A stretch of DNA of 64,000 nucleotides. Origin: Amphritea japonica ATCC BAA-1530 (GTDB taxonomy: Bacteria > Pseudomonadota > Gammaproteobacteria > Pseudomonadales > Balneatricaceae). Where the stretch lies: positions 2,116,693-2,180,692 of the forward strand of contig NZ_AP014545.1 in assembly GCF_016592435.1 (NCBI RefSeq), given 5' to 3'. The notes under the pieces are model-generated. The model did no database searches. It was given only the letters and a program-made list of their open reading frames with translations, and had not been told where the DNA came from. Positions 1-64,000 of the stretch are shown one piece after another (the first letter of the stretch is position 1; every line of letters begins with the position of its first letter). Made by a program: the position numbers and the translations under genes.

Positions 1-45
1 GAATATTTTCATCTGCGACGATATTCAGGTTGGTTAGCTTCAAAG

Positions 46-402
46 ATGGCTCCAAAGGTTAAAAATCAGCTGGTTAAGGGACGAAACGCCGATTATAATT
101 GCCCGCCTTACGGTTTGACATCATTTTCCGGACAAATTCATTCAGGTTATTTTTTGATTATTCGCTGGCGTAAACAAAAGGATTATTTCATAGTCCGACT
201 CTATCAGGATCTGATGGGGGACTGGGTGCTGAGCGAGTCCTGGGGGAACACCCTGAATGAGAAAGAAGCGATTAATCACACTATTTTTCATTGCTACCAT
301 GAAGCCCGCGCACAACTCAGGGAGATCAGCCGGCAGCAAAAATCCCTCGGATATAAGAAAACCGTCTCTAAAGAGCAGCAGATCGAACTCGACTTTGGCT
401 GA
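46..402 (+). CDS. WGR-like domain protein, start uncertain
   Basis: 118-aa reading. From about residue 35 to 105 it resembles a WGR domain: a basic beta strand, then YQDLMGDW, then a WG pair in the ESWGNT segment, and a C-terminal helix ending in KSLGYKK. WGR domains bind nucleic acid in PARPs and in small bacterial proteins; here the usual Arg of WGR is Asn, so function is not assured. No Shine-Dalgarno precedes the ATG at 46, and the frame stays open to base 1, so the real start may lie outside the window. Alternative: a small hypothetical protein with only a fold-level resemblance. Confidence 0.55.
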   Translation: MAPKVKNQLVKGRNADYNCPPYGLTSFSGQIHSGYFLIIRWRKQKDYFIVRLYQDLMGDWVLSESWGNTLNEKEAINHTIFHCYHEARAQLREISRQQKSLGYKKTVSKEQQIELDFG

Positions 403-448
403 TAGCCGACACCTCTCTTACCTAGTTAACAAATTAATTACTCGCTAA

Positions 449-465
449 TGGTTGGCATCCAACCA
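449..465. promoter_or_regulatory. Perfect short inverted repeat upstream of trpB
   Basis: TGGTTGG, CAT, CCAACCA: a perfect 7-bp inverted repeat with a 3-base spacer, about 100 bases before the trpB start. No T-run follows, so it is not a normal terminator. It could be an operator or an mRNA hairpin; no known regulator is recognised. Confidence 0.3.
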
Positions 466-563
466 CAGCAACGATATATTTCTCCTTTATATAACAATAT
501 TACACATAGCGTGACGGGCGGCATCGGTTAAATTTCCGCCATTTGAATTGAGAGAGAGATTTT

Positions 564-1766
564 ATGAGTAAGTTTGATTTTGCCCCAATGCCTGATACAG
601 ACGGATTTTTCGGTAACTACGGTGGCCAGATTATTCCTCCAGAGCTTAAGAAAGTGATGGATGATATTAACCAGGCTTACGAAGAAATCCGTCAGACGGA
701 AGCCTTCCAGACTGAACTAATGCAGCTGAATCAGGACTACGTTGGCCGTCCCAGCCCTATCTATCACGCAAAACGCCTGAGTGATCAACTGGGTGGCGCG
801 CAGATCTACCTAAAGCGTGAAGACCTGAACCACACCGGCGCACATAAAATAAACCACTGCCTGGGTGAGGCTCTGTTAGCCAAGTTCATGGGTAAAAAGA
901 AAGTTATCGCTGAAACCGGTGCTGGTCAGCACGGTGTTGCACTGGCGACGGCTTGTGCTCTGGTAGGCATCCCCTGTGAAATCCACATGGGTCAGGTGGA
1001 CATCGAGAAAGAACACCCAAACGTTACTAAGATGAAAATCCTCGGCTGCAAGCTGGTACCTGTCACCCGCGGTACCGCCACCCTGAAAGACGCTGTCGAC
1101 AGCGCCTTTGAAGAGTACCTGAAAAACCCTGAAGAGTTCATCTATGCCATCGGTTCAGTCGTTGGTCCACACCCGTTCCCGAAAATGGTGCGTGATTTCC
1201 AGAGCATCATAGGCCGCGAAGCCCGCCAGCAGTTTAATGATCGACACGGCAAAAATCCGAACATCATCACCGCTTGCGTAGGTGGTGGTTCTAATGCCAT
1301 GGGCTTGTTCACGGCCTTCCTGAATGATGACGAGGTCAAGATTGTCGGTGTTGAGCCTGCCGGTTTAGGACTGGATACAGACAAGCACTCGGCGACGATG
1401 ACCCTGGGTAAGCCAAGCCAGATCCACGGTATGAAATGCTATGTTCTGGAAACGGAAGACGGCGAACCTATGCCGGTTCACTCTATCGCATCGGGTCTCG
1501 ATTACCCGGGTGTCGGCCCACAGCACTGCTACCTGAAAGATATCGAGCGAGTTGAATATCACTCTGTCACTGACGACGAGTGTCTCAACGCCTTTATGAG
1601 CCTGTCTCAGGTTGAAGGTATCATCCCCGCACTGGAAAGCGCCCACGCTGTTGCCTGGGCGATGCGTGTTGCACCCACCCTGTCAGAAGATCAGAACATC
1701 CTGATCAACCTGTCCGGGCGTGGAGACAAAGACGCCGATTACGTAGCTGAGAAGCTGGGACTGTAA
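564..1766 (+). CDS. trpB: Tryptophan synthase beta chain, stand-alone copy
   Basis: 400-aa PLP enzyme that joins indole and serine to make tryptophan. The PLP lysine is in HTGAHKIN (K95), the catalytic glutamate in AETGAGQHG (about E117), the phosphate-binding loop is GGGSNAMG (about 237-244), and the C-terminal SGRGDKD is intact. Length fits TrpB1. A purine-rich GAGAGAGAGA lies just before the ATG. Oddly there is no trpA or other trp gene nearby: a unknown-function gene flanks one side and a convergent HEAT-repeat gene the other. The segment after the active site ([13 protein letters not shown]) differs from the usual TrpA-partnered form. It may be a second copy that works on free indole. 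Family certain, role inferred. Confidence 0.9.
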
Positions 1767-1803
1767 TTCAAAAAAAAGGCACAAAGAAATAAGCCTCAAA
1801 GTA

Positions 1804-1833
1804 TAAGCGGTTACTATAGGTAACCGCTTTCTA
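1804..1833 (+). terminator. Terminator after trpB
   Basis: AAGCGGTTAC, TATAG, GTAACCGCTT forms a perfect 10-bp stem followed by TTCT. The T-run is short, so strength is uncertain. Confidence 0.6.
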
Positions 1834-1994
1834 ACCCTTTCAGCTTCTCTTCCCAATCTTTGCCAAAACCTAACCTATACACATATGCAGCTTTATAGAT
1901 CGAATTATGGACAAATTAAAAAAGCAGCATCATTAAAGACTGATCGGCTTAGATATATAACGAGCTTAGTTCTGAAGTAAAAAAGATTCAGGTA

Positions 1995-3272
1995 TTACTG
2001 ATTCAACAACCGGCTAGCGTACTGACTAACCTGCTCATCGGAGTCCTCCTGAGCAGCAATAAGAAATGAGCGGGCTATTGGGTCTGATTCAGCTCCTAGC
2101 AGACGAACCGCCGCTAAACGCACCACCGGGTCAGGATCACCAAAAACAACTTGTCCAACAATCGGCAACCTGCTTGAAACTTCATACTTCCAAATAGCTT
2201 CAAGCGCAGCACGTCTCAAAGAGGAAGAGTCATCACCAAAAGCCTCCGACATAACTGAAGTGGCTGGTTCTCCACCAATGCTATCCAAAACAGCCAGAGC
2301 CTGCTCCCGTACTGCCACATCTTTATCTTGCTGCAGTACTACCTGCAGAGTGCGTAAAGCATCCTCTTCGTCTAGGTGCGGCAGATCCCAAAGCACTTCA
2401 GCCCTTTCACTAGATGAGCTATTGTAAGTTAAGCCAAATATCGGATTTTCAGGATCAAACGGAAGCTCGGTACTCCATGAATAGAGTGTCTCATTCACTC
2501 CTTCGCTCATCCATTCATCAAGAGAACTCTGTTGAGAAAGTAATGCCTGCTTTGCGGCCTTCCCTATCGCAGGGTCAGCATCGTCAGCCACGGCCTGGAG
2601 TAACGCCAGCGCTGCTGGACCTCCGTCAGCTGCCAACAATTGCAGTGCTCGCAGACGCAAAGCCTGGTCCGGATCAACTAACAGTGCCTGTCCCAGCAAA
2701 CTGTATCCATATACCCCAAGCATTCCTAGAGCCTCTATGGATTGCCTTCGCACAGTCACATCAGGATCACCAAGCGCAGTTGTTACCATCGCAACCGATT
2801 CTTCTCCGGCGATATCCATCAAAACGGATGAGGCTTTCTGTACCACAGTTCCATTTTCGTCTTTAAGAAGCACTTCATGAAGCAGGCGAACAGCAGCACT
2901 TTCATCTAACCGGTAAACTTCCTGAAGCGCTACTATGCGGTGTTCAGGATCGGGATCGATAAGCATCCCCCGAATAAACCCCTCGAGAACATCACCCTGA
3001 ACGAAGTCGATATTATGAGCATCTTGGGAAAGAGGAGAAGAAACGGAGAAATTACCTGGTTGAATAAAGAAGCCTTCACTCTCATCAACGTTTCTATCGG
3101 AGCCAAGCTTACGAGAATTAGCAACCTGCCGATCCAGCTTACTGTTTGTCACAATCTCGGATTTCGAGGAGTATTCTGAAGAGCTTTTCACTTCCTTATC
3201 TGCTTCATCAATAAAGACAGCAACTGCCAGCATCGAAAGCACAAGTCCATACGCTAGAAATTTAAAATTCAT
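1995..3272 (-). CDS. Exported or membrane-anchored HEAT-repeat protein
   Basis: 425 aa. Residues 5-21 form a hydrophobic N-terminal segment (signal peptide or anchor), followed by a polar linker to about residue 85. The rest is a series of about eight HEAT/PBS-lyase-like helical repeats, recognisable by D-P-D plus V-R and A-L-x-x-L patterns (DPDVTVRRQS, DPDPVVRLAA), split by a less regular segment at about 255-290. Such repeats are protein-binding scaffolds; no catalytic residues are visible. GAGGTGA lies about 12 bases before the ATG. It is followed on the same strand, upstream, by two exported collar-domain genes. Function unknown. Confidence 0.8.
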   Translation of the reverse strand: MNFKFLAYGLVLSMLAVAVFIDEADKEVKSSSEYSSKSEIVTNSKLDRQVANSRKLGSDRNVDESEGFFIQPGNFSVSSPLSQDAHNIDFVQGDVLEGFIRGMLIDPDPEHRIVALQEVYRLDESAAVRLLHEVLLKDENGTVVQKASSVLMDIAGEESVAMVTTALGDPDVTVRRQSIEALGMLGVYGYSLLGQALLVDPDQALRLRALQLLAADGGPAALALLQAVADDADPAIGKAAKQALLSQQSSLDEWMSEGVNETLYSWSTELPFDPENPIFGLTYNSSSSERAEVLWDLPHLDEEDALRTLQVVLQQDKDVAVREQALAVLDSIGGEPATSVMSEAFGDDSSSLRRAALEAIWKYEVSSRLPIVGQVVFGDPDPVVRLAAVRLLGAESDPIARSFLIAAQEDSDEQVSQYASRLLNQ

Positions 3273-3358
3273 ACCGGTTTAGTCACCTGAGGTATGTTAA
3301 CGCACAGATTACCAGCCGTAACCCCGAAGGGTCACGACCAGATCAACAACGGTTAATA

Positions 3359-3979
3359 CTAATCCCTTGACGGGAAAACCCCTACGAGCGATACGCACCA
3401 ACGCATTGCCAAATAGGGGCTTCGTTTTACTATCGTCTGACCACCGCCGGTATTTGTTATCATCGTGCTACTCATGGTTTTAAAAGAAGTAGAACCATCA
3501 ACCGTAGTGTACTTATTCAGACCAGTATTATCTGCTGCCAACAATTTATTACCAGGACCCGGTTTATTGGCAAAATCATTTGTAGCCTGAACTCCGTGAC
3601 TATGCGCTGGCAGGTTGTTAACTGTCATAGTAAAGCTTTCAGAACCACCTCGCTGACCTTGGCTAAGACTAGATAAGCCCGGCCCAGTTCCTTGGCTAAC
3701 GGGAACTCGACCGCGTAGATCTGGCAGCGCAAATGACGTTCTTCCATCACCCCCGTACATCGTACCGAAAAGTGAAAACAAGGCCGTATTTGAGTTAATA
3801 GCGAGCAGCTGACCATCTGCATCAGCCCAGCCACGGGGGCAGAAATTATAGCCAACGGCCATAATTTCACCAATATAGGGATTAGAATCAGCCTGAGCTA
3901 TATTTGGACTCATTATGGCTAAAGAGAATATTGACCCAAGGGTAACGGAATATATTTTGCTTTTATTCATGTGTAACAT
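3359..3979 (-). CDS. Exported phage-tail-collar domain protein (MdpB-like), copy 1
   Basis: 206 aa from the ATG at 3979, chosen because GGAG lies 9 bases upstream. Residues 4-30 are a signal peptide (cut after AQA). The mature part is a tail collar / microcystin-dependent-protein-like domain: YIGEI, GWADADGQLL, LFSLFGTMYGGDGRTSF, LPDLRGRVPV, GGSE, LPAHSHGVQ, RSPYLAMRWCV. Phage versions form fibre or tail knobs and lack a signal peptide; bacterial exported versions have unclear roles. The mature protein has exactly two cysteines (in FCPRGW and MRWCV), at the same places as in copy 2, suggesting a disulfide. No other phage genes are nearby. Confidence 0.82.
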   Translation of the reverse strand: MLHMNKSKIYSVTLGSIFSLAIMSPNIAQADSNPYIGEIMAVGYNFCPRGWADADGQLLAINSNTALFSLFGTMYGGDGRTSFALPDLRGRVPVSQGTGPGLSSLSQGQRGGSESFTMTVNNLPAHSHGVQATNDFANKPGPGNKLLAADNTGLNKYTTVDGSTSFKTMSSTMITNTGGGQTIVKRSPYLAMRWCVSLVGVFPSRD

Positions 3980-4185
3980 ACCAACCTTCTCCAAAATGGA
4001 GCAGAAAAGAAACAAACCTATTTATTGTCAACGACAATCGCTGATCTCCCTACAGATCACGTTCTCTGCAGGCCTCTCTTTTCCACGTTGTAATCGATTA
4101 TTTAACCAAGACCTCTATCGCATATCGTATAGCGATTAAATCCCAATACTTGGAAGAGATCAGCGAGCAGGATCAGAGTTTCCTG

Positions 4186-4806
4186 CTAGGATCTTGATGG
4201 ATATATACCAACTGTGTTTACACACCATCTCATCGCTAAATAAGGGCTACGCTTTGTAATCGCCTGCCCGCCACCAGTGTTTGTTATCATCGCGCTATTC
4301 ATGGTTTTGAAAGAAGTCGATCCATCAACCGTCGTGTATTTATTCACACCCGTATTATCAGCGGCTAATAATTTATTACCAGGACCTGGCTTGTTCGCAA
4401 AGTCATTTGTAGCCTGAACGCCGTGGTTATGCGCAGGCATATTATTCACACCCACCGTCAGGCTTTCTGAACCGCCGCGCTGACCCATGGTATAACTACT
4501 TAAACCGGGTCCACTTCCTGCGTGAATAGGTGCACGTCCCCGCAAATCAGGCATACCGAATGTGGTTCTGCCGTCACCGCCGTACATAGTGCCGTAAAGT
4601 GAGAATAGAGCTGACCATTGAGAAATAGGAAGTAGTTGCCCCTCGGCTGCAACTGTTCCCCGAGGGCAGAAATTAAACCCAACAAGCGTTACTTCACCTA
4701 AGTACGGTTCGATCCCGGCGGCGGCCTGATTGGGCACCACAACGCCTAACGACATCACCGAACCAAGAGTTAGTGTACAAATCTTATTTTTTATTATGTG
4801 CTTCAT
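4186..4806 (-). CDS. Exported phage-tail-collar domain protein (MdpB-like), copy 2
   Basis: 206 aa from the ATG at 4806, which has GGGGG 8 bases upstream; an ATG 15 bases earlier is less well placed. Signal peptide at the N-terminus (cut near AAA), then the same collar-domain pattern as copy 1. The last 80 residues are nearly identical to copy 1 (GVQATNDFANKPGPGN and TTVDGSTSFKTM are shared exactly), so the pair arose by tandem duplication. The mature part again has only the FCPRG and MRWCV cysteines. The 206-bp gap between the copies could hold a promoter. Function unknown. Confidence 0.82.
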   Translation of the reverse strand: MKHIIKNKICTLTLGSVMSLGVVVPNQAAAGIEPYLGEVTLVGFNFCPRGTVAAEGQLLPISQWSALFSLYGTMYGGDGRTTFGMPDLRGRAPIHAGSGPGLSSYTMGQRGGSESLTVGVNNMPAHNHGVQATNDFANKPGPGNKLLAADNTGVNKYTTVDGSTSFKTMNSAMITNTGGGQAITKRSPYLAMRWCVNTVGIYPSRS

Positions 4807-5365
4807 GCTTATTGCCCCCATTGATTATGGTCAAATAATAAACACACCCGTTATTAATGTCGACATATGTTTAAAACAAAATTCGAATATAGAACAACCA
4901 CCGTCGCCCCTGTGTTCGAGCTATCAGCTAAGATTCAAATATAAAATCAAATAAAAACGACCAAAATATTTAACCACTCTCCTTCTATTATTTTATAATG
5001 ACTCTGTTAACTGGTAATTTCATCTCATAAGCAATCACTACAAAAAGCGTTGATTTCAGACAGCAAATTTATCCTCATTATGTATCCGCGTGTTGAAAAT
5101 AATCACTTTCGACAGGAACTCCTTACATAGCAAACTCTTAGGTTACGTTAAGCATCAATCTCATAGCAGATAAGCGAGATTTAATGCTTCAAATAATCAA
5201 AGTCAGGAATATCCGTATTTGCCTGCTACAAGATATTCTGAATATTATTAAGAGACTCAATTGACTGAGAGAAAGATCTAGTCCAGAAACTTTCATGATT
5301 GCGAATAAGCTTCTAAACCGTCATCATACAGTTCGTTTTTAACTGTTAACGGTATAGATACAACC
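4807..5365. other. AT-rich gene-free stretch
   Basis: About 560 bases between divergent genes. It is AT-rich and should carry promoters for both sides. I see no convincing ORF with a ribosome-binding site, no RNA gene and no long repeat. Confidence 0.5.
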
Positions 5366-5836
5366 ATGAGTAATTTCACCGACGTTTCCTTTCTGAACAC
5401 TGTTTTTGGCAATCAATTAGGCAGCATGAACAACCCTGACTGGGAAAAATCAGGCAAGCAGTTACACCTGATTCAGGAGGAGCTTGCTGAGCTGGTTGAA
5501 GGTATCCAAAACAAGGACATGTCAGAAGTACGGGATGCCGTTGCCGACATCCTGGTAGTGACTTACGGTATGGCCCATGTGCTGGGTATCGATGCGGACA
5601 AAGATATGGCCGCAGTACAGGACAGTAACCTATCAAAGCTTTGTAAAACTGAAGCAGAAGTTGAAGAGACACTGGCTTACTACCGATCGGAAAAAGGCCT
5701 GGATGTGTACAGTGGCGGTGAGTTACCAAAAGCTTTTATCAAATCATCCGAAGATCAGACCGGTAAAGATGGTAAATTCTACCCTGCTCATAAATTCCTC
5801 AAGTGCATCAACTGGCACGAGCCGAAACTAGATTAA
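5366..5836 (+). CDS. MazG-like nucleotide pyrophosphohydrolase
   Basis: 156 aa of the all-alpha NTP-pyrophosphohydrolase (MazG/HisE-like) superfamily. The metal-binding signature is present: EELAEL at about 35-40 and DAVADILVV at about 57-65. Family members hydrolyse nucleoside triphosphates to monophosphates and pyrophosphate, often cleaning the nucleotide pool. The C-terminal third (about 105-156) has a lysine-rich FYPAHKFLKC segment also seen in phage-type members. Monocistronic, with its own terminator. Substrate unknown. Confidence 0.75.
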   Translation: MSNFTDVSFLNTVFGNQLGSMNNPDWEKSGKQLHLIQEELAELVEGIQNKDMSEVRDAVADILVVTYGMAHVLGIDADKDMAAVQDSNLSKLCKTEAEVEETLAYYRSEKGLDVYSGGELPKAFIKSSEDQTGKDGKFYPAHKFLKCINWHEPKLD

Positions 5837-5857
5837 CAGACTCGGTAAACCTGTCAG

Positions 5858-5886
5858 AAAAAACGGCGCTATATGCGCCGTTTTTC
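5858..5886 (+). terminator. Terminator after the MazG-like gene
   Basis: AAAACGGCGC, TATAT, GCGCCGTTTTT: strong GC stem with A- and T-runs on both sides, so it may serve the convergent P460 gene as well. Confidence 0.85.
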
Positions 5887-5906
5887 TATTGGTATGACGT
5901 TAGCGA

Positions 5907-6458
5907 CTACATTTTATTGTAGCGGTCATGATTGAAAATAAAGTCGCCCCCACTTGCCGCTTTATGACAAGCGATGCAGCCTGTAGGCATCCCTTTTGCC
6001 ACACGCCCGGCTAATGGTATCCCTTTAGGGTTTTTCATCAACGAGCCATCCGGGGCATATTTCGCGTAAAACCAGTTTTTGTTATCGCTGTCGTAGCCTT
6101 TCTCACGTTGAAACATCACAGTGACTGCCTGAAGATACTTGTCAGGGTTATTGATCACATCTTCAATTGTCAGCCCATCACCACCATAGTTTCGTTTTAC
6201 GACCAGTTCACCACTGACACCCATCAACGTCGCTTTTTTCTCAATCAGCTCAAGAATCATTCCGTGGGGAGGGGCTCCGGTATAAGGACGAGTCATAATC
6301 GAATTATGCCCCGCAAGCTTATGCTCTATCATGAAACTCCACAGATCATCTGCGTAACTGACCGAGTCTTTATCGCCAAATGGCACCTCTGCAACTGCGC
6401 TGCTCCCCCACAAACACGACGCTATAATTAGCACTGTAATTTTTTTTCCTATATTCAT
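5907..6458 (-). CDS. Cytochrome P460-family c-type heme protein
   Basis: 183 aa from the ATG at 6458, selected because AGGAG lies 7 bases before it. Residues 1-23 are a signal peptide ending in SAVA, so the protein is periplasmic. Heme is attached at a single CxxCH (CIACH) near residue 161, followed by GGDFIF; NWFYAKYAPDGS is typical of the P460 / cytochrome c'-beta fold. Members oxidise hydroxylamine or bind NO; the residue that decides this (a heme-crosslinking Lys in P460) cannot be fixed without an alignment. Monocistronic. Substrate not predicted. Confidence 0.8.
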   Translation of the reverse strand: MNIGKKITVLIIASCLWGSSAVAEVPFGDKDSVSYADDLWSFMIEHKLAGHNSIMTRPYTGAPPHGMILELIEKKATLMGVSGELVVKRNYGGDGLTIEDVINNPDKYLQAVTVMFQREKGYDSDNKNWFYAKYAPDGSLMKNPKGIPLAGRVAKGMPTGCIACHKAASGGDFIFNHDRYNKM

Positions 6459-6631
6459 AAGAAAACTCCTCATTAATTGAGCTACTGAAACATCAATTTC
6501 AGGTAACTCAAATACTTAAGAAAAGCGTAGTTCGTATGTCTGAAAAATAGCTGAAAAGCCGGGTAACAAAACCGGAGAGCGCTCATTTAGAACAAGCTAA
6601 CTCAGAGCTGGCTAATACTTGAACATTATCG

Positions 6632-8596
6632 TTAAGTCGACTTTGCTTTAACCGACCTTTTACCCTTAGCAGCGGTTCCGCGTTTTCCACCGACGGGCTT
6701 CTTTGCACTACTGCGACGTCGAACAGAACGCTTTTTCGGCGGAGGACTTAAAGCTTTCAGGGTATCCGGAATAATCACTTGAGCGGACTGAGCGATCAGC
6801 TCATGAAGTCGTTCTGTCAGAGGCTGCATAAAGTGGCTATAACTGGTTTCCTGCTGACTGATTCGCCCCAGCTCTGATTCCCACAAAGCGGTCATATCCG
6901 GAATAGTCGCGCTATCGGGCAAACAATCAATTAAGGCGCGACCGATCTCTGTGGCACGGATTGTTTTACCCTCACGCTGGGTAAAGTTGCGGGTGAACAA
7001 AAGTTCAATCATCCCGGCTCGGGTCGCTTCGGTGCCCAGCCCGTCGGTTTCCTTCAATACTTTACGGATATCTGCATCCGCGACATAACGACTTATTCCG
7101 GTCATCGCTGCAAGCAGCGTAGCATCGGTAAAGTACTTAGGCGGCTGCGTATTTTTTTCGTCCAGCACTCCCTCTGTGCTTCGCAATGATTGCCCTTCAG
7201 TTAACGGAGGCAGAGCACTTTTCTTAACCCCGGATGATGACAGTAGCGGCTTCCAACCTGTCACCTGCGTTTGGTGAGCTGTGGCTATAAATTCCCCGCC
7301 CGCAATTTTCAGCTCTGCCCGGGTATCATCATATTCATAAGGAGCCATGAACTGAGCCAGATAATACCGACATGCCAGTTCATATATCTGAGATTCCTGT
7401 TGATTCAATGTTGCCAGACTGGCCTGTCGCGTCGTCGGAATAATGGCGTGATGAGCACTGACCTTTTTATCATTCCAGGCCGATGAGCGGCGTGAGACTT
7501 TAATCTGCGGGAGAAACTCTTTTAGCTTTTGTTGATTCGTTGTAATCGCATTAACCACATCTCCTGCCTGGGCATGATGCTCTTCGGGCAGGTATCGACA
7601 ATCCGAACGCGGATAAGTCAGTAACTTATGCCGTTCATACAATGCCTGGCAGGTATCAAGCACTGCTTTAGCGCTCATGCCAAAGCGTTTAGCCGCTTCA
7701 ATCTGCAAAGCAGACAAACTGAAAGGAAGCGGCGCATTTTCACGCTTACGTTTCTGGGTGAGTTTTACCAAGTCGGCAGGCTCTCCCTTTATCCGCGCTA
7801 TCACATTTTCGGCTAGCTTACGGTTTAGCACCCGCCCCTCTTCATCCTGATAAGGCTGGCAGTTTTCGCTGGGTTTCCAGCGAGCTTTAAAACTCTCACC
7901 CGCTTCAGTTTCCACTATCGCCTGTACTTCGTAGAAAGGCCTGGAGACAAACTCATCAATCTCTCTGTCACGCCGTACGACTAACCCAAGTAAGGGCGTC
8001 TGCACCCGGCCAACCGATAATACGCCGTTGTAACCAGCCTTTCTGCCCTGAATACTATACGCCCGGGTTAAATTAATGCCGTAAATCCAGTCAGCCCGCG
8101 AACGCGCCAACGCCGAAGTAGATAACGGTATAAAATCAGTATTCAATTTCAAACTGTTTAATGCTGCGGTAACAGCCTTAGGGTTCAAGTCACTAATCAG
8201 CACCCGTTGAGCCGTCCGCTTCTTCGTGGCACTGGCACCGAGATAATTAATTACCTCATCCACTAGTAACTGCCCTTCACGGTCCGGATCTCCCGCGTGG
8301 ACCAGCTGCTTAGATTGACGAATTAGCCGGCGTAATACCGCCAGTTGAGAGCGGGTCTTACTGCGGGGCTTCAGCTTCCACTCGTCTGGAATAATCGGTA
8401 GGTGTTCAAATCGCCAGGGCTTGAAATCAGGATTATAATCTGCAGGATCAGCCTGTTCCAACAGATGCCCCAGACACCAACTTACGCAGTCACCATTGCC
8501 CAACTCTATATAGCCGTCCTGTTTCTTATGGGGTTTTGGCAATACTTCAGCGATCGCTCTGGCAAGGCTGGGCTTTTCTGCAATATATAAAATCAT
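6632..8596 (-). CDS. topB: DNA topoisomerase III
   Basis: 654 aa type IA topoisomerase that decatenates DNA through a transient 5'-phosphotyrosine link. The TOPRIM part has EKPS at about residue 7 and DPDREGQLL at about 100. The active tyrosine is in LTYPRSD (about 330), and SVGRVQTPLL is the core strand-binding motif. The length matches E. coli TopB (653). The tail (last 35 residues) is rich in Lys, Arg and Ala and is probably a DNA-binding extension; there are no zinc-finger cysteines. The ATG at 8596 fits TopB better than a TTG two codons upstream. Single-gene unit. Confidence 0.95.
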   Translation of the reverse strand: MILYIAEKPSLARAIAEVLPKPHKKQDGYIELGNGDCVSWCLGHLLEQADPADYNPDFKPWRFEHLPIIPDEWKLKPRSKTRSQLAVLRRLIRQSKQLVHAGDPDREGQLLVDEVINYLGASATKKRTAQRVLISDLNPKAVTAALNSLKLNTDFIPLSTSALARSRADWIYGINLTRAYSIQGRKAGYNGVLSVGRVQTPLLGLVVRRDREIDEFVSRPFYEVQAIVETEAGESFKARWKPSENCQPYQDEEGRVLNRKLAENVIARIKGEPADLVKLTQKRKRENAPLPFSLSALQIEAAKRFGMSAKAVLDTCQALYERHKLLTYPRSDCRYLPEEHHAQAGDVVNAITTNQQKLKEFLPQIKVSRRSSAWNDKKVSAHHAIIPTTRQASLATLNQQESQIYELACRYYLAQFMAPYEYDDTRAELKIAGGEFIATAHQTQVTGWKPLLSSSGVKKSALPPLTEGQSLRSTEGVLDEKNTQPPKYFTDATLLAAMTGISRYVADADIRKVLKETDGLGTEATRAGMIELLFTRNFTQREGKTIRATEIGRALIDCLPDSATIPDMTALWESELGRISQQETSYSHFMQPLTERLHELIAQSAQVIIPDTLKALSPPPKKRSVRRRSSAKKPVGGKRGTAAKGKRSVKAKST

Positions 8597-8663
8597 AGGC
8601 AATAGTACTGGTTAAATATACAGATAAATTATCTTAAACAACGAACAAGCGCCAGCTCCAGGC

Positions 8664-8694
8664 ATAAAAAAAGCAGCCAATGGCTGCTTTTAAT
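8664..8694. terminator. Hairpin terminator between topB and the glutaredoxin-like gene
   Basis: AAAAGCAGCC, AAT, GGCTGCTTTT. On the minus strand it sits just after the glutaredoxin-like gene and is followed by a T-run, so it terminates that gene. Confidence 0.8.
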
Positions 8695-8704
8695 AAACCA
8701 GAGA

Positions 8705-9073
8705 TTATACAGTTACATAGGTCTGTTCCAGATAATGGATGATGTCAGATGACTCGTACATCCAACGAACTTCACCATCTACATCGTCGATACGCAGACA
8801 AGGCACTTTTAACCGACCTCCGCCTTCGAGCAGCTCATTTCGATGCAGCTCTATTTTTTTCGCATCCCGCAACTCGACATTTAAGTTATTACGGCGCAAA
8901 GATCGGCGCACTTTGACGCAAAAGGGACAAGCTTCATACTGGTATAACGAAAGGTTAGCAGTCCGCAGATCCAAAGCACGCTGTAAGTCTGGCTCTCGCT
9001 TCAGACGACGCGGGCTAAAAATAAAATTTAACAGCAGTATAATCCTACCCAAAAACCAACGAATAAATGACAC
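8705..9073 (-). CDS. Membrane-anchored glutaredoxin-like protein
   Basis: 122 aa. Residues 3-20 are a hydrophobic anchor followed by basic SPRRLKRE, placing the domain in the cytoplasm. The thioredoxin-fold domain (about 40-122) has the redox motif CPFC after YQYEA, a cis-Pro in VPCLRI, and YESSDIIHYLEQ at the end as in glutaredoxins and GST N-terminal domains. The start is GTG with AGGAG 8 bases upstream. It likely reduces disulfides or glutathione adducts at the membrane; the partner is unknown. Monocistronic. Confidence 0.82.
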   Translation of the reverse strand: MSFIRWFLGRIILLLNFIFSPRRLKREPDLQRALDLRTANLSLYQYEACPFCVKVRRSLRRNNLNVELRDAKKIELHRNELLEGGGRLKVPCLRIDDVDGEVRWMYESSDIIHYLEQTYVTV

Positions 9074-9326
9074 TATAATAACTCCTGGGTTGACGCCGTT
9101 GAACGGCCTTCTATTTCGCGCGGTAGTATACCACTATCCGCTTAAATCTTATCCTTACAAAAAACACGGCTTATACAATCACAAATTAATTGTATAATAC
9201 CTAATTCTTTTGCTAATCCACTGAACTAATCTATCGCTTACAGGTCTATCCTGACCAGCTTTGCCTGAAAACTACATTTCGGTTTTAGGGGGGGGAAAGC
9301 TGAACGCATATTTAAACAGGAACAAC

Positions 9327-9917
9327 ATGAATTCGTTAAATCGACTCCCAAGTAAACAACTCATTACTTATCTCTTCGCTATGTTACTGGCTACTTCAGC
9401 TGAAGCGGCAAACTACATCAGCGATGATGTATTCACCTTTTATCACGGTGGCCCCAGCACCGAGTACCGCATTACAGGGCGTATTCGCAGTGGCACCCCT
9501 GTAACCGTACTTAGCCGCGATGAAAAAACTGATTTTCTCAGAATTAAGACTCCCAGCGGTAAAGTTGGCTGGATCAGCGCTGACAAGGTCTCTACCGGCA
9601 CCAGTCTGGCTAACCGCTTTCCTAAGCTAGAAGAACAGTTAAAGCAGAATGAAGGCAGTCTAAACAGCCAGGCCGAAGAAGTCAGTGTGCTCAAACAGCA
9701 AAATCAAACACTGGCACGACAAAATCAGGGGAATGCGGAAAAAGTTTCCGCCCTTGAGGAACAGATCGTTAGCCTGAACAGAACCATTAACGGTATGGAC
9801 GAGAGCAATCTGATGCGCTGGTTCACTTACGGCGGCTTAGTTGCCTTTGGCGGGCTTATTTTAGGTTTGATGATACCGTACCTGCCAAAACGCAGAAAAC
9901 GTCATGACACCTGGTAA
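9327..9917 (+). CDS. SH3-domain membrane protein (YgiM/TIGR04211 type)
   Basis: 196 aa from the ATG at 9327, with AGGA five bases upstream; a longer reading from 9261 lacks this. Residues 1-27 are a signal peptide ending in AEA. A bacterial SH3 domain follows (about 28-92: YISDDVFTFYHGGPS, IRSGTPVTVL, GWISADKV). Next is a coiled coil (about 100-160), then a C-terminal transmembrane helix (about 168-188) and a basic tail. This order matches the TIGR04211 SH3 proteins, which sit in the inner membrane facing the periplasm. Role unknown. Confidence 0.85.
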   Translation: MNSLNRLPSKQLITYLFAMLLATSAEAANYISDDVFTFYHGGPSTEYRITGRIRSGTPVTVLSRDEKTDFLRIKTPSGKVGWISADKVSTGTSLANRFPKLEEQLKQNEGSLNSQAEEVSVLKQQNQTLARQNQGNAEKVSALEEQIVSLNRTINGMDESNLMRWFTYGGLVAFGGLILGLMIPYLPKRRKRHDTW

Positions 9918-9948
9918 GTGCCTGATTGCTGCTTAGCAAACCAAACAA

Positions 9949-9983
9949 ATAAAAAAGGGTAGCCAGTGGCTACCCTTTTTTAA
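9949..9983. terminator. Bidirectional terminator
   Basis: AAAAAAGGGTAGCCA, then TGGCTACCCTTTTTT: long stem with A-run and T-run, between the SH3 gene and the convergent cyclic-nucleotide-binding gene. Confidence 0.88.
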
Positions 9984-10044
9984 TCAGTAAAGACTGATTA
10001 ATTTCTACAGTTGAATCAGCACTGCCAAAACCTGTTTTGATCTA

Positions 10045-10521
10045 TTACTCCGCATGAATCCGTTCATCCAGACAGACAACTAACTGATCATCAGTATCTC
10101 TCAGGCGCCGGCTTAGGTCTCTGGCCATATTCATAAACATCAGCAAATATTGCTCAGGATCAGCCTGGTACATGGTAAACAGCTGATCCGCTTTAATCTC
10201 TACGGCACGACAAGGTTCCAGCGCTTTCACCACACCACTACGAGGATAAACACCTAGTAACGCCATTGCGCCAAAACATTCACCCGGTAAAAAAGAGCGA
10301 ATCTGATGGCTCTGCCCTGACTCACCCAGTTTAAAGAGAGCAGCACTGCCCGTCTCAACAATGAAAGAAGAATCCCCCCGCTCCCCCTCAAGGAAGAACG
10401 GTTCGCCAGCTTCACGCTCAACGTAGTGACTACCCTCAAGTATCTGCTTGACAACATCGTCACGTAATCCACCAAAAACCGGCATATCTTTTAGCCGGTG
10501 GATCGGAATATTCTCTGGCAC
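10045..10521 (-). CDS. Stand-alone cyclic-nucleotide-binding domain protein
   Basis: 158 aa, a CRP/FNR-type sensor domain with no DNA-binding helix-turn-helix; the C-terminal part (about 125-158) is only a helix. The phosphate-binding cassette reads PGECFGAMALLGVYPRSG. The Arg-Ser that contacts the cyclic phosphate is present, but the glutamate that usually follows FG and holds the ribose is Ala, so ligand binding is doubtful. The start is GTG. It might act as a protein-interaction or redox module. Monocistronic. Confidence 0.8.
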   Translation of the reverse strand: MPENIPIHRLKDMPVFGGLRDDVVKQILEGSHYVEREAGEPFFLEGERGDSSFIVETGSAALFKLGESGQSHQIRSFLPGECFGAMALLGVYPRSGVVKALEPCRAVEIKADQLFTMYQADPEQYLLMFMNMARDLSRRLRDTDDQLVVCLDERIHAE

Positions 10522-10673
10522 AACGCTACCCGTTCGTTTCTATATCAATATCATTTTAAACCAAGAATGCCACAACGATAACCTTTGCCTATCTAAAACA
10601 TTAAAAAAGGCAATTGGTCTTGTGTTTCTTTACCTGTTTCAATACATTCAAACAGATTTAAGGAGAGCAATAT

Positions 10674-10922
10674 ATGCAACGAATTACTATATTTGGTCGT
10701 AAAGGCTGTGGATTTTGTACCCGAGCTAAACAGCTGTGTGAAATGAAGAATATCGAACACCGCTACATCGACATCCATGAAGAAGGCATCACCAAGGAAG
10801 ACTTGGAGAAAACCGTCGGTAAACCAGTAGATACCGTTCCTCAGATTTTCCACGGTCAGGAACATATTGGTGGATTCACCGAGCTGGCCGCATTTGTTGA
10901 TGCTGAAGAAGCCAAAGCCTGA
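10674..10922 (+). CDS. grxA: Glutaredoxin 1-type dithiol glutaredoxin
   Basis: 82 aa, close to E. coli GrxA (85 aa) in size and in motifs: ITIFGRKGC at the N-terminus, CGFC active site at residues 11-14 (E. coli has CPYC), EGITKEDL, TVPQIF with the cis-Pro, and HIGGFTEL for glutathione contact. It reduces protein disulfides, such as those of ribonucleotide reductase, using glutathione in the cytoplasm. AAGGAGAG precedes the ATG. It converges on recD with 31 bases between. Confidence 0.92.
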   Translation: MQRITIFGRKGCGFCTRAKQLCEMKNIEHRYIDIHEEGITKEDLEKTVGKPVDTVPQIFHGQEHIGGFTELAAFVDAEEAKA

Positions 10923-10953
10923 TTAATAAGGCTTTGAATCACCCTCTGTTAAC

Positions 10954-12873
10954 TTAGATTTCAGTTGCAGATGCCCCGGTCGCCTGCCACAAACGCCAGC
11001 TTAATCCGCTGGCGCGCTCTGTGCGTCGGTGACTACCTTTGATAAATGCCTGCGGCGTTGCCTGCAACGCGAATTTTGATTTCGCCCGGGTAATACCGGT
11101 ATAGATCAGCTCACGGGTTAGCAGTGGCGTATCCTCTGCTGGCAATATCATCACTACCTGATCAAACTCTGATCCCTGACTCTTGTGCACTGTCATAGCG
11201 TACACAGTCTCATGCTCAGGCAGGCGGCCGGGCAACACCCCTTTCATCTCCCCATCTGATAATTCGAACCAGACCCGCAAGCGCCCATCTTCATCCGCAA
11301 CCGTAATACCGATATCCCCGTTAAATAAGCCTAACTGGTAGTCATTACGGATAATCATAACCGGCCGGCCTATATACCAGTCGCCTGTCAGACTGATCAG
11401 TCGCTGTCGTTGCAAATGCTCTTCAACGGCCTGATTCAGCCCGTCAACACCGTAGATCCCCTGCCTGACCACCGCCAATAGCTGGATCTGATTAAAGGCT
11501 TTCAATAAAAGCCGGGGCTCAGAGCGCTGCTGTAGCTGCTTTAAATAGACAGCGTAACCAGCGCACACTTCTGACACCATCTCTTCATAGCCTTCGTCTG
11601 ACAACGCCATAAAGCGAATATCTTCCCAGGGCTGATCAAACAATTGCATTGCCTGCAGACCATCTCCCCTGTTCACCGCTCTGGCCAGATAGCCTATACC
11701 GCTGCTTTCATCAAAACGGTAGCTTCGTCGCAGCAACGCCAAAGCATCTGAAATAGAGCTACTCCCCGGCGCAGATACCGGCGCTGGCAGTTCACACACT
11801 TCCTGTAAATACTCCAGTTGTGCAGGCCTGTAGCACAACCCTGTTGACACTTCTGAGTCTGAAGCCTGAACTGACACTCCTGCCTGATTATCCCAGGAAC
11901 AGATATCACCCAATACACTGCCCGCCTCAACGGAGGCCAGCTGATCCCGATCGCCAATCATGATCAATTGCGCGTGCGGAGGTAGTGCCGACAACAAACG
12001 ATAAATCATTGGCAAGTCGATCATTGACGCTTCATCGACCACCAGCAGATCCAAATGCAATGGATTCTCGGCATTATGCCGAAAGTTTTTACTATCAGGA
12101 CGCGGTCCCAGCAACCGATGCAGCGTCACCGCCTGGTTAGGGATCATGGCACAAATAGCATCGCTAACCGGAAGCCCTTCCCGGGCACCAGCCAGGGATT
12201 CACTCAACCGGGCTGCAGCCTTTCCAGTCGGGGCCGCTAACTTAATCAGAGGCGCACGCTGCATCTGCTGACTGAATGATTCGGCATAGAGCGCCAGCAA
12301 ACGCGCAACAGTGGTGGTCTTACCAGTTCCCGGACCGCCGCTAATGACACTAAAGCGACGACTAATCGCTATCGCAACAGCGATCTGTTGCCAATCTATT
12401 TCACCGGCTAACCGATCAATAAATAGTCGTCTTAATCCCGCTTTGATACTATCCCGATTCAGCGGAATCGGGGCCGCTAATTGTTGAATTCTGGCCGCAA
12501 CGTCGGTTTCGTAAAGCCAGTATCGATAGAGATAGAGCCGCCCACTGCTCAGCACCAATGGTGCTTCCTGTGCGCCATCCGTGATAACAGAAAAGCCGAT
12601 TAAAGTATTCTCGCATAGCCCCTGCAACAGTTGTTCTGCTGGCTTACGCAAGACTGAGGGCCAGTTTTCCATCAACACCCCCCAACCATTGAGCGGCAGA
12701 CAGACTTCCCCTCGCCCCAACTGCAGGCTCACCAGCGCAGCCAATAGCGGTAAAGCATCGTTCACTTCAGCCTGCCCGCTAATCGACAACTCCTCGTCCC
12801 TGATAAAACGGGCAAATTGCGTATCCAGCGGACGAATCAATTGCTGTTGACGTAACTGTTGCAGCAGCTGCAT
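10954..12873 (-). CDS. recD: Exodeoxyribonuclease V alpha subunit
   Basis: 639 aa superfamily 1B helicase, the fast 5'-3' motor of RecBCD. An N-terminal domain (about 1-150) is followed by Walker A SGGPGTGKTTT (about 177), Walker B VVDEASMIDL (about 277), GDRDQLASVE, and motif VI TVHKSQGSEFDQV near 575. Its ATG overlaps the recB stop codon by one base (TAATG), so the two are translationally coupled. It is the last gene of the recC-recB-recD operon. Length is slightly above the E. coli protein (608). Confidence 0.95.
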   Translation of the reverse strand: MQLLQQLRQQQLIRPLDTQFARFIRDEELSISGQAEVNDALPLLAALVSLQLGRGEVCLPLNGWGVLMENWPSVLRKPAEQLLQGLCENTLIGFSVITDGAQEAPLVLSSGRLYLYRYWLYETDVAARIQQLAAPIPLNRDSIKAGLRRLFIDRLAGEIDWQQIAVAIAISRRFSVISGGPGTGKTTTVARLLALYAESFSQQMQRAPLIKLAAPTGKAAARLSESLAGAREGLPVSDAICAMIPNQAVTLHRLLGPRPDSKNFRHNAENPLHLDLLVVDEASMIDLPMIYRLLSALPPHAQLIMIGDRDQLASVEAGSVLGDICSWDNQAGVSVQASDSEVSTGLCYRPAQLEYLQEVCELPAPVSAPGSSSISDALALLRRSYRFDESSGIGYLARAVNRGDGLQAMQLFDQPWEDIRFMALSDEGYEEMVSEVCAGYAVYLKQLQQRSEPRLLLKAFNQIQLLAVVRQGIYGVDGLNQAVEEHLQRQRLISLTGDWYIGRPVMIIRNDYQLGLFNGDIGITVADEDGRLRVWFELSDGEMKGVLPGRLPEHETVYAMTVHKSQGSEFDQVVMILPAEDTPLLTRELIYTGITRAKSKFALQATPQAFIKGSHRRTERASGLSWRLWQATGASATEI

Positions 12874-15800
12874 TATCGCCCCTCCCGGAATAACTGATCT
12901 AATTGCTCAACCATCTCTATCGCTGGCCGACAATGGAAAACACCACTCCCGGCAGATTCAGCTTTCATCCCTCGCAAGAAGAGATAAAACACTCCACCGA
13001 AATGCAACTCGTAATCGTAACCGGGTAAGCGGGTTTGCAACAGGCGATGCAGCGCCAGGGTATATAGTTGGTATTGAAGATCGTAACGATGATCTAACAT
13101 CGCTGCTTCAAGGGCCTCTACTCGGTAATCTTCCGGCTGATGACCTAAGTGATTCGATTTATAATCGAGAATGTAATAGCGCCCCTGATACTCAAAAATC
13201 AGATCGATAAATCCCTTCAACATGCCCTTCAAATCATCGAACACAAGATCACTTGCCGACTTAGACAGCGGGTCGTTAATCTTTATAATTTGGTTTAACT
13301 TATTAGCATTAAGCCCTTGAGAAGGAAACATAAATTCCATTTCAACCAATCTCTTAGCATTTGAAATATCCGCCAGGCACGGACTCTTTTCTGTTGCCGG
13401 ACAGGCTGACAACAGCGGGGTGTAAAGCACGTCTTCAAGTAACTGTTCGAGTACCGGAATCCAGTATTCTTCGTAACCGGCAACCTGACATTTCTGCTCT
13501 AACAGCGGAGTAAGGTTGTTCCGGTGATCAGTGAAGTCGATCTCTTCAAACAACTCATGCAGGAAGGTACCTGCCTGGGCTCCTTTATAAAAATTGAAAA
13601 TATTGTGTACCGTTTCATCCTGCTCAACAACCGGCAGATCCTGCTCATCAATCACTTCCAGATCAAGCCCGGGAAGTGGTGGCGCAGCGCTGTGATGACT
13701 AACAAGCGCCGAATAACTGGAGATACGCCAGTCTCGTCGTAAGCGCCGTTTAAACTGCCGCGCTTGGTATTCGGGAAGCCTGGGCTCTGGCAGGTCAAAC
13801 AATCCTCGCTGCTGCTCGCCCTGTGGCGGTTCAGACAGCGCCACTAAGCCAGTCTCTGATAAAAGACTTAAACGACTCAATAATTCTGCATTGCTATCCG
13901 CACCATTCAATAACAGGTGACCCAGTGCGGTCCGGTGCAAGCCACTCTTTTTAGACCGGCCATCGGCAATATTTGCCAGACCAATGTAACAACCGTATAC
14001 CGAACGGGTGAGCGCAACATAGAGTAAACGCAGATCTTCAGCCAGACGCTCCCGCTCAGCCAGCGCAAGACTATCGCTATCTTTGCTGTCGAGGTGATAA
14101 CAAAGCTGATCCTGCTGATTGTGGAACAGAGGCTCACGAGCCTTAATGAAAGTACAGGCAAAAGGCAGGAAGACCAGTGGATACTCGAGCCCCTTACTCT
14201 TGTGTACCGTGATAACCGTGACCAGACCGGAATCACTCTCAAGACGTAAACGCTGTTCATCGCTCTCACCATTAGGGTTCAGTAATTGATCACTGTACCA
14301 ACGCAGGAGTGCGGCAATACCCTCTTGTTCCATACTGGCACGTTGCAGAATTTCCCCCAGATGTAAAAGATCTGTCAGGCGCCGTTCCCCCTGAACCTGC
14401 CGCTGTAACGACTCTGCCAGATGACGGCGTCGAATCAGCCGCCTCAGCATAGGCAGTACGCCCAGATCTAACCATGCATCCCGATATTCGCCAAACTCCG
14501 CCACCAGCTGTTCCCAGAGCTGCTCATCGATACTTAAACGATCTAACCAGGCTGCCGGATAATTCATCAATCCGGTCGCTAACGCTGCTCGAAGACGACT
14601 TTCATTCTGTGGCTCTGCCACTGCCAACAAAAGTAGTTTCAGATCATAGGCTTCCCGGGTACTGAAAACACTGTCCCGACCACTGAGATAAACGCTGTGT
14701 ACACCGCGGTCGGACAATGCCCCCATGACAGCAGCAGCTTCCTGTCGATTTCGCACCAGCACGGCGATATCTTTCGCCAGTAGCCGCTGATCTCCGATCA
14801 GTGCTTCACCTTCAGAAGCGGCTGCCAGTTTAGTATCAATATCACAGGCACAAGCATCTGCCATCTGCTGAAGATAATCCTGCTTACTCAGTACCGGCGT
14901 ATCGCAAAACCAAAATTGTAGAGAGGCCGACTGTCGGCCATACAGGGAAAATGGGGTCTTATCTGCTTTACCTCCCTCCGTTACCGGCAGGAAAGGAATA
15001 TCATCGTTGTATATAAACGGAGTATCGCAGCCGCCAAAGAGCGTATTAACCCCCGCTATCATCGCTTTCGATGAGCGCCAGTTGGTGCCTAGCGTATAGT
15101 GTTCGGCGACTTCCCTGCGTGCTTTAATATAAGTAAAAATATCCGCACCCCGAAAACCATAGATCGCCTGCTTAGGATCGCCGATCATAAAGAGTCCACG
15201 CTCCGGGCTATCTGGATAGAGAGTACTGAAAATCCGATATTGCAGCAGATCCGTATCCTGAAACTCATCAATCATCGCAACCGGAAACTGCGTATTAATC
15301 GCCTTAACTAACGCTTCGCTACTACCACCTTGCAACGCAGCGTCTAATTGACTGAGAAGATCATCAAATGATAATAAACGGTAATCCTGCTTAAGCTTGT
15401 TGAACCGCTGTTCTACTTTTTGCAGAGTATAAGTCAGCAATAATTCTCGCAGGGGTAATCGATGCTCGAAATAGCTTTCACAAAGCTCAAATAACGGGTG
15501 TTCGGGCACTTTTTTACCCGCCGATGTTTTTTCCTCTAACAATGACTGACAAAACTTACCAATCTCAGTTTCCGGTACATTATTAGTATCCCCACGTGCA
15601 TACTGATCAATGGCTGCCAGCCATTTGGGAACCGAGGTTTTCCGATAGCTGTTTTTATTGACTCCAGACGCCTGAATCACATCCGCCAGGTCAATCTGCT
15701 GTTCCTGTACGTAACTCAGCCATTGCTCTCGGAAGCCTGTCAGCCAGTTCTGACTCTCCTGCCATAACTGCTGCAGATTATCGGTTTCTAATGCTGGGAC

Positions 15801-16412
15801 AAGCAGTAAGCCAGGGCGGCCCAGCAATGGCCTGAGGGCAGCCAACAACGAATCTGGTCCGGGCCAGATCGCCTGAATCGCTTCACTCAGCTGACTCTCC
15901 GCTGGATAGATGAGTCCCCGCCAACAATCAAGCAAGGCCTGCCGCAACAGAGGCCCGGCATCAGTAACCAACTCCGTCTCAAACAGACTGCCGCTTTCAA
16001 ACGCATGCTGGCGCAACATCCGCTGACAAAAACCGTGGATGGTAAAGATCGCAGCTTCATCCATCTGCCGCCCCGCCAGTTCAAGCAATTGCGCAGAGCG
16101 TGACAGATCACTCTGTTGTTCGCAGAGCTGCCGCAGGAAAGGGTCTTTAGTCTCAGCACCTCTGAAGACCTGACAGGCTTCCTGTATCCTGTTTCTAATA
16201 CGGTCGCGAAGCTCTTCTGTCGCTGCCTCGGTAAAGGTCACAACCAAAATCTGATCAACACGCAAGGCAGAGTCAGCCTCAGCAGTGCCTAATAACAAAC
16301 GCAGATACAGCGCGGTAATCGTATAGGTCTTGCCGGTACCAGCGCTGGCCTCAATCAGACGACGGCCTGACAGCGGAAAACTGAGGGGGTCAAGAAGCTG
16401 CACCTTACTCAT
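12873..16412 (-). CDS. recB: Exodeoxyribonuclease V beta subunit
   Basis: 1179 aa from the ATG at 16412, chosen because AGGAG lies 9 bases upstream. 3'-5' helicase and nuclease of RecBCD. Walker A is ASAGTGKTYT (about 22), Walker B IDEFQDTD (about 380), followed by GDPKQAIYGFRGAD, and HKSKGLEYPLVFLPF (about 740). The C-terminal nuclease keeps its catalytic residues: FIDLIFEYQGRYYILDYKSN (about 1085-1105), with Asp, Asp and Lys. It overlaps the end of recC by 8 bases and touches recD, giving coupled translation. Length matches E. coli RecB (1180). Confidence 0.96.
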   Translation of the reverse strand: MSKVQLLDPLSFPLSGRRLIEASAGTGKTYTITALYLRLLLGTAEADSALRVDQILVVTFTEAATEELRDRIRNRIQEACQVFRGAETKDPFLRQLCEQQSDLSRSAQLLELAGRQMDEAAIFTIHGFCQRMLRQHAFESGSLFETELVTDAGPLLRQALLDCWRGLIYPAESQLSEAIQAIWPGPDSLLAALRPLLGRPGLLLVPALETDNLQQLWQESQNWLTGFREQWLSYVQEQQIDLADVIQASGVNKNSYRKTSVPKWLAAIDQYARGDTNNVPETEIGKFCQSLLEEKTSAGKKVPEHPLFELCESYFEHRLPLRELLLTYTLQKVEQRFNKLKQDYRLLSFDDLLSQLDAALQGGSSEALVKAINTQFPVAMIDEFQDTDLLQYRIFSTLYPDSPERGLFMIGDPKQAIYGFRGADIFTYIKARREVAEHYTLGTNWRSSKAMIAGVNTLFGGCDTPFIYNDDIPFLPVTEGGKADKTPFSLYGRQSASLQFWFCDTPVLSKQDYLQQMADACACDIDTKLAAASEGEALIGDQRLLAKDIAVLVRNRQEAAAVMGALSDRGVHSVYLSGRDSVFSTREAYDLKLLLLAVAEPQNESRLRAALATGLMNYPAAWLDRLSIDEQLWEQLVAEFGEYRDAWLDLGVLPMLRRLIRRRHLAESLQRQVQGERRLTDLLHLGEILQRASMEQEGIAALLRWYSDQLLNPNGESDEQRLRLESDSGLVTVITVHKSKGLEYPLVFLPFACTFIKAREPLFHNQQDQLCYHLDSKDSDSLALAERERLAEDLRLLYVALTRSVYGCYIGLANIADGRSKKSGLHRTALGHLLLNGADSNAELLSRLSLLSETGLVALSEPPQGEQQRGLFDLPEPRLPEYQARQFKRRLRRDWRISSYSALVSHHSAAPPLPGLDLEVIDEQDLPVVEQDETVHNIFNFYKGAQAGTFLHELFEEIDFTDHRNNLTPLLEQKCQVAGYEEYWIPVLEQLLEDVLYTPLLSACPATEKSPCLADISNAKRLVEMEFMFPSQGLNANKLNQIIKINDPLSKSASDLVFDDLKGMLKGFIDLIFEYQGRYYILDYKSNHLGHQPEDYRVEALEAAMLDHRYDLQYQLYTLALHRLLQTRLPGYDYELHFGGVFYLFLRGMKAESAGSGVFHCRPAIEMVEQLDQLFREGR

Positions 16413-19400
16413 CACCAGCCTCTCCTTTACCATCACTCTGTAGCAATAACTCAGCTACAGGTTGGTAGAGCAACTCAGAGAGCGCATTAAACCGGGGGCC
16501 CAATGCACTAAACTCTGGATACACACGACTAATATACAGATCGCGGGACTCGCCCATAGACGTAAACGCATCGATATTAAAACACTTCACTGCCTCAGCC
16601 ATCCCCCTCTCTTCGCCTTTCTCAATGGTCTTCGACTCCAGAACCCAGGCGGTATCTGCGGGTAATGGCAACGGCTCACAGTAACCCTGCCGATATGCAT
16701 TCAGCCATTCCTGTAGGTAATCCATTGCCCGCCCCTGATCCAGCGCTTCAAACCAGTGTCGACCATTCAGACCAAAGAAGCAGGATTGAAGGCTTTGCCC
16801 GCTGGCACACAAAACCAGATGCTCCAACCAGAGATGAATGATATCCCGACCCTTCGCATTAGCCGCCCGATAACGCACTAACCCAGACGAGTGAAGCCCG
16901 GTGAGCCAACCGCTCAATTTTATGCCCGCTATCACTAACTGGCACTCAGCTCTATCTGTCTGATCAAGATGGGGGCGGATCTTTTCCGCCATATCCTGAC
17001 AGTCAAAGCGCAGCTTCCGTGTCTGCAACTGTGCAGCAATACCTACAGGTAAGAGTCCCGAGGCTTCAATACGGTTAAAGCAGTGATCCAGATCCTCTTT
17101 GATTGCCGCATCCAGCAACTGCTGTTTCAGTTGGTAAGCGGTTAAACCATCTAACTGAAACGGTTCTTCATCTTGCTGTTCAATGGTCGCATCATTAAAG
17201 AACACTTTAAGCCTGCGTTGAAAGAAGTATTTAACTGGATTACGCGCAAATGCCAGTAATTCAGACAACTCCAATTCTTCCAGGGGCTCTGCGGCCAATG
17301 GCGTGGTAATAAAGCTTTGCTCAACTTTCTCCTCATCTTTCAACAGCGGCAGCCATTCACTGGCATAGCTGAACAGAGGCGAGTCCGACCTGAAATATTG
17401 CTCATTAAACGGCTGTAGCGGATGCTGAACCAATATTTTATTAAGAAAAACCTCTGTATCAGCATCAGATTCAAAACAGTAATTCTGCTGGCAATATTCC
17501 AGCAACTCACTGATCAATACTGACGGCACTTTAGGGCTGTTATCCTGAACGCTACGGCCAATATAACTGATATAAAGAGTTTGCCGGGCGGAGAGCAGTG
17601 CTTCCAGAAACAGGTAGCGATCATCATCACGTCGGGAACGATCTCCACGGCGGGGAAAATCTGCCATCAGGTCGAAGCCCATAGGCGGTATCGCGCGTGG
17701 ATAGACACCATCGTTCATGCCTAACAAACACACAACCTGAAATGGAATGGAGCGCATCGGCATCAAAGTACAAAAATTCACTGCCCCCATCATAAAACGC
17801 TGACTGGACTTACTGTTACCCAGTTCAGAGGTCAGGTAATCACGTACTATCGCCCAACTGAGAGGCTCTTCGTAGCAACTATCACTGAGTTGCTGCTGAA
17901 GCTTTTCCAGTACCTGACGAATCTGCATCAGCAGGATTTCATCTTGCTCATCGGGTTGATAAGCTCGCTGAATAATTTCATTAATCACGTCAAACCAGTC
18001 AGCTACTGACTGATCCTGCTTTAAGGCGTCACTGCAGAATTCCAGCAATTCAACAAATTCAGCCAGCTGGCCCAGATCTTCTGCTTCAAGGCCCTCGATC
18101 TCGGCATAAGGATCGATGCCCTGCCAGAGTTCATCTGTCTGCCCTAAGGCGAAACCCGCCAACATACGGCGCAAACCAAAACGCCAACTGTTCTGCTCAA
18201 AAGCAGGTAAACCCTGATTTTCACGCTGGGCTGCATCTATCCCCCAGCGAATCTGGCAGGCTTCAATCCAATGACAGATACGTTCAAACCGCTGCGCATC
18301 GAGACTAAATTTTCGCAACACCGCAGGGACTTCAAGAATCTCCAGCACTTCAGATACCGTTACCCGGCTCTCCGGCATTCCCAGCAGACGCAGAAAGCTC
18401 TGCAACAGCGGACTTTCCTGCTGCAGAGTACGATCGGAGATTGAAAAAGGTATATATCGTTGAAAGGGCGCATTACCAAATACCGCTTCAATATAGGGCG
18501 CATAAGCAGCAACATCTGGCATCATGACAATGATATCTCTGGGAGACAGTTCAGATTGCTCATCCAACATCGACAACAGCTGGTCGAAAAGCACCTCGAC
18601 TTCCCGTAACGGACTGTGCGCGCTGTGTAGTTGTAAAGACCTGTCATCCGCCAGCAATAACTGTTTCTGTTCATTGTCCAGCGCCGCGCGGGCCGATGGG
18701 TCTTCGAGTTGCAAAATATCCTGCTGCACCGAACTCAAAAGCGTGCGGCGGCCAAAGTCTTCAAACAACTCGACTTCAGGCGCACCCAGATCCTGTATTT
18801 GATATAGATAATCTCTTCCTAATTTCCCCATCGAAGCCAGTATCGGATTCCCCTGGCTGTAATAATTCTCAGCGGTCATACCGGGCTTAGCCAACCAGCG
18901 CTGATTCAACCGGGCAAGATATTTAGGATCAACAATATCGCCCCAAAAATAACGACAGGGATTTGTCACCAACAAAAAAACATCTATTTTCTGACCCAGC
19001 GCCTGCAACGCTTCTACAAAGTTTTGCGGTAACGCTGAGATACCGAACACGAATAATCGCGCAGGCAGCGCTGCGGAATCATAATCGCCCCGATTCAGCG
19101 CCTCCACATAACCACTGAACATATTACCCCGGTGCCAGTGAGACAGCCCCAGACCCAGAATATGCTGCTGCAAAAGCCGCCATAGAATGGGCTGCCATGG
19201 CTGTGCAGCAGTGATATCTGACAGATCATCACCGGTTTCCCAGGCCGCTATCCATTCAGGGCGGTAGACCAGATACTGGTCAAATATATCAGCTACTTTG
19301 CCACAGAGCTGATAGAGCTTAAACTGCCCCTGATCCTCTTCGAGATAGCGCTGTAAAGGAGCAAATTCAGGCTTACTTAATTGCTGAGGCAGTAACTCCA

Positions 19401-19686
19401 TCAATCCCCAGGTCAGCGCTTCTTTATTAAACGCAGAACGGGCAGGAACATCTTTTAACACTGCGGTAAAACTGCTCCAGAGAAAACTGGCAGGTAGTGG
19501 AAAATCGATATTGGCGGCTATCTGTAACTTATCGGCAAGTTCCAGCTTAAGCCACTGGGCCATACCAGGGCTCTGCACCAGTATAGTTTCGGCTTGAAAC
19601 GGGTCTTCAATAGGGTGACGACTAATCATCTCAACCAGCAGGTCTTTCTGCAGATCAAGCTTATTGGAATGATAGATCTGAAACAT
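16405..19686 (-). CDS. recC: Exodeoxyribonuclease V gamma subunit
   Basis: 1093 aa. RecC holds RecB and RecD together and reads Chi in the emerging 3' strand; it has an inactive helicase fold. Recognisable pieces are the N-terminal FQIYHSNKLDLQKDLL, LVQSPGMAQWLKLELA, FMMGAVNFCTLMPMRSIPF, and LLGMNDGVYPR near 655. First of the rec operon proper, with weak AGGG upstream of its ATG. The gene order C-B-D without ptrA differs from E. coli, where ptrA lies between recC and recB. The Chi sequence of this host cannot be derived from the window. Confidence 0.95.
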   Translation of the reverse strand: MFQIYHSNKLDLQKDLLVEMISRHPIEDPFQAETILVQSPGMAQWLKLELADKLQIAANIDFPLPASFLWSSFTAVLKDVPARSAFNKEALTWGLMELLPQQLSKPEFAPLQRYLEEDQGQFKLYQLCGKVADIFDQYLVYRPEWIAAWETGDDLSDITAAQPWQPILWRLLQQHILGLGLSHWHRGNMFSGYVEALNRGDYDSAALPARLFVFGISALPQNFVEALQALGQKIDVFLLVTNPCRYFWGDIVDPKYLARLNQRWLAKPGMTAENYYSQGNPILASMGKLGRDYLYQIQDLGAPEVELFEDFGRRTLLSSVQQDILQLEDPSARAALDNEQKQLLLADDRSLQLHSAHSPLREVEVLFDQLLSMLDEQSELSPRDIIVMMPDVAAYAPYIEAVFGNAPFQRYIPFSISDRTLQQESPLLQSFLRLLGMPESRVTVSEVLEILEVPAVLRKFSLDAQRFERICHWIEACQIRWGIDAAQRENQGLPAFEQNSWRFGLRRMLAGFALGQTDELWQGIDPYAEIEGLEAEDLGQLAEFVELLEFCSDALKQDQSVADWFDVINEIIQRAYQPDEQDEILLMQIRQVLEKLQQQLSDSCYEEPLSWAIVRDYLTSELGNSKSSQRFMMGAVNFCTLMPMRSIPFQVVCLLGMNDGVYPRAIPPMGFDLMADFPRRGDRSRRDDDRYLFLEALLSARQTLYISYIGRSVQDNSPKVPSVLISELLEYCQQNYCFESDADTEVFLNKILVQHPLQPFNEQYFRSDSPLFSYASEWLPLLKDEEKVEQSFITTPLAAEPLEELELSELLAFARNPVKYFFQRRLKVFFNDATIEQQDEEPFQLDGLTAYQLKQQLLDAAIKEDLDHCFNRIEASGLLPVGIAAQLQTRKLRFDCQDMAEKIRPHLDQTDRAECQLVIAGIKLSGWLTGLHSSGLVRYRAANAKGRDIIHLWLEHLVLCASGQSLQSCFFGLNGRHWFEALDQGRAMDYLQEWLNAYRQGYCEPLPLPADTAWVLESKTIEKGEERGMAEAVKCFNIDAFTSMGESRDLYISRVYPEFSALGPRFNALSELLYQPVAELLLQSDGKGEAGDE

Positions 19687-19768
19687 TCAGCCAGCCCTGT
19701 GTAATCCTTTGATTTTACTGACTGTAAGAATACCTGATGCGGCTAACAGGATGTACCGGTTTTATCGA

Positions 19769-20032
19769 CTACGCGAAAAGATCGTCAGATTCAGCAGGCG
19801 CCCCGCTTTGCTCCGGCATTTGAGGCGCTGAGGCGCCCGATGCTGAATCAACGGACTCCGAAGAAGCTGACGGCTCTGAACCGTCCAGTTGCCACACCTC
19901 CTCCGCAGACTCGATCTTAACGACGCCATCAAAACGATTACACAGATAGCTAACCGCTTTATCAAACTCTTCAATATCGCACAGCATAACGCCACCACGA
20001 TCAGTTTCAGTGGTAAACAGGTAACTCTTCAT
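19769..20032 (-). CDS. Small acidic protein upstream of recC, unknown
   Basis: 87 aa. The first 50 residues look folded (MKSYLFTTETDRGG, DIEEFDKAVSYLCNRF, VWQLDG); the rest is a Ser/Ala/Pro/Glu-rich tail ending in DDLFA. The tail end resembles acidic clamp- or protein-binding peptides, but that is only a resemblance. GGAA lies before the ATG. It runs in the same direction as recC with 82 bases between, so it could be the first gene of the rec operon. No family recognised. Confidence 0.6.
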   Translation of the reverse strand: MKSYLFTTETDRGGVMLCDIEEFDKAVSYLCNRFDGVVKIESAEEVWQLDGSEPSASSESVDSASGASAPQMPEQSGAPAESDDLFA

Positions 20033-20406
20033 TAACGCATTCCATAATCAATTGATAAGCGGCATTGCACACTAGTTTACAGAATTACACAAGCTCTGCA
20101 CGCATAGCTGGATCAGCTAAACGGAGCATCCTGACATTGTAAACTCAAGACCCATTAAAAATTTGATATAAGCTAATAACAATATATTTTCTTGACGAAT
20201 TAAGGATCCCGGCCAATACTAAAAATCCCTGTTAAAGAAGAAGCGCTTGCCGACGGCAAACGCAATGTTTTACAAGGCTCATATTTAAGATTGACTTAAG
20301 GTTGACTTCTAAAACAGGTCTCCCCAGTAACGTAGTATTATATAAGTAGTATTCATCAACAATTAGTGAGCCACCGGCGAAAGTCGGTGGCCTTTTTTTG
20401 CTTCGT
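20033..20406. other. Gene-free stretch with a terminator; possible small RNA
   Basis: About 370 bases upstream of the 87-aa gene and downstream of the MFS gene. It holds two copies of TTGACTT (20291 and 20302) and a strong plus-strand terminator at 20370-20399. No ORF with a ribosome-binding site precedes that terminator, so a plus-strand small RNA ending there is possible. Confidence 0.35.
20369..20400. terminator. Strong hairpin terminator
   Basis: GGCCACCG-type stem: GCCACCG, GCGAAAGT, CGGTGGC then TTTTTTT on the plus strand. It lies just past the end of the minus-strand MFS gene, but the T-run is on the plus strand, so it fits a plus-strand transcript better. Confidence 0.75.
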
Positions 20407-21585
20407 TTACAGAGCTTTTAGATGCTGATTTACCGACTTTCGGTAACACAGAACAACCACAACAGCCCAGATGACGACGGGAATCATTAGCGTATTGAGC
20501 ACCTGCCACCCCAGACTCGACTCAAGCCAGCCGGAGCTAAACGCCGATACCGTGACCATACCAAATACCAGAAATTCATTGGCCGCCTGACTTTTTGCTT
20601 TTTCCTCTGTTCGATAAGCAGAAGTAACCAACTGCGTGGCACTAATAAACATAAAGTTCCAGCCAACACCCAACAAAGCTAACGCCGCCCAGAAATGCCA
20701 CTGGCTGACACCATGCAGGTTGAGGAAGATGCAGGCCAGCATAAACAACGCCCCCAGAATCATCATTGGCAATAACCCAAATCGCCGAATCAAAACAGGC
20801 GTAATAAATGAAGGCAGAAACATGCCTAATACATGCCACTCAATAACCCAGGCGGCGGTACTGAAATCGAAACCGCAACGAGCCATGGCCACCGGCGTGA
20901 CAGTCATGATCAGATTCATAACCGCATAACTGATCATCCCTACTGTCGCGGCTACTATAAACACCGGTTGCATAACGATATCCAGTATTGGCCGGCTATT
21001 TTTATGCTGATCAACACTTACTTTTTGCGGCGCTATTCGGATAAAAGAAAGTAAAACCAACGCAATGACATAGAGAACTGCCAAACCAACAAATGCACCC
21101 GTAAACACACTATCATCGAGCCAGTCCCGACTACTGATAGCCAGATTCGGCCCCAGCACAGCGGCGATTACACCACCGGCCATCACCATGGAGATCGCCC
21201 GGCTTTTTTGCTCGTCCGGACAAGCCTCTACTGCTGCAAAACGATACAAGGTACCAAATCCAATGCCGATACCCAGCAGAAAGGTACCCAGACAAAAGGT
21301 AAAAAATTGTGACTGCTGAAGAGCAAAAATACAACAAAGAGCCCCAACTATGCCAACGGAGTTGCCAAGGTAGAAGCCATTTTTTCTGCCAATGCGCGCC
21401 ATCACCAAAGAAGCAGGGATAGTCGCACACATAAGTCCAACAAACTGCATCGCCACCGGCAGCGTAATCAATCCTGGCGAGGGAGATAGCTGCTGACCGA
21501 TCAACGCATTGACCGAGATAAGCAGTACATTACCGGTTGTCAGCAGAGCCTGGCATAGCGATAACAAGATCACATTACGATTCAT
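20407..21585 (-). CDS. MFS transporter
   Basis: 392 aa with about 12 hydrophobic segments. The MFS signature between TM2 and TM3 is present as ARIGRKNGF (about 63-71). A second-half loop has RRFGLLP. GIGIGFGTLYRFAA suggests a drug- or metabolite-type efflux carrier. GGA lies 5 bases before the ATG. It follows an unknown gene on the same strand with a gap of about 48 bases, so the two may be cotranscribed. Substrate unknown. Confidence 0.85.
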   Translation of the reverse strand: MNRNVILLSLCQALLTTGNVLLISVNALIGQQLSPSPGLITLPVAMQFVGLMCATIPASLVMARIGRKNGFYLGNSVGIVGALCCIFALQQSQFFTFCLGTFLLGIGIGFGTLYRFAAVEACPDEQKSRAISMVMAGGVIAAVLGPNLAISSRDWLDDSVFTGAFVGLAVLYVIALVLLSFIRIAPQKVSVDQHKNSRPILDIVMQPVFIVAATVGMISYAVMNLIMTVTPVAMARCGFDFSTAAWVIEWHVLGMFLPSFITPVLIRRFGLLPMMILGALFMLACIFLNLHGVSQWHFWAALALLGVGWNFMFISATQLVTSAYRTEEKAKSQAANEFLVFGMVTVSAFSSGWLESSLGWQVLNTLMIPVVIWAVVVVLCYRKSVNQHLKAL

Positions 21586-21633
21586 AAAATTCCGTATATT
21601 TATCGTCGTTAACAGATTAACACGCCGCTGAGG

Positions 21634-22239
21634 TCAGACGTCGCCCTGCAATACCGACTTATCTATATAGATCCCACCATCTGCATCTAACACACCGCAT
21701 TGCGAGAGCAGGTGGCGAACACCATTATGCTTAAGGGCGGGTTCAATCGGGTCAAATACACGCCCCAGGAAAGGCAATGATTCAAGCCGGCTACGTTTCC
21801 AGCGACACTCATCAGATGTCACCCAACTCACTCCGCTTAAACTCAGGTTAAGATTATCGAGATAAGCTTTCGCATCGCCGTTCATCCACAGCGCTGAGGC
21901 ATCCAGATGAAGGTAATCATCAGCATTGTATTCCAGGTATTGGTGCCAATAATCAAAATAGGTGCCACAACGGTTACCCAGTAAACTTTTAAAACGTTCT
22001 GCAGCATCTTGATAGCGCTGCAGAGCATCGGACTTCGAGCAGATTAACGTAGTGTATTCACAGGTTTGCTCGCCTTCATAACTGTACACTTTTTGTATCT
22101 GTAGATCGCTTTCACGAAACAGCAGCAGCCAACACAACGGCAACTGATAGCCAGAGCTGGCCAGCAGCTTATGATCTCCCGCACTATTAATACTGGAAGG
22201 TAATTCTTTATGGCTATGAAGACTCGTTCGTTGAAACAT
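21634..22239 (-). CDS. Protein of unknown function
   Basis: 201 aa from the ATG at 22239, which has AGGGA five bases upstream; an ATG 42 bases earlier is less likely. Soluble, no signal peptide or membrane segment, rich in Leu, Ser, Tyr and Asp. Segments such as YFDYWHQYLEY and LHLDASALWMNGD are not tied to a known family. It lies directly upstream of the MFS gene. Confidence 0.6.
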   Translation of the reverse strand: MFQRTSLHSHKELPSSINSAGDHKLLASSGYQLPLCWLLLFRESDLQIQKVYSYEGEQTCEYTTLICSKSDALQRYQDAAERFKSLLGNRCGTYFDYWHQYLEYNADDYLHLDASALWMNGDAKAYLDNLNLSLSGVSWVTSDECRWKRSRLESLPFLGRVFDPIEPALKHNGVRHLLSQCGVLDADGGIYIDKSVLQGDV

Positions 22240-22472
22240 AAAAATCCCTGAAACATTAAGCCAGCATTGTTCTGCCCGCAAAATGTTAAGACTACAATCT
22301 CAGTATTGAATACTGACAATCTGAAAATAGAAACGATTAATAGATAGATGTTATTGAAGCGCAACCCTGAACCTGAATTACGCAGCTGCAGCACGAAACA
22401 TTATATCGGCTTAGAAACTAAAAGCATCTCATTCTCAAACACTGCACACAAATAATAAACCGGCCAACTCTT

Positions 22473-22844
22473 TTAGTCGGGCAACGCTTCAATCTGTAAC
22501 CGATCCTGTGAACTGATGCGAATAATCTGTCCCTGCACAGTTGTAAAACTACGCTCATTCAACTCAGACTTATACACTTTATAAAGTTGCGGTTTTTCTG
22601 TTCCAGGCGAGACCAGAGTAACCTGAAGCAATTGACGACCATCGATCCAGTGATAAATAACATAACCCGATGTCCCGGCCAGAGACATCAGTAGAAGAAA
22701 GATCGCAATAAGACGAAAAGGCCCATCTGAAGCCTGACTAACTTCAACAGGCTTTACGCGTGATTGAGTCATAACTCTTCTGCGCTTCAGATAGATATAG
22801 GCGGCCAGTATAACCAGCAACGTCAGGACTATTTTAGTTACCAT
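22473..22844 (-). CDS. Small membrane protein of unknown function
   Basis: 123 aa from the ATG at 22844; the frame extends to 23015 (180 aa), but that start has no ribosome-binding site. Two transmembrane helices (about 3-19 and 44-64) bracket a basic cytoplasmic loop; a soluble C-terminal part of about 55 residues (QVTLVSPGTEKPQLYKVYKS, TTVQGQIIRISSQDRL) would lie in the periplasm or cytoplasm by topology. Start and function are uncertain. Confidence 0.6.
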   Translation of the reverse strand: MVTKIVLTLLVILAAYIYLKRRRVMTQSRVKPVEVSQASDGPFRLIAIFLLLMSLAGTSGYVIYHWIDGRQLLQVTLVSPGTEKPQLYKVYKSELNERSFTTVQGQIIRISSQDRLQIEALPD

Positions 22845-23207
22845 ACACTGTTCAACCCCACCCCTTTTAAAAGGCCATTGTCCATAGCCCCATTGAAACT
22901 GCAACAGCAGAACGGCAAAAGTTAGCATTAGTGGATAAATACCCCCTGATTCAGAAAGCTTGCTTAGACTTTTCCTGACTAATAAGACTTTAATAACCTG
23001 CTCTGGGGATTGCATTAGTGAAACTAAAAATTAATACTTCGCACTGCAACAAAAACCTGTTTTACTTACTGGCTATTAACAGAGTAAATCGTTACAGATC
23101 GTCACCTGTGTTATGTGAGCTCTTCGATCTCTACTTCTGTCATATTTGAGCCCCGCGTTTACAACCGTTAGGCTGATTGCAACACCCTGAAAAAAGAGGA
23201 ATTAAAA
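22845..23207. other. Stretch between divergent genes
   Basis: About 360 bases. The first 170 may code for the N-terminal extension of the small membrane protein. The rest should carry the promoter of the hydratase gene. No other ORF or RNA gene is seen. Confidence 0.4.
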
Positions 23208-23639
23208 ATGGATGAACTGCACGGTTACTACCTGGAAGACTTAGAAGTAGGCATGAGCGCCTCATATGCCAAAACAATATCTGAATCCGATGTCTATATG
23301 TTTGCTGGCATCTCCGGGGACAACAACCCTATTCATATCAACAGCGAATATGCAGCCACCACGCCTTTCAAGAACCGCATTGTTCACGGTATGTTTTCAG
23401 CAGCTCTGATCTCTACAGTCGCAGGCACTCGTCTGCCAGGGCCAGGTGCCATCTATATTGAGCAGTCAATTAAATTCAAAGCTCCTGTCTACATTGGTGA
23501 TACCGCCAAAGCGACCGGCACTATTGAAGAAATTGATGAGAAGCGTCGTCGGGTTAAGATGCGTACCGATGTACACGTTGGAGAAAAGCTGGTAGCTACC
23601 GGCTACGGTATCTACATGGTTGATAAGCGCGACGCATAA
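23208..23639 (+). CDS. MaoC-family (R)-specific enoyl-CoA hydratase, PhaJ-like
   Basis: 143 aa, single hot-dog fold. The catalytic hydratase-2 motif is intact: GDNNPIHINSEYA with Asp and His at about residues 38 and 43, then RIVHGM. Such enzymes hydrate trans-2-enoyl-CoA to (R)-3-hydroxyacyl-CoA and often feed polyhydroxyalkanoate synthesis. GAGGAATT precedes the ATG. Monocistronic, convergent with nadA. No phaC or phasin is nearby, so the pathway is open. Confidence 0.88.
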   Translation: MDELHGYYLEDLEVGMSASYAKTISESDVYMFAGISGDNNPIHINSEYAATTPFKNRIVHGMFSAALISTVAGTRLPGPGAIYIEQSIKFKAPVYIGDTAKATGTIEEIDEKRRRVKMRTDVHVGEKLVATGYGIYMVDKRDA

Positions 23640-23658
23640 CCAACCCTCTTCAAAAAAC

Positions 23659-23688
23659 AAAAAAGCCTGCTGACTGCAGGCTTTTTTA
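23659..23688. terminator. Bidirectional terminator, hydratase / nadA
   Basis: AAAAAAGCCTGC, TGACT, GCAGGCTTTTTT between two convergent genes; A- and T-runs on both sides. Confidence 0.88.
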
Positions 23689-23711
23689 TTTGGCATAGTT
23701 ATCAGTACTAT

Positions 23712-24761
23712 TTAACCGTTGTTAGCAGAGAAATCCAGCATCCGCTGAAGCGGCCGGCGAGCATCATCGATCAACGACTCATCAACAAGAATCTCGTCTG
23801 CACCCTCTTCCAGTGCCTGAAGCACATTCTCAAGACCATTCATTGCCATCCAGGGGCAGTGAGCACAACTTCTGCAAGTTGCCCCAGAACCACCGGTAGG
23901 AGCCTCAATAAACTCTTTATCGGGCGCCGCCTGACGCATTTTATAAAATATGGCCCGGTCTGTAGCGACAATAAACTGCTTATTAGGCAGATCGCGTGCA
24001 GCGTTGATAATTTGCGTTGTTGAACCCACCATATCCGCCAATTCGACAACGGGATCAGGTGATTCCGGATGCACTAGCACAGCTGCATCGGGATACACTT
24101 TTTTAAGATCCAGCAGGCGTTGTGCTTTAAATTCATCATGCACGATACAAGCAGCATCCCACATAAGCATCTCGATGCCAGTCTGCTTCTGTACATAGGC
24201 ACCCAAGTGTTTGTCCGGGGCCCAGATAATCTTTTTACCCTGATCAGCTAAGTGCTCAACAACTTTCAGCGCTATACCTGATGTCACTACCCAATCTGCT
24301 CTGGCTTTAACCGCAGCAGAGGTATTGGCATAAACCACTACTTCATGATCAGGATGCGCATCACAAAACGCAGTAAACTCTTCTGCCGGACAACCGATAT
24401 CCAGTGAGCAGTTCGCTTCCAGCGTCGGCATAAGAACCCGCTTTTCAGGATTCAGTATTTTGGCCGTTTCACCCATAAATTTCACGCCAGCAACAATCAG
24501 CGTTTTAGCTGGATGAGTATTACCAAAGCGGGCCATCTCAAGAGAGTCAGAGACACAACCGCCCGTCTCATCAGCCAGTTCCTGAAGAACCTGGTCGGTA
24601 TAATAGTGTGCGACCAGACAGGCATCTTTCTCTTTCAAAAGTTGCTTGATACGGTTCTTGTATTCATCCTGCTGCAATGTATTCAGCTCACCAGGAAGGT
24701 GTTCTCTAGCAAAATACTCCTGAACCAGAATACGATCTGACAACTCTTCTTTATTCAACAT
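23712..24761 (-). CDS. nadA: Quinolinate synthase
   Basis: 349 aa. Condenses iminoaspartate with dihydroxyacetone phosphate to quinolinate in NAD synthesis, using a [4Fe-4S] cluster. Ligand cysteines fit those in ANCSLDIGC (about 115), AACIVHDEF (about 205) and [10 protein letters not shown] (about 298). CLVAHYYTD and [11 protein letters not shown] are family motifs. The ATG at 24761 is preferred over a TTG one codon earlier. A terminator separates it from queC, so it probably has its own promoter. No nadB or nadC is present here. Confidence 0.95.
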
Positions 24762-24875
24762 CAATAAATATTCTTAATTGGGTAATGAAACAGTAACGGG
24801 CTTGAAACGGATAGATTTTATACCATCACCGCGTCACTGGAAATGTTAAATCAATGCAAAGAGGATCAAGCAGCA

Positions 24876-24904
24876 GCAAAAAAGGAGCTATTAATCAGCT
24901 CCTC
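24876..24904 (-). terminator. Terminator after queC
   Basis: Read on the minus strand: AGGAGCT, GATTAAT, AGCTCCTTTTTT. It closes the tol-pal-cpoB-queC run. Confidence 0.82.
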
Positions 24905-24932
24905 TCTCTTAAACAGATGAAATAGTCTTAAT

Positions 24933-25622
24933 TTACACCCCTGGCATATAAGGCGTTGGGTCAGCTACGCCTGCATCTTCGAAGCCTTTTGCCCTCAGTC
25001 TGCAACTATCGCACACGCCACACGCCCTGCCCTCATCATCTGCCTGATAACAGGAAACTGTCAGGCCGTAATTCACTCCCAAACGAGTTCCTTCCCGAAT
25101 AATCTCAGCCTTAGTCAGATCGATCAACGGCGTTTCAATACTCAGTCGCTCGCCTTCAACACCAGTCTTGGTCGCTAAGTTGGCCATATGCTCAAATGCC
25201 GCAATATATTCAGGGCGACAATCCGGGTAGCCCGAATAATCAACGGCGTTGACACCGATGACGATATATTGAGCATGCAGTACTTCAGCCCATGCCAACG
25301 CCAGGGACATAAATACAGTATTCCGGGCAGGCACATAAGTCACCGGAATCCCTTCTTCCTCATGATCAGGTACATCGATACTGCTATCTGTCAGCGCAGA
25401 GCCGCCAAAGTCTTCCAGATTCAGACGTACAATGCGATGTTCTTTTACCTTTAGATCCGCAGCAATTTTCTTCGCTGCTGTAAGCTCTGTCTGTGAACGC
25501 TGACCATAGTCAAAGCTCAGCACATAGCAATTAAAACCGCGTTCGGAAGCCATCGCCAGCGCAGTCGCTGAATCAAGACCGCCAGATAACAATACGACAG
25601 CATTGTCGGTGGGAGTACTCAT
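24933..25622 (-). CDS. queC: 7-cyano-7-deazaguanine synthase
   Basis: 229 aa. Makes preQ0 from 7-carboxy-7-deazaguanine with ATP and ammonia, for queuosine in tRNA. The PP-loop [12 protein letters not shown] is at residues 12-23. The zinc site is the Cys cluster in VSCYQAD and ACGVCDSCR (about 193-212). AAGG lies 8 bases before the ATG. It starts 28 bases after cpoB and is probably in its transcript. queE, which precedes queC in pseudomonads, is missing here. Confidence 0.95.
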
Positions 25623-25650
25623 GTGTAAAACCTTAAGGATTATTCAGTTG

Positions 25651-26436
25651 TTATCGTTTTAAATAGTCACGCGCCAGATTGGCTGCCGAACTCTCAGGAT
25701 AACGGGTGATAGTGTCTTTAAACATTGCATCAGCTTTCGTCTGATCTCCCATTTGATGGTAGATCACGCCTAACTTATAGGAAGCATCGGCAGCTTTGCG
25801 ATGTTGAGGAAACATTTGCTGAACCTGCTCAAAAGCCACTTTTGCTGGCTCAAGTTTCTGCTCGGCAAGGTTAACCTCACCCACCCAATAATATGCATTC
25901 GGGAGACGAACACTGTCTGGATAAAGTTCTATAAACTTATCAAATTCAGCTAAAGCCGCAGGAAAGTTTTTCTGTCTTACGAGTGAAAACGCCTGCTGGT
26001 AGGCCTGCGCATCAGTCGGAGTACTATCAGCGGCGGGTAAAGGCGCAGACGAACCTGCTGACGCACTACCAGTCACCGAACCACCCGATATGGGCTGAGA
26101 TAAAGAGGATGCAGAGCCATTCGCTGGCTGATTTTGTCCAGCGGCTATCCGTCGATCAAGATCACGATACCGGTCCCGCTGCTGCTGTTCCATCTGTCTA
26201 ATCTGATATTGTTGCTGTTCAACCATACCACGAAGCACCCGCACCTCATCCTGAAGCTGCTGCAATAGCATTATATCATTGCCACTGCCCTGAAGCGGAC
26301 CGGAGGGGTTATTGATAGACGAGCGATTAGCTGAGCTATCCTCTATCTGCAATTCAATAACAGGGACGGGATCAGCTGCATAAGCACTGGCGCTTGAAAG
26401 CACCAGTACCGCTGCAAGACTAGATATTTTTCGCAT
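25651..26436 (-). CDS. cpoB: Tol-Pal cell division coordinator
   Basis: 261 aa from the ATG at 26436. CpoB (YbgF) links Tol-Pal to PBP1B during outer membrane constriction. Signal peptide 1-20 (cut after YAA), an N-terminal coiled coil rich in Gln (about 50-95) that trimerises, a Ser/Gly linker, and C-terminal TPR repeats (about 140-260: AYQQAFSLVRQKNFPAAL, PNAYYWVGE, ADASYKLGVIYHQMGD). 23 bases after pal. Confidence 0.93.
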   Translation of the reverse strand: MRKISSLAAVLVLSSASAYAADPVPVIELQIEDSSANRSSINNPSGPLQGSGNDIMLLQQLQDEVRVLRGMVEQQQYQIRQMEQQQRDRYRDLDRRIAAGQNQPANGSASSLSQPISGGSVTGSASAGSSAPLPAADSTPTDAQAYQQAFSLVRQKNFPAALAEFDKFIELYPDSVRLPNAYYWVGEVNLAEQKLEPAKVAFEQVQQMFPQHRKAADASYKLGVIYHQMGDQTKADAMFKDTITRYPESSAANLARDYLKR

Positions 26437-26459
26437 AAACACTATTTACCAAAGGGCGC

Positions 26460-26963
26460 TTAGTATTTAAGTTCTACACGACGATTCTGAGCCCATGAAC
26501 TATCGTTATGGCCCATTATCGCTGGTTTTTCTTCACCAAAGCTAACCAGTTCAATCTGGCTGCTGGAAACACCATTGACAGTCAGTACGCGGGCAACTGC
26601 CTGTGCACGACGTTCGCCCAGAGCGATATTGTACTCACGGGTTCCACGCTCATCAGCGTGACCTTCCAGAACAACACTTGCAGAAGGGTTAGCAACCAGA
26701 TACTTCGCATGTCCACGCAGAGCCACAACCGCTTCTGACTTCACCTGAGACGTATCAAAGTCAAAGTAGAAGACTGTCGCCAGATTCTTAATGTCTTCCA
26801 TAGAGGTACCAGACATAGAAGAACCTGAAGTCGCTTCAGTAGTAGTTGCCGCAGAGTCGCCGCCCATGCTACCTGTATCTGAAGTATTTGTAGTACTACA
26901 ACCTGCAGCCCAAACGACTGTCAGGGCCAAAGCAGTGGCCTTGCCAATATTCATAGCACGCAT
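26460..26963 (-). CDS. pal: Peptidoglycan-associated lipoprotein
   Basis: 167 aa outer membrane lipoprotein. Lipobox AAGC puts the acylated Cys at residue 22, and a Ser/Thr-rich linker follows. The OmpA-like peptidoglycan-binding domain (about 60-167) has VLEGHADERGTREYN, ALGERRAQAV and RRVELKY. The first ATG is used because AGGAG lies 6 bases upstream. 198 bases separate it from tolB, enough for its own promoter, as found in other species. Confidence 0.95.
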   Translation of the reverse strand: MRAMNIGKATALALTVVWAAGCSTTNTSDTGSMGGDSAATTTEATSGSSMSGTSMEDIKNLATVFYFDFDTSQVKSEAVVALRGHAKYLVANPSASVVLEGHADERGTREYNIALGERRAQAVARVLTVNGVSSSQIELVSFGEEKPAIMGHNDSSWAQNRRVELKY

Positions 26964-27100
26964 CGAAAACTCCTAATATGTTTATCCAATTTAATACAAA
27001 CAGAACCTTAATCCTGCTTAAAGTAAAGCTTGCTCGGCCTGATTGCAAGAGCCGTGCGACAATCGAAGTACATTTCTAACTATTTGATTTAACTTTGTAC

Positions 27101-27144
27101 CTTTGAGCAGTCACCTTGTCCCTCAAGGCAGTCACTACTCAAAG
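27101..27144. promoter_or_regulatory. Imperfect inverted repeat in the tolB-pal gap
   Basis: CTTTGAGCAGT at 27101 and ACTACTCAAAG ending at 27144 can pair, with CCTTG and CAAGG nearer the centre. It lies just after tolB on the minus strand. It has no clear T-run, so it may slow or process rather than end transcription. Confidence 0.4.
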
Positions 27145-27161
27145 ATTTACCCATTTTTCCA

Positions 27162-28445
27162 TTATTGGAATGGCGACCAGGCAGGTTCACGAACATCCCC
27201 CTTAGTAGAGGGCAAACGGAATTTAACCCGTCCATCAAGCGACACCGCTGACAACACGCCACGCACACCTTCCTGGGTTGCATACAGAATAATACTACCG
27301 TTGGGTGCAATCGTTGGAGACTCATCCATAAAGGTTTCAGTCAGCAGATCCAGCCGCCCACTTCGAAGATCCTGAACTGCGATATGAAATGAACCATTAT
27401 TCTGATGCACCATAGCCAGAAAGCGACCGTCCTGAGTCAGCCGTCCCCGAGCATTATACTGGCCTTCAAAGGTCAAACGGGTAACGTCACGGGTAGGCAG
27501 ATATATTGAATAGATCTGCGGTTGCCCGCCACGGTCTGAAGTAAAGATCAACGACTGACCATCCGGTGACCAGGAAGGTTCGGTATCGATACCAAAGTGA
27601 TGGGTTACACGATTAAGGCGTCGCTGTTGAAGATCAAGAATATAAACTTCGGGGTTTCCATCCTTTGATAGCACTAACGCCAGTTTTTTCCCATCAGGTG
27701 ACCAGGCCGGTGCGCCATTAAGCCCCCGGAATGACTGTACTTTCTCACGCTTACCCGTCGCTAAATATTGAATATAGACTGCTGGCCGGCCTGACTCAAA
27801 CGATACATACGCCAATTTACTACCATCCTGCGACCAGGCAGGAGACATAATAGGCTCTTTCGATTCCAGAATCGTACGAGGATTGTGACCATCGGCATCG
27901 GCAAGCATCAGACGATAACGATAGGTTTTAGGCCGCGGTTGTTCAGCGGTTACATAAACAATTCGTGTAGAGAAAGCTCCCCGCACGCCAGTAAGCGCCT
28001 CAAACACCTTATCACTGATATAATGACCAACTGCTCTAAGGTTCGTTCTATTAGCCTTAACAACCTCCCCTAGAATACGTTCCTCTTTGAGGATGTCATA
28101 CAATTCAAAAGCAACACTTAGCTGTCCGTCGGCCTCACTCACCCGGCCGATAACGATGAAGTCACTACCACTGATTCGCCAATCACGAAAATACAGGGAG
28201 CTTCTATCAGATGGAAAACTCAGCATATTGTCCCGCGGCATCAGCTTAAACATACCGCTGCGGTACAGATCATCACTGATCACCTGAGCTACATCCTCCG
28301 GCAGCGCCTGAACTCCACTCCACGCAAAAGGAACAACAGCAACCGGCGTTGGCTCATCCACACCCTGAGTAATTTCTATGGTGAGTTCGGCCCGTACCAG
28401 CAGGCTAAAGAAACATAAAAAGATAAACATAAAACTACGTTGCAT
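27162..28445 (-). CDS. tolB: Tol-Pal system protein TolB
   Basis: 427 aa from the ATG at 28445; a GTG lies one codon before. Periplasmic beta-propeller that binds Pal. Signal peptide 1-20 (ends in VRA), an N-terminal domain (about 22-160), then WD40-like/PD40 repeats with the SPAWSQDGSKLAYVS, APAWSPDGKKLALVL and EPSWSPDGQSLIFTS series. C-terminal EPAWSPF. Starts 6 bases after tolA. Confidence 0.96.
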   Translation of the reverse strand: MQRSFMFIFLCFFSLLVRAELTIEITQGVDEPTPVAVVPFAWSGVQALPEDVAQVISDDLYRSGMFKLMPRDNMLSFPSDRSSLYFRDWRISGSDFIVIGRVSEADGQLSVAFELYDILKEERILGEVVKANRTNLRAVGHYISDKVFEALTGVRGAFSTRIVYVTAEQPRPKTYRYRLMLADADGHNPRTILESKEPIMSPAWSQDGSKLAYVSFESGRPAVYIQYLATGKREKVQSFRGLNGAPAWSPDGKKLALVLSKDGNPEVYILDLQQRRLNRVTHHFGIDTEPSWSPDGQSLIFTSDRGGQPQIYSIYLPTRDVTRLTFEGQYNARGRLTQDGRFLAMVHQNNGSFHIAVQDLRSGRLDLLTETFMDESPTIAPNGSIILYATQEGVRGVLSAVSLDGRVKFRLPSTKGDVREPAWSPFQ

Positions 28446-28451
28446 CACTGA

Positions 28452-29366
28452 TCACCTGCGTAGATCTGACGGAATAAATTCTAAATTAAACTTTCGGTAG
28501 TATCGGTCAAACAGAACCGGGTCCATTTCCTGTAACTTTGAAAAACGTCCAACACGCTTTACTGCACGAATTGCACTTTCATCGAAATGATTATTGCCGC
28601 TGCCTTTAACCACGTAAACATTATCAACTTCCCCGGTCGGCAAGAGATGCAGTGCTAACGAAACTTTCATGCCGTTACGGGCACTTGGAGGACGTCTCCA
28701 GTTTTGTTCTATCTCGTAAGCAATATAGTCACGATAACCTGCGACACTTTGCTGTTCCTGCTCCGCCTGCATTTCCCGCTCTTCTTGAGCCATTGCAGCA
28801 TCCAACTCAGCCTCTCGCTGTGCTTTCGCCTGCTCTTCCCTCTCCCGGCGCTGCTGCTCTGCAAGCTTCTCTTCTACTTCTTTACGCGCCTGCTCATTTT
28901 CAAGCGCTTCTTGTTTCTTTGCGTCAGCTTTCTTCTTCGCATCTGCTTTCTTCTTCGCATCTGCTTTTTTCTTCGCATCTGCTTTTTTCTTCGCATCTGC
29001 TTTTTTCTTCGCATCTGCTTTTTTCTTAGCATCTGCTTTTTTCTTCGCATCCGCTTTTTTCTTCGCATCCGCTTTTTTCTTCGCATCTGCTTTTTTCTTC
29101 GCATCTGCCTTTTTCTTCGCATCTGCCTTTTTCTTAGCATCCGCTTTTTTCTTCGCGTCTGCCTTCTTACGCGCTTCCGCCTGCTTTGCCTGCTGCGAAG
29201 CTTTTATTTGCGTTTTAAGGTCGACCATTTGCGCTTTAACATGACGAGGAGTCAGCTGCCGATGATCCTCAGCATAGCCAAACCAACTATAAAATAGCGC
29301 ACTCAGAATGACCGAATGAAGAATCAGCGCAAGGAAAGCCGGTAGGAGATAACTACGTAAATTCAC
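28452..29366 (-). CDS. tolA: Cell envelope integrity protein TolA
   Basis: 304 aa, shorter than E. coli TolA (421). Domain I is a single TM helix (about 8-27). Domain II is a long charged helix whose first half is 13 near-identical KKADAK hexads plus partial ones (about 65-155), followed by EEKLAEQQRREREEQ. Domain III (about 210-304) has YIAYEIEQNWRRPPSA and GSGNNHFDESAIRAV. It spans the periplasm and couples the TolQR motor to TolB-Pal. Start is GTG. The repeat could expand or shrink and so vary the reach of the rod. Confidence 0.95.
   Translation of the reverse strand: MNLRSYLLPAFLALILHSVILSALFYSWFGYAEDHRQLTPRHVKAQMVDLKTQIKASQQAKQAEARKKADAKKKADAKKKADAKKKADAKKKADAKKKADAKKKADAKKKADAKKKADAKKKADAKKKADAKKKADAKKKADAKKKADAKKQEALENEQARKEVEEKLAEQQRREREEQAKAQREAELDAAMAQEEREMQAEQEQQSVAGYRDYIAYEIEQNWRRPPSARNGMKVSLALHLLPTGEVDNVYVVKGSGNNHFDESAIRAVKRVGRFSKLQEMDPVLFDRYYRKFNLEFIPSDLRR
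28927..29160. repeat. 18-bp tandem repeat inside tolA, 13 units
   Basis: Thirteen in-frame 18-bp units (plus strand GCTTTTTTCTTCGCATCT and one- or two-base variants), coding for the hexad KKADAK on the minus strand. Differences lie at silent positions, so the protein repeat is exact while the DNA has begun to drift. Degenerate half-units flank both ends. Confidence 0.95.
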
Positions 29367-29372
29367 AACACT

Positions 29373-29789
29373 CTACTCTGTAACCAACCCGACACTTTCT
29401 GCGCCGGCTTGTTGAAGCAGGGTCATCAGCTGTATCACATGATCGTAATCAACTCCTCTATCTCCTCGAACCAATAAAAGCTTCTTCGGGTTACTACTGA
29501 GAATCTTGCTAATCCGTTCCTCTACAACTTCACCAGAAACCGGTGCAAGCGGATCTCCTCCTACATCGATAAAATACTGCCCGTCCTTATCAACAGTCAC
29601 AATAACCGGCTCACTGTCCTGGGTATCAACCGGATCTGAACTTGCTTTAGGCAACTCAACGTCAACGCCCTGGGTTAACATCGGCGCGGTAATCATAAAA
29701 ATAACCAGCAACACCATCATCACATCAATGTAGGGTACAACATTGATATCGGCATTGAGCTTACGTTTCGTTTTAGCTCTGCGAATCAT
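29373..29789 (-). CDS. tolR: Biopolymer transporter TolR
   Basis: 138 aa of the ExbD/TolR family. One TM helix near the N-terminus carries the proton-path Asp in NVVPYIDVMMVLL (about residue 22), and a periplasmic domain follows (about 45-138, with LLVRGDRGVDYDHVIQLM). Forms the proton-driven motor with TolQ. Gaps of 19 bases to tolQ and 6 to tolA show a tight operon. Confidence 0.95.
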   Translation of the reverse strand: MIRRAKTKRKLNADINVVPYIDVMMVLLVIFMITAPMLTQGVDVELPKASSDPVDTQDSEPVIVTVDKDGQYFIDVGGDPLAPVSGEVVEERISKILSSNPKKLLLVRGDRGVDYDHVIQLMTLLQQAGAESVGLVTE

Positions 29790-29808
29790 AATATCAGCCC
29801 GTTACAGA

Positions 29809-30489
29809 TCAGCTGGATGTGTGCACACGACGGTGTAACACGCTGGAAAATTCATCTGCAAAGGTCTCGTAACTGTTCATCAGCGTTTCAGTTTTAGCAG
29901 AGAATCGATTATAAGCAATAACCGCAGGAATCGCGGCAAAAAGGCCGATAGCCGTGGCAATCAATGCTTCAGATATACCCGGCGCAACAGATGCCAGTGT
30001 TGCCTGATGAACATTAGCCAAACCGCGAAAAGAATTCATAATTCCCCAAACGGTACCAAACAAACCGATATAAGGGCTGGTTGAGCCCACCGTTGCCAAA
30101 AAGGGTAAGTGTTGTTCCAGCTTTTCCTCTTCACGTGCCAGTGCCACTCGCATACTTCGCTGAGCACCTTCCATAATTGCATCCCGGTCAGCACCGGATT
30201 GCTGACTCAGACGGCTAAACTCTTTTAAACCTGCACGAAAGATATTCTCAGCGCCGTTCTCACTATCAGGGTCTGCATTTACTTCCCTGAATAGTTGACT
30301 CAGATCGACACCAGACCAAAACCGGTCTTCAAATGATCGTAACTTACGCTGCGCCTGTCGTAATATAAAATGACGCTGAAAAATCATTACCCAGGAAATC
30401 ACTGAAGCCAGTAGTAATATCACCATAACCAATTGAACAACTAAACTGGCATTAACCACTAAGCTCCAGATCGACATTTTATCCGGCAC
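29809..30489 (-). CDS. tolQ: Proton channel subunit TolQ
   Basis: 226 aa, MotA/TolQ/ExbB family. Three TM helices (about 15-37, 132-155, 167-190); the conserved core is VGSTSPYIGLFGTVWGIM and ISEALIATAIGLFAAIPAV. The GTG at 30489 is chosen because AAGGGG lies 7 bases upstream; an ATG four codons in is the alternative. It is the first tol gene, and the preceding gene is a DksA-like protein with its own terminator, so the tol promoter must lie at about 30490-30700. ybgC, usual before tolQ, is absent. Confidence 0.95.
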   Translation of the reverse strand: MPDKMSIWSLVVNASLVVQLVMVILLLASVISWVMIFQRHFILRQAQRKLRSFEDRFWSGVDLSQLFREVNADPDSENGAENIFRAGLKEFSRLSQQSGADRDAIMEGAQRSMRVALAREEEKLEQHLPFLATVGSTSPYIGLFGTVWGIMNSFRGLANVHQATLASVAPGISEALIATAIGLFAAIPAVIAYNRFSAKTETLMNSYETFADEFSSVLHRRVHTSS

Positions 30490-30695
30490 GTTTTAACCCC
30501 TTCTGTAGAAAGCTGACAAACAGGCTCTGATAGTAGCGAGATCAGCGTTCAAAATCTGTATTTTTTCTAACATAAAACTGTATTAATAGTGATTCTTTGC
30601 CATTAGGGCTTCAACATAGACAAAACCCAGGCAGGCACCCGTCGGTTGGATGGCTTACAACCATTTAAGTTCAATTCAAAACGGGAAAGGAAAAT

Positions 30696-30721
30696 AAAAA
30701 AACCGCCAGACTGGCGGTTAA
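30696..30721 (-). terminator. Terminator after the DksA/TraR-like gene
   Basis: On the minus strand AACCGCCAG, T, CTGGCGGTT then TTTTTT. It separates the DksA-like gene from tolQ. Confidence 0.85.
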
Positions 30722-30740
30722 TATAACATTGAGGGCCTGA

Positions 30741-31142
30741 TCAAAAAGAGGCAGCTTTTCCACCAGCGCGGTATAACTCATAGCGGGACTGACATCCGAC
30801 ACACAACACAGCCACAGGGTTCGCCATCAAACGGTTCAGTTCAATTTCCTCGCCGCAGTTCTCACAACCCCCGTAACGACCATCTTCAATTCTATGAAGC
30901 GCACTTTTACACTCAAGAATCTCTTCTTCAAGCTGCTTAATGTGAGACGATACGGTCTGCTGCCCCGCCATAACATTGACCGCTTCAGCACGATCCAGAA
31001 CTTCACTGGATGCAACCAGGCTTAATTCAGCCGTCTTATCACACTTCTCATTTTTCAGGTCCGCTTGTAACTGCTCTTCCAGAAACTGTACTTCGCGCTT
31101 CAGGGTACTTAGTTGCGAATCACTCAGGCAACAAGGGTTCAT
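30741..31142 (-). CDS. DksA/TraR-family zinc-finger protein
   Basis: 133 aa from the ATG at 31142, with GAGGTG upstream; an ATG 27 bases earlier lacks one. An N-terminal coiled coil (about 8-90) ends in the typical LHRIEDGRYGGCENCGEEI, and the zinc finger is CxxC (GCENCG) and CxxC (LCVGCQ) about 20 residues apart. DksA-like proteins bind RNA polymerase through the secondary channel. The coil tip lacks an obvious D-x-x-D-x-A, which is needed for DksA activity, so effects on transcription may differ. It sits where ybgC is normally found. A near-consensus FNR/Anr site lies about 80 bases upstream. Confidence 0.85.
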   Translation of the reverse strand: MNPCCLSDSQLSTLKREVQFLEEQLQADLKNEKCDKTAELSLVASSEVLDRAEAVNVMAGQQTVSSHIKQLEEEILECKSALHRIEDGRYGGCENCGEEIELNRLMANPVAVLCVGCQSRYELYRAGGKAASF

Positions 31143-31221
31143 GGTTTTCACCTCTAACGCTTTAAACATTATTGTTTTATGCTTACAACTTAAAAGTTAA
31201 ACCCTGAAACCAGTTTGTGCT

Positions 31222-31235
31222 TTGATATAAATCAG
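31222..31235. promoter_or_regulatory. Possible FNR/Anr site upstream of the DksA-like gene
   Basis: TTGATATAAATCAG matches the FNR/Anr consensus TTGATnnnnATCAA in 9 of 10 fixed positions. It lies about 80 bases before the start codon, in the gap after ruvB. Confidence 0.5.
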
Positions 31236-31257
31236 TTCTGGAAGGCAGATCCCCTTT

Positions 31258-32271
31258 CTATTGATCCCGGTCAGGCAATTCAAGGCCGAAATGACGATAC
31301 GCATTATCAGTCACAACGCGGCCACGAGGCGTCCGCATCATAAAGCCCTGTTGTATCAGGTAAGGTTCAAGCACGTCTTCAATGGTGTCCCTCTCCTCAC
31401 TGATAGCCGCTGCCAGACTGTCGACTCCGACCGGCCCTCCGCCAAACTTCTCAATCATAGCCAACAATAACCGACGATCCATATGATCAAATCCATGCTC
31501 ATCGACGTTGAGCATATTCAGCGCTAAGTCCGCCATTTCAAGGGTGATCTTGCCATCCCCTTTAACCTCGGCGTAATCTCTGGATCGCCGCAGTAAGCGA
31601 TTAGCTATTCGCGGAGTTCCCCGTGAACGACGGGCAATTTCGATAGCCCCTTCATGATCAACACCGCTACCTGAAAGCCGCGCAGAACGCTCAACTATCG
31701 AGGTAAGGTCATCGATGTTATAAAATTCTAAACGCTGCACAATTCCAAATCTGTCCCGCAAAGGAGATGTTAACAAACCTGCTCGTGTCGTAGCCCCAAC
31801 AAGCGTAAAGGGAGGCAATTCCAGCTTAATAGAGCGCGCCGCGGGCCCATCACCTATCATAATATCAAGCTGATAATCTTCCATCGCCGGATAAAGCACC
31901 TCTTCCACCGACGCACTTAATCGATGAATCTCATCAATAAAAAGAACATCACCGGGCTCGAGATTGGTTAACATCGCAGCCAGATCACCCGCTTTTTCCA
32001 ATACCGGCCCCGATGTGGTTTTAATATCACACTCCATCTCATTGGCGATAATATTGGCAAGCGTCGTTTTACCCAACCCCGGAGGACCGAAAATCAGAGT
32101 ATGATCCAGTGCCTCTTTTCGCTTTTTGGCCGCGCCGATAAAAATATCCATCTGCTCGCGCACCACCGGCTGACCCACGTAATCCTGCAACGTTTTGGGT
32201 CGGATAGCTCGATCCTGCACCTCTTCCTGGGGCGCACTTACCGGAGAAACAAAGCGATCAGCTTCGATCAT
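31258..32271 (-). CDS. ruvB: Holliday junction branch migration motor RuvB
   Basis: 337 aa AAA+ ATPase. N-terminal [11 protein letters not shown], Walker [10 protein letters not shown] (about 60-68), Walker B FIDEIHRL, sensor GATTRAGLL, arginine finger region SPLRDRFG, then a winged-helix C-terminus with TPRGRV. The ATG at 32271 fits better than a GTG two codons before. It follows ruvA with a gap of about 30 bases and closes the ruv run. Confidence 0.97.
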
Positions 32272-32301
32272 AGTCACTACTCTACTCGTTAAACTCTGTT
32301 A

Positions 32302-32928
32302 TTAACCCTGCACCATACTTTTCAGTGCCGCCCGAATCAATTCCTCACAGCTGGCCCCCGGCTTAACCTTCTCCGCCTGAGAGATCGCTTTAGTCGCCTG
32401 AACCGGCTTGTACCCTAATGCAACCAACGCACTTTCCGCTTCAGCCCTATGATCAGTTAATGATGCCTGAGGCCCTTCACCCAGATCACCCGTCAAAGTA
32501 AACTCATCGGCATCCGTGAAATGAAAGTCCTTAAGTTTATCTTTCATCTCTACTATCAGTCGCTCAGCCGTCTTTTTGCCAACACCCGGTAAACGCACCA
32601 ATGCAACCGTATCCTGATGCTCCACCGACTGAACAAATTCATTCACACTGATACCCGACAAAATAGTGAGAGCCAGCTTAGGCCCGACACCATTCACTTT
32701 AATCAAAGTACGAAACAACGAACGCTCAGAGCGGTCATAAAAACCGTACAGCAACTGAGCATCCTCTCTTACCACCAAGTGAGTATATAAGGTGATCTGT
32801 TTGCCCACTTCAGGCAACTGATAAAAGGTATTCATTGAAGCATCAACTTCATACCCCACACCGTTCACATCCAAAACGAGTTGCGGCGGATGCTTCTCTA
32901 ACAATTCACCTTTGAGTCGTCCTATCAC
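32302..32928 (-). CDS. ruvA: Holliday junction DNA helicase subunit RuvA
   Basis: 208 aa. N-terminal OB fold ([17 protein letters not shown]), helix-hairpin-helix motifs ([26 protein letters not shown] at about 70-130), and a C-terminal UBA-like domain ([16 protein letters not shown]) that binds RuvB. GTG start. The TRIC-type gene ends only 5 bases before it. Confidence 0.97.
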
Positions 32929-32933
32929 GGTTA

Positions 32934-33608
32934 CTATCTCTCCCGATTAACTTTATCTTTGGGCTCAAGCTTGTGCCCTTTCATAACAAATTCTGGCAAC
33001 TCAAGCCCGGTATACATCGATGCCAGCCGTACAACCAGAGCAACCATAATAGAGACCAACATCAGCAACCCGCCATCAACCAGGCCACTAAAGGCTATGT
33101 ATACGATGGCACCCAGCATTGCACAGGTTGCATAGAGCTCACCATTTCGTTGCAAAATCAACGGAATCTGCCCAGTTAAAATGTCGCGAATCATCCCTCC
33201 AGCGCAACCGGTAATCATCGCCATCATCACTGCGATAACCGGAGGCATTCCCAGCGCTATCGCTTTCTGCGCACCTAACACCGCAAACAAAGCCATCCCC
33301 AGAGCATCCAAAAGCAACATCAACCTGCGCGGGTAGGCGAGATAGCGACACAGGATAAAAGCGCTGACAGACGATATAATCGCTGTCCATAGATAGGCAG
33401 TATCCTCAACCCAGATAAGCGGATGATCATTCAGAGAGATATCACGGATGGTACCGCCTCCCAGTGCTGTGACTATCCCCAGCACCACAACCCCCAGGAT
33501 ATCGAGCTTTTTCCCCCGGGCAGCCAGCGCGCCCGTTATCGCAAAGACAGCTACTCCCGCCATATCAAACAGATAGATTAGTTGTTCAGTGGCAATGTAC
33601 TCATTCAA
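32934..33608 (-). CDS. TRIC-type / UPF0126 membrane channel protein
   Basis: 224 aa with seven hydrophobic segments in two repeats, each with a glycine-rich turn ([11 protein letters not shown] at about 47, [12 protein letters not shown] at about 133). This is the UPF0126 (YicG/YadS) family, related to trimeric intracellular cation channels. The start overlaps the ruvC stop (ATGA), and ruvA begins 5 bases after its stop, so it is embedded in the ruv operon and likely induced with it. Function in bacteria is poorly known. Confidence 0.88.
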
Positions 33609-34120
33609 CGCAACCGCCCTCCGCGGCTGCTTTTAGCACCCGCCATCATAATGAGACTACTGCGGGTATGAGCATGGCAAAGAGCAATGGCCAACGCATC
33701 AGCCGCATCCTCTTGCGGCACCCCTGGCAACTTTAAAATGGAGGTCACCATGTGCTGTACCTGAGATTTCTCGGCAGACCCTTTGCCCACCACCGCCTGC
33801 TTAACTCTTCGGGCCGAATACTCCGCTACCTCTAACCCTTGATTGACTCCGGCAACAATTGCCACGCCACGAGCCTGCCCCAATTTAAGTGCGGAATCAG
33901 CGTTGCGGGCCATAAACACCTGTTCAATGGCCATCTCCTGAGGACAATACTGCTCAATAACCTCCGTCACCCCGGCATAAACCTGCTGCAACCTTTCAGG
34001 TAATGCATCACCCTTAATACGGATACAGCCACTGGCCACATATTCATTTTTAGACCCAACTGAATTGATAATACCGTAACCGGTTATTCGTGAACCCGGA
34101 TCTATACCTAAAATCAACAT
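33605..34120 (-). CDS. ruvC: Crossover junction endodeoxyribonuclease RuvC
   Basis: 171 aa. Resolves Holliday junctions. Four acidic residues of the RNase H-like site are present: [12 protein letters not shown] (Asp 6), EMAIEQVF (Glu about 67), and [14 protein letters not shown] (two Asp about 138-141). RuvAB come after the TRIC-type gene. A LexA box lies 23 bases before the ATG, so SOS control is expected. Confidence 0.97.
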
Positions 34121-34142
34121 AACCGCTTATCAACTCAAAACA

Positions 34143-34158
34143 CTGTTTATTTATACAG
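34143..34158. promoter_or_regulatory. LexA (SOS) box upstream of ruvC
   Basis: CTGTTTATTTATACAG is a perfect CTGT-N8-ACAG with an AT-only core, extended by A on each side. It sits between the aspS terminator and ruvC, 23 bases before the start codon, and would control ruvC-TRIC-ruvA-ruvB. Confidence 0.85.
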
Positions 34159-34183
34159 AGTACAATACCCCAGATCCGGGCAT

Positions 34184-34210
34184 AAAAAAAGCCGTGCAGA
34201 GCACGGCTTT
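34184..34210 (-). terminator. Terminator after aspS
   Basis: On the minus strand AAAGCCGTGC, TCT, GCACGGC then TTTTTTT. It separates aspS from ruvC. Confidence 0.88.
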
Positions 34211-34230
34211 AAAAATAACTCCGAAACTTA

Positions 34231-35994
34231 TTAAGGCGTTTTGCGCAGCTTAATGTTCAATTCACGTAACTGGGCCGCACTCACTTCACCCGGCGCTTCC
34301 GTCAACGGACAGGAAGCACTCTGAGTTTTAGGGAAAGCTATTACTTCACGGATAGAATCAGAACCTGTCATTAGCATAATCAGACGATCAAGGCCGAATG
34401 CCAGACCACCGTGCGGTGGAGCACCGTATTTAAGCGCATCCAACAGGAAGCCAAATTTATCATCCGCTTCCTCAGCATCGATGCCCAGGATCTCCAACAC
34501 TGTTGATTGCATCTGCTGATCATGAATTCGGATAGAACCACCACCCAACTCACAACCGTTCAAGACCATATCGTAAGCACGGGAAAGCGCGTTCAGCGGG
34601 CTTTCCTTAAGCGCTTCAGGACTACAGCTTGGCGCCGTGAATGGATGATGCAACGCGGTCAGACCACCTTTATCAGTCTCTTCAAACATTGGGAAATCAA
34701 CAACCCATAGAGGAGCCCACTCAGCTTCTGACATCTCAAGGTCTTCACCTACCTTTATACGCAGAGCCCCCAGCGCTTCAGAGACAACCTTTTCTTTATC
34801 AGCACCAAAGAAAATTATATCGCCGTTTTCAGCACCCAAACGCGTCATGATAGCCATTGCTACCTCTTCGCCAAGGAACTTCACGATAGGAGACTGCAGA
34901 CCTTCTGCACCTTTCTCAAGCTCATTCACTTTGATCCAGGCAAGACCCTTAGCACCATAGATACCAACAAACTTGGTGTATTCATCAATGATCTTACGCG
35001 TTAGCTTAGCGCCACCCGGTACTTTCAAAGCAGCCACACGACCTTTAGGGTCGTTTGCAGGGCCGGCAAATACCTTAAACTCAATCTCGGCCATCAGATC
35101 AGCAACATCCACCAACTCCATTGGGAAGCGCAGATCTGGCTTATCAGAACCAAAACGCAACATCGCCTCGGAATATGGCATGCGTGGGAATTCTCCCAGC
35201 TCTACACCTTTCAATTCAAGGAACAGCTTACGGATCATCTTTTCAGTGATGCCCATAATCTCTTCTTCATTCATGAAAGAAGTTTCAATATCGATCTGCG
35301 TGAATTCTGGCTGACGATCAGCACGTAGGTCTTCATCGCGGAAACACTTAGCAATCTGGTAGTAACGATCAAAACCCGCAACCATCAGCAGCTGCTTAAA
35401 CAACTGTGGCGACTGTGGCAACGCAAAGAAATGACCTTCATGCACCCGGCTTGGTACCAGATAGTCACGCGCGCCTTCGGGGGTTGCACGGTTCAGAATC
35501 GGGGTTTCAATATCCAGGAAGCCATTATCATCCAGAAAGTTACGGATAGAGTTACTGACTTTAGAACGAAACCGTAGCTTTTCCTGCATTTCAGGACGAC
35601 GAAGATCGATAAAGCGGTTACGCAGACGAACATCTTCGCCTACCTGCTGATGCTCATCCAACTGAAACGGAGGGGTTTCTGATTTGTTCAGAATAACCAT
35701 CTCTTTACCCAGCACTTCGATCTCACCGGTCGGCATCTCGGAATTAACGGTGCCTTCAGGGCGGTTACGGACGGTACCTTTAATCTCAACCACAAACTCA
35801 TTACGGCAGCTATCTGCCAGTGCAAAGCTCTCTTCACGATCAGGATCAAACACCACCTGAGTCAGACCTTCACGATCACGAAGATCAAGGAAAATTACCC
35901 CTCCATGATCCCGACGACGGTGGATCCAGCCGGTCAGTGTAATATCTTCGCCGATATGTTCTTTTCTAAGATCGCCGCAATAATGACTGCGCAT
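34231..35994 (-). CDS. aspS: Aspartyl-tRNA synthetase
   Basis: 587 aa, bacterial-type class II synthetase. The anticodon-binding OB domain (about 1-110) opens with [16 protein letters not shown]. Motif 2 is in [18 protein letters not shown] (about 217), a GAD insertion follows (about 300-410), and motif 3 is [13 protein letters not shown] (about 525). The first codons of the enzyme charge tRNA-Asp, for which four gene copies lie 17 kb away. Whether it is discriminating (Asp only) or also acts on tRNA-Asn cannot be read reliably. An FmdB gene precedes it. Confidence 0.97.
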
Positions 35995-36053
35995 AGTTAA
36001 ATGTTCCTGTTACTTAGCACGCTGAATCAACTTACATTCAGACAAATTAAAAA

Positions 36054-36281
36054 TCAGTTTCCGGATTCACCCTGACCATTCGCCAGGTTCTTTTTCTTTC
36101 CGGTTTTAAAATCGGTTTCATACCAGCCACTTCCGGTTAGTCTAAAACCAGGAGCGGATACTTTTTTTACAACGTCTGCTGACTGACATGCAGAGCATTC
36201 CGGTACTGGCGCAGTCGTTTTCAGCACCAGTTTTTCAAATTCATTACCACATTGACGGCATTCAAAATCAAAGATAGGCAT
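36054..36281 (-). CDS. FmdB-family zinc ribbon protein
   Basis: 75 aa from the ATG at 36281, giving the usual MPIFDFECRQCG start. Two CxxC pairs (CRQC at 8-11, CSAC at about 31-34) form a zinc ribbon, followed by SAPGFRLTGSGWYETDF and a basic tail. Family members are linked to aspS in many gammaproteobacteria; the role is unknown. Confidence 0.85.
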   Translation of the reverse strand: MPIFDFECRQCGNEFEKLVLKTTAPVPECSACQSADVVKKVSAPGFRLTGSGWYETDFKTGKKKNLANGQGESGN

Positions 36282-36449
36282 AATCAGCAACACGACCTCT
36301 GAAAACAATGTTGTTTGAACAACACATCAATACAATCACACAGCGCAATACGCTGACAATCACGCAGAAACACTCTGCGAAGAAAAGCGCGAATTATACC
36401 TGAAATATTGCCCGCTGACAGGGGCAATTAGGCCATTTTAGAAGAGAAA

Positions 36450-36905
36450 TCAGCCAAGCAGATCACTAGCCACGAAATTAACCTCCTGAGGCATCATCAT
36501 CTGTAATTTATGATGTATTTCGTGAACCTGTTCATCAGTGTAGGGAACAGCAGGCAGCGCACCCCATACAGGCGCTGGCCAGACCTTGTCGCTCTCATAA
36601 CGAACAATGTGGTGGAGATGCAGCTGCTTTACCATATTACCTATCGCCGCTATATTCATTTTGTCCGCATCAAAGACATCGTGAAGGTTTTCCGCCAGAA
36701 ATGATGATTCATGTAATAGTTGCGCCTGATCGGCCGAAGAGAGATGGTAGACCTCACTGACTTCAGCCCTTCGGGGAACCAGAATAAACCAGGGAAAATT
36801 AGCATCATTCAGAAGTAATAAGCGAGACAGCGGAAAATCGCCCAGCGTAATACAATCCTGTTCCAGACGCGCGTTCAACTCAAATTCTAATTCCAGTTCA
36901 TCCAT
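36450..36905 (-). CDS. HIT-family protein
   Basis: 151 aa. The histidine triad is at about residues 95-100 as QLHLHHIVRYESD (H-x-H-x-H pattern), with WFILVPRRAEV before it and WPAPVWG after, as in the short proteobacterial HIT hydrolases. Family members cleave nucleotide phosphoramidates or related bonds. AGGAG is 7 bases before the ATG. Monocistronic, divergent from the GNAT gene. Confidence 0.88.
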   Translation of the reverse strand: MDELELEFELNARLEQDCITLGDFPLSRLLLLNDANFPWFILVPRRAEVSEVYHLSSADQAQLLHESSFLAENLHDVFDADKMNIAAIGNMVKQLHLHHIVRYESDKVWPAPVWGALPAVPYTDEQVHEIHHKLQMMMPQEVNFVASDLLG

Positions 36906-37059
36906 TTTTATTCTCCTGGCGTAAATACACCGGCAAACATGCTATCTTGGATATCACCCTCCAAGTTTGCACCACCAGTAGATACATTTACATTGTAATT
37001 TTAGCTTTATTATCGGGCAGTTAGATAATAAGAACAGGCTCTGAACAGTATAGGACAAA

Positions 37060-38217
37060 ATGCCGCAATTCAATTTTCACAGCGCTATCGACGCCATTGG
37101 AGAGCAACAATGGAACAGTCTCTGCACCGCTGATTATCCTTTCATCAGCTATGAATTCCTTCATTGCCTCGAACAATCCGGCTGCGTAACAGCTGAAACA
37201 GGTTGGCAACCCTGCCACCTTCAGATTACAGAGGGCGATCAAACGCTGGCGGTTATGCCTTTATACCTTAAAAGCCATTCCTACGGAGAGTATGTGTTCG
37301 ACTGGAGCTGGGCTGAAGCGTATCAGCGCAATAACATCGCGTATTATCCAAAATTAGTCACGGCGATCCCCTTCACTCCCTGCTATGGACCAAGACAAAT
37401 TTTTGCCGATCACCTGAGTCAGGCTGATCGACAATCACTCATTCAGGAAAGTCTCGCTGCAATTCAACAACTGGCATCGCAATACAACGCGTCAGGCTGG
37501 CACGGACTGTTTCTTGATGGTGCGTTATTGGAACAGAAATCGTTCAGCGAACTTAGCTATCGACTGGGCACTCAGTATCATTGGTTTAATCATAACTTCA
37601 GCTGTTTTGATGACTTTCTCGATACTTTCAGCTCCCGTAAACGAAAGAATCTGCGCAAAGAGCGTAGTAAAATCATTGAACAGAATATCCAACACCGATT
37701 TATCAGTGGCACGGAATTGACAGATGAGCTTTTAGATCAGTTTTATCAGTTCTATCAAATTACGTATTTAAAGCGGGGCCGCCAGGGGTATTTGAATCGG
37801 CACTTTTTCAAACTACTGCGTAATTCACTAGCCGATAAACTGCATATTTGCTTTGCCTTTGATCTTAATCTTAGTTCCACAGAGCCCGTTGCAGCAGCGA
37901 TGTTTTTGCAGGGAAGCTCGACCTTATACGGTCGCTACTGGGGAGCACAGGCCGAATACGACTCTCTCCATTTCGAAACATGTTACTACCAGGGGATTGA
38001 ATATTGTATCCGCCACCAATTGCAACGATTTGACCCGGGGGCACAGGGCGAACACAAAATCCAGCGAGGCTTTGAGCCCATCGAAACCTGGTCAGCGCAC
38101 TGGGTTACTCACCCAGGCTTTCAGAGCGCAATACAACGCTTTACCGAGGAAGAAGAGCACCTGCTCCGGCAGGACATGGAACACCTCAGACAGCGATTAC
38201 CTTTTAAGAAAAAATAG
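37060..38217 (+). CDS. GNAT / FemAB-like acyltransferase (DUF482 type)
   Basis: 385 aa of the COG3146 family, often named peptidogalycan biosynthesis or GNAT-family protein. Key pieces: SYEFLHCLEQSGCV (about 30), YFDW-like VFDWSWAEAY, YPKLVTAIPFTP, RKRKNLRKERS (about 193) and the acceptor region FDPGAQGEHKIQRGFEPIETWSAHW (split here: PGAQGEHKIQRGF). AGGACAAA precedes the ATG. Substrate unknown. Confidence 0.82.
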   Translation: MPQFNFHSAIDAIGEQQWNSLCTADYPFISYEFLHCLEQSGCVTAETGWQPCHLQITEGDQTLAVMPLYLKSHSYGEYVFDWSWAEAYQRNNIAYYPKLVTAIPFTPCYGPRQIFADHLSQADRQSLIQESLAAIQQLASQYNASGWHGLFLDGALLEQKSFSELSYRLGTQYHWFNHNFSCFDDFLDTFSSRKRKNLRKERSKIIEQNIQHRFISGTELTDELLDQFYQFYQITYLKRGRQGYLNRHFFKLLRNSLADKLHICFAFDLNLSSTEPVAAAMFLQGSSTLYGRYWGAQAEYDSLHFETCYYQGIEYCIRHQLQRFDPGAQGEHKIQRGFEPIETWSAHWVTHPGFQSAIQRFTEEEEHLLRQDMEHLRQRLPFKKK

Positions 38218-38224
38218 ATTCTCA

Positions 38225-38599
38225 TCAGGGCCGCAGATGAATAACTGGCTCAGACTGCTCATCACTCCGCAGAGCACAAAACTCTTGTTTTATACCATTT
38301 CGGTACTTGACCAGCACATTAAAGCCCATGCCAGCCTCATGATTCAAACGCAACAGCCGCTCCTCACCTGCGGCTATACGAAATGCCTGAATACGCGACT
38401 GAGTATCTGAACTACCAAAATCAAGCTGAATCGAGTCAATCATCACTTCACTACTGTTATGAAATGTCACCGCCAACCCTTGCGAGGCGGTAAACATTTG
38501 GGAAAACAGAAACCCCGCCACCCAGGCGATCATAATGACTAATAGCCAAAGTCGCTTCCGTACGGGCTTGGCAACAGCTCCATCTGCTCGAGTTTTCAT
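38225..38599 (-). CDS. Small single-pass membrane protein, unknown
   Basis: 124 aa. A basic N-terminus, one TM helix (about 18-38), and an extracytoplasmic beta-rich domain (VTFHNSSEVMIDSIQLDFG, FNVLVKYRNG). Convergent with the GNAT gene, 7 bases apart. No family recognised. Confidence 0.65.
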   Translation of the reverse strand: MKTRADGAVAKPVRKRLWLLVIMIAWVAGFLFSQMFTASQGLAVTFHNSSEVMIDSIQLDFGSSDTQSRIQAFRIAAGEERLLRLNHEAGMGFNVLVKYRNGIKQEFCALRSDEQSEPVIHLRP

Positions 38600-38994
38600 C
38601 TGTACTTTTCCTATTACTCTACGATTAACACAACCGCGAACTAAGTGATAAATCTAGCCGATCACCGGCGGGCAAGCACCACCAGCAAAGCTAATTTAGA
38701 ATAAGCTAATTTAGCAGTATTTCAGCATAATAATACAGAGAAAATGTCTTTACCCGGGATAACAGCCAGTCATGCAGAATTGCGCTTAGGGCAGCATTCG
38801 CTTTTATAACTACCAGATATATCATTTACTTATTTATAAGAAGAAAGTTATATAAGAAACCCCTCAAAATAGTTAGAGAAAAGTTAGCCTCCGTCCTACT
38901 ATTGTAAGTAGCAGGCGGCCGTACATAATTTCTTATGAGCCTTTTAAAAAAGCATAGCTAGAAAACCGCATTAGAATAATAAGGGGACAATACA
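38600..38994. other. Gene-free stretch
   Basis: About 395 bases, AT-rich. A small hairpin CTACT/AGTAG is at 38896-38911. I see no ORF with a ribosome-binding site; the end should hold the promoter of the 90-aa gene. Confidence 0.4.
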
Positions 38995-39267
38995 ATGCTT
39001 ACTTATGAAGAGTGCCTTCACTTGAGCGACCTCACCCAGGATGAGGTTGAGGCGATCGCAGAACATGAACACACAGACCCTATCATCGCCATGGCGATAG
39101 GCAACTATCTGTGTACCCATCAAGGCGAAGCTAAAGTAAAAAAGATCATTATTGATGACATTGCCGCTGCGCAGCGCAAAGGCGATAAGGCGCACGAAGA
39201 GGTTCTTCGCAAAGTATTGAAGCACTTCATCAGCACCCATCCCGAAAGCTCCGGTCAGGCTGCCTGA
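38995..39267 (+). CDS. Conserved small helical protein, unknown
   Basis: 90 aa, acidic at the front and Lys/His-rich toward the end, all helical by composition. LTYEECLHLSDLTQDEVEAI and VLRKVLKHFI recall short conserved proteobacterial hypotheticals. AGGGGA precedes the ATG. It has its own terminator. No function known to me. Confidence 0.75.
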   Translation: MLTYEECLHLSDLTQDEVEAIAEHEHTDPIIAMAIGNYLCTHQGEAKVKKIIIDDIAAAQRKGDKAHEEVLRKVLKHFISTHPESSGQAA

Positions 39268-39292
39268 AATAGATTTAACAATCATCAATCAT

Positions 39293-39327
39293 AAGCCCGC
39301 TACTCACTTTGAGTAGCGGGCTTTTTT
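39293..39327 (+). terminator. Terminator after the 90-aa gene
   Basis: AAGCCCGCTACTC, ACTTT, GAGTAGCGGGCTTTTTT: perfect 13-bp stem with a T-run. Confidence 0.9.
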
Positions 39328-39480
39328 ACCAGATGCCCCGTAAAACAAGCACCTCGGTCAAACAACGTCGCTTTTCTTCAAATAAGCCAGACTTTCTGCT
39401 CTTACTCAGGCTTTTTTTCCTCTATAGTTGATCCCCGTGGCCGATAACCCTTTCATAACACAGAGCAAAACGGGCTTTGT

Positions 39481-40623
39481 ATGGGATCAATCGAAAAAGA
39501 AAACAAAGAGATGCGCAGATCGCTTCATCTGTTGACCAGTAAGGTCGAACGGAATGAGGCTATTCTTCGTTCATTCTTTGAAATGGAAATTCGATTACTC
39601 AGTTGTAGCAGTTTAGATGAACTGCTCGATCTCATTCTAATTGAGTTCCGGGCGTACTTCAGGCTAACAGCTGTTAATCTGATATTACTTGACCCGGAAA
39701 GCGCCGCCCGCACTCTATTGGATGATTACACGCCACCGGAACCCGGCCACTCACTTCGCTTCGTCAACAATCAACGCCTGCTTAAAAGCCTGTTCCCCAC
39801 TCCCAAACTTAGAATTGGTGAACTCAGCGCCCCATTGAAAAGCATTGCCTTCCCAAGTACTCCATCAGTATTAAGCAGCGCTCTGCTACCACTTGTTCGC
39901 CATAACTGCCTGATCGGCAGCCTCCATCTCGGTAGTAACGATCCGACCCGCTATAGTGAACACTTTGATTATGATTATATTGGCCATCTGGCATCGGTGA
40001 TTTCAGTCTGTATCGAAAACTGTATTAACCAACAGAACCTTAAACGTCTCAGCATTATCGATATGCTAACCAAAGTGAATAACCGGCGCGCCTTTGACCA
40101 GGAAATCATTAAAGAGCTTTCCCGGGCCAGTCGCCATAAAACAGCGCTGAGCTGTCTGTTTATCGATCTGGATTTTTTTAAACTGGTCAACGATAACTTT
40201 GGCCACCAGATTGGCGATAAAGTATTGCAAGCCGTCGGTACATTGCTGAAGAAAAATCTCCGTAAAACCGACTTCATCGCCCGCTATGGTGGTGAAGAAT
40301 TTGCGATATTACTGCCCAATTGTGATTCTGAAAAAGCCATGGAAATTGGCAATCAACTGCGCCAGAAAATTCTTCATATGGTGATTCATGATAATGAATG
40401 CAAACCTTTCAGAATCAGCGCCTCTATCGGCGTAACCAGTTGTACAGCGGAGAGCTTTGCCTTTGATGATCTGGACGCCCAGGCTCATACACTGCTAAAA
40501 GCAGCTGATGAAGCGGTATATCAGGCGAAAGACAAGGGCAGAAATCGTATCGAATACCGCTCCCTGCCTGACATGAAGCCGGAACTATTTCACAGTTTGA
40601 GCACCAGCCTCAACGACAGGTGA
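39481..40623 (+). CDS. Diguanylate cyclase with N-terminal GAF-like (DUF484) domain
   Basis: 380 aa. A coiled start and a DUF484/GAF-like sensor (about 20-185) are followed by a GGDEF domain (about 190-360). The active site is RYGGEEF and the inhibitory I-site RxxD (RKTD) is five residues before it, so it should make c-di-GMP and be product-inhibited. No clear Shine-Dalgarno at the first ATG; an ATG 10 codons later (39511) is a possible start. Convergent with the hemerythrin gene, 2 bases apart. Confidence 0.88.
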   Translation: MGSIEKENKEMRRSLHLLTSKVERNEAILRSFFEMEIRLLSCSSLDELLDLILIEFRAYFRLTAVNLILLDPESAARTLLDDYTPPEPGHSLRFVNNQRLLKSLFPTPKLRIGELSAPLKSIAFPSTPSVLSSALLPLVRHNCLIGSLHLGSNDPTRYSEHFDYDYIGHLASVISVCIENCINQQNLKRLSIIDMLTKVNNRRAFDQEIIKELSRASRHKTALSCLFIDLDFFKLVNDNFGHQIGDKVLQAVGTLLKKNLRKTDFIARYGGEEFAILLPNCDSEKAMEIGNQLRQKILHMVIHDNECKPFRISASIGVTSCTAESFAFDDLDAQAHTLLKAADEAVYQAKDKGRNRIEYRSLPDMKPELFHSLSTSLNDR

Positions 40624-40625
40624 GT

Positions 40626-41174
40626 TTATTGCATATCCCGTAATAACTCAGAATAAAGATCGATATAACGCTGCTTCTGTTGCTCGCCAAATAGAGGATC
40701 ATCCATTTTTGGTAACTGCTTGGATAGCACCTTCCATTGCTCATCATCAGCGATGTCATCCAGAAGCGGAAACAGCGTTCCCTCTTCCAAATTAAGATGT
40801 TCTACCTGACGATCAAGAAAATGTTCCAGTTTCGCTGTAAATTGATCCATCGGTACAACCGCATCATTCAGGATGCAGTCAACCGCTTCAATAAGCTCTT
40901 CACTACACTGCTTCAACAGTTTATGTTCATCGCCACATTGAACAATCGCTTCATTCAGCTCCGGACAACCTGAATTTTTGAAGTAATCATACATCTGATC
41001 CTCAAGGGGATGATGGTACGCATCTGCGTAGTTACTGATATAATCGACGGCATCACTCAGCAACACAAAGTTAGGCATCTCTCCCTGCTTGAGCTTATCC
41101 AACTTATAACCCAACACTGCAAGTAACTTATTCAGGTTTACATGATCCTGATGTAACTCTTTTAATACAGTCAT
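40626..41174 (-). CDS. Hemerythrin-like (HHE) protein
   Basis: 182 aa, four-helix HHE fold. Metal-ligand candidates are ELHQDH (H8/H12), DAYHHPLEDQ (about 54-57 and the Glu), GDEHKLL (about 84) and EHLNLEEGTLF (about 128-133). Such di-iron proteins bind oxygen or NO, or help repair iron-sulfur clusters. AGGAGGG sits 5 bases before the ATG, so translation is strong. A near-consensus FNR/Anr site lies about 50 bases upstream. Confidence 0.87.
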   Translation of the reverse strand: MTVLKELHQDHVNLNKLLAVLGYKLDKLKQGEMPNFVLLSDAVDYISNYADAYHHPLEDQMYDYFKNSGCPELNEAIVQCGDEHKLLKQCSEELIEAVDCILNDAVVPMDQFTAKLEHFLDRQVEHLNLEEGTLFPLLDDIADDEQWKVLSKQLPKMDDPLFGEQQKQRYIDLYSELLRDMQ

Positions 41175-41224
41175 AACACCCTCCTGTGAGAACAGATACT
41201 ATACCTCAGCTTTTCTCGGTGATC

Positions 41225-41238
41225 TTGACCGGAATCAA
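41225..41238. promoter_or_regulatory. Possible FNR/Anr site upstream of the hemerythrin gene
   Basis: TTGACCGGAATCAA matches TTGATnnnnATCAA in 9 of 10 fixed positions and lies in the short gap between the HAD gene and the hemerythrin gene, about 51 bases before the start codon. Confidence 0.5.
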
Positions 41239-41249
41239 AAACTCTCTAT

Positions 41250-41861
41250 TCAGAAATGTAGCAGTTGGTCTAACTTAACCAGTGAACTTACTTTAAGGTC
41301 GGTTAATTCTGGCCAGCCTCTTTCCTGACGCGAATCCACATGGATCGTCGCCAGTCCTGCAGCCCGCCCCACTTCAAGATCGTAACGAAAATCACCCACC
41401 ATAACAGCCTCAGTCGGGTTGGCCTGCCACAGAGCCAGCAATATATGGATACCTTCCGGATCTGGTTTTGCCAACGCTTCGTCACGCCCTAATACCGCAT
41501 CACGATGAAAAAGATGATCAACACCCATTACCTCAAGGCAGTGTAGCGCAACTTCCCGCTTATTTCGGGTCAAAATTCCTAAGTGACATCCAGCTTGCAC
41601 CAACGTGCCCAACAGCTCGCTAAGCCCTTCTGCCGGTACAACTTTATCCGCGTAGAAGTATTCCAACCGGTCAAGCTGATGATTCAGGAGTAACTGTTCA
41701 GGAGCTGGCTGCGCTTCAATGGTCGCCAGAATATCGCAACCTGAAGGCAATCCCAGCTCTGAACGAATATACTCAAAATCATGAACCGGCAGGGTCAGAG
41801 TACCATCCAGATCGAAAACCCAGAACTTCGCGTCCCGAATATGTTTAATCATTCCTGTCAT
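41250..41861 (-). CDS. HAD-superfamily phosphatase
   Basis: 203 aa. The nucleophile motif is WVFDLDGTLT (Asp at about 16 and 18), motif II is GILTRNKREV, motif III KPDPEGI, and motif IV VGDFRYDLEVG. Similar to phosphoglycolate phosphatase-type HADs; substrate not predictable. The start overlaps the AlbA_2 gene by 17 bases; an ATG at 41852 (three codons later) is possible. Both genes are probably cotranscribed. Confidence 0.88.
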   Translation of the reverse strand: MTGMIKHIRDAKFWVFDLDGTLTLPVHDFEYIRSELGLPSGCDILATIEAQPAPEQLLLNHQLDRLEYFYADKVVPAEGLSELLGTLVQAGCHLGILTRNKREVALHCLEVMGVDHLFHRDAVLGRDEALAKPDPEGIHILLALWQANPTEAVMVGDFRYDLEVGRAAGLATIHVDSRQERGWPELTDLKVSSLVKLDQLLHF

Positions 41862-42693
41862 CTACTTTAGGATCTGATAAATCTTGATCAACATGCTCTG
41901 GCGTTAGGTTCTCTGTCAAAAGATCAAGGCGGCTACGGATATCACGCAGCATCTCTATCCTTCCTGCAGGGTGTCCATTCTGCGCCAGTAACAAAGACTC
42001 AAGACCCGCAATACTATCCTGCGAATCTTTTAACGCCTGAAGCATATTTCGAGAGCGTTTCTTAGCGCTGTCCGTCATCTGATCGACCCGGTTCAACGTC
42101 CTGCGCACCTGACCATCAAGCTCATCCAGGTGCGACACGAGCTGCACCATACCTGAGCCAAAGGCATGATCCATTACCCCCAGGCGGTGCTCAAGCTGGG
42201 CCACCGCCTCACGAAAACGGCTAACAAAAAGCTCACCTTCGCGGTCCATAAACATCGCCAACAATTCTTCAGGATAGAGCGCCCGTGAGCGAGCATCCGC
42301 ACGCATTGCGTACTCCCCTCTCTGAGTACAATAGGGTCGTTTAGCACCAGGGGAAATTTCAATACGAAAAAAAGGTTTACGGCTGATATTTTCAACAATC
42401 AGTTCGATATCAACAATGGGGTAACAGTCGGTTGCTTTATTAATCAGGCTGAGGCGGGAACTATCATCGACATCACAGCCGACCACACGACCACGCTGCA
42501 AACCATCTTTACTGGTATATTCGTCAACCCCGACCAGAATAGCTCCGCCGTACAACGAATTAGCAAAGGAAACCAGGTCGCGGCTTTTGATACCGTTAAT
42601 CTCACGCTTGAAATCAACATCAATACCTTCCGGTTTAGCCAGCAGACTTTTAGCCCGCTGACTGATACCTCTGTACTCTCGTTGTACGGACAT
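41845..42693 (-). CDS. AlbA_2 (Schlafen-like) domain protein with coiled coil
   Basis: 282 aa from the ATG at 42693, with GGAG 8 bases upstream. An AlbA_2 / divergent AAA-4 domain lies at about 20-135: GIDVDFKREI, LVSFANSLYGGAILVGVDE, RKPFFRIEISPGAKRPYC and the GEYAMRADA turn. The rest is a long helical coiled coil (about 150-265). AlbA_2 domains bind nucleic acid and occur in regulators and some defence proteins; here no nuclease or helicase partner is adjacent. Its end overlaps the HAD gene. Confidence 0.8.
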   Translation of the reverse strand: MSVQREYRGISQRAKSLLAKPEGIDVDFKREINGIKSRDLVSFANSLYGGAILVGVDEYTSKDGLQRGRVVGCDVDDSSRLSLINKATDCYPIVDIELIVENISRKPFFRIEISPGAKRPYCTQRGEYAMRADARSRALYPEELLAMFMDREGELFVSRFREAVAQLEHRLGVMDHAFGSGMVQLVSHLDELDGQVRRTLNRVDQMTDSAKKRSRNMLQALKDSQDSIAGLESLLLAQNGHPAGRIEMLRDIRSRLDLLTENLTPEHVDQDLSDPKVDDRND

Positions 42694-42790
42694 CGGGCTA
42701 ACTCCCGGCATGGATACTTTGTGCCTACGTCTATTCCTCTGAGCACAGACAGCTTAAGCCCCCACAGAAACAGGTTAGACTGAAGCGTCC

Positions 42791-43177
42791 TTAAGCGTAA
42801 ACCTCGTCTGAAAAAGGATCAACGGGGTTTTCCAGCTTCTGGTCATCCCGAAAGTAAAGAATCCGGCCCTCAAACTTCAATCCCTTAGAGGAAAACCAGC
42901 GAAGTACTTCTTCCCGCCCTTCATCAACCTGAAAACTGCTATACCAGGCTGTCGCTATTCGATAAAAATAAACGCCAAATAGCGCGGCTGAAGCACCGAG
43001 AAAGAATTCGGACCCAAAACTGATTAACAATGTAGCGAGTCCCGCCAGCCAGACCCTACTGGCCCGAGACTGCTTTAGCGTACTAAACGCGCTATCATAT
43101 TGATCCTGATATTTCAGATAGCGACGGAAATTTTGTTGCAGTTCAAATTTATCCTGTTCGGAAATCGTTCTTGGCAT
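42791..43177 (-). CDS. Small membrane protein, unknown
   Basis: 128 aa. An N-terminal charged helix (about 8-40) is followed by two TM helices (about 42-58 and 60-78) and a soluble C-terminal part with WYSSFQVDEGREEVLRWF. AAGGA is well placed before the ATG. It lies between pepN and the AlbA_2 gene. No family recognised. Confidence 0.65.
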   Translation of the reverse strand: MPRTISEQDKFELQQNFRRYLKYQDQYDSAFSTLKQSRASRVWLAGLATLLISFGSEFFLGASAALFGVYFYRIATAWYSSFQVDEGREEVLRWFSSKGLKFEGRILYFRDDQKLENPVDPFSDEVYA

Positions 43178-43203
43178 TTTTAATATCCTTTAAATCGCAG
43201 GTT

Positions 43204-45849
43204 TCAGCCTGCCAGACTTTTACTCAATACTTCAAAAACATCACGGGACAGATTGCCGCTGACACTAATTCTCTCCAGCTCCGCTTTCATTAAAGCACTG
43301 CGCTCAGCAGGATATTTTCTCCAGCGAGTCAGTGGCGTAAGTAAGCGTGACGCAATCTGAGGGTTTTGCGTATTTAATACAATAATCTGATCAGCAAGAA
43401 AACGATAGCCACTGCCATCAGAATTATGGAAATTCAGTATATTCTGTGCGCAAAAAACAGCAATTAATGCGCGAATCTTATTCGGATTGGTTGAATCATA
43501 TGCCGGATGCTCTAATAACGCCTGCACCCGCATCAACGCTCCTGCTGTAGGGTCGCTCGCCTGCACCCCAAGCCACTGATTAACCACCAACGATTCATTC
43601 TGCCAGCGTTGATAAAAGCTTTCCAGCACAACAGAAGCGGCCTGACGATGCTCTGAATGAACAATCAAAGTGAGCGCTGCCTGACTGTCTGTCATATTAT
43701 CTGCTTCGTCAAACTGCTGCTGCGCCAACATTAAATAGTCTTCTTTCCCGGTCGCCATCAGATAAGCCAGCGCCAGGTTTTTCAAGCTTCTACGAGCAAC
43801 CGAAGCGGCGTCCGGACTATACTCTTCAACCAGGTTATTATCGTGATATACCTGTAGAAAAACAGGTGCGAGGGCTGCAGCAATCGTCTCTCTGACAAAA
43901 CGACGAACACTGTAGATAGCATCAACATCTATCTCCTCGGCTAACTCACTCAGATAAGCCTCTGTTGGCAGTGTCAGCACCTTAGCTACCATCGCCTTAT
44001 CCAGACCCTGATTACTCAAAACCTGCTCATATGCTCGAATCAAAGCTGGCTCAAGCCTCAATTCCCGGCCCTGCTGATAATCGCCAATCAAACCAGACAT
44101 AATACCAACAGCTAACTGCTGCGCTGCATCCCAGCGATTAAACCCATCACTGTCATGTTGCATCAAAAACACTAACTGCTCGCTGCTATAAGGGAACTGC
44201 AATTTCACTGGTGCAGAAAAGTCTCTCAGTAGTGACGGAATCGGCTCTACCGGTATATTTTCAAACACAAAACTCTGTTCAGCCGCTATCAACTCAAGCA
44301 CTTCTGTCGTAGCCCCATCATTTAGCGGAATCTCACCACCCTGAGGGTCAAGCAACCCAACAGCCACCGGTATCAAAAAAGGTTGTTTCGTTGCCATATC
44401 GGCAGAGGCAGGGCAACTCTGGTGCATATGTAAAGTGTAGCGCTGATGTTCGGCGTCATATTCACCGGAGATAGAAAGCTGCGGCGTACCCGACTGACTA
44501 TACCAAAGCTTAAAACGGCTCATATCACGACCGCTGGCATCTGCCATTGCCTGAACAAAATCATCAGTTGTGACCGCCTGACCATCATGGCGATCAAAAT
44601 AGAGATCAGACCCTTTACGGAAAGTCTCTGCCCCTAACAGCGTGCGTAGCATCCGCACCACTTCACATCCTTTCTCATAAACAGTCAGCGTATAAAAGTT
44701 TGAAATTTCAATAAATGACGCAGGACGTACCGGGTGCGCCATAGGGCCTGCATCTTCAGCAAACTGCGCGGTACGTAAAAGAGTGACATCCTCTATACGC
44801 TTGACCGTACGGGAGTTCATATCTGCAGAAAACTCTGCATCACGGAAGACCGTAAAACCCTCTTTCAGACTTAGCTGAAACCAGTCTCGACAGGTAACCC
44901 GGTTACCCGACCAGTTATGAAAATACTCATGGGCAACAACACCCTCGACCCGTTGAAATCCGGTATCTACTGTTGTTTTCGGATGAGCCAGCACACAAGA
45001 GGTATTAAAAATATTCAGGCCTTTATTTTCCATCGCCCCCATATTGAAAAAATCGACGGCAACAATCATAAAGATATCCAGATCATACTCGCGACCATAC
45101 ACCTGCTCATCCCACTGCATCGACTGCTTTAGTGAGGTCATGGCGTATTCCAGCTTATCCAGATCTTTTGCTTCAGCAAATATTTTAAGCGCTATCTGCC
45201 TTCCGCTGCAGGTCGTGTAACGATCTTCCACATACTCAAGATCCCCCCCCACCAGTGCAAACAAGTATGCAGGCTTGGGAAAGGGATCTTGCCAGCGAAC
45301 CCAATGCTTTCCACCCTCTTCATCTCCCCCATCAACCAGGTTTCCGTTGGATAGAAGCACTGGATAACGCTGTTTATCGGCTACAATTGTGGTTTCAAAC
45401 AGCCCCATCACATCGGGCCGGTCCTGATAAAAAGTGATTCGTCTGAAGCCTTCCGCTTCGCACTGAGTGCAAAACATTCCATCAGATTTATACAACCCTT
45501 CGAGAGCGGTATTATTCTGTGGTTCGATACGAGTGACACACTCCAGCGTAAAGCTATCCGGCAAATCAGGGATAACAAGCTGCTCACCTTCGCGACGATA
45601 GTCCTGAGCACTCAGCACTTCACCATCAATGCTCAACCGTTGCAGCTCGAGACTTTCGTGGCCATCAAGCACCAACGGCCGCTGCCGGCTTACACAGCCA
45701 GGATTGCGACTATAACGAACCTGTGAACGAACCAGCGTTTGCTCCTCTTCTAACTCAAAGCGCAGATCGGTTTGCTCTACCAAAAAAGCGGGGGCTTCAT
45801 AATCCTTTAAATAGATAACACTGGGCTGCTCTGTGGCTGGCTGATTCAT
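43204..45849 (-). CDS. pepN: Aminopeptidase N
   Basis: 881 aa M1 zinc aminopeptidase of E. coli PepN type (870). The exopeptidase motif GAMEN is at about 268-272, the zinc motif HEYFH (HExxH) at about 307-311, and the third ligand Glu at about 330 in SLKEGFTVF. Cytoplasmic; trims N-termini of peptides. Gene order pepN, DUF2797, DUF1315 matches pseudomonads. Confidence 0.97.
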   Translation of the reverse strand: MNQPATEQPSVIYLKDYEAPAFLVEQTDLRFELEEEQTLVRSQVRYSRNPGCVSRQRPLVLDGHESLELQRLSIDGEVLSAQDYRREGEQLVIPDLPDSFTLECVTRIEPQNNTALEGLYKSDGMFCTQCEAEGFRRITFYQDRPDVMGLFETTIVADKQRYPVLLSNGNLVDGGDEEGGKHWVRWQDPFPKPAYLFALVGGDLEYVEDRYTTCSGRQIALKIFAEAKDLDKLEYAMTSLKQSMQWDEQVYGREYDLDIFMIVAVDFFNMGAMENKGLNIFNTSCVLAHPKTTVDTGFQRVEGVVAHEYFHNWSGNRVTCRDWFQLSLKEGFTVFRDAEFSADMNSRTVKRIEDVTLLRTAQFAEDAGPMAHPVRPASFIEISNFYTLTVYEKGCEVVRMLRTLLGAETFRKGSDLYFDRHDGQAVTTDDFVQAMADASGRDMSRFKLWYSQSGTPQLSISGEYDAEHQRYTLHMHQSCPASADMATKQPFLIPVAVGLLDPQGGEIPLNDGATTEVLELIAAEQSFVFENIPVEPIPSLLRDFSAPVKLQFPYSSEQLVFLMQHDSDGFNRWDAAQQLAVGIMSGLIGDYQQGRELRLEPALIRAYEQVLSNQGLDKAMVAKVLTLPTEAYLSELAEEIDVDAIYSVRRFVRETIAAALAPVFLQVYHDNNLVEEYSPDAASVARRSLKNLALAYLMATGKEDYLMLAQQQFDEADNMTDSQAALTLIVHSEHRQAASVVLESFYQRWQNESLVVNQWLGVQASDPTAGALMRVQALLEHPAYDSTNPNKIRALIAVFCAQNILNFHNSDGSGYRFLADQIIVLNTQNPQIASRLLTPLTRWRKYPAERSALMKAELERISVSGNLSRDVFEVLSKSLAG

Positions 45850-45891
45850 TCAAGTACCTGTAATAACAATTTAACAATTTACAAACCGATC

Positions 45892-46719
45892 TCAGCCGCT
45901 GAACTGAACTTCATACGCGGTAAACTTTCTGAGATTTATCACGCCGGTATCCAAGATCAAATATTGGCCTTTAATTCCCTGCAATACGCCTTCAACAACC
46001 GGAGTTTTATCAAAATTAAGACTGCTAATCTTGGCCGGATAATTTAATACAGGATAGTTCAACTCCAATACTTCAGCATCAGGTAGACGTTGCAGTGCCT
46101 GAAGGCCGAAACGGTTCTCCAGCTCTGTTAGCTCTGAACGGCACAACTCAAACAATCTCTCCCGCTCAGCGACAAGATCGAGCGGATCGACCTGACCTTT
46201 AAGCATGGCCCGCCAGTTGGTTCTATCCGTTATGTGTTCACCAAACACCCGCTCCACTACACCTGACTGAAAACGCGTTTCAACCCGCAGGATCGGCAAT
46301 GCCTGAATCGCACCCTGATCTATCCAGCGAGTCGGAACTTGTGTACCCCGGGTAATACCCACTTTGATACCCGATGAGTTAGCTAAATAGACATAGTGAC
46401 TTTGGAAGCAGAATTGCTCTCCCCAGTCCGGATCTCTGCAAGTACCCTGATCAAAATGGCATTTTTCAGGACTCATGATACAAAGATCGCACTGCGGAAG
46501 CTTTTTAAAGCAGGGGTAACAATACCCTTGAGCAAAACTTTTATTAGTCTTACGGCCACAATGAGTACAATGAATCTGTCCCTGATACGCCAGCCTGATG
46601 GATTGGCCCACATAACTGTTCAGATCAACGGACTGATCTCCCAACTGTAATCGATACTTAACTTCAGTAGCGAGCTCTGCGGGCATTTTCTGCAATGGCC
46701 CTTGCGCAATTAACTGCAT
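45892..46719 (-). CDS. DUF2797 family protein
   Basis: 275 aa. A cysteine-rich region (about 50-110: CTHCGRKTNKSF, CYPCFKKLPQCDLC, CHFDQGTC) looks like a zinc-binding module, followed by the DUF2797 core (YLANSSGIKVGITRG, DQGAIQALPI). It overlaps the DUF1315 stop by one base. Function unknown. Confidence 0.88.
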   Translation of the reverse strand: MQLIAQGPLQKMPAELATEVKYRLQLGDQSVDLNSYVGQSIRLAYQGQIHCTHCGRKTNKSFAQGYCYPCFKKLPQCDLCIMSPEKCHFDQGTCRDPDWGEQFCFQSHYVYLANSSGIKVGITRGTQVPTRWIDQGAIQALPILRVETRFQSGVVERVFGEHITDRTNWRAMLKGQVDPLDLVAERERLFELCRSELTELENRFGLQALQRLPDAEVLELNYPVLNYPAKISSLNFDKTPVVEGVLQGIKGQYLILDTGVINLRKFTAYEVQFSG

Positions 46720-46985
46720 CAGTTATCGTTCAAAATTTTAAGGATCTGAGGCTCAAGCGGATCTTCACCGTGTTGTGAACCATCTTTCTTAGCCCGGTTG
46801 ATATAACCGGTACGCTCATGCTCAGGCAGCTTCGTCTGATCATAGGCGATCACCGCCCGGAGGCTGGTTTCCCGCTGTTCGCTGGTCAACCGCACACCAT
46901 TTGGCCACTTACCCAGCTCTACCGCCGTTTTCAGACTCTGATACACCTCAGGTGTCATCGTCTCAATCATCTTTTCAAAATTCAT
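46719..46985 (-). CDS. DUF1315 (YeaC) family protein
   Basis: 88 aa from the ATG at 46985, chosen because GGAGG is 7 bases upstream. All-helical, with MTPEVYQSLKTAVELGKWPNG and LSSEQ-like LTSEQRET; the C-terminus EPLEPQ-like DPLEPQILK is typical. Its stop codon overlaps the next gene's start (TGATG), so the two are translationally coupled. Role unknown. Confidence 0.88.
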   Translation of the reverse strand: MNFEKMIETMTPEVYQSLKTAVELGKWPNGVRLTSEQRETSLRAVIAYDQTKLPEHERTGYINRAKKDGSQHGEDPLEPQILKILNDN

Positions 46986-47033
46986 TATTTTTCCTCCGCG
47001 ACAGGCGGCCATAATATCATAGGAACGTCCTGC

Positions 47034-47876
47034 TCATCGTCGTTGTAGCAGGCTCACAATAGGAACAAAACAAAGGCCCGCAACTAAGCCAGCCAGATGG
47101 GCGGTATTCGCAATAGAGCCCAGCCCGAAAGACGCGAGGACACCACTGAAACCCAGCACCAGCCAAATCATCATAAATCCCATCAGCGCTTGCGGTAAGC
47201 CTATCATGCGAGCTGGCATTACTCTGTCCCACAACCAGGCAAAACCCAGTAGCGCAAAAACAAAACCCGACATACCACCAAACATCGGCCCGCTCACCCA
47301 GTACTGAGCAATGTTAGAGGCCAATGCAGAAAACAGAAATAAACCGAGCAATGCAGGCCAGCCAAGTAGCAACTCTATTCGTCGCCCAACCACCCAGACC
47401 CAGAGGAGGTTAAAAGCGATGTGTGCTAAATTAAAATGCATAAAGGCCGGACTGAAAAAGCGCCAGACCTGACCATCTGTCAGCGTTGCTAACAGATTTG
47501 CATAATAAACCTGGTTACCTTTTATCTGTATTTCAACGATAGTAAACCACCCCATTAATTGCAGGTTATCGCCTAAAGAAACCATCAGCGTTATGATGAC
47601 ACTGACAGCAATTAGAAATAAGCTTAGCTTTGCTCGCAGAATCCCCCTGAGACCTTCCTGCTGACTTGACCGCTGCACCTGTAAGCCTGAGAGATCGGCA
47701 CCCTCTTTCCACATTTGAAACAACTGAGCAATTTGCTCAGCATCAACATTGTACGGCACCAGCACACGCTGCTCACCGTCCTGTTCGAGAACCCTATGAG
47801 GAATTTTATGCTGCCACAGGATCGCAGTAAAACCACTCAGGTCCTCGCTCAATGGAACTCTGAATACTTCATTCAT
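47034..47876 (-). CDS. Rhomboid-family intramembrane serine protease
   Basis: 280 aa, GlpG-like. A soluble N-terminal domain (about 1-75) is followed by at least six TM helices. The nucleophile serine is in GGMSGFVFAL (about 200), the catalytic His in NTAHLAG (about 262), and the FMHFNLAHIAFNLLW segment in TM2. It cleaves membrane proteins within the bilayer. Part of a conserved cluster. Confidence 0.93.
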   Translation of the reverse strand: MNEVFRVPLSEDLSGFTAILWQHKIPHRVLEQDGEQRVLVPYNVDAEQIAQLFQMWKEGADLSGLQVQRSSQQEGLRGILRAKLSLFLIAVSVIITLMVSLGDNLQLMGWFTIVEIQIKGNQVYYANLLATLTDGQVWRFFSPAFMHFNLAHIAFNLLWVWVVGRRIELLLGWPALLGLFLFSALASNIAQYWVSGPMFGGMSGFVFALLGFAWLWDRVMPARMIGLPQALMGFMMIWLVLGFSGVLASFGLGSIANTAHLAGLVAGLCFVPIVSLLQRR

Positions 47877-47902
47877 AATCTATCTATACGTACCGCAGCG
47901 AA

Positions 47903-48877
47903 TCAGGATTCATCTCGAATTTCCTTCAAGACATCCACCCAGATAAATTTTCCCGGATCAAGTACGGTTTCCTGATCCAGCCTATAGGCCACTAATTTAC
48001 CAAACTTAACAGCACTGTAATCGATACAGGCCACATTCGAAGCCACCGGCTTTGGCTCACCATCACACCAATAATGGCCGACAAACAAAAGCGGTTCTTC
48101 ATCACTGTAGTAAAGCAGATCCTTATAGTCTTGTTCGGTCAGCGGTAAACGAGCAACATGTTCAGGGAGTGGATCAGGCTGAAAAACAACATCAATATAG
48201 TTCTGCGGTTTGTTTGCCCAGAATTTCGTGCGGAAAAAATGCCGCTTGTAGCCATCCTTACTTACCATAATTTCATTGTTAGGCATCTTCAGATGAGTGC
48301 CTCGGAGTAACCGATCCATTGTTTCCCACTCTTGCGTTCCGTAATGGGCTGATCGGTGAAGGTAATCCTCATCTATCTGGTTCCCTCCCTGAGCGCTCAC
48401 AAAGCCGTCTATATGCCATTGAGACCAGCAGGCATGAACAACTCTGAACTGTTCATAATCAAGAAACAGTGGCATCTCCATAATCCATTGCAGAAAATCT
48501 TTCTGATCCTGAGAATGGTTAGCGAATTGCTCAAGCGTTTCACTTAAGATCCGCAAATGACGCCGATTGTGGGTTCGCAGATACTCCATTCCGGAATCGG
48601 GCCGCCCAGGCGTCAAATAGGACAAGTAGTTAAATTCATGATTGCCCATCACGATCTGAGCATGACCACCCTCAACCATGTCCCGGACAATATGCAGCGC
48701 CTCCCGGATACGGGGACCGCGATCGACAATATCGCCCAGAAAAACAACCTGCCGCTGAGGGTGCTGGTATACACCCGCCTTTCGACTGTAGCCCAGCTTT
48801 TGCAATAATAATTCAAGGGAAAGCGCACAACCATGCACATCTCCAATCAAATCATAACCTTTATACGCTTCTCTCAT
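47903..48877 (-). CDS. Metallophosphoesterase (PPP-type)
   Basis: 324 aa. Calcineurin-like motifs are present: DLIGDVHGC (about 10-18), VFLGDIVDRGP (about 46), VMGNHEFN (about 79) and VGHYW near 267. Closest to the serine/threonine or ApaH-like phosphatase group. It lies between nadK and the rhomboid gene, as in related genomes. Substrate unknown. Confidence 0.9.
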   Translation of the reverse strand: MREAYKGYDLIGDVHGCALSLELLLQKLGYSRKAGVYQHPQRQVVFLGDIVDRGPRIREALHIVRDMVEGGHAQIVMGNHEFNYLSYLTPGRPDSGMEYLRTHNRRHLRILSETLEQFANHSQDQKDFLQWIMEMPLFLDYEQFRVVHACWSQWHIDGFVSAQGGNQIDEDYLHRSAHYGTQEWETMDRLLRGTHLKMPNNEIMVSKDGYKRHFFRTKFWANKPQNYIDVVFQPDPLPEHVARLPLTEQDYKDLLYYSDEEPLLFVGHYWCDGEPKPVASNVACIDYSAVKFGKLVAYRLDQETVLDPGKFIWVDVLKEIRDES

Positions 48878-48888
48878 AGCAGTTCCGG

Positions 48889-49776
48889 TCAGTCGATCAG
48901 CGAAGTCGCCCAGCCCAGTTTTTCCCGACAGGTCTGGTAAAAATTATGGCTAAGTGGATGGAGCAGTTTTAGCTTATGGGGCTTCTTATGTATGGTTATA
49001 GTATCTCCGGGGGCACAGTTGATATGCTTTTGACCGTCACAACTAATCGTTGGGTAGGTTTCGTTCCCCTTACTAATCACCAACTTAAGCTCGCTGTTCC
49101 CATCTACCACAATTGGACGACTTGATAACGTGTGTGGGAACATTGGCACCAAAACCAAAGCATCCAGTCGAGGGTGCATGATTGGGCCTCCTCCCGACAG
49201 CGCATAGGCGGTAGACCCCGTAGGTGTTGCTACAATCAGTCCATCAGAACGCTGGGTATAAACAAACTGGCCTTCAATATAAAGTTCAAACTGGATCATC
49301 CGAGCTGATTTACCCGGATGAAGCACACAATCATTCAGTCCGGTAGACTCACCGATTGGCTCGCCGTTTCGCTTTACCACTACATCAATCAAAAAACGAC
49401 GATCAACGGTATACTGCCCCTTAAGGACTTCACCAACTTTCGCTTCAATCTCAGCGGGAGAAATATCAGTCAGGAACCCCAGATTACCTCGGTTCACACC
49501 TAATACCGGCACATTAGACTGCGCCAGATTGCGGGCAGCGCCTAACAGACTGCCATCACCTCCAACCACAATCACTAAATCACAGATCTCACCCATCAAG
49601 CGCTGCGTACTGGTCTGCTGACTATGACCAGGCATGACTCCCGCAATTTTCTCATCAAGAATCGGGGTCAACCCCTGCTCATCAAGAAATCGAATCAGAT
49701 GTTTAAGGGTATCTATAACCTTGGTACTACCCAACCGCCCGATTAAACCAATATTTCGAAAGTTATCCATTGCCAT
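48889..49776 (-). CDS. nadK: NAD kinase
   Basis: 295 aa. Makes NADP from NAD. The ATP/NAD site is VVGGDGSLLGAAR (about 72-84), followed by GVNRGNLGFLTD, GLNDCVLHPG, GLIVATPTGSTAYALSGGGP. The first ATG has AAGG upstream; an ATG two codons later is possible. Length matches E. coli NadK (292). Confidence 0.97.
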   Translation of the reverse strand: MAMDNFRNIGLIGRLGSTKVIDTLKHLIRFLDEQGLTPILDEKIAGVMPGHSQQTSTQRLMGEICDLVIVVGGDGSLLGAARNLAQSNVPVLGVNRGNLGFLTDISPAEIEAKVGEVLKGQYTVDRRFLIDVVVKRNGEPIGESTGLNDCVLHPGKSARMIQFELYIEGQFVYTQRSDGLIVATPTGSTAYALSGGGPIMHPRLDALVLVPMFPHTLSSRPIVVDGNSELKLVISKGNETYPTISCDGQKHINCAPGDTITIHKKPHKLKLLHPLSHNFYQTCREKLGWATSLID

Positions 49777-49854
49777 TTCACTGAACCTTTATGATTATGA
49801 TGCAATCACACCTATCCGATTGTTTTAAAACATTATACTCACAATTAGAGCATA

Positions 49855-50811
49855 TTAGCTGCTTTCTCTGCTTTGGCTGAGTCTTTTAGACAGGGTTTCC
49901 TGCATACCTCTAAGCCCTTGCATACCGCCGGTATGAATCAATAAAACCCGGCTTCCCCAAGCCAGCTCACCAGCAGATAACTTCCGCTGCAACGCTAGAA
50001 ATGCTTTGCCTGTATACACCGGCTCCAGCTCAACACCTGTCGCCTCAAAAAAATACCGCATTGAGAGCGCCAACGCTGGTGTTATCTTTGCATATCCCCC
50101 TTCATGCCCCTCGAGATCCAGCTCCCACCCCCCCGGATCGTCAACACCAGCCCGGAACAATATATTGCGAATATCTTGATACAAGAAATCACCACCTTTT
50201 AGCACTGGCACGCCAAGAACAGCCAGCCCTTTTGGCTTACCTGCTATAAGCCCCGCCAGCGTTCCTCCTGTTCCGCAAGCACAGCAGACAAGGTCATAGT
50301 CAGCAATATCACACAAGGAGAGTATTTCACGACACCCCGCAACTACCCACTCCCCTGAACCACCTTCGGGTAGCAGATGAAATTCCCCGTACCTGGCCCG
50401 CAACGACTGAAGAAAGACCTCATCATACTTATTGCGATACTGCGCCCGCGAAACGAACTCCAGCGACATTCCCCAGCGCTGAGCATCCTGTAGCGTATCC
50501 GATAATTTCACGGGCTCATCCCCACGTATGACAGCGATAGTCTCCACACCTCTCTCTCTGCCTGCGAACGCGAGCGCATGAATATGATTAGACCAGGCAC
50601 CGCCGAAACTAAGCACGCGCTGACAATCTGAGCGCAAAACGGCCTCAAACGCGTATTTCAATTTAAACCACTTATTTCCACTGATCATGGGGTGCACGCG
50701 ATCGAGACGCAAAAGATCTAAACGAACACCTGCCGCCTGAAAATCAGCAAGCTCAACGGTAACAACGGGCACCGATGGATTGGAAGAAAAAGGAAACTCA
50801 TTAACATTCAT
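49855..50811 (-). CDS. PLP-dependent D-cysteine desulfhydrase / ACC deaminase-like enzyme
   Basis: 318 aa of fold type II. The PLP lysine is in ISGNKWFKLKYAF (about residue 49), with GGAWSNHIHALA (about 70), LLPEGGSGEW, and CGTGGTLAGLI for the phosphate. E. coli DcyD-like and ACC deaminase-like members are hard to tell apart by sequence alone. No sulfur-operon neighbours. Confidence 0.87.
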   Translation of the reverse strand: MNVNEFPFSSNPSVPVVTVELADFQAAGVRLDLLRLDRVHPMISGNKWFKLKYAFEAVLRSDCQRVLSFGGAWSNHIHALAFAGRERGVETIAVIRGDEPVKLSDTLQDAQRWGMSLEFVSRAQYRNKYDEVFLQSLRARYGEFHLLPEGGSGEWVVAGCREILSLCDIADYDLVCCACGTGGTLAGLIAGKPKGLAVLGVPVLKGGDFLYQDIRNILFRAGVDDPGGWELDLEGHEGGYAKITPALALSMRYFFEATGVELEPVYTGKAFLALQRKLSAGELAWGSRVLLIHTGGMQGLRGMQETLSKRLSQSRESS

Positions 50812-50888
50812 AAAGCGGTAAAAAGCCTGTCATTATTTAGTCATAAAAAAGCAATATTATCTCCCCAAACAGATAGGAGGAAATTACG

Positions 50889-50978
50889 ATGGAAGAGTAC
50901 ACAGAAGAGTTGTTACTGGAAAGCCTGACCGAAGAATACGATGACGACGATAACTATGATGAAGGGACAGAGATGTAA
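50889..50978 (+). CDS. 29-aa highly acidic micro-ORF with perfect Shine-Dalgarno
   Basis: ATG at 50889 after AGGAGG with an 8-base spacer. The product MEEYTEELLLESLTEEYD (first part) continues DDDNYDEGTEM and carries 15 Asp/Glu in 29 residues with no basic residue. It sits on the plus strand between two minus-strand genes. The strong ribosome-binding site supports translation; no family is known. It might be an acidic protein-binding micropeptide. Confidence 0.6.
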   Translation: MEEYTEELLLESLTEEYDDDDNYDEGTEM

Positions 50979-50995
50979 ACAGGCATTAGCACTGA

Positions 50996-51895
50996 TCAGC
51001 CAGCAAAGGACTTTACACAATCCCCCCCGGATTGCTTTGCATTATACATAGCCATATCGGCCTTTTTCACAAAATAATCGACCGGATCACCACCAGCGCT
51101 ATTAGAAACCCCGACACTCATAGAAACAACAATCCCATTGCCGCTTTGGGAGTCAGGTGAATAGACACACTCTGAATTAAAAAGCTCTCTGACACGATTA
51201 CCCAGAAGCAAGGCTTCATCAAGCGATGTACTAGGAAGCAAAATCATAAACTCATCCCCCCCATAACGAAAAGCCTGATCAGACCCCCTCATGCCATCGG
51301 TCAGGATGTTACCAATCTGACGAAGAATCTGATCACCTTCAAGATGCCCCAGATTATCATTGACCCGTTTAAAACCATCAAGATCAATACATACCAGACT
51401 CAACTCTCCACCATAGCGGCTTGTCCGAACCATTTCCCGGGCAACCTGTACATAGAAGTGACGCTGGTTAAACAAACCGGTAAGCTCATCCGTAATAGAC
51501 TGTTTCAACAAAGAGGTTTCCAGTACTTTCTGTCGGGTCATATCATGAAAAAAACCAACACTGCCCCGGTACTGACCTTCTTTCATCAACACCGCTGCAG
51601 ATAGACGAATGGGCACCCTTTCACGCTTACTGTTGAGCACATAGGTTTCATAACCTTCAACCCTTCCAACGCCCTGTAATTCCGCATCCATCATTAGTCG
51701 CTTGATCTTCCGGGCTTCATCTTCACCGGGATAGATTTCACGAATATTCATCGTCCCTATAACCTGATCAGCAGCGTACCCCAGCAAATTTTCAGCCGCA
51801 GGATTAAACACAGAGATAGCTCCGTGTCTGTTAATAGCAATAACAGGATCAGGACAGATTGAAATCAATTCAGCCTGATTGATATTAATGTGCAT
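50996..51895 (-). CDS. PAS-GGDEF diguanylate cyclase
   Basis: 299 aa from the ATG at 51895; the frame extends 25 codons upstream, but that start looks unlikely. A PAS domain (about 5-125: PDPVIAINRHGAISVFNPAAE, split here after NRHGAI) is followed by a GGDEF domain (about 130-290) with RYGGDEF and an I-site RxxD (RGSD) five residues before. It should be an active, product-inhibited c-di-GMP synthase. Downstream of the tRNA array's 3' end. Confidence 0.87.
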   Translation of the reverse strand: MHININQAELISICPDPVIAINRHGAISVFNPAAENLLGYAADQVIGTMNIREIYPGEDEARKIKRLMMDAELQGVGRVEGYETYVLNSKRERVPIRLSAAVLMKEGQYRGSVGFFHDMTRQKVLETSLLKQSITDELTGLFNQRHFYVQVAREMVRTSRYGGELSLVCIDLDGFKRVNDNLGHLEGDQILRQIGNILTDGMRGSDQAFRYGGDEFMILLPSTSLDEALLLGNRVRELFNSECVYSPDSQSGNGIVVSMSVGVSNSAGGDPVDYFVKKADMAMYNAKQSGGDCVKSFAG

Positions 51896-52132
51896 TAAGT
51901 AGCGCCAACAATAAATGGACCAGAAACTCCGACAAGACCTCAAAATAAACAGGACGGGAGCAAAAATCAAACGATGTTTATATCACAACCAACGCCAATA
52001 ACATCACAACCGATACTCAAAGTGACAGCTTGAAAAACCAAAATCGATATATCTCAGGAAAAAAAGGAAAAAGACGAACAGAAAGAAGGCCGAAGAGACA
52101 TGTAACAGAGAGGAAAAAAACTAAGATAAAAG

Positions 52133-52209
52133 TGGCGGAATGGACGGGACTCGAACCCGCGACCCCCTGCGTGACAGGCAGGTATTCTAACCAACTGAAC
52201 TACCACTCC
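52133..52209 (-). tRNA. tRNA-Asp(GTC), copy 1
   Basis: 77 bases with encoded CCA. GGAGTGG pairs with CCATTCC, anticodon loop CTGTCAC with GTC, T-loop TTCGAGT. Last tRNA of the minus-strand array. Confidence 0.97.
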
Positions 52210-52213
52210 GCAG

Positions 52214-52296
52214 TGGTACGGGACTCGAACCCGCGACCATCGATCCCCACATAAGTGACAGACAGATAATCAAACCAATAAACCACCAATACGCAG
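52214..52296 (-). pseudogene. Decayed tRNA-Asp-like copy 1
   Basis: 83-base element that aligns along its length with tRNA-Asp: D-arm-like GGTTTATTGGTTTGA, anticodon-loop CTGTCAC kept, T-arm GCGGGTTCGAGTCCCG kept. The acceptor stem cannot pair (5' GTATTGG, 3' ACCACTG) and the anticodon stem is broken. No CCA end of the right form. Non-functional as a tRNA. Confidence 0.75.
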
Positions 52297-52379
52297 TGGT
52301 ACGGGACTCTAACCCGCGACCATCGATCCCCACATAAGTGACAGATAGATAATCAAACCAGTAAACCACCAATACGCAG
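52297..52379 (-). pseudogene. Decayed tRNA-Asp-like copy 2
   Basis: Tandem 83-base repeat of copy 1, with a few changes (T-loop TTAGAGT in place of TTCGAGT, CTATCTGTCAC). Same broken acceptor stem. Confidence 0.75.
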
Positions 52380-52405
52380 TGGTTGAAACTTTCGTTTCAG
52401 CTTAG

Positions 52406-52481
52406 TGGTGGGCGTGGAGAGGCTCGAACTCCCGACATTCGCCTTGTAAGGGCGACGCTCTCCCAACTGAGCTACACGCCC
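52406..52481 (-). tRNA. tRNA-Val(TAC), copy 1
   Basis: 76 bases with encoded CCA. GGGCGTG pairs with CACGCCC; anticodon loop CTTACAA gives TAC; T-loop TTCGAGC. Confidence 0.97.
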
Positions 52482-52539
52482 ACTAAGCAGATGGATTTAA
52501 TACGATCTTTTCAGCACGTCGAAAAGAAAGGAAAATAAG

Positions 52540-52616
52540 TGGCGGAATGGACGGGACTCGAACCCGCGACCCCCTGCGTGACAGGCAGGTATTCTAACCA
52601 ACTGAACTACCACTCC
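52540..52616 (-). tRNA. tRNA-Asp(GTC), copy 2
   Basis: Same sequence as copy 1, 77 bases with CCA. Its leader toward Val copy 1 has a slightly longer spacer (extra GAAAATAA) than in the other units. Confidence 0.97.
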
Positions 52617-52620
52617 GCAG

Positions 52621-52702
52621 TGGTACGGGACTCGGATCCGCGTCCATCGATCCCCTGTAAGTGACAGACAGATGATCAGACCACTAGACCACCAATACGC
52701 AG
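52621..52702 (-). pseudogene. Decayed tRNA-Asp-like copy 3
   Basis: 82-base relative of copies 1-2, the best folded of the four: D-stem GGTC/GATC and a 5-bp anticodon stem TCTGT/ACAGG can form, but the loop is 9 bases (CTGTCACTT), the T-loop is TCCGAGT, and the acceptor stem does not pair. Confidence 0.7.
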
Positions 52703-52786
52703 TGGTACGGGACTCTAACCCGCGACCCTAGATCCCTTGATTACTAAGAGGCAGGTATTCTAACCAACTGAACTACCACTCCGCAG
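52703..52786 (-). pseudogene. Hybrid decayed tRNA-Asp copy 4
   Basis: 84 bases. The 5' half is that of intact tRNA-Asp (GGAGTGGTAGTTCAGTTGG onward to ACCTGCCT), while the 3' half is that of the decayed type (GTCGCGGGTTAGAGTCCCGTA), with a foreign-looking CTTAGTAATCAAGGGATC between. Looks like a recombination product. Confidence 0.7.
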
Positions 52787-52812
52787 TGGTTGAAACTTTC
52801 GTTTCAGCTTAG

Positions 52813-52888
52813 TGGTGGGCGTGGAGAGGCTCGAACTCCCGACATTCGCCTTGTAAGGGCGACGCTCTCCCAACTGAGCTACACGCCC
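52813..52888 (-). tRNA. tRNA-Val(TAC), copy 2
   Basis: Identical to copy 1, 76 bases with CCA. Confidence 0.97.
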
Positions 52889-52937
52889 ACTAAGCAGATG
52901 GATTTAATACGATCTTTTCAGCACGTCGAAAAGAAAG

Positions 52938-53014
52938 TGGCGGAATGGACGGGACTCGAACCCGCGACCCCCTGCGTGACAGGCAGGTATTCTAACCAAC
53001 TGAACTACCACTCC
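52938..53014 (-). tRNA. tRNA-Asp(GTC), copy 3
   Basis: Identical to copy 1, 77 bases with CCA. Confidence 0.97.
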
Positions 53015-53044
53015 GCAGTGGTTGAAACTTTCGTTTCAGCTTAG

Positions 53045-53120
53045 TGGTGGGCGTGGAGAGGCTCGAACTCCCGACATTCGCCTTGTAAGGGCGACGCTCT
53101 CCCAACTGAGCTACACGCCC
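53045..53120 (-). tRNA. tRNA-Val(TAC), copy 3
   Basis: Identical to the other Val copies, 76 bases with CCA. Confidence 0.97.
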
Positions 53121-53169
53121 ACTAAGCAGATGGCTTTAATACGATCTTTTCAGCACTTCGAAAAGAAAG

Positions 53170-53246
53170 TGGCGGAATGGACGGGACTCGAACCCGCGAC
53201 CCCCTGCGTGACAGGCAGGTATTCTAACCAACTGAACTACCACTCC
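53170..53246 (-). tRNA. tRNA-Asp(GTC), copy 4
   Basis: Identical to the other Asp copies, 77 bases with CCA. Confidence 0.97.
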
Positions 53247-53263
53247 GTTTTTTACTTTCGACT

Positions 53264-53339
53264 TGGTGGGCGTGGAGAGGCTCGAACTCCCGACATTCGC
53301 CTTGTAAGGGCGACGCTCTCCCAACTGAGCTACACGCCC
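53264..53339 (-). tRNA. tRNA-Val(TAC), copy 4
   Basis: Promoter-proximal tRNA of the array, 76 bases with CCA. Its downstream spacer is shorter and differs from the hairpin spacer of the other units. Confidence 0.97.
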
Positions 53340-53354
53340 CAAATCGAGAGCCGA

Positions 53355-53382
53355 ATTCTACGGATTTTGTTTGCCATGTCAA
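53355..53382 (-). promoter_or_regulatory. Promoter of the tRNA array
   Basis: On the minus strand TTGACA, 16 bases, TAGAAT, then a GC-rich discriminator (TCGGCTC). The predicted start is about 8 bases before Val copy 4. A perfect -35 and a GC-rich discriminator are typical of stringently controlled stable-RNA promoters. Confidence 0.8.
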
Positions 53383-53558
53383 ACGTTTATCTCAAATAAT
53401 TTTTATCCACTTTGCTCCCTGGCACCCTCTGTACACATCAAACAGGAATGCTTAGACATGGATGATTTAAGCCAACCCCAGCGGACTCTGATAAACTCGG
53501 CTTATTCAACTCGCTTGTATACCCAACATACAAACAACGCGCTAGCGGATCAGGCCCC

Positions 53559-54146
53559 ATGTCAAAGAATCTAATCGACAGAATCGACTCATTTATTAGC
53601 CAGGCTCTCAAACTACAACTGGATCAACAAGGCCGCCTGCCTTTAACAATCTATGATGCTGAATGGCCTTCTGAGTGTTACCAGTCCACGGCGGAAGAAG
53701 GTCAGCAAGTGCCCTGGAAACCTATTTTGCAATCTCAGGAAAGTAATCTCTGTCATGATATGTTCCAGCGTTTGGAGCTGGCGCTGGAATATACCATTCA
53801 CGAAGATATTAAAACCTGGTTCAGCCAGTATTGGGCAGACCCAATACCCGCTACCTCCCAGTGGGGCGACCTGAGCCTGATATTCATCTGGAACGAAAAA
53901 GATTGTGAGCGACTAAGAGGGAACCTCTTGGGCCACCTGATGACTAAGCAAAAACAAAAACAGCCTGCCTCACTGTTTTTTGCCTGTACAGAACCCGATG
54001 GAGAGAAGTTCTTAACCATCGACAATGAAACTGGAGAGGTCTGGCTTGAACAGCCCGGCAAGAAACCCATTATGAAGTTAGCCAGTTCCCTGGAGCAATT
54101 TTTAAACGAACTGACACCAAAACCGATCCCAGATCTGGAGCAATAA
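53559..54146 (+). CDS. syd: SecY-interacting protein Syd
   Basis: 195 aa, close to E. coli Syd (181). PLTIYDAEWPSECY (about 28), WKPILQ, and QWGDLSLIFIWNEKDCERLRGN (split here: QWGDLSLIFIWNEKD) are family motifs. It binds SecY at the membrane and checks damaged translocons. No signal peptide, as expected. Followed by a lipoprotein gene 2 bases away. Confidence 0.92.
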   Translation: MSKNLIDRIDSFISQALKLQLDQQGRLPLTIYDAEWPSECYQSTAEEGQQVPWKPILQSQESNLCHDMFQRLELALEYTIHEDIKTWFSQYWADPIPATSQWGDLSLIFIWNEKDCERLRGNLLGHLMTKQKQKQPASLFFACTEPDGEKFLTIDNETGEVWLEQPGKKPIMKLASSLEQFLNELTPKPIPDLEQ

Positions 54147-54148
54147 CA

Positions 54149-54724
54149 ATGCGTAAAGCAATATTATCGGTCATTACCGGAGCTATTCTGCTAACCGGTT
54201 GCAGTACATTCGCCCCCCACCAGGTTTCTGTTGAGCCATTACACCCGTCTATAACAAACCAATCGAGCTTACCTGCCGACTTGCAAATTCAGATACTCAG
54301 CAAGGACATGCGCTCCTCAGGCCTCATCGGATTTCGCATCAGCCGCTTCAGCGATAGAGCAGAAGTTAACCTCCCCCTGCCGGCAGCCGAAGCACTTAAG
54401 CAAGGCGCCAGAATCGCGGTCGTGAAACTGGGAGCCACACCGGTAACCTCTGCCGATACACACTTAACAGTCAAGCTGACAGATCTTGAGTACAGCGCTA
54501 CACAAAGCGCATTACAAAAAGTCAGACTGGAAGCATCAATAACCGTCACCGCCGAGAAACAGGGCGACAGCTATAGCGGCAACTACAGCACCGAAAAAGA
54601 ATATCAGTACCCGACAACACCCAAGCTGGCAGATAACCAAAAGATGGTTAATGAGATACTGCTAATGACGATAAGCCGGGCATTTAATGATAGCCAGCTA
54701 ATTAACTTTCTAGCGACACCCTGA
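54149..54724 (+). CDS. YajG-family lipoprotein
   Basis: 191 aa. Lipobox LTGC puts the acylated Cys at residue 18, followed by STFAPHQVSVEP. The YajG-like body has LPADLQIQILSKDMRSSGLIG and a C-terminal MVNEILLMTISRAFND. Function in the outer membrane unknown. GGAG precedes the ATG; overlapping context suggests cotranscription with syd. Confidence 0.85.
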   Translation: MRKAILSVITGAILLTGCSTFAPHQVSVEPLHPSITNQSSLPADLQIQILSKDMRSSGLIGFRISRFSDRAEVNLPLPAAEALKQGARIAVVKLGATPVTSADTHLTVKLTDLEYSATQSALQKVRLEASITVTAEKQGDSYSGNYSTEKEYQYPTTPKLADNQKMVNEILLMTISRAFNDSQLINFLATP

Positions 54725-54744
54725 GAGTTTTTCTCCTTATGCGC

Positions 54745-55413
54745 TCACCAGCCTACCGTATATGAGAGTAACCGGCTGATGTGCGCCATCGGCCGACCTG
54801 ATTCCTGTTGCCACTGGTTAAAGCACTCCTGCACTTTCTGCAGGTCACGTTTTGCCGTTGGCGGCTTGTCTATAATATCCTGAGCTTTCAACGCTGCCAC
54901 GACATCATCAGTCAGGATAAATGTGTCTTTGCCAGCCTGACGCAGAAAATATGCGCCTGACCTCCCTCCTAATTGCTGTCCTTGTTTTTTGAGAAAAGCC
55001 CAAAGCTCTGTGATCTCGGTTTCCGGCCAATCCGCGATAAGATTCGCAAAGCTCCCATGCTGCTCTGCCAACTCAGTCACCATCAAAGCATTAGCCCGCA
55101 CCGATTTAATTTTTCCCCAATGCCGAATTATCTGTTCATTCTGCATCAGCTTTTCTAATTGCTCGTCACTCATCAAACTCACTTTATTGGGATCAAAACC
55201 AAAAAAAGCCTGCTCAAATGCGGGCCACTTGGCATCGACTACAGCATGCCTCAACCCAGCTCGGAAAATTCGTAGCTGCATCTGTGACAGAAACCTGTCG
55301 TCACCGATAGCACGGAGCTCTTCCGCTGACTTAACCTGTGGCAACAGTGCCTCAACATCTTCTCCGGCTTTGTGAGCGACGACATGCTCGTAGATCCAAC
55401 TAAAGGTTTTCAC
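54745..55413 (-). CDS. DNA-3-methyladenine glycosylase I-like protein
   Basis: 222 aa, Tag-like helix-hairpin-helix glycosylase: FLSQMQLRIFRAGLRHAVVDAKW (split: LSQMQLRIFRAGL), [35 protein letters not shown], and LGGRSGAYFLRQAG. It lacks the N-terminal Cys of E. coli Tag's zinc site and is longer, so it may be a divergent subfamily. The GTG start has AGGAGG 7 bases upstream and overlaps the msrB stop (GTGA). Confidence 0.85.
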   Translation of the reverse strand: MKTFSWIYEHVVAHKAGEDVEALLPQVKSAEELRAIGDDRFLSQMQLRIFRAGLRHAVVDAKWPAFEQAFFGFDPNKVSLMSDEQLEKLMQNEQIIRHWGKIKSVRANALMVTELAEQHGSFANLIADWPETEITELWAFLKKQGQQLGGRSGAYFLRQAGKDTFILTDDVVAALKAQDIIDKPPTAKRDLQKVQECFNQWQQESGRPMAHISRLLSYTVGW

Positions 55414-55826
55414 TCGCCATCCTCCTCGGGGCTAAAATCTATAGACACTGAGTTAATACAATAACGCATACCGGTTTGCGTAGGCCCGTCTGGAAACAGG
55501 TGTCCCAAATGCGCACCACAACTATTACACACCACCTCAGTGCGAATCATGCCGTGGGAACTATCAGCATTCTCTTTAATATTGTCTGACTCAGCTGGTG
55601 CATCAAAGCTTGGCCAGCCGCAACCCGCATCAAACTTACTCTCGCTCTCAAACAGTTTTTCACCACAAGCGACACAATGGTATTCACCAGCATTGAAATG
55701 CTGATCATATTTCCCCGTGCCAGGACGCTCCGTGCCCTTTTCACGACAAACATAATATTGCTCGGGGGTCAGCTGATCACGCCACTGCGAATCAGTTTTT
55801 TTCACTTTAAAATCATCACCTGCCAT
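55410..55826 (-). CDS. msrB: Peptide-methionine (R)-S-oxide reductase
   Basis: 138 aa from the ATG at 55826, with GGAG 6 bases upstream. Reduces methionine-R-sulfoxide. The zinc site is two CxxC (CVACGE, CNSCGAH), GCGWPSF is the substrate region, and the catalytic Cys is in RYCINSVSIDF near the C-terminus. Coupled by overlap to the tag-like gene, giving a small oxidative/alkylation repair unit. Confidence 0.95.
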   Translation of the reverse strand: MAGDDFKVKKTDSQWRDQLTPEQYYVCREKGTERPGTGKYDQHFNAGEYHCVACGEKLFESESKFDAGCGWPSFDAPAESDNIKENADSSHGMIRTEVVCNSCGAHLGHLFPDGPTQTGMRYCINSVSIDFSPEEDGE

Positions 55827-55990
55827 AAAAAACTCCAATACAGATAAGCAAAACGAAAAGATCAATCTGTTACTGTCCAACAACCGCCAAACAGCGTATT
55901 ATTTCGCCTCTTCGGTAACTCGTTATAACTTAATTTTTATCGTTCTTACCGATAATAGAATATTAAAGGGAACCACTACAGGATTAATCC

Positions 55991-57208
55991 ATGTCCGTTA
56001 TCAGAAAATCGAACAAACTGATCAACGTCTGCTATGACATCCGTGGTCCCGTCCTTCAGGAAGCTAAACGTCTGGAGGAAGAGGGCCAACGAATCATCAA
56101 ACTGAACATTGGCAACCCAGCCCCATTTGGTTTCGAAGCACCAGAAGAGATTGTTCAGGACGTTATTTATAACCTGCCTTCAGCGCAGGGATACTGTGAT
56201 TCTAAAGGTCTCTTCTCTGCCCGCAAAGCAGTCATGCAAGAGTGTCAGAAAAAAGGTATTCCAAACGTTGGCATCGAAGACATATACCTCGGCAACGGTG
56301 TCAGTGAACTTATCGTCATGGCAACCCAGGGCTTACTTAATGATAACGATGAGTTGCTTATCCCAGCCCCTGATTATCCTTTATGGACGGCCGCCGCGAG
56401 CCTTTCCGGGGGCAACCCCGTTCATTATCGTTGCGACGAAGAAAAGGACTGGGCGCCCGACATAGACGACATTCGCAGTAAGATTACCGAGCGAACCCGG
56501 GGCATCGTTGTTATCAACCCTAACAACCCGACCGGCGCGGTTTATCCCGAAGCGGTACTAAAACAGATCGTTGCCCTGGCTAAAGAGTTCAGCCTGATTA
56601 TCTTTGCTGACGAGATCTACGATAAGATCACCTATGATGACGCTAAAGCTATTCCCTTGGCATCTCTCAGCGACGAAGTTCTCTGCCTGACATTCAACGG
56701 ACTGTCTAAAACATACCGGGCAGCTGGCTTTCGTTCCGGCTGGATGATTATCACCGGCCCTAAGCACCATGCCCGTGACTATATCGAAGGACTCGACATG
56801 CTTGCGAGCATGCGCCTGTGCGCTAACGTTCCTGCGCAACATGCGATCCAGACCGCGTTAGGTGGCTACCAAAGCATCAATGAATTAACCGTCCCTGGGG
56901 GACGACTCTATGATCAGCGAGACCTTGCCTGGCAAAAATTAAATGCAATTCCTGGCGTATCCTGCGTTAAACCTCAAGGCGCCTTGTACCTGTTTGCCAC
57001 ACTAGACCCTGACATCTATCCCATCAAGAACGATGAGAAGATGGCTCTGGATCTATTACAGCAACAGAAAATACTGATTGTTCAGGGAAGTGGATTCAAT
57101 ATGACGGATACACAGCACTTCCGGCTGGTATTTTTACCCAGGGAAGATGAGCTCTGTGACGCCATTGATCGCATCGCACAATTCCTGAAAAATTACTCTC
57201 AGGAATGA
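55991..57208 (+). CDS. alaA: Alanine aminotransferase AlaA
   Basis: 405 aa, the same length as E. coli AlaA. Fold-type I transaminase: KLNIGNPAPFGF (about 37), NGVSELI, APDYPLWTAA (about 125), NPNNPTGAVY (about 175), DEIYDKITYDD, and the PLP lysine in NGLSKTYRAAGF (about 240). Makes alanine from pyruvate and glutamate. Has its own terminator. Confidence 0.95.
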   Translation: MSVIRKSNKLINVCYDIRGPVLQEAKRLEEEGQRIIKLNIGNPAPFGFEAPEEIVQDVIYNLPSAQGYCDSKGLFSARKAVMQECQKKGIPNVGIEDIYLGNGVSELIVMATQGLLNDNDELLIPAPDYPLWTAAASLSGGNPVHYRCDEEKDWAPDIDDIRSKITERTRGIVVINPNNPTGAVYPEAVLKQIVALAKEFSLIIFADEIYDKITYDDAKAIPLASLSDEVLCLTFNGLSKTYRAAGFRSGWMIITGPKHHARDYIEGLDMLASMRLCANVPAQHAIQTALGGYQSINELTVPGGRLYDQRDLAWQKLNAIPGVSCVKPQGALYLFATLDPDIYPIKNDEKMALDLLQQQKILIVQGSGFNMTDTQHFRLVFLPREDELCDAIDRIAQFLKNYSQE

Positions 57209-57215
57209 GCCTCCA

Positions 57216-57246
57216 GAAAAAGCGATCACTGTATCGCTTTTTTTAT
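57216..57246 (+). terminator. Terminator after alaA
   Basis: AAAAGCGAT, CACTGT, ATCGCTTTTTTT: short stem with a T-run. Confidence 0.75.
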
Positions 57247-57361
57247 TTCCGTCTCAGGCTCTATACTTTGTAATCTCTCTGTTATAAAACAGACATATAC
57301 TCTGGAAACAATAACAACCGGTTAACCAGAATCAACTCTCAACTCACTTCGCGGAAACTGT

Positions 57362-57730
57362 ATGTTTATTAAGATCAAAAAAAATTGCGGTATCTATATG
57401 GAACACAATGGCATGGAGAAAAACCATATCATGCCAGTTACCAGTAACTTCCTGATCAACCTTGGCCACGCAGCTGAAATCTCGTTTTACACAATAAAAG
57501 AAACGAAGACTCGCTTTGATCTCGAAAACCACACTATCACCGTGGCACCTCACACCCGCGTGATACATTTACAGATGGCCTACACATACGCCAGCACGAA
57601 AGAACGAATCGGCGACAGTAAAGGCAGCGTGGTAGAGCGAAACTTCTACAAATTCTACTTCACGCCTGAAGAGATGGGCCAGTACGAAGAGATACGTGGA
57701 CATATTGAAAAGCACGTATTAAATCTCTGA
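57362..57730 (+). CDS. Small protein of unknown function
   Basis: 122 aa, soluble. MFIKIKKNCGIYME begins a beta-rich N-terminal part; NFYKFYFTPEEMGQYEEI is near the end. GGAAA precedes the ATG. No family recognised; base use resembles the neighbours. Confidence 0.65.
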   Translation: MFIKIKKNCGIYMEHNGMEKNHIMPVTSNFLINLGHAAEISFYTIKETKTRFDLENHTITVAPHTRVIHLQMAYTYASTKERIGDSKGSVVERNFYKFYFTPEEMGQYEEIRGHIEKHVLNL

Positions 57731-57996
57731 TTCCCAACCTGACAAGTCAGCCCCTGCACTAACGCTCAAATATCAGAGCGGGGCCATATATCATTAAGTA
57801 TTTCGCCTGCACTCGCTGCTGATCCGGACTCATAAACCGGATCAGCAGACCTCCCATATTGAGTTTCATTATTGTTGCAAACACGTCCTATTCGGCAGAC
57901 TCTATAGATAAAGGCAAAACCTAAAATCAAAGCGGCGTGATAAAGGCATTTTCTATCACAGAAAGCCCTTTCGCTTTGAGTATCTAAGGAGTGATT

Positions 57997-58821
57997 ATGG
58001 AAGTCCGTGAACTATTAGCACAAACACATAAATTGCCCAATGTACCCGATATTGTGCGAGAACTGATTCAGCAACTGAACAACCCTAATGCTGATTACGG
58101 AGATATTGCTGACAAAGTCATTAAAGACCAAACCCTCTCACTGAAGATATTGCGTTTGGTCAATTCCGCTCATTTCGGACTGAGCCGTAAAGTCTCTTCA
58201 ATCAATGAAGCCGTTGTGATGCTGGGAATGACCCAGTTAAAAACCATGGTCATCGCCTCAGGTATTGCAGGCTCGGTAAAAGAAGTCGATGGTCTGGATC
58301 TAAAAAAATTCTGGTCTGACTCTTTCCGGGTTGCCGCACTCGCAAAATGGTACGCCGAAAAAAGTACCGGCGTTGACCCAGACACCGCTTTCACGGTTGG
58401 CCTTATTCACAACATCGGCCGACTGTTATTACACATCACCAAACCCAAACTGGCAGAAGCGATCCAGACACTGGTTGATCAATCTGACTGCAGCCGTTCT
58501 GATGCTGAAATGGAGCGACTAAATTTCACCACGCCAGAAGCAGGCCAGGCACTATTAGCGCTCTGGCAATTTCCAGAAAACCTTGGCGACACCGTACGCT
58601 ATCACAGACAACCACTGAGCGCAGAAGCGCCTTCGCCACTGTGTGCAACATTACACATCGCCTGTTATATCAATGCCGCTATAGGCAAACAACAACCGCT
58701 GGAAGAAGTCATCGCAATGTTCCCTTCTGCGGAAGCTGAACTGGCTGGTCTTCCGGCCAATATTGCAGCCGTCTCTGAAGAAGCGATGCAGATAGAATCC
58801 GGACTGGATGGTTTGATTTAA
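57997..58821 (+). CDS. HDOD domain protein
   Basis: 274 aa from the ATG at 57997, selected by AAGGAG 5 bases upstream. The HDOD domain runs across about 10-205: LPNVPDIVRELI, DQTLSLKILRLVNSAHFGL, SINEAVVMLGMTQLKTMV, GLIHNIGRLLLH. HDOD proteins lack HD hydrolase activity and act in signalling. No partner domain is fused. Monocistronic. Confidence 0.9.
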   Translation: MEVRELLAQTHKLPNVPDIVRELIQQLNNPNADYGDIADKVIKDQTLSLKILRLVNSAHFGLSRKVSSINEAVVMLGMTQLKTMVIASGIAGSVKEVDGLDLKKFWSDSFRVAALAKWYAEKSTGVDPDTAFTVGLIHNIGRLLLHITKPKLAEAIQTLVDQSDCSRSDAEMERLNFTTPEAGQALLALWQFPENLGDTVRYHRQPLSAEAPSPLCATLHIACYINAAIGKQQPLEEVIAMFPSAEAELAGLPANIAAVSEEAMQIESGLDGLI

Positions 58822-58841
58822 AGGTTTAAAGCGGTATCACT

Positions 58842-58866
58842 AAAAAGGCAGCCTTAGCTGCCTTTT
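58842..58866. terminator. Terminator between the HDOD and exonuclease genes
   Basis: AAAAGGCAGC, CTTA, GCTGCCTTTT between convergent genes; likely works in both directions. Confidence 0.82.
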
Positions 58867-58873
58867 CTCTTCA

Positions 58874-59353
58874 TTAATCCGCTGAATATTTCACACTGTG
58901 TATAGCTTGCAAGATATGGTTTACATCAGCCATCGCGCGATGCCTGCGTAACTGAGCCTTACAAACAAAGCGATACTGGATCAACTCCTCAGGACTCAGC
59001 ACTTCAGATAACCCGATCAACCTGAACATCATCGCTCTATCGGCTGCCTCAAACAAACGCCTTAACCAGAAGCTATCAAATTCCCAGGCATCACTTATAA
59101 CATCCTGCCCCTGAAGCTTTGCATTTAAACGATCACAAGCGTCGGTAACAGAAATACCACTCTGATGCAGTTCAGCACGACAGATACCGTGCATCTCTTC
59201 GGCAAAATCATCCCAAAAATCCCATCCTGGAACTGAGCCGGGATCTATAAAAAAATTATCGCACTCGTGCTCAGTGCTTTTCCACGCAACTTCGATCGGA
59301 TAGGAGCCAGGCCCTAAGCCACTAGCTTCCAGATCCAGGCAGATTAATTTCAT
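58874..59353 (-). CDS. DEDDh-type 3'-5' exonuclease-like protein
   Basis: 159 aa. DLEASGLG gives the Asp-x-Glu of motif I (residues 7-9), DAWEFDSFWL is motif II (about 88), and HRAMADV gives the His and Asp of motif III (about 137-142). Similar to short DnaQ-like exonucleases. AGGA precedes the ATG. It lies next to a methyltransferase gene. Substrate unknown. Confidence 0.82.
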   Translation of the reverse strand: MKLICLDLEASGLGPGSYPIEVAWKSTEHECDNFFIDPGSVPGWDFWDDFAEEMHGICRAELHQSGISVTDACDRLNAKLQGQDVISDAWEFDSFWLRRLFEAADRAMMFRLIGLSEVLSPEELIQYRFVCKAQLRRHRAMADVNHILQAIHSVKYSAD

Positions 59354-59391
59354 AGCAGTCCTATAAACATCAATATTTTGCGTGCAGGCGT

Positions 59392-60315
59392 TTAGCCTGT
59401 CTTTTTGAATAACAAAACCTTAAGGGCTTGCTCATCGTCCTGATCCGGAAAATCTTCTGGGTTATTGATTCGTTCAATAAACACGAATTCAGGACAATTT
59501 TCTTCTACGAGCCCAATCAAAAACTGGCTATCCAACTGAGGCGAATTAAGACACAAAAGCACCTCAGCCTGATCTTTCGTCAGTTCAGGAAGGCGTTTTA
59601 ATACTTTTCGATAATCGTTAGTAGCGACAAAACTGCCCTTTTGAAAGCTAGGGGGATCTATCACAACCAGATCATAGGGCCCTTCTCGTCTGAGCTTTCC
59701 CCAGGAACGGAACAAGTCGTGGGAGAGAAACTTTACCTTTTCCATAGGATGCTGATTAAGCCGGTGATTTTCTCTACCAGCACTCAGCGCACTACGGCTC
59801 ATATCAAGGTTAACAACACGCTCGGCACCACCAGCAATTGCCGCGACGGAAAAACCACAGGTATAAGAAAACAGGTTAAGAATATTCCGGCCCTTGCTGT
59901 TCTCATTAACCCAGCGGCGACCCTCGCGCATATCCAGAAACAGTCCACTATTTTGATTTTTTAGCGGACGAACATTATAACTCAGCCCCAGCTCCTTGAC
60001 CTGTAGCAACTGCTCAGGATCAATCTCGCTATTGTTCCAGAGCACTTCAATTAAGCCCTCTCGACGGTAACGGTGCTGAACAACAAGCACATCAGGCTTT
60101 ACCCTCTCATCCAGCTGCTGAAAGTACTGATTCAGCTGTTCTAGCAGCTCAGGTGGATGCTCAGTAAACAATCGAATAACCGCCACCGGCGGTAATAAAT
60201 CGATAACCAACTGTTCGTAACCGGGAAAGCAGCGACCACGGCCGTGAAACAAGCGCCGAACCTCACCAGAAGTGCTTGCCAGCTGCGCTGAAATTGAGTC
60301 AAAAATTACCTGCAT
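59392..60315 (-). CDS. Class I SAM-dependent methyltransferase (RlmK/RlmI-like)
   Basis: 307 aa. The SAM site is NLFSYTCGFSVAAIAGGAERV (split: NLFSYTCGFSVAA), followed by VNLDMSRSALSAG and the catalytic DPPSFQKGSF (about 227). Fits the PF10672 type found in 23S rRNA cytosine or guanine methyltransferases, but the N-terminal PUA/THUMP part is short, so it is not RlmI itself. Confidence 0.88.
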   Translation of the reverse strand: MQVIFDSISAQLASTSGEVRRLFHGRGRCFPGYEQLVIDLLPPVAVIRLFTEHPPELLEQLNQYFQQLDERVKPDVLVVQHRYRREGLIEVLWNNSEIDPEQLLQVKELGLSYNVRPLKNQNSGLFLDMREGRRWVNENSKGRNILNLFSYTCGFSVAAIAGGAERVVNLDMSRSALSAGRENHRLNQHPMEKVKFLSHDLFRSWGKLRREGPYDLVVIDPPSFQKGSFVATNDYRKVLKRLPELTKDQAEVLLCLNSPQLDSQFLIGLVEENCPEFVFIERINNPEDFPDQDDEQALKVLLFKKTG

Positions 60316-60477
60316 GAAAGATCCGTTTGCATCATCACATCGTAAAAAGTCGCGATTATAGAGATCTGCTTATCTGCGAGCCAGTTTTTTATCCTTTAGA
60401 TAGTTAATGCAGTTGAAACTTAATCTCATCGCCTATATCTATATGAACAATGTAACTAAAAATGAGCTACCACTACT

Positions 60478-61362
60478 ATGATGCGAATCGGTCTCTTCTT
60501 TCTAACTAATTTGGCAGTTATCTTACTGCTAAGTATAGGCTTAAGCTTTTTTGGGGTTGGCTCCTCGCTACAAGCTAACGGTATAGATCTCGACCTTGGA
60601 AACCTGCTAATTATTTGCACGGTCTTCGGCTTTGCAGGTTCAATAATCTCTCTTTTGCTTTCCAAATTTATGGCAAAGAGTGGTACAGGAACTGAAATCA
60701 TCACTCAGGCGAGAAACGCAGACGAACAATGGCTCCTGGATACCGTTAAAGAGCTCGCTGACAAAGCACAGATCGGTATGCCTGAAGTGGGTATTTTCCC
60801 CGCTCAACAGGCTAACGCTTTTGCCACCGGCTGGAATAAAAACAGTGCGTTGGTTGCTGTCAGTCTCGGACTTTTACAACGTTTTCGTAAAGAAGAGATC
60901 AAAGCGGTCCTCGCCCACGAGATCGGTCACGTTGCCAACGGTGATATGGTGACACTGGCGCTGATTCAAGGGGTAGTGAATACCTTTGTTATGTTTTTCG
61001 CCCGCATTATTGGCCACTTCGTCGACCGGGTTATTCTCAAAAACGAGCAGGGACACGGGATTGGGTATCTGATTACCACTATCGTGGCACAAATTGTACT
61101 AGGCGTTCTCGCTTCAACGATTGTCTGCTGGTTCAGTCGCCGCAGAGAATTTAAAGCGGATGAGGCAGGCGCGTCACTGGCCTCCCCTCACGCCATGATT
61201 GGCGCTTTGCAACGACTGAAAGCGGAATACAACGTCCCTGATCAGATGCCCGAGACTCTGACCGCCTTCGGCATCAGCAGTCATATGAAAGACGGCCTGA
61301 TGGCTCTCATGGCCTCTCACCCACCATTAGATGATCGTATCGCAGCGCTTCAGAGTCGCTAG
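60478..61362 (+). CDS. htpX: Protease HtpX
   Basis: 294 aa membrane M48 zinc metallopeptidase. TM helices at about 5-25 and 37-57, then HEIGH at about 143-147 (HExxH), two further TM segments, and the third ligand Glu in FKADEAGA. Starts [13 protein letters not shown] like E. coli HtpX. Degrades misfolded membrane proteins. Own terminator. Confidence 0.96.
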
Positions 61363-61378
61363 TCGCATACTCTTTATT

Positions 61379-61404
61379 AAAACGCCCTGAGGGGCGTTTT
61401 TTTT
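61379..61404 (+). terminator. Terminator after htpX
   Basis: AAAACGCCC, TGAG, GGGCGTTTTTTTT. Confidence 0.88.
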
Positions 61405-61623
61405 GCATGCCTACAACTAGCATTAATCTCATTTTTTTCCATTAATTAATCTCGAAATTTATTCAACAAATTCTTCCTTTTAATATCAAAAATATCATTT
61501 TACCCAGAAAAATAATGTCCCATAATCAGGATAGACGTGAACCTGCAAGGCAGGCAGGTTTGATCATGTGATTCATCAGTACTGGCTGGTTACATTAAGC
61601 CATTTGCATGAGAGAGCGAAGCC

Positions 61624-61812
61624 ATGACAGAGAAAGCAGAAAGTACAACAGCCGACCCCCTCGATATCAATGAAATCATGGAAGACACAGATATTGAGAT
61701 GGATGCTATTGAAAAGCAGTATTGCTGCGATACAGAGAAACGTAAACGTATTGAACAACTGAGAGAAGAACGTGCACTGGAACGCGAGCTTCGTGAATTC
61801 TATGATGATTAA
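61624..61812 (+). CDS. Small charged protein, PA3496-like, copy 1
   Basis: 62 aa. A polar acidic N-terminal half, then a charged helix RKRIEQLREERALERELREF and an acidic end. The helix resembles that of the 64-aa protein 160 bases downstream and of small PA3496-type proteins. Weak GAGAG lies before the ATG. Function unknown. Confidence 0.7.
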   Translation: MTEKAESTTADPLDINEIMEDTDIEMDAIEKQYCCDTEKRKRIEQLREERALERELREFYDD

Positions 61813-61833
61813 GCATTCGAGAGAAAACAGATA

Positions 61834-61859
61834 AGGGCGGCTCTATACTGCCCTTTTTC
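61834..61859 (+). terminator. Probable terminator after small gene copy 1
   Basis: AAGGGC, GGCTCTATACT, GCCCTT then TTTC. Confidence 0.55.
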
Positions 61860-61972
61860 ATATCGGATAAAAAAATAAGTGCATCTGTTACCAAAGCTTC
61901 ATCAATCCGTCACCCAACTTTAATCTGCAAAGGGTCTACTCAAAAACAAAATACAACCTTTGGTAGATATTT

Positions 61973-62167
61973 ATGAGCAGCAAAATTCGTCTGGATGACC
62001 TGATAATTAATGATCTGAGTGATATCGATAGCGACCATTTTCTGGGCCCCGAATCTAAACGTAAAAAACGGAACAACCGGAAAAAACCTAACCGTCAGAT
62101 GATTGAAGATTACATAGAAGAACGTTCACTCAAACGCCGCATAACCGAATCTTACGACATGCTTTGA
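61973..62167 (+). CDS. Small charged protein, PA3496-like, copy 2
   Basis: 64 aa. Acidic N-terminus, a basic middle (KRKKRNNRKKPNRQ), then IEDYIEERSLKRRITESYDML, whose arrangement matches copy 1 (IEQLREERALERELREFYDD), pointing to an old duplication. Convergent with the ygiQ gene, 30 bases apart. Function unknown. Confidence 0.7.
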   Translation: MSSKIRLDDLIINDLSDIDSDHFLGPESKRKKRNNRKKPNRQMIEDYIEERSLKRRITESYDML

Positions 62168-62197
62168 GCCTGACGTGCCACGTTCCCATACCAGCGC

Positions 62198-64000
62198 TCA
62201 GCGCTGTTGCTTTTTAACGCTGCTTTGTCCCGTATTCTTGCGCTTTTTACCCTGGCGCGAAGCAGCGGTTTTTTTCCCTCTGACTCCATTTTTTGCCATA
62301 GGAGCAGGCTTATTTCGCAGCTTAGTCTTCAGGCCAGCATCCCGTCGCTTAGGCTCTTCCTCAGGCGCAACCAGCTGCCCTGGCCGGGAACCAATCAGGT
62401 CTTCGCGTCCCATCTCTTTTAACTTCACCCGTAAGGCGGGCCAGTTTTCCGGGTCATGGTAGCGCAGCAGTGTTTTATGGGCTTTGCGCTGGTCCTTATC
62501 CCGGGGAATATAAAGCGTCTCACTCTTGTAGGTTACCTGCTTCAGCGGGTTTTTCTCAGAATGGTACATCGCCGTCGCCAGAGACATCGGCGATGGATAG
62601 AAGTTCTGCACCTGATCTACTTTGACATCATTGTCCTTCAGCCAGAGTGAAAGATTAAGCATATCTTCATCTTCGCAACCCGGATGTGCGGCAATAAAAT
62701 AAGGAATCAGGTACTGCTTCTTACCTGCCTCACGGGAAAAGCGATCAAACATTTTCTTGAAGTCGTAATAGGTATCCATACCCGGCTTCATCATTTTATT
62801 CAGGGTGTTCTGTTCACTGTGCTCCGGGGCGATCTTGAGATAGCCACCAACGTGATAAGTTACTAATTCACGCACATAATCAGGGTCTTTTACCGCGAGG
62901 TCATAGCGCAAGCCTGAAGCGATAGCGATGTTATGAATCCCCTCCATCTTTCTCGCTTTACGATACAACTGAGTCGTTGGGCTGTGATCGGTATTCAGGT
63001 TCTTACAGATGACCGGATAGACACAGGAAAGCTTACGGCAGTTCGACTGGATTTCATCATCGTTACAATTAAGAAAATACATATTTGAAGTCGGCCCGCC
63101 AAGGTCCGAAATAGACCCGGTAAAACCAGGCACCTTGTCTTTAATATCCTCAATTTCGCTCAAAATCGACTCATGGGATCGACTCTGAATAATCCGTCCT
63201 TCATGCTCGGTAATAGAACAGAAAGTACAGCCACCAAAACAGCCTCGCATAATATTGATCGAAAAGCGGATCATGTCATAGGCAGGAATCTTATTCTTAC
63301 CATAGCGGGGATGCGGAATCCGCTGATAAGGCAAACCAAAGACACCGTCCATCTCAGCAGTTTCCAGCGGTATCGGCGGCGGATTGACCCAGATCTCCCG
63401 GTTCCCGTGCTTCTGAATCAGTGCCCGGGCGTTATGCGGATTTGATTCCTGATGTAATACCCGGGATGCGTGGGCATACAGCGATGAATCTTTAGCGACC
63501 TTGTCAAAGGATGGCAGACGTACATAAGTCGTGGCTGCATCGAGTTTTTCTTTGCGCTTTAACGGCATTGGAATGATACGTATCGGCGCTACGTGATCAT
63601 CTTCAGACTGTGTATTAACCGAATTATCAGCACCACAACGTTTGGTTGTTGGGTCCAGTAGTTTATCCGCACCACTCTGATCGTTGCCAAAATCGTAAGG
63701 ATTGGGAAGCTTATCGATATTTCCCGGCCAATCTATCCGGGTTGAGTCCAGCTCAACAAAGCCTGCTGGAGGGGCCTGGCGAATATGTACCGTTCCACGC
63801 AGATCCCAGAGCTCATCCAGGGTTTTACCGGCTGCAAGTCCGTGACTCAATTCAACAATCGCCCGCTCCGCATTGCCATAAAGCAAAATATCAGCCGTCG
63901 CATCCATCAACACTGAACGACGAACCTTATTACTCCAGTAATCATACTGTGCGATACGCCGCAAACTGGCTTCAATACCTCCCAGTACCACTGGTACATC
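62198..64000 (-). CDS. ygiQ: YgiQ-family radical SAM protein, N-terminus outside the window
   Basis: At least 600 aa; the frame is still open at base 64000, so about 130 N-terminal residues lie beyond. [16 protein letters not shown] near the open end, the radical SAM cluster [10 protein letters not shown] (CxxxCxxC), and [10 protein letters not shown] are family marks; an RKARKMEGI and YHSEKNPLK follow. The C-terminal 50 residues are Lys/Arg-rich. Substrate unknown. The family usually has about 720-740 aa. Confidence 0.92.

Follow-up and report, generated by a model that had tools for sequence, protein, structure and literature searches.

tRNA-Asp-derived elements with a conserved T-arm precede tRNA-Asp genes in Amphritea and Neptuniibacter and are candidate structured spacer RNAs

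A tRNA array was analyzed on the minus strand of the window, by which we mean the whole 64,000-nt stretch of DNA from Amphritea japonica ATCC BAA-1530, whose genome is assembled as one contig of 3.83 Mb. ARAGORN and Rfam found exactly eight tRNA genes on this strand, four Val-TAC and four Asp-GTC, at the places and in the order given by the first-pass annotation. The identity of the genes within each type was also borne out, with four of four Val copies identical and four of four Asp copies identical as read in the printed sequence. The array reads Val-Asp-Val-Asp-Val-(c4-c3)-Asp-Val-(c2-c1)-Asp, where c is a copy of a tRNA-Asp-like element that we term class I. As annotated, there are four elements of 82-84 nt in two pairs, and each pair abuts a tRNA-Asp gene at its 3' end. 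The features of the locus, in the direction of the array, are as follows:

53355..53382, minus strand: promoter-like TTGACA-16-TAGAAT (11/12), upstream of the first tRNA-Val (motif scan)
53264..53339, minus strand: tRNA-Val(TAC), first gene of the array (ARAGORN, Rfam)
53170..53246, minus strand: tRNA-Asp(GTC), short leader without element (ARAGORN, Rfam)
53045..53120, minus strand: tRNA-Val(TAC) (ARAGORN, Rfam)
52938..53014, minus strand: tRNA-Asp(GTC), leader with GAAA-loop hairpin and CCACTGC, without element (ARAGORN, Rfam, sequence reading)
52813..52888, minus strand: tRNA-Val(TAC) (ARAGORN, Rfam)
52699..52782, minus strand: class I element copy 4, 84 nt; 5'-terminal 34 nt identical to tRNA-Asp, remodeled middle lacking GTC, T-arm, CCACTGC end
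52617..52698, minus strand: class I element copy 3, 82 nt; one T-stem pair broken
52540..52616, minus strand: tRNA-Asp(GTC), copy 3 immediately upstream (ARAGORN, Rfam)
52406..52481, minus strand: tRNA-Val(TAC) (ARAGORN, Rfam)
52293..52375, minus strand: class I element copy 2, 83 nt
52282..52300, minus strand: possible hairpin ACCACTG-CGTAT-TGGTGGT at the junction of copies 2 and 1 (terminator-like match in scan)
52210..52292, minus strand: class I element copy 1, 83 nt; T-arm unchanged, predicted abutting hairpin of 15 pairs
52180..52242, minus strand: junction of copy 1 and tRNA-Asp, with T-arm, fold-back acceptor hairpin and D-arm; YrlA match of 29.0 bits (cut-off 69)
52133..52209, minus strand: tRNA-Asp(GTC), last gene, copy 1 immediately upstream (ARAGORN, Rfam)

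Promoter-like matches in the region numbered 3, with 1.7 expected from shuffles, and terminator-like matches numbered 2, with 2.4 expected. Each element pair is preceded by a leader ending in CCACTGC, and the pair itself also ends in CCACTGC, directly followed by tRNA-Asp. The proposal that the elements were duplicated as the array grew was supported, but not by way of the 232-nt unit to which it had been tied: this unit comprises one Val gene, one Asp gene and short spacers, and where it is repeated at 52749-52980 it reaches over only the first 34 nt of element copy 4, whereas the pairs recur at a spacing of 407 nt. An assembly artefact is an unlikely source of the copies, because the genome is a single contig and the same kind of element occurs in separate assemblies of other species.

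Several further features of the array were noted. The Asp-to-Val spacers (53121-53169, 52889-52937 and 52482-52539, minus strand) contain a hairpin before tRNA-Val with a GAARTGCT-like loop, and its stem varies by species (CTTTTC/GAAAAG, AATC/GATT, AAGCC/GGCT). The leader GCTTAG and the trailer CTAAGC of one tRNA-Val (52483-52488 and 52400-52405, minus strand) are complementary and would extend the precursor helix, and such complementarity was found for two further tRNA-Val genes of the window's four. Two open reading frames on the plus strand (52790-53044 and 53022-53399) lie antisense to tRNA genes and are likely spurious if annotated.

We compared the elements with tRNA. The first-pass annotation had them keep the T-arm and the GTC anticodon loop of tRNA-Asp and be unable to form an acceptor stem. 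The T-arm is kept overall, but one T-stem pair is broken in copy 3 and one T-loop base is changed in copies 2 and 4; the GTC stretch is present in three of the four copies, but copy 4 has CTCTTAGTAATC instead. The statement on the acceptor stem was wrong for the window: the 5' (A)GTGGT or TGGTGGT can pair with the 3' ACCACT(G), and such acceptor-like pairing is part of the minimum-energy fold predicted for each of the four copies. Several related species do not preserve the acceptor-like stem, their copies ending in ACAATGC or ATTACGT. The elements encode no CCA, and their 3' end continues into the next gene. The folds predicted for copies 1 and 2 place the GTC outside the end loop of the hairpin, whereas a tRNA carries its anticodon in a 7-nt loop. 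A permissive scan with the tRNA model (RF00005) gave 25.3 bits for copy 4, below the 29-bit cut-off, and listed no match for copies 1-3 at E values up to 5, in a listing that omits lower-scoring overlapping matches of the same clan. A model of the element family scored copies 1-4 at 90.1, 86.9, 56.0 and 66.0 bits, with copies 1 and 2 inside its training set and copies 3 and 4 outside it. Because of the tRNA score of copy 4 and the family-model scores of all four copies, the elements of the window are not chance matches. Their origin from copies of tRNA-Asp is supported.

The position of the elements was next read across related genomes. In Val-Asp arrays they are found on the 5' side of tRNA-Asp, and G007, G011 and G015 have them after tRNA-Thr as well; the longest run is four tandem elements in one Thr-Asp spacer of G011. 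In both kinds of array (Val-Asp and Thr-Asp), every element run with a readable 3' end stops at tRNA-Asp, and in the piece of Amphritea pacifica examined five of five Asp genes have an element pair upstream. The spacers before tRNA-Asp were also listed from ARAGORN calls, not from the T-arm sequence, at 22 loci of 16 genomes already known to carry elements. This yielded 27 spacers of at least 60 nt, from 12 of the 16 genomes, and the T-arm hairpin was present in 26 of them (23 of 24 distinct sequences), a count unaffected by two T-arm variants that were added to the pattern after inspection. The sole exception is the first spacer of G010, which is long and has lost the T-arm. In one of the 27 (G376), what ARAGORN calls as the upstream neighbor, a tRNA-Leu, is in fact an element. 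One diverged T-arm (G011) has a changed yet still paired stem, GCGAG/CTCGC. Against these 27 long spacers stand 15 short ones without an element before tRNA-Asp; since they lie in the same arrays, the element is not needed by each Asp gene.

Full tRNA genes of another type were not seen at the element sites of relatives, consistent with the first-pass annotation. ARAGORN called two tRNA-Gly(acc) genes (L052, 1875-1965 and 2521-2611) and one tRNA-Leu(taa) gene (L083, 157-238, minus strand; call in L083/L100), all of them on class I elements, and these are taken as false calls.

Of the 17 Amphritea genomes, 9 have clear copies, as do 6 of the 11 Neptuniibacter genomes, and no clear copies were found in the remaining 88 of the 116 genomes of the family (14 genera). 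The count rests on a T-arm pattern that identified 14 genomes; G012 was added from DNA and model searches, and inspection led to two loci whose end bases differ being retained. The pattern requires an exact T-arm, so that an absence means no clear copy, and draft genomes tend to break at these arrays, a caveat on the absences. In the family-model search, weak elements were inseparable from tRNA-Asp (63.6 bits) among the matches listed. A junction pattern, consisting of the T-arm, an A and then tRNA-Asp within a short distance, matched 15 DNA stretches in named genomes, from which the window genome's own records may be omitted: nine from Amphritea, five from Neptuniibacter and one from Shewanella nanhaiensis. 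At the level of the order (390 genomes), it occurred in three genomes, the window's own and two Neptuniibacter, and at the level of the class (369 genomes) the T-arm pattern occurred in three, of which the two besides the window's own were true tRNAs on inspection. A DNA search with the c2-c1 pair revealed no such elements elsewhere in the window genome; of its 13 matches at E values up to 1, six fell in the array and six on tRNA genes at other places in the genome, and the last, which is short and weak (E 0.19), coincides with no tRNA found by ARAGORN. Shewanella nanhaiensis (L090, about 7350-7850, minus strand) has partial tRNA-Asp copies, one of them with an insert, beside intact tRNA-Asp genes, and these look like independent copies.

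A tree was built from one neighboring gene in 28 of 30 genomes, the two with partial matches being dropped, and some of its supports are weak. The carriers are scattered across one large Amphritea branch, in which no clear copy was found in G006, G009 and G014 (all drafts); no elements were found in the Amphritea branch of G001, G003 and G013. Within Neptuniibacter, elements are present in six genomes, and none were found in G031, G443, G444, G446 and G449. From this pattern, the element is therefore either old, with later losses, or of more than one origin; a common insertion between GTCAC and GGTC would favor a single origin.

We next examined which parts of the element are conserved. Between genera, the 21-nt T-arm block is on average 95% identical, and the 5' part, the hairpin part and the tail are on average 51%, 45% and 44% identical, respectively; between species within one genus, the corresponding values are 93%, 60%, 50% and 46%. 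In these figures gaps count as differences, the alignment was fitted to the model, and most elements had been found by patterns or models that weigh the T-arm. The conservation of the block covers copies from 13 genomes in two genera. The parts of the element thus have not decayed at similar rates, as those of a neutral pseudogene would, although conversion may have contributed to the difference. In place of the anticodon arm, a longer hairpin that ends at the first T-stem base is predicted in most copies. When the 40 nt before the T-arm were folded, the minimum-energy structure of 20 of 30 distinct copies had a hairpin of 10 or more pairs that stops precisely at the T-arm, with 6.2 expected from shuffles, although the copies share ancestry and the counts are not independent. 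The mean energy z was -1.5, with values above zero in 4 of 30. These 30 remain of the 35 copies of alignment A2 once those that have less than 40 nt upstream of the T-arm, or that duplicate a stretch already included, are removed. In the model-fitted alignment of 35 copies (34 distinct), changes on both sides of a pair with pairing kept occupied 21 cells, compared with 7.3 in shuffles, the covariation score was reached by none of 500 shuffles, and all five measures fell when the pairing partners were slid, in counts for which the alignment was fitted to the structure and the sequences are related. RNAalifold returned the T-arm only, and no abutting hairpin, from a MAFFT alignment of 28 copies and from all 35 copies; from the 19 Val-Asp copies it returned the hairpin, with one pair changed on both sides. 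The tests that do not start from the proposed structure are therefore weaker than the model-fitted ones. A fold-back at the 5' junction, as read from the sequences, is possible in many copies (CCACT-GNRA-AGTGG or CGAAGC-GNRA-GTTTCG, with the variants CCGCT/AGCGG and TCCACT/AGTGGA).

These results show that the description of the elements as decayed tRNA copies is incomplete, since the T-arm block is kept and, in most copies, the middle is rebuilt into a hairpin that abuts it. The second reading offered by the first-pass annotation, a transcript spacer or a tRNA-derived RNA, fits better than plain decay, and by their sequences the elements look more like structured spacer RNAs than like plain dead copies. 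A serious rival, which we regard as possible if somewhat unlikely, is that they are neutral by-products: partial duplicates of tRNA-Asp that are free to decay and whose similarity, also in the T-arm, is maintained by unequal crossing over and by conversion, both inside the array and with the tRNA-Asp gene. Copies within a genome can be identical or nearly so (at four places in G010, and three of the four in the Thr-Asp spacer of G011), and 5' stretches equal to tRNA-Asp in copy 4, in G016 and in the A. pacifica copies suggest that exchange with the real gene does happen. The spacers without elements inside element-bearing arrays and the seemingly independent partial copies beside tRNA-Asp in S. 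nanhaiensis also agree with neutrality. However, exchange would need to respect roughly the same 21-nt limits in copies of 13 genomes and two genera, and 21 nt is a short stretch for recombination. Nor does decay predict the excess of T-arm-abutting hairpins, even with the shared ancestry of the copies, or the compensated stem of the one diverged T-arm. Like tRNA pseudogenes and partial duplicates, the elements derive from tRNA-Asp and lack CCA and a normal anticodon arm; they differ in having a conserved T-arm and a newly built hairpin and in being common to two genera.

We therefore hold, with moderate confidence, that the class I elements are tRNA-Asp-derived structured spacer RNAs, which are probably transcribed and would most likely influence the tRNA-Asp precursor in cis. 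The element may have been born by a partial tandem duplication of tRNA-Asp, running from the leader CTGC to about position 69 and joined to the leader of the next tRNA-Asp, a join that would have removed the 3' acceptor strand and CCA; the join in G012, GTCCA|CTGC, fits a shared CCA. Remodeling of the copy would then have produced up to three pieces: a fold-back hairpin at the 5' junction, whose loop is often GNRA; a long hairpin in place of the anticodon arm, ending at the T-arm; and the nearly unchanged T-arm, with tRNA-Asp or the 5' end of the next element following within a few bases. Judging from its position and the consensus promoter, the element would be co-transcribed with the array. 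Its most likely role would be in cis, as a compact T-arm-bearing structure placed just before the RNase P site of tRNA-Asp, which may guide or pace precursor folding and 5' processing and then be discarded. Transcription as a spacer, selection and this role are what we infer from the arrangement and the conserved parts.

Folding was computed for tRNA-Asp behind nine native spacers (eight with elements) and behind shuffles. Predicted acceptor pairing of tRNA-Asp dropped from 0.97 with the short leader to at most 0.05 in eight of eight contexts with an element in front, and the shuffled means (0.17-0.63) were above those of the native element contexts. Among adjacent tRNAs used as controls, pairing was about 0 for Asn-Asn, Pro-Pro, Lys-Lys and the window's listed Val-Asp pairs, and other pairs, such as Met-Gln, kept at least 0.67. 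The low values are taken as T-arm to T-arm pairing in equilibrium folding. A role of the element as an insulator gained no support from this test, and as several real adjacent pairs are also near 0, the result is evidence for neither side.

We compared the elements with known RNAs. A survey of titles and abstract openings, with many subscription papers outside its reach, found no description of such elements. The nearest known thing in kind is RtT of the E. coli tyrT operon, likewise a spacer RNA within a tRNA operon. A further likeness is that the E. coli RtT repeats include some 3' sequence of the neighboring tRNA. Class I elements differ in resembling a whole tRNA-Asp that lacks the 3' strand of the acceptor, and in being situated on the 5' side of the gene that they resemble. 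The RtT model (RF00391, cut-off 45) had no match on the elements themselves. It scored above cut-off in the Arg-Thr spacer of two relatives (L053, 2082-2204, 61.0 bits; L055, 1784-1906, 57.8 bits), and since their Arg-Thr-Asp arrays carry RtT, structured RNAs are indeed retained within tRNA operons of this genus.

The element/tRNA-Asp junction has the same order of parts as YrlA (RF02553), namely a T-arm, an acceptor-like fold-back hairpin and a D-arm, and this order was found in the alignments for the window and L049 junctions. YrlA includes a tRNA-like domain similar to the D, T and acceptor arms, and the RNA is tethered to Rsr/Ro60 (PMC8394870). At the element junctions, the D-arm differs in belonging to a working tRNA. 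YrlA matches of 23.5-35.4 bits were found at element/Asp junctions of seven loci (the window, L049, L051, L052, L054, L060 and L091), all well short of the 69-bit cut-off. In L049 the alignment spans the full model, with several broken pairs in the outer stem, the part that binds Rsr. Ordinary Asp-to-Val junctions scored 20.6-21.4 bits in the window and 21.9 and 22.6 bits in the element-free arrays L066 and L068, and 23.7 bits was reached twice in L177, both times at Asp-to-Val junctions without elements. No junction match was listed for the element-free arrays L069, L070 and L071, for the element-bearing L053, L057 and L086 (E up to 1) or for the element-bearing L055, L062, L063, L099, L100 and L173 (E up to 5). 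Among the loci scanned, no element-junction match was seen at the Thr-Asp loci (L053, L055, L057) or the Neptuniibacter loci (L086, L099, L100, L177). The stronger junction matches stand out and the weakest do not, because the low end of the element-junction scores overlaps the ordinary Asp-to-Val junctions. Ro60 (TROVE, PF05731) was found in none of 15 genomes, in a search whose control was positive in 1 of 14 well-known genomes. Identity with Y RNA was rejected on the absence of Ro60 from the 15 genomes, the low scores and the weakest element junctions (23.5 bits) not exceeding Asp-to-Val junctions (23.7 bits).

The same order of parts raises another possibility, that the T-arm, the fold-back acceptor hairpin and the D-arm of the next tRNA-Asp form a circularly permuted tRNA-like fold, a new class of bacterial tRNA mimic made in cis, that competes with the true tRNA-Asp fold; maturation of each element-bearing Asp gene in the array would then be conditional, and the tRNA-Asp supply could be tuned by element copy number. 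We consider this very unlikely; both matches in L177 are at element-free Asp-to-Val junctions, which lowers its odds.

The structured spacer that we prefer might instead be released, survive tRNA maturation and act in trans as a small RNA, either as a sponge for other small RNAs or as a decoy for T-arm-binding enzymes. The retained T-arm, the extra hairpins and the several copies per genome would suit such a role, and precedent comes from 3'ETS-leuZ of E. coli, likewise the spacer of a tRNA transcript, for which sponge activity toward RyhB and RybB is reported (PMC8166272). Class I elements, in contrast, lie between genes and upstream of Asp. Outside the T-arm their sequences differ greatly by species, with no fixed target site evident, and we judge a trans-acting RNA to be unlikely.

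The 3' portions of tRNA genes are common integration sites, and the T-arm is the most conserved block of the element, as might be expected of attachment-site or mobile-element remnants at tRNA-Asp. This origin is, however, highly improbable: the elements resemble a whole tRNA, sit upstream of the gene and, in the window genome, occur only in this array, and the element pair had no match in 50,697 phage records. A phage origin was rejected on the same search. A plasmid origin was also rejected; a search with the whole array matched 232 plasmid records, the best covering 54% of the query, and the matches were taken for tRNA genes, with no annotated feature among the matches listed.

A second class of tRNA-Asp-derived spacer was observed downstream of tRNA-Asp in relatives, with a core near GGTTAGAATACCTGCCTGTCATC and a changing closing stem (GATGA/TCATC, GAAAGA/TCTTTC). 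It occurs at L091 (about 6710-7660) and also at L015/L051, L020/L062/L063, L064, L085, L086 and L173; it is in tandem in Amphritea pacifica, and L120 and L124, from two further genera of the family, contain similar stretches. None was seen in the spacers of the window.

The class I elements mislead a tRNA finder, as the two tRNA-Gly genes and one tRNA-Leu gene given by ARAGORN on the elements of relatives illustrate. If they are under selection, they show a route from a duplicated tRNA gene to a structured spacer RNA, along which the acceptor and anticodon functions were dropped, the T-arm was kept and the rest was rebuilt. The many copies in relatives, tandem runs included, could make this path traceable step by step, and it may bear on the origins of tRNA mimics.
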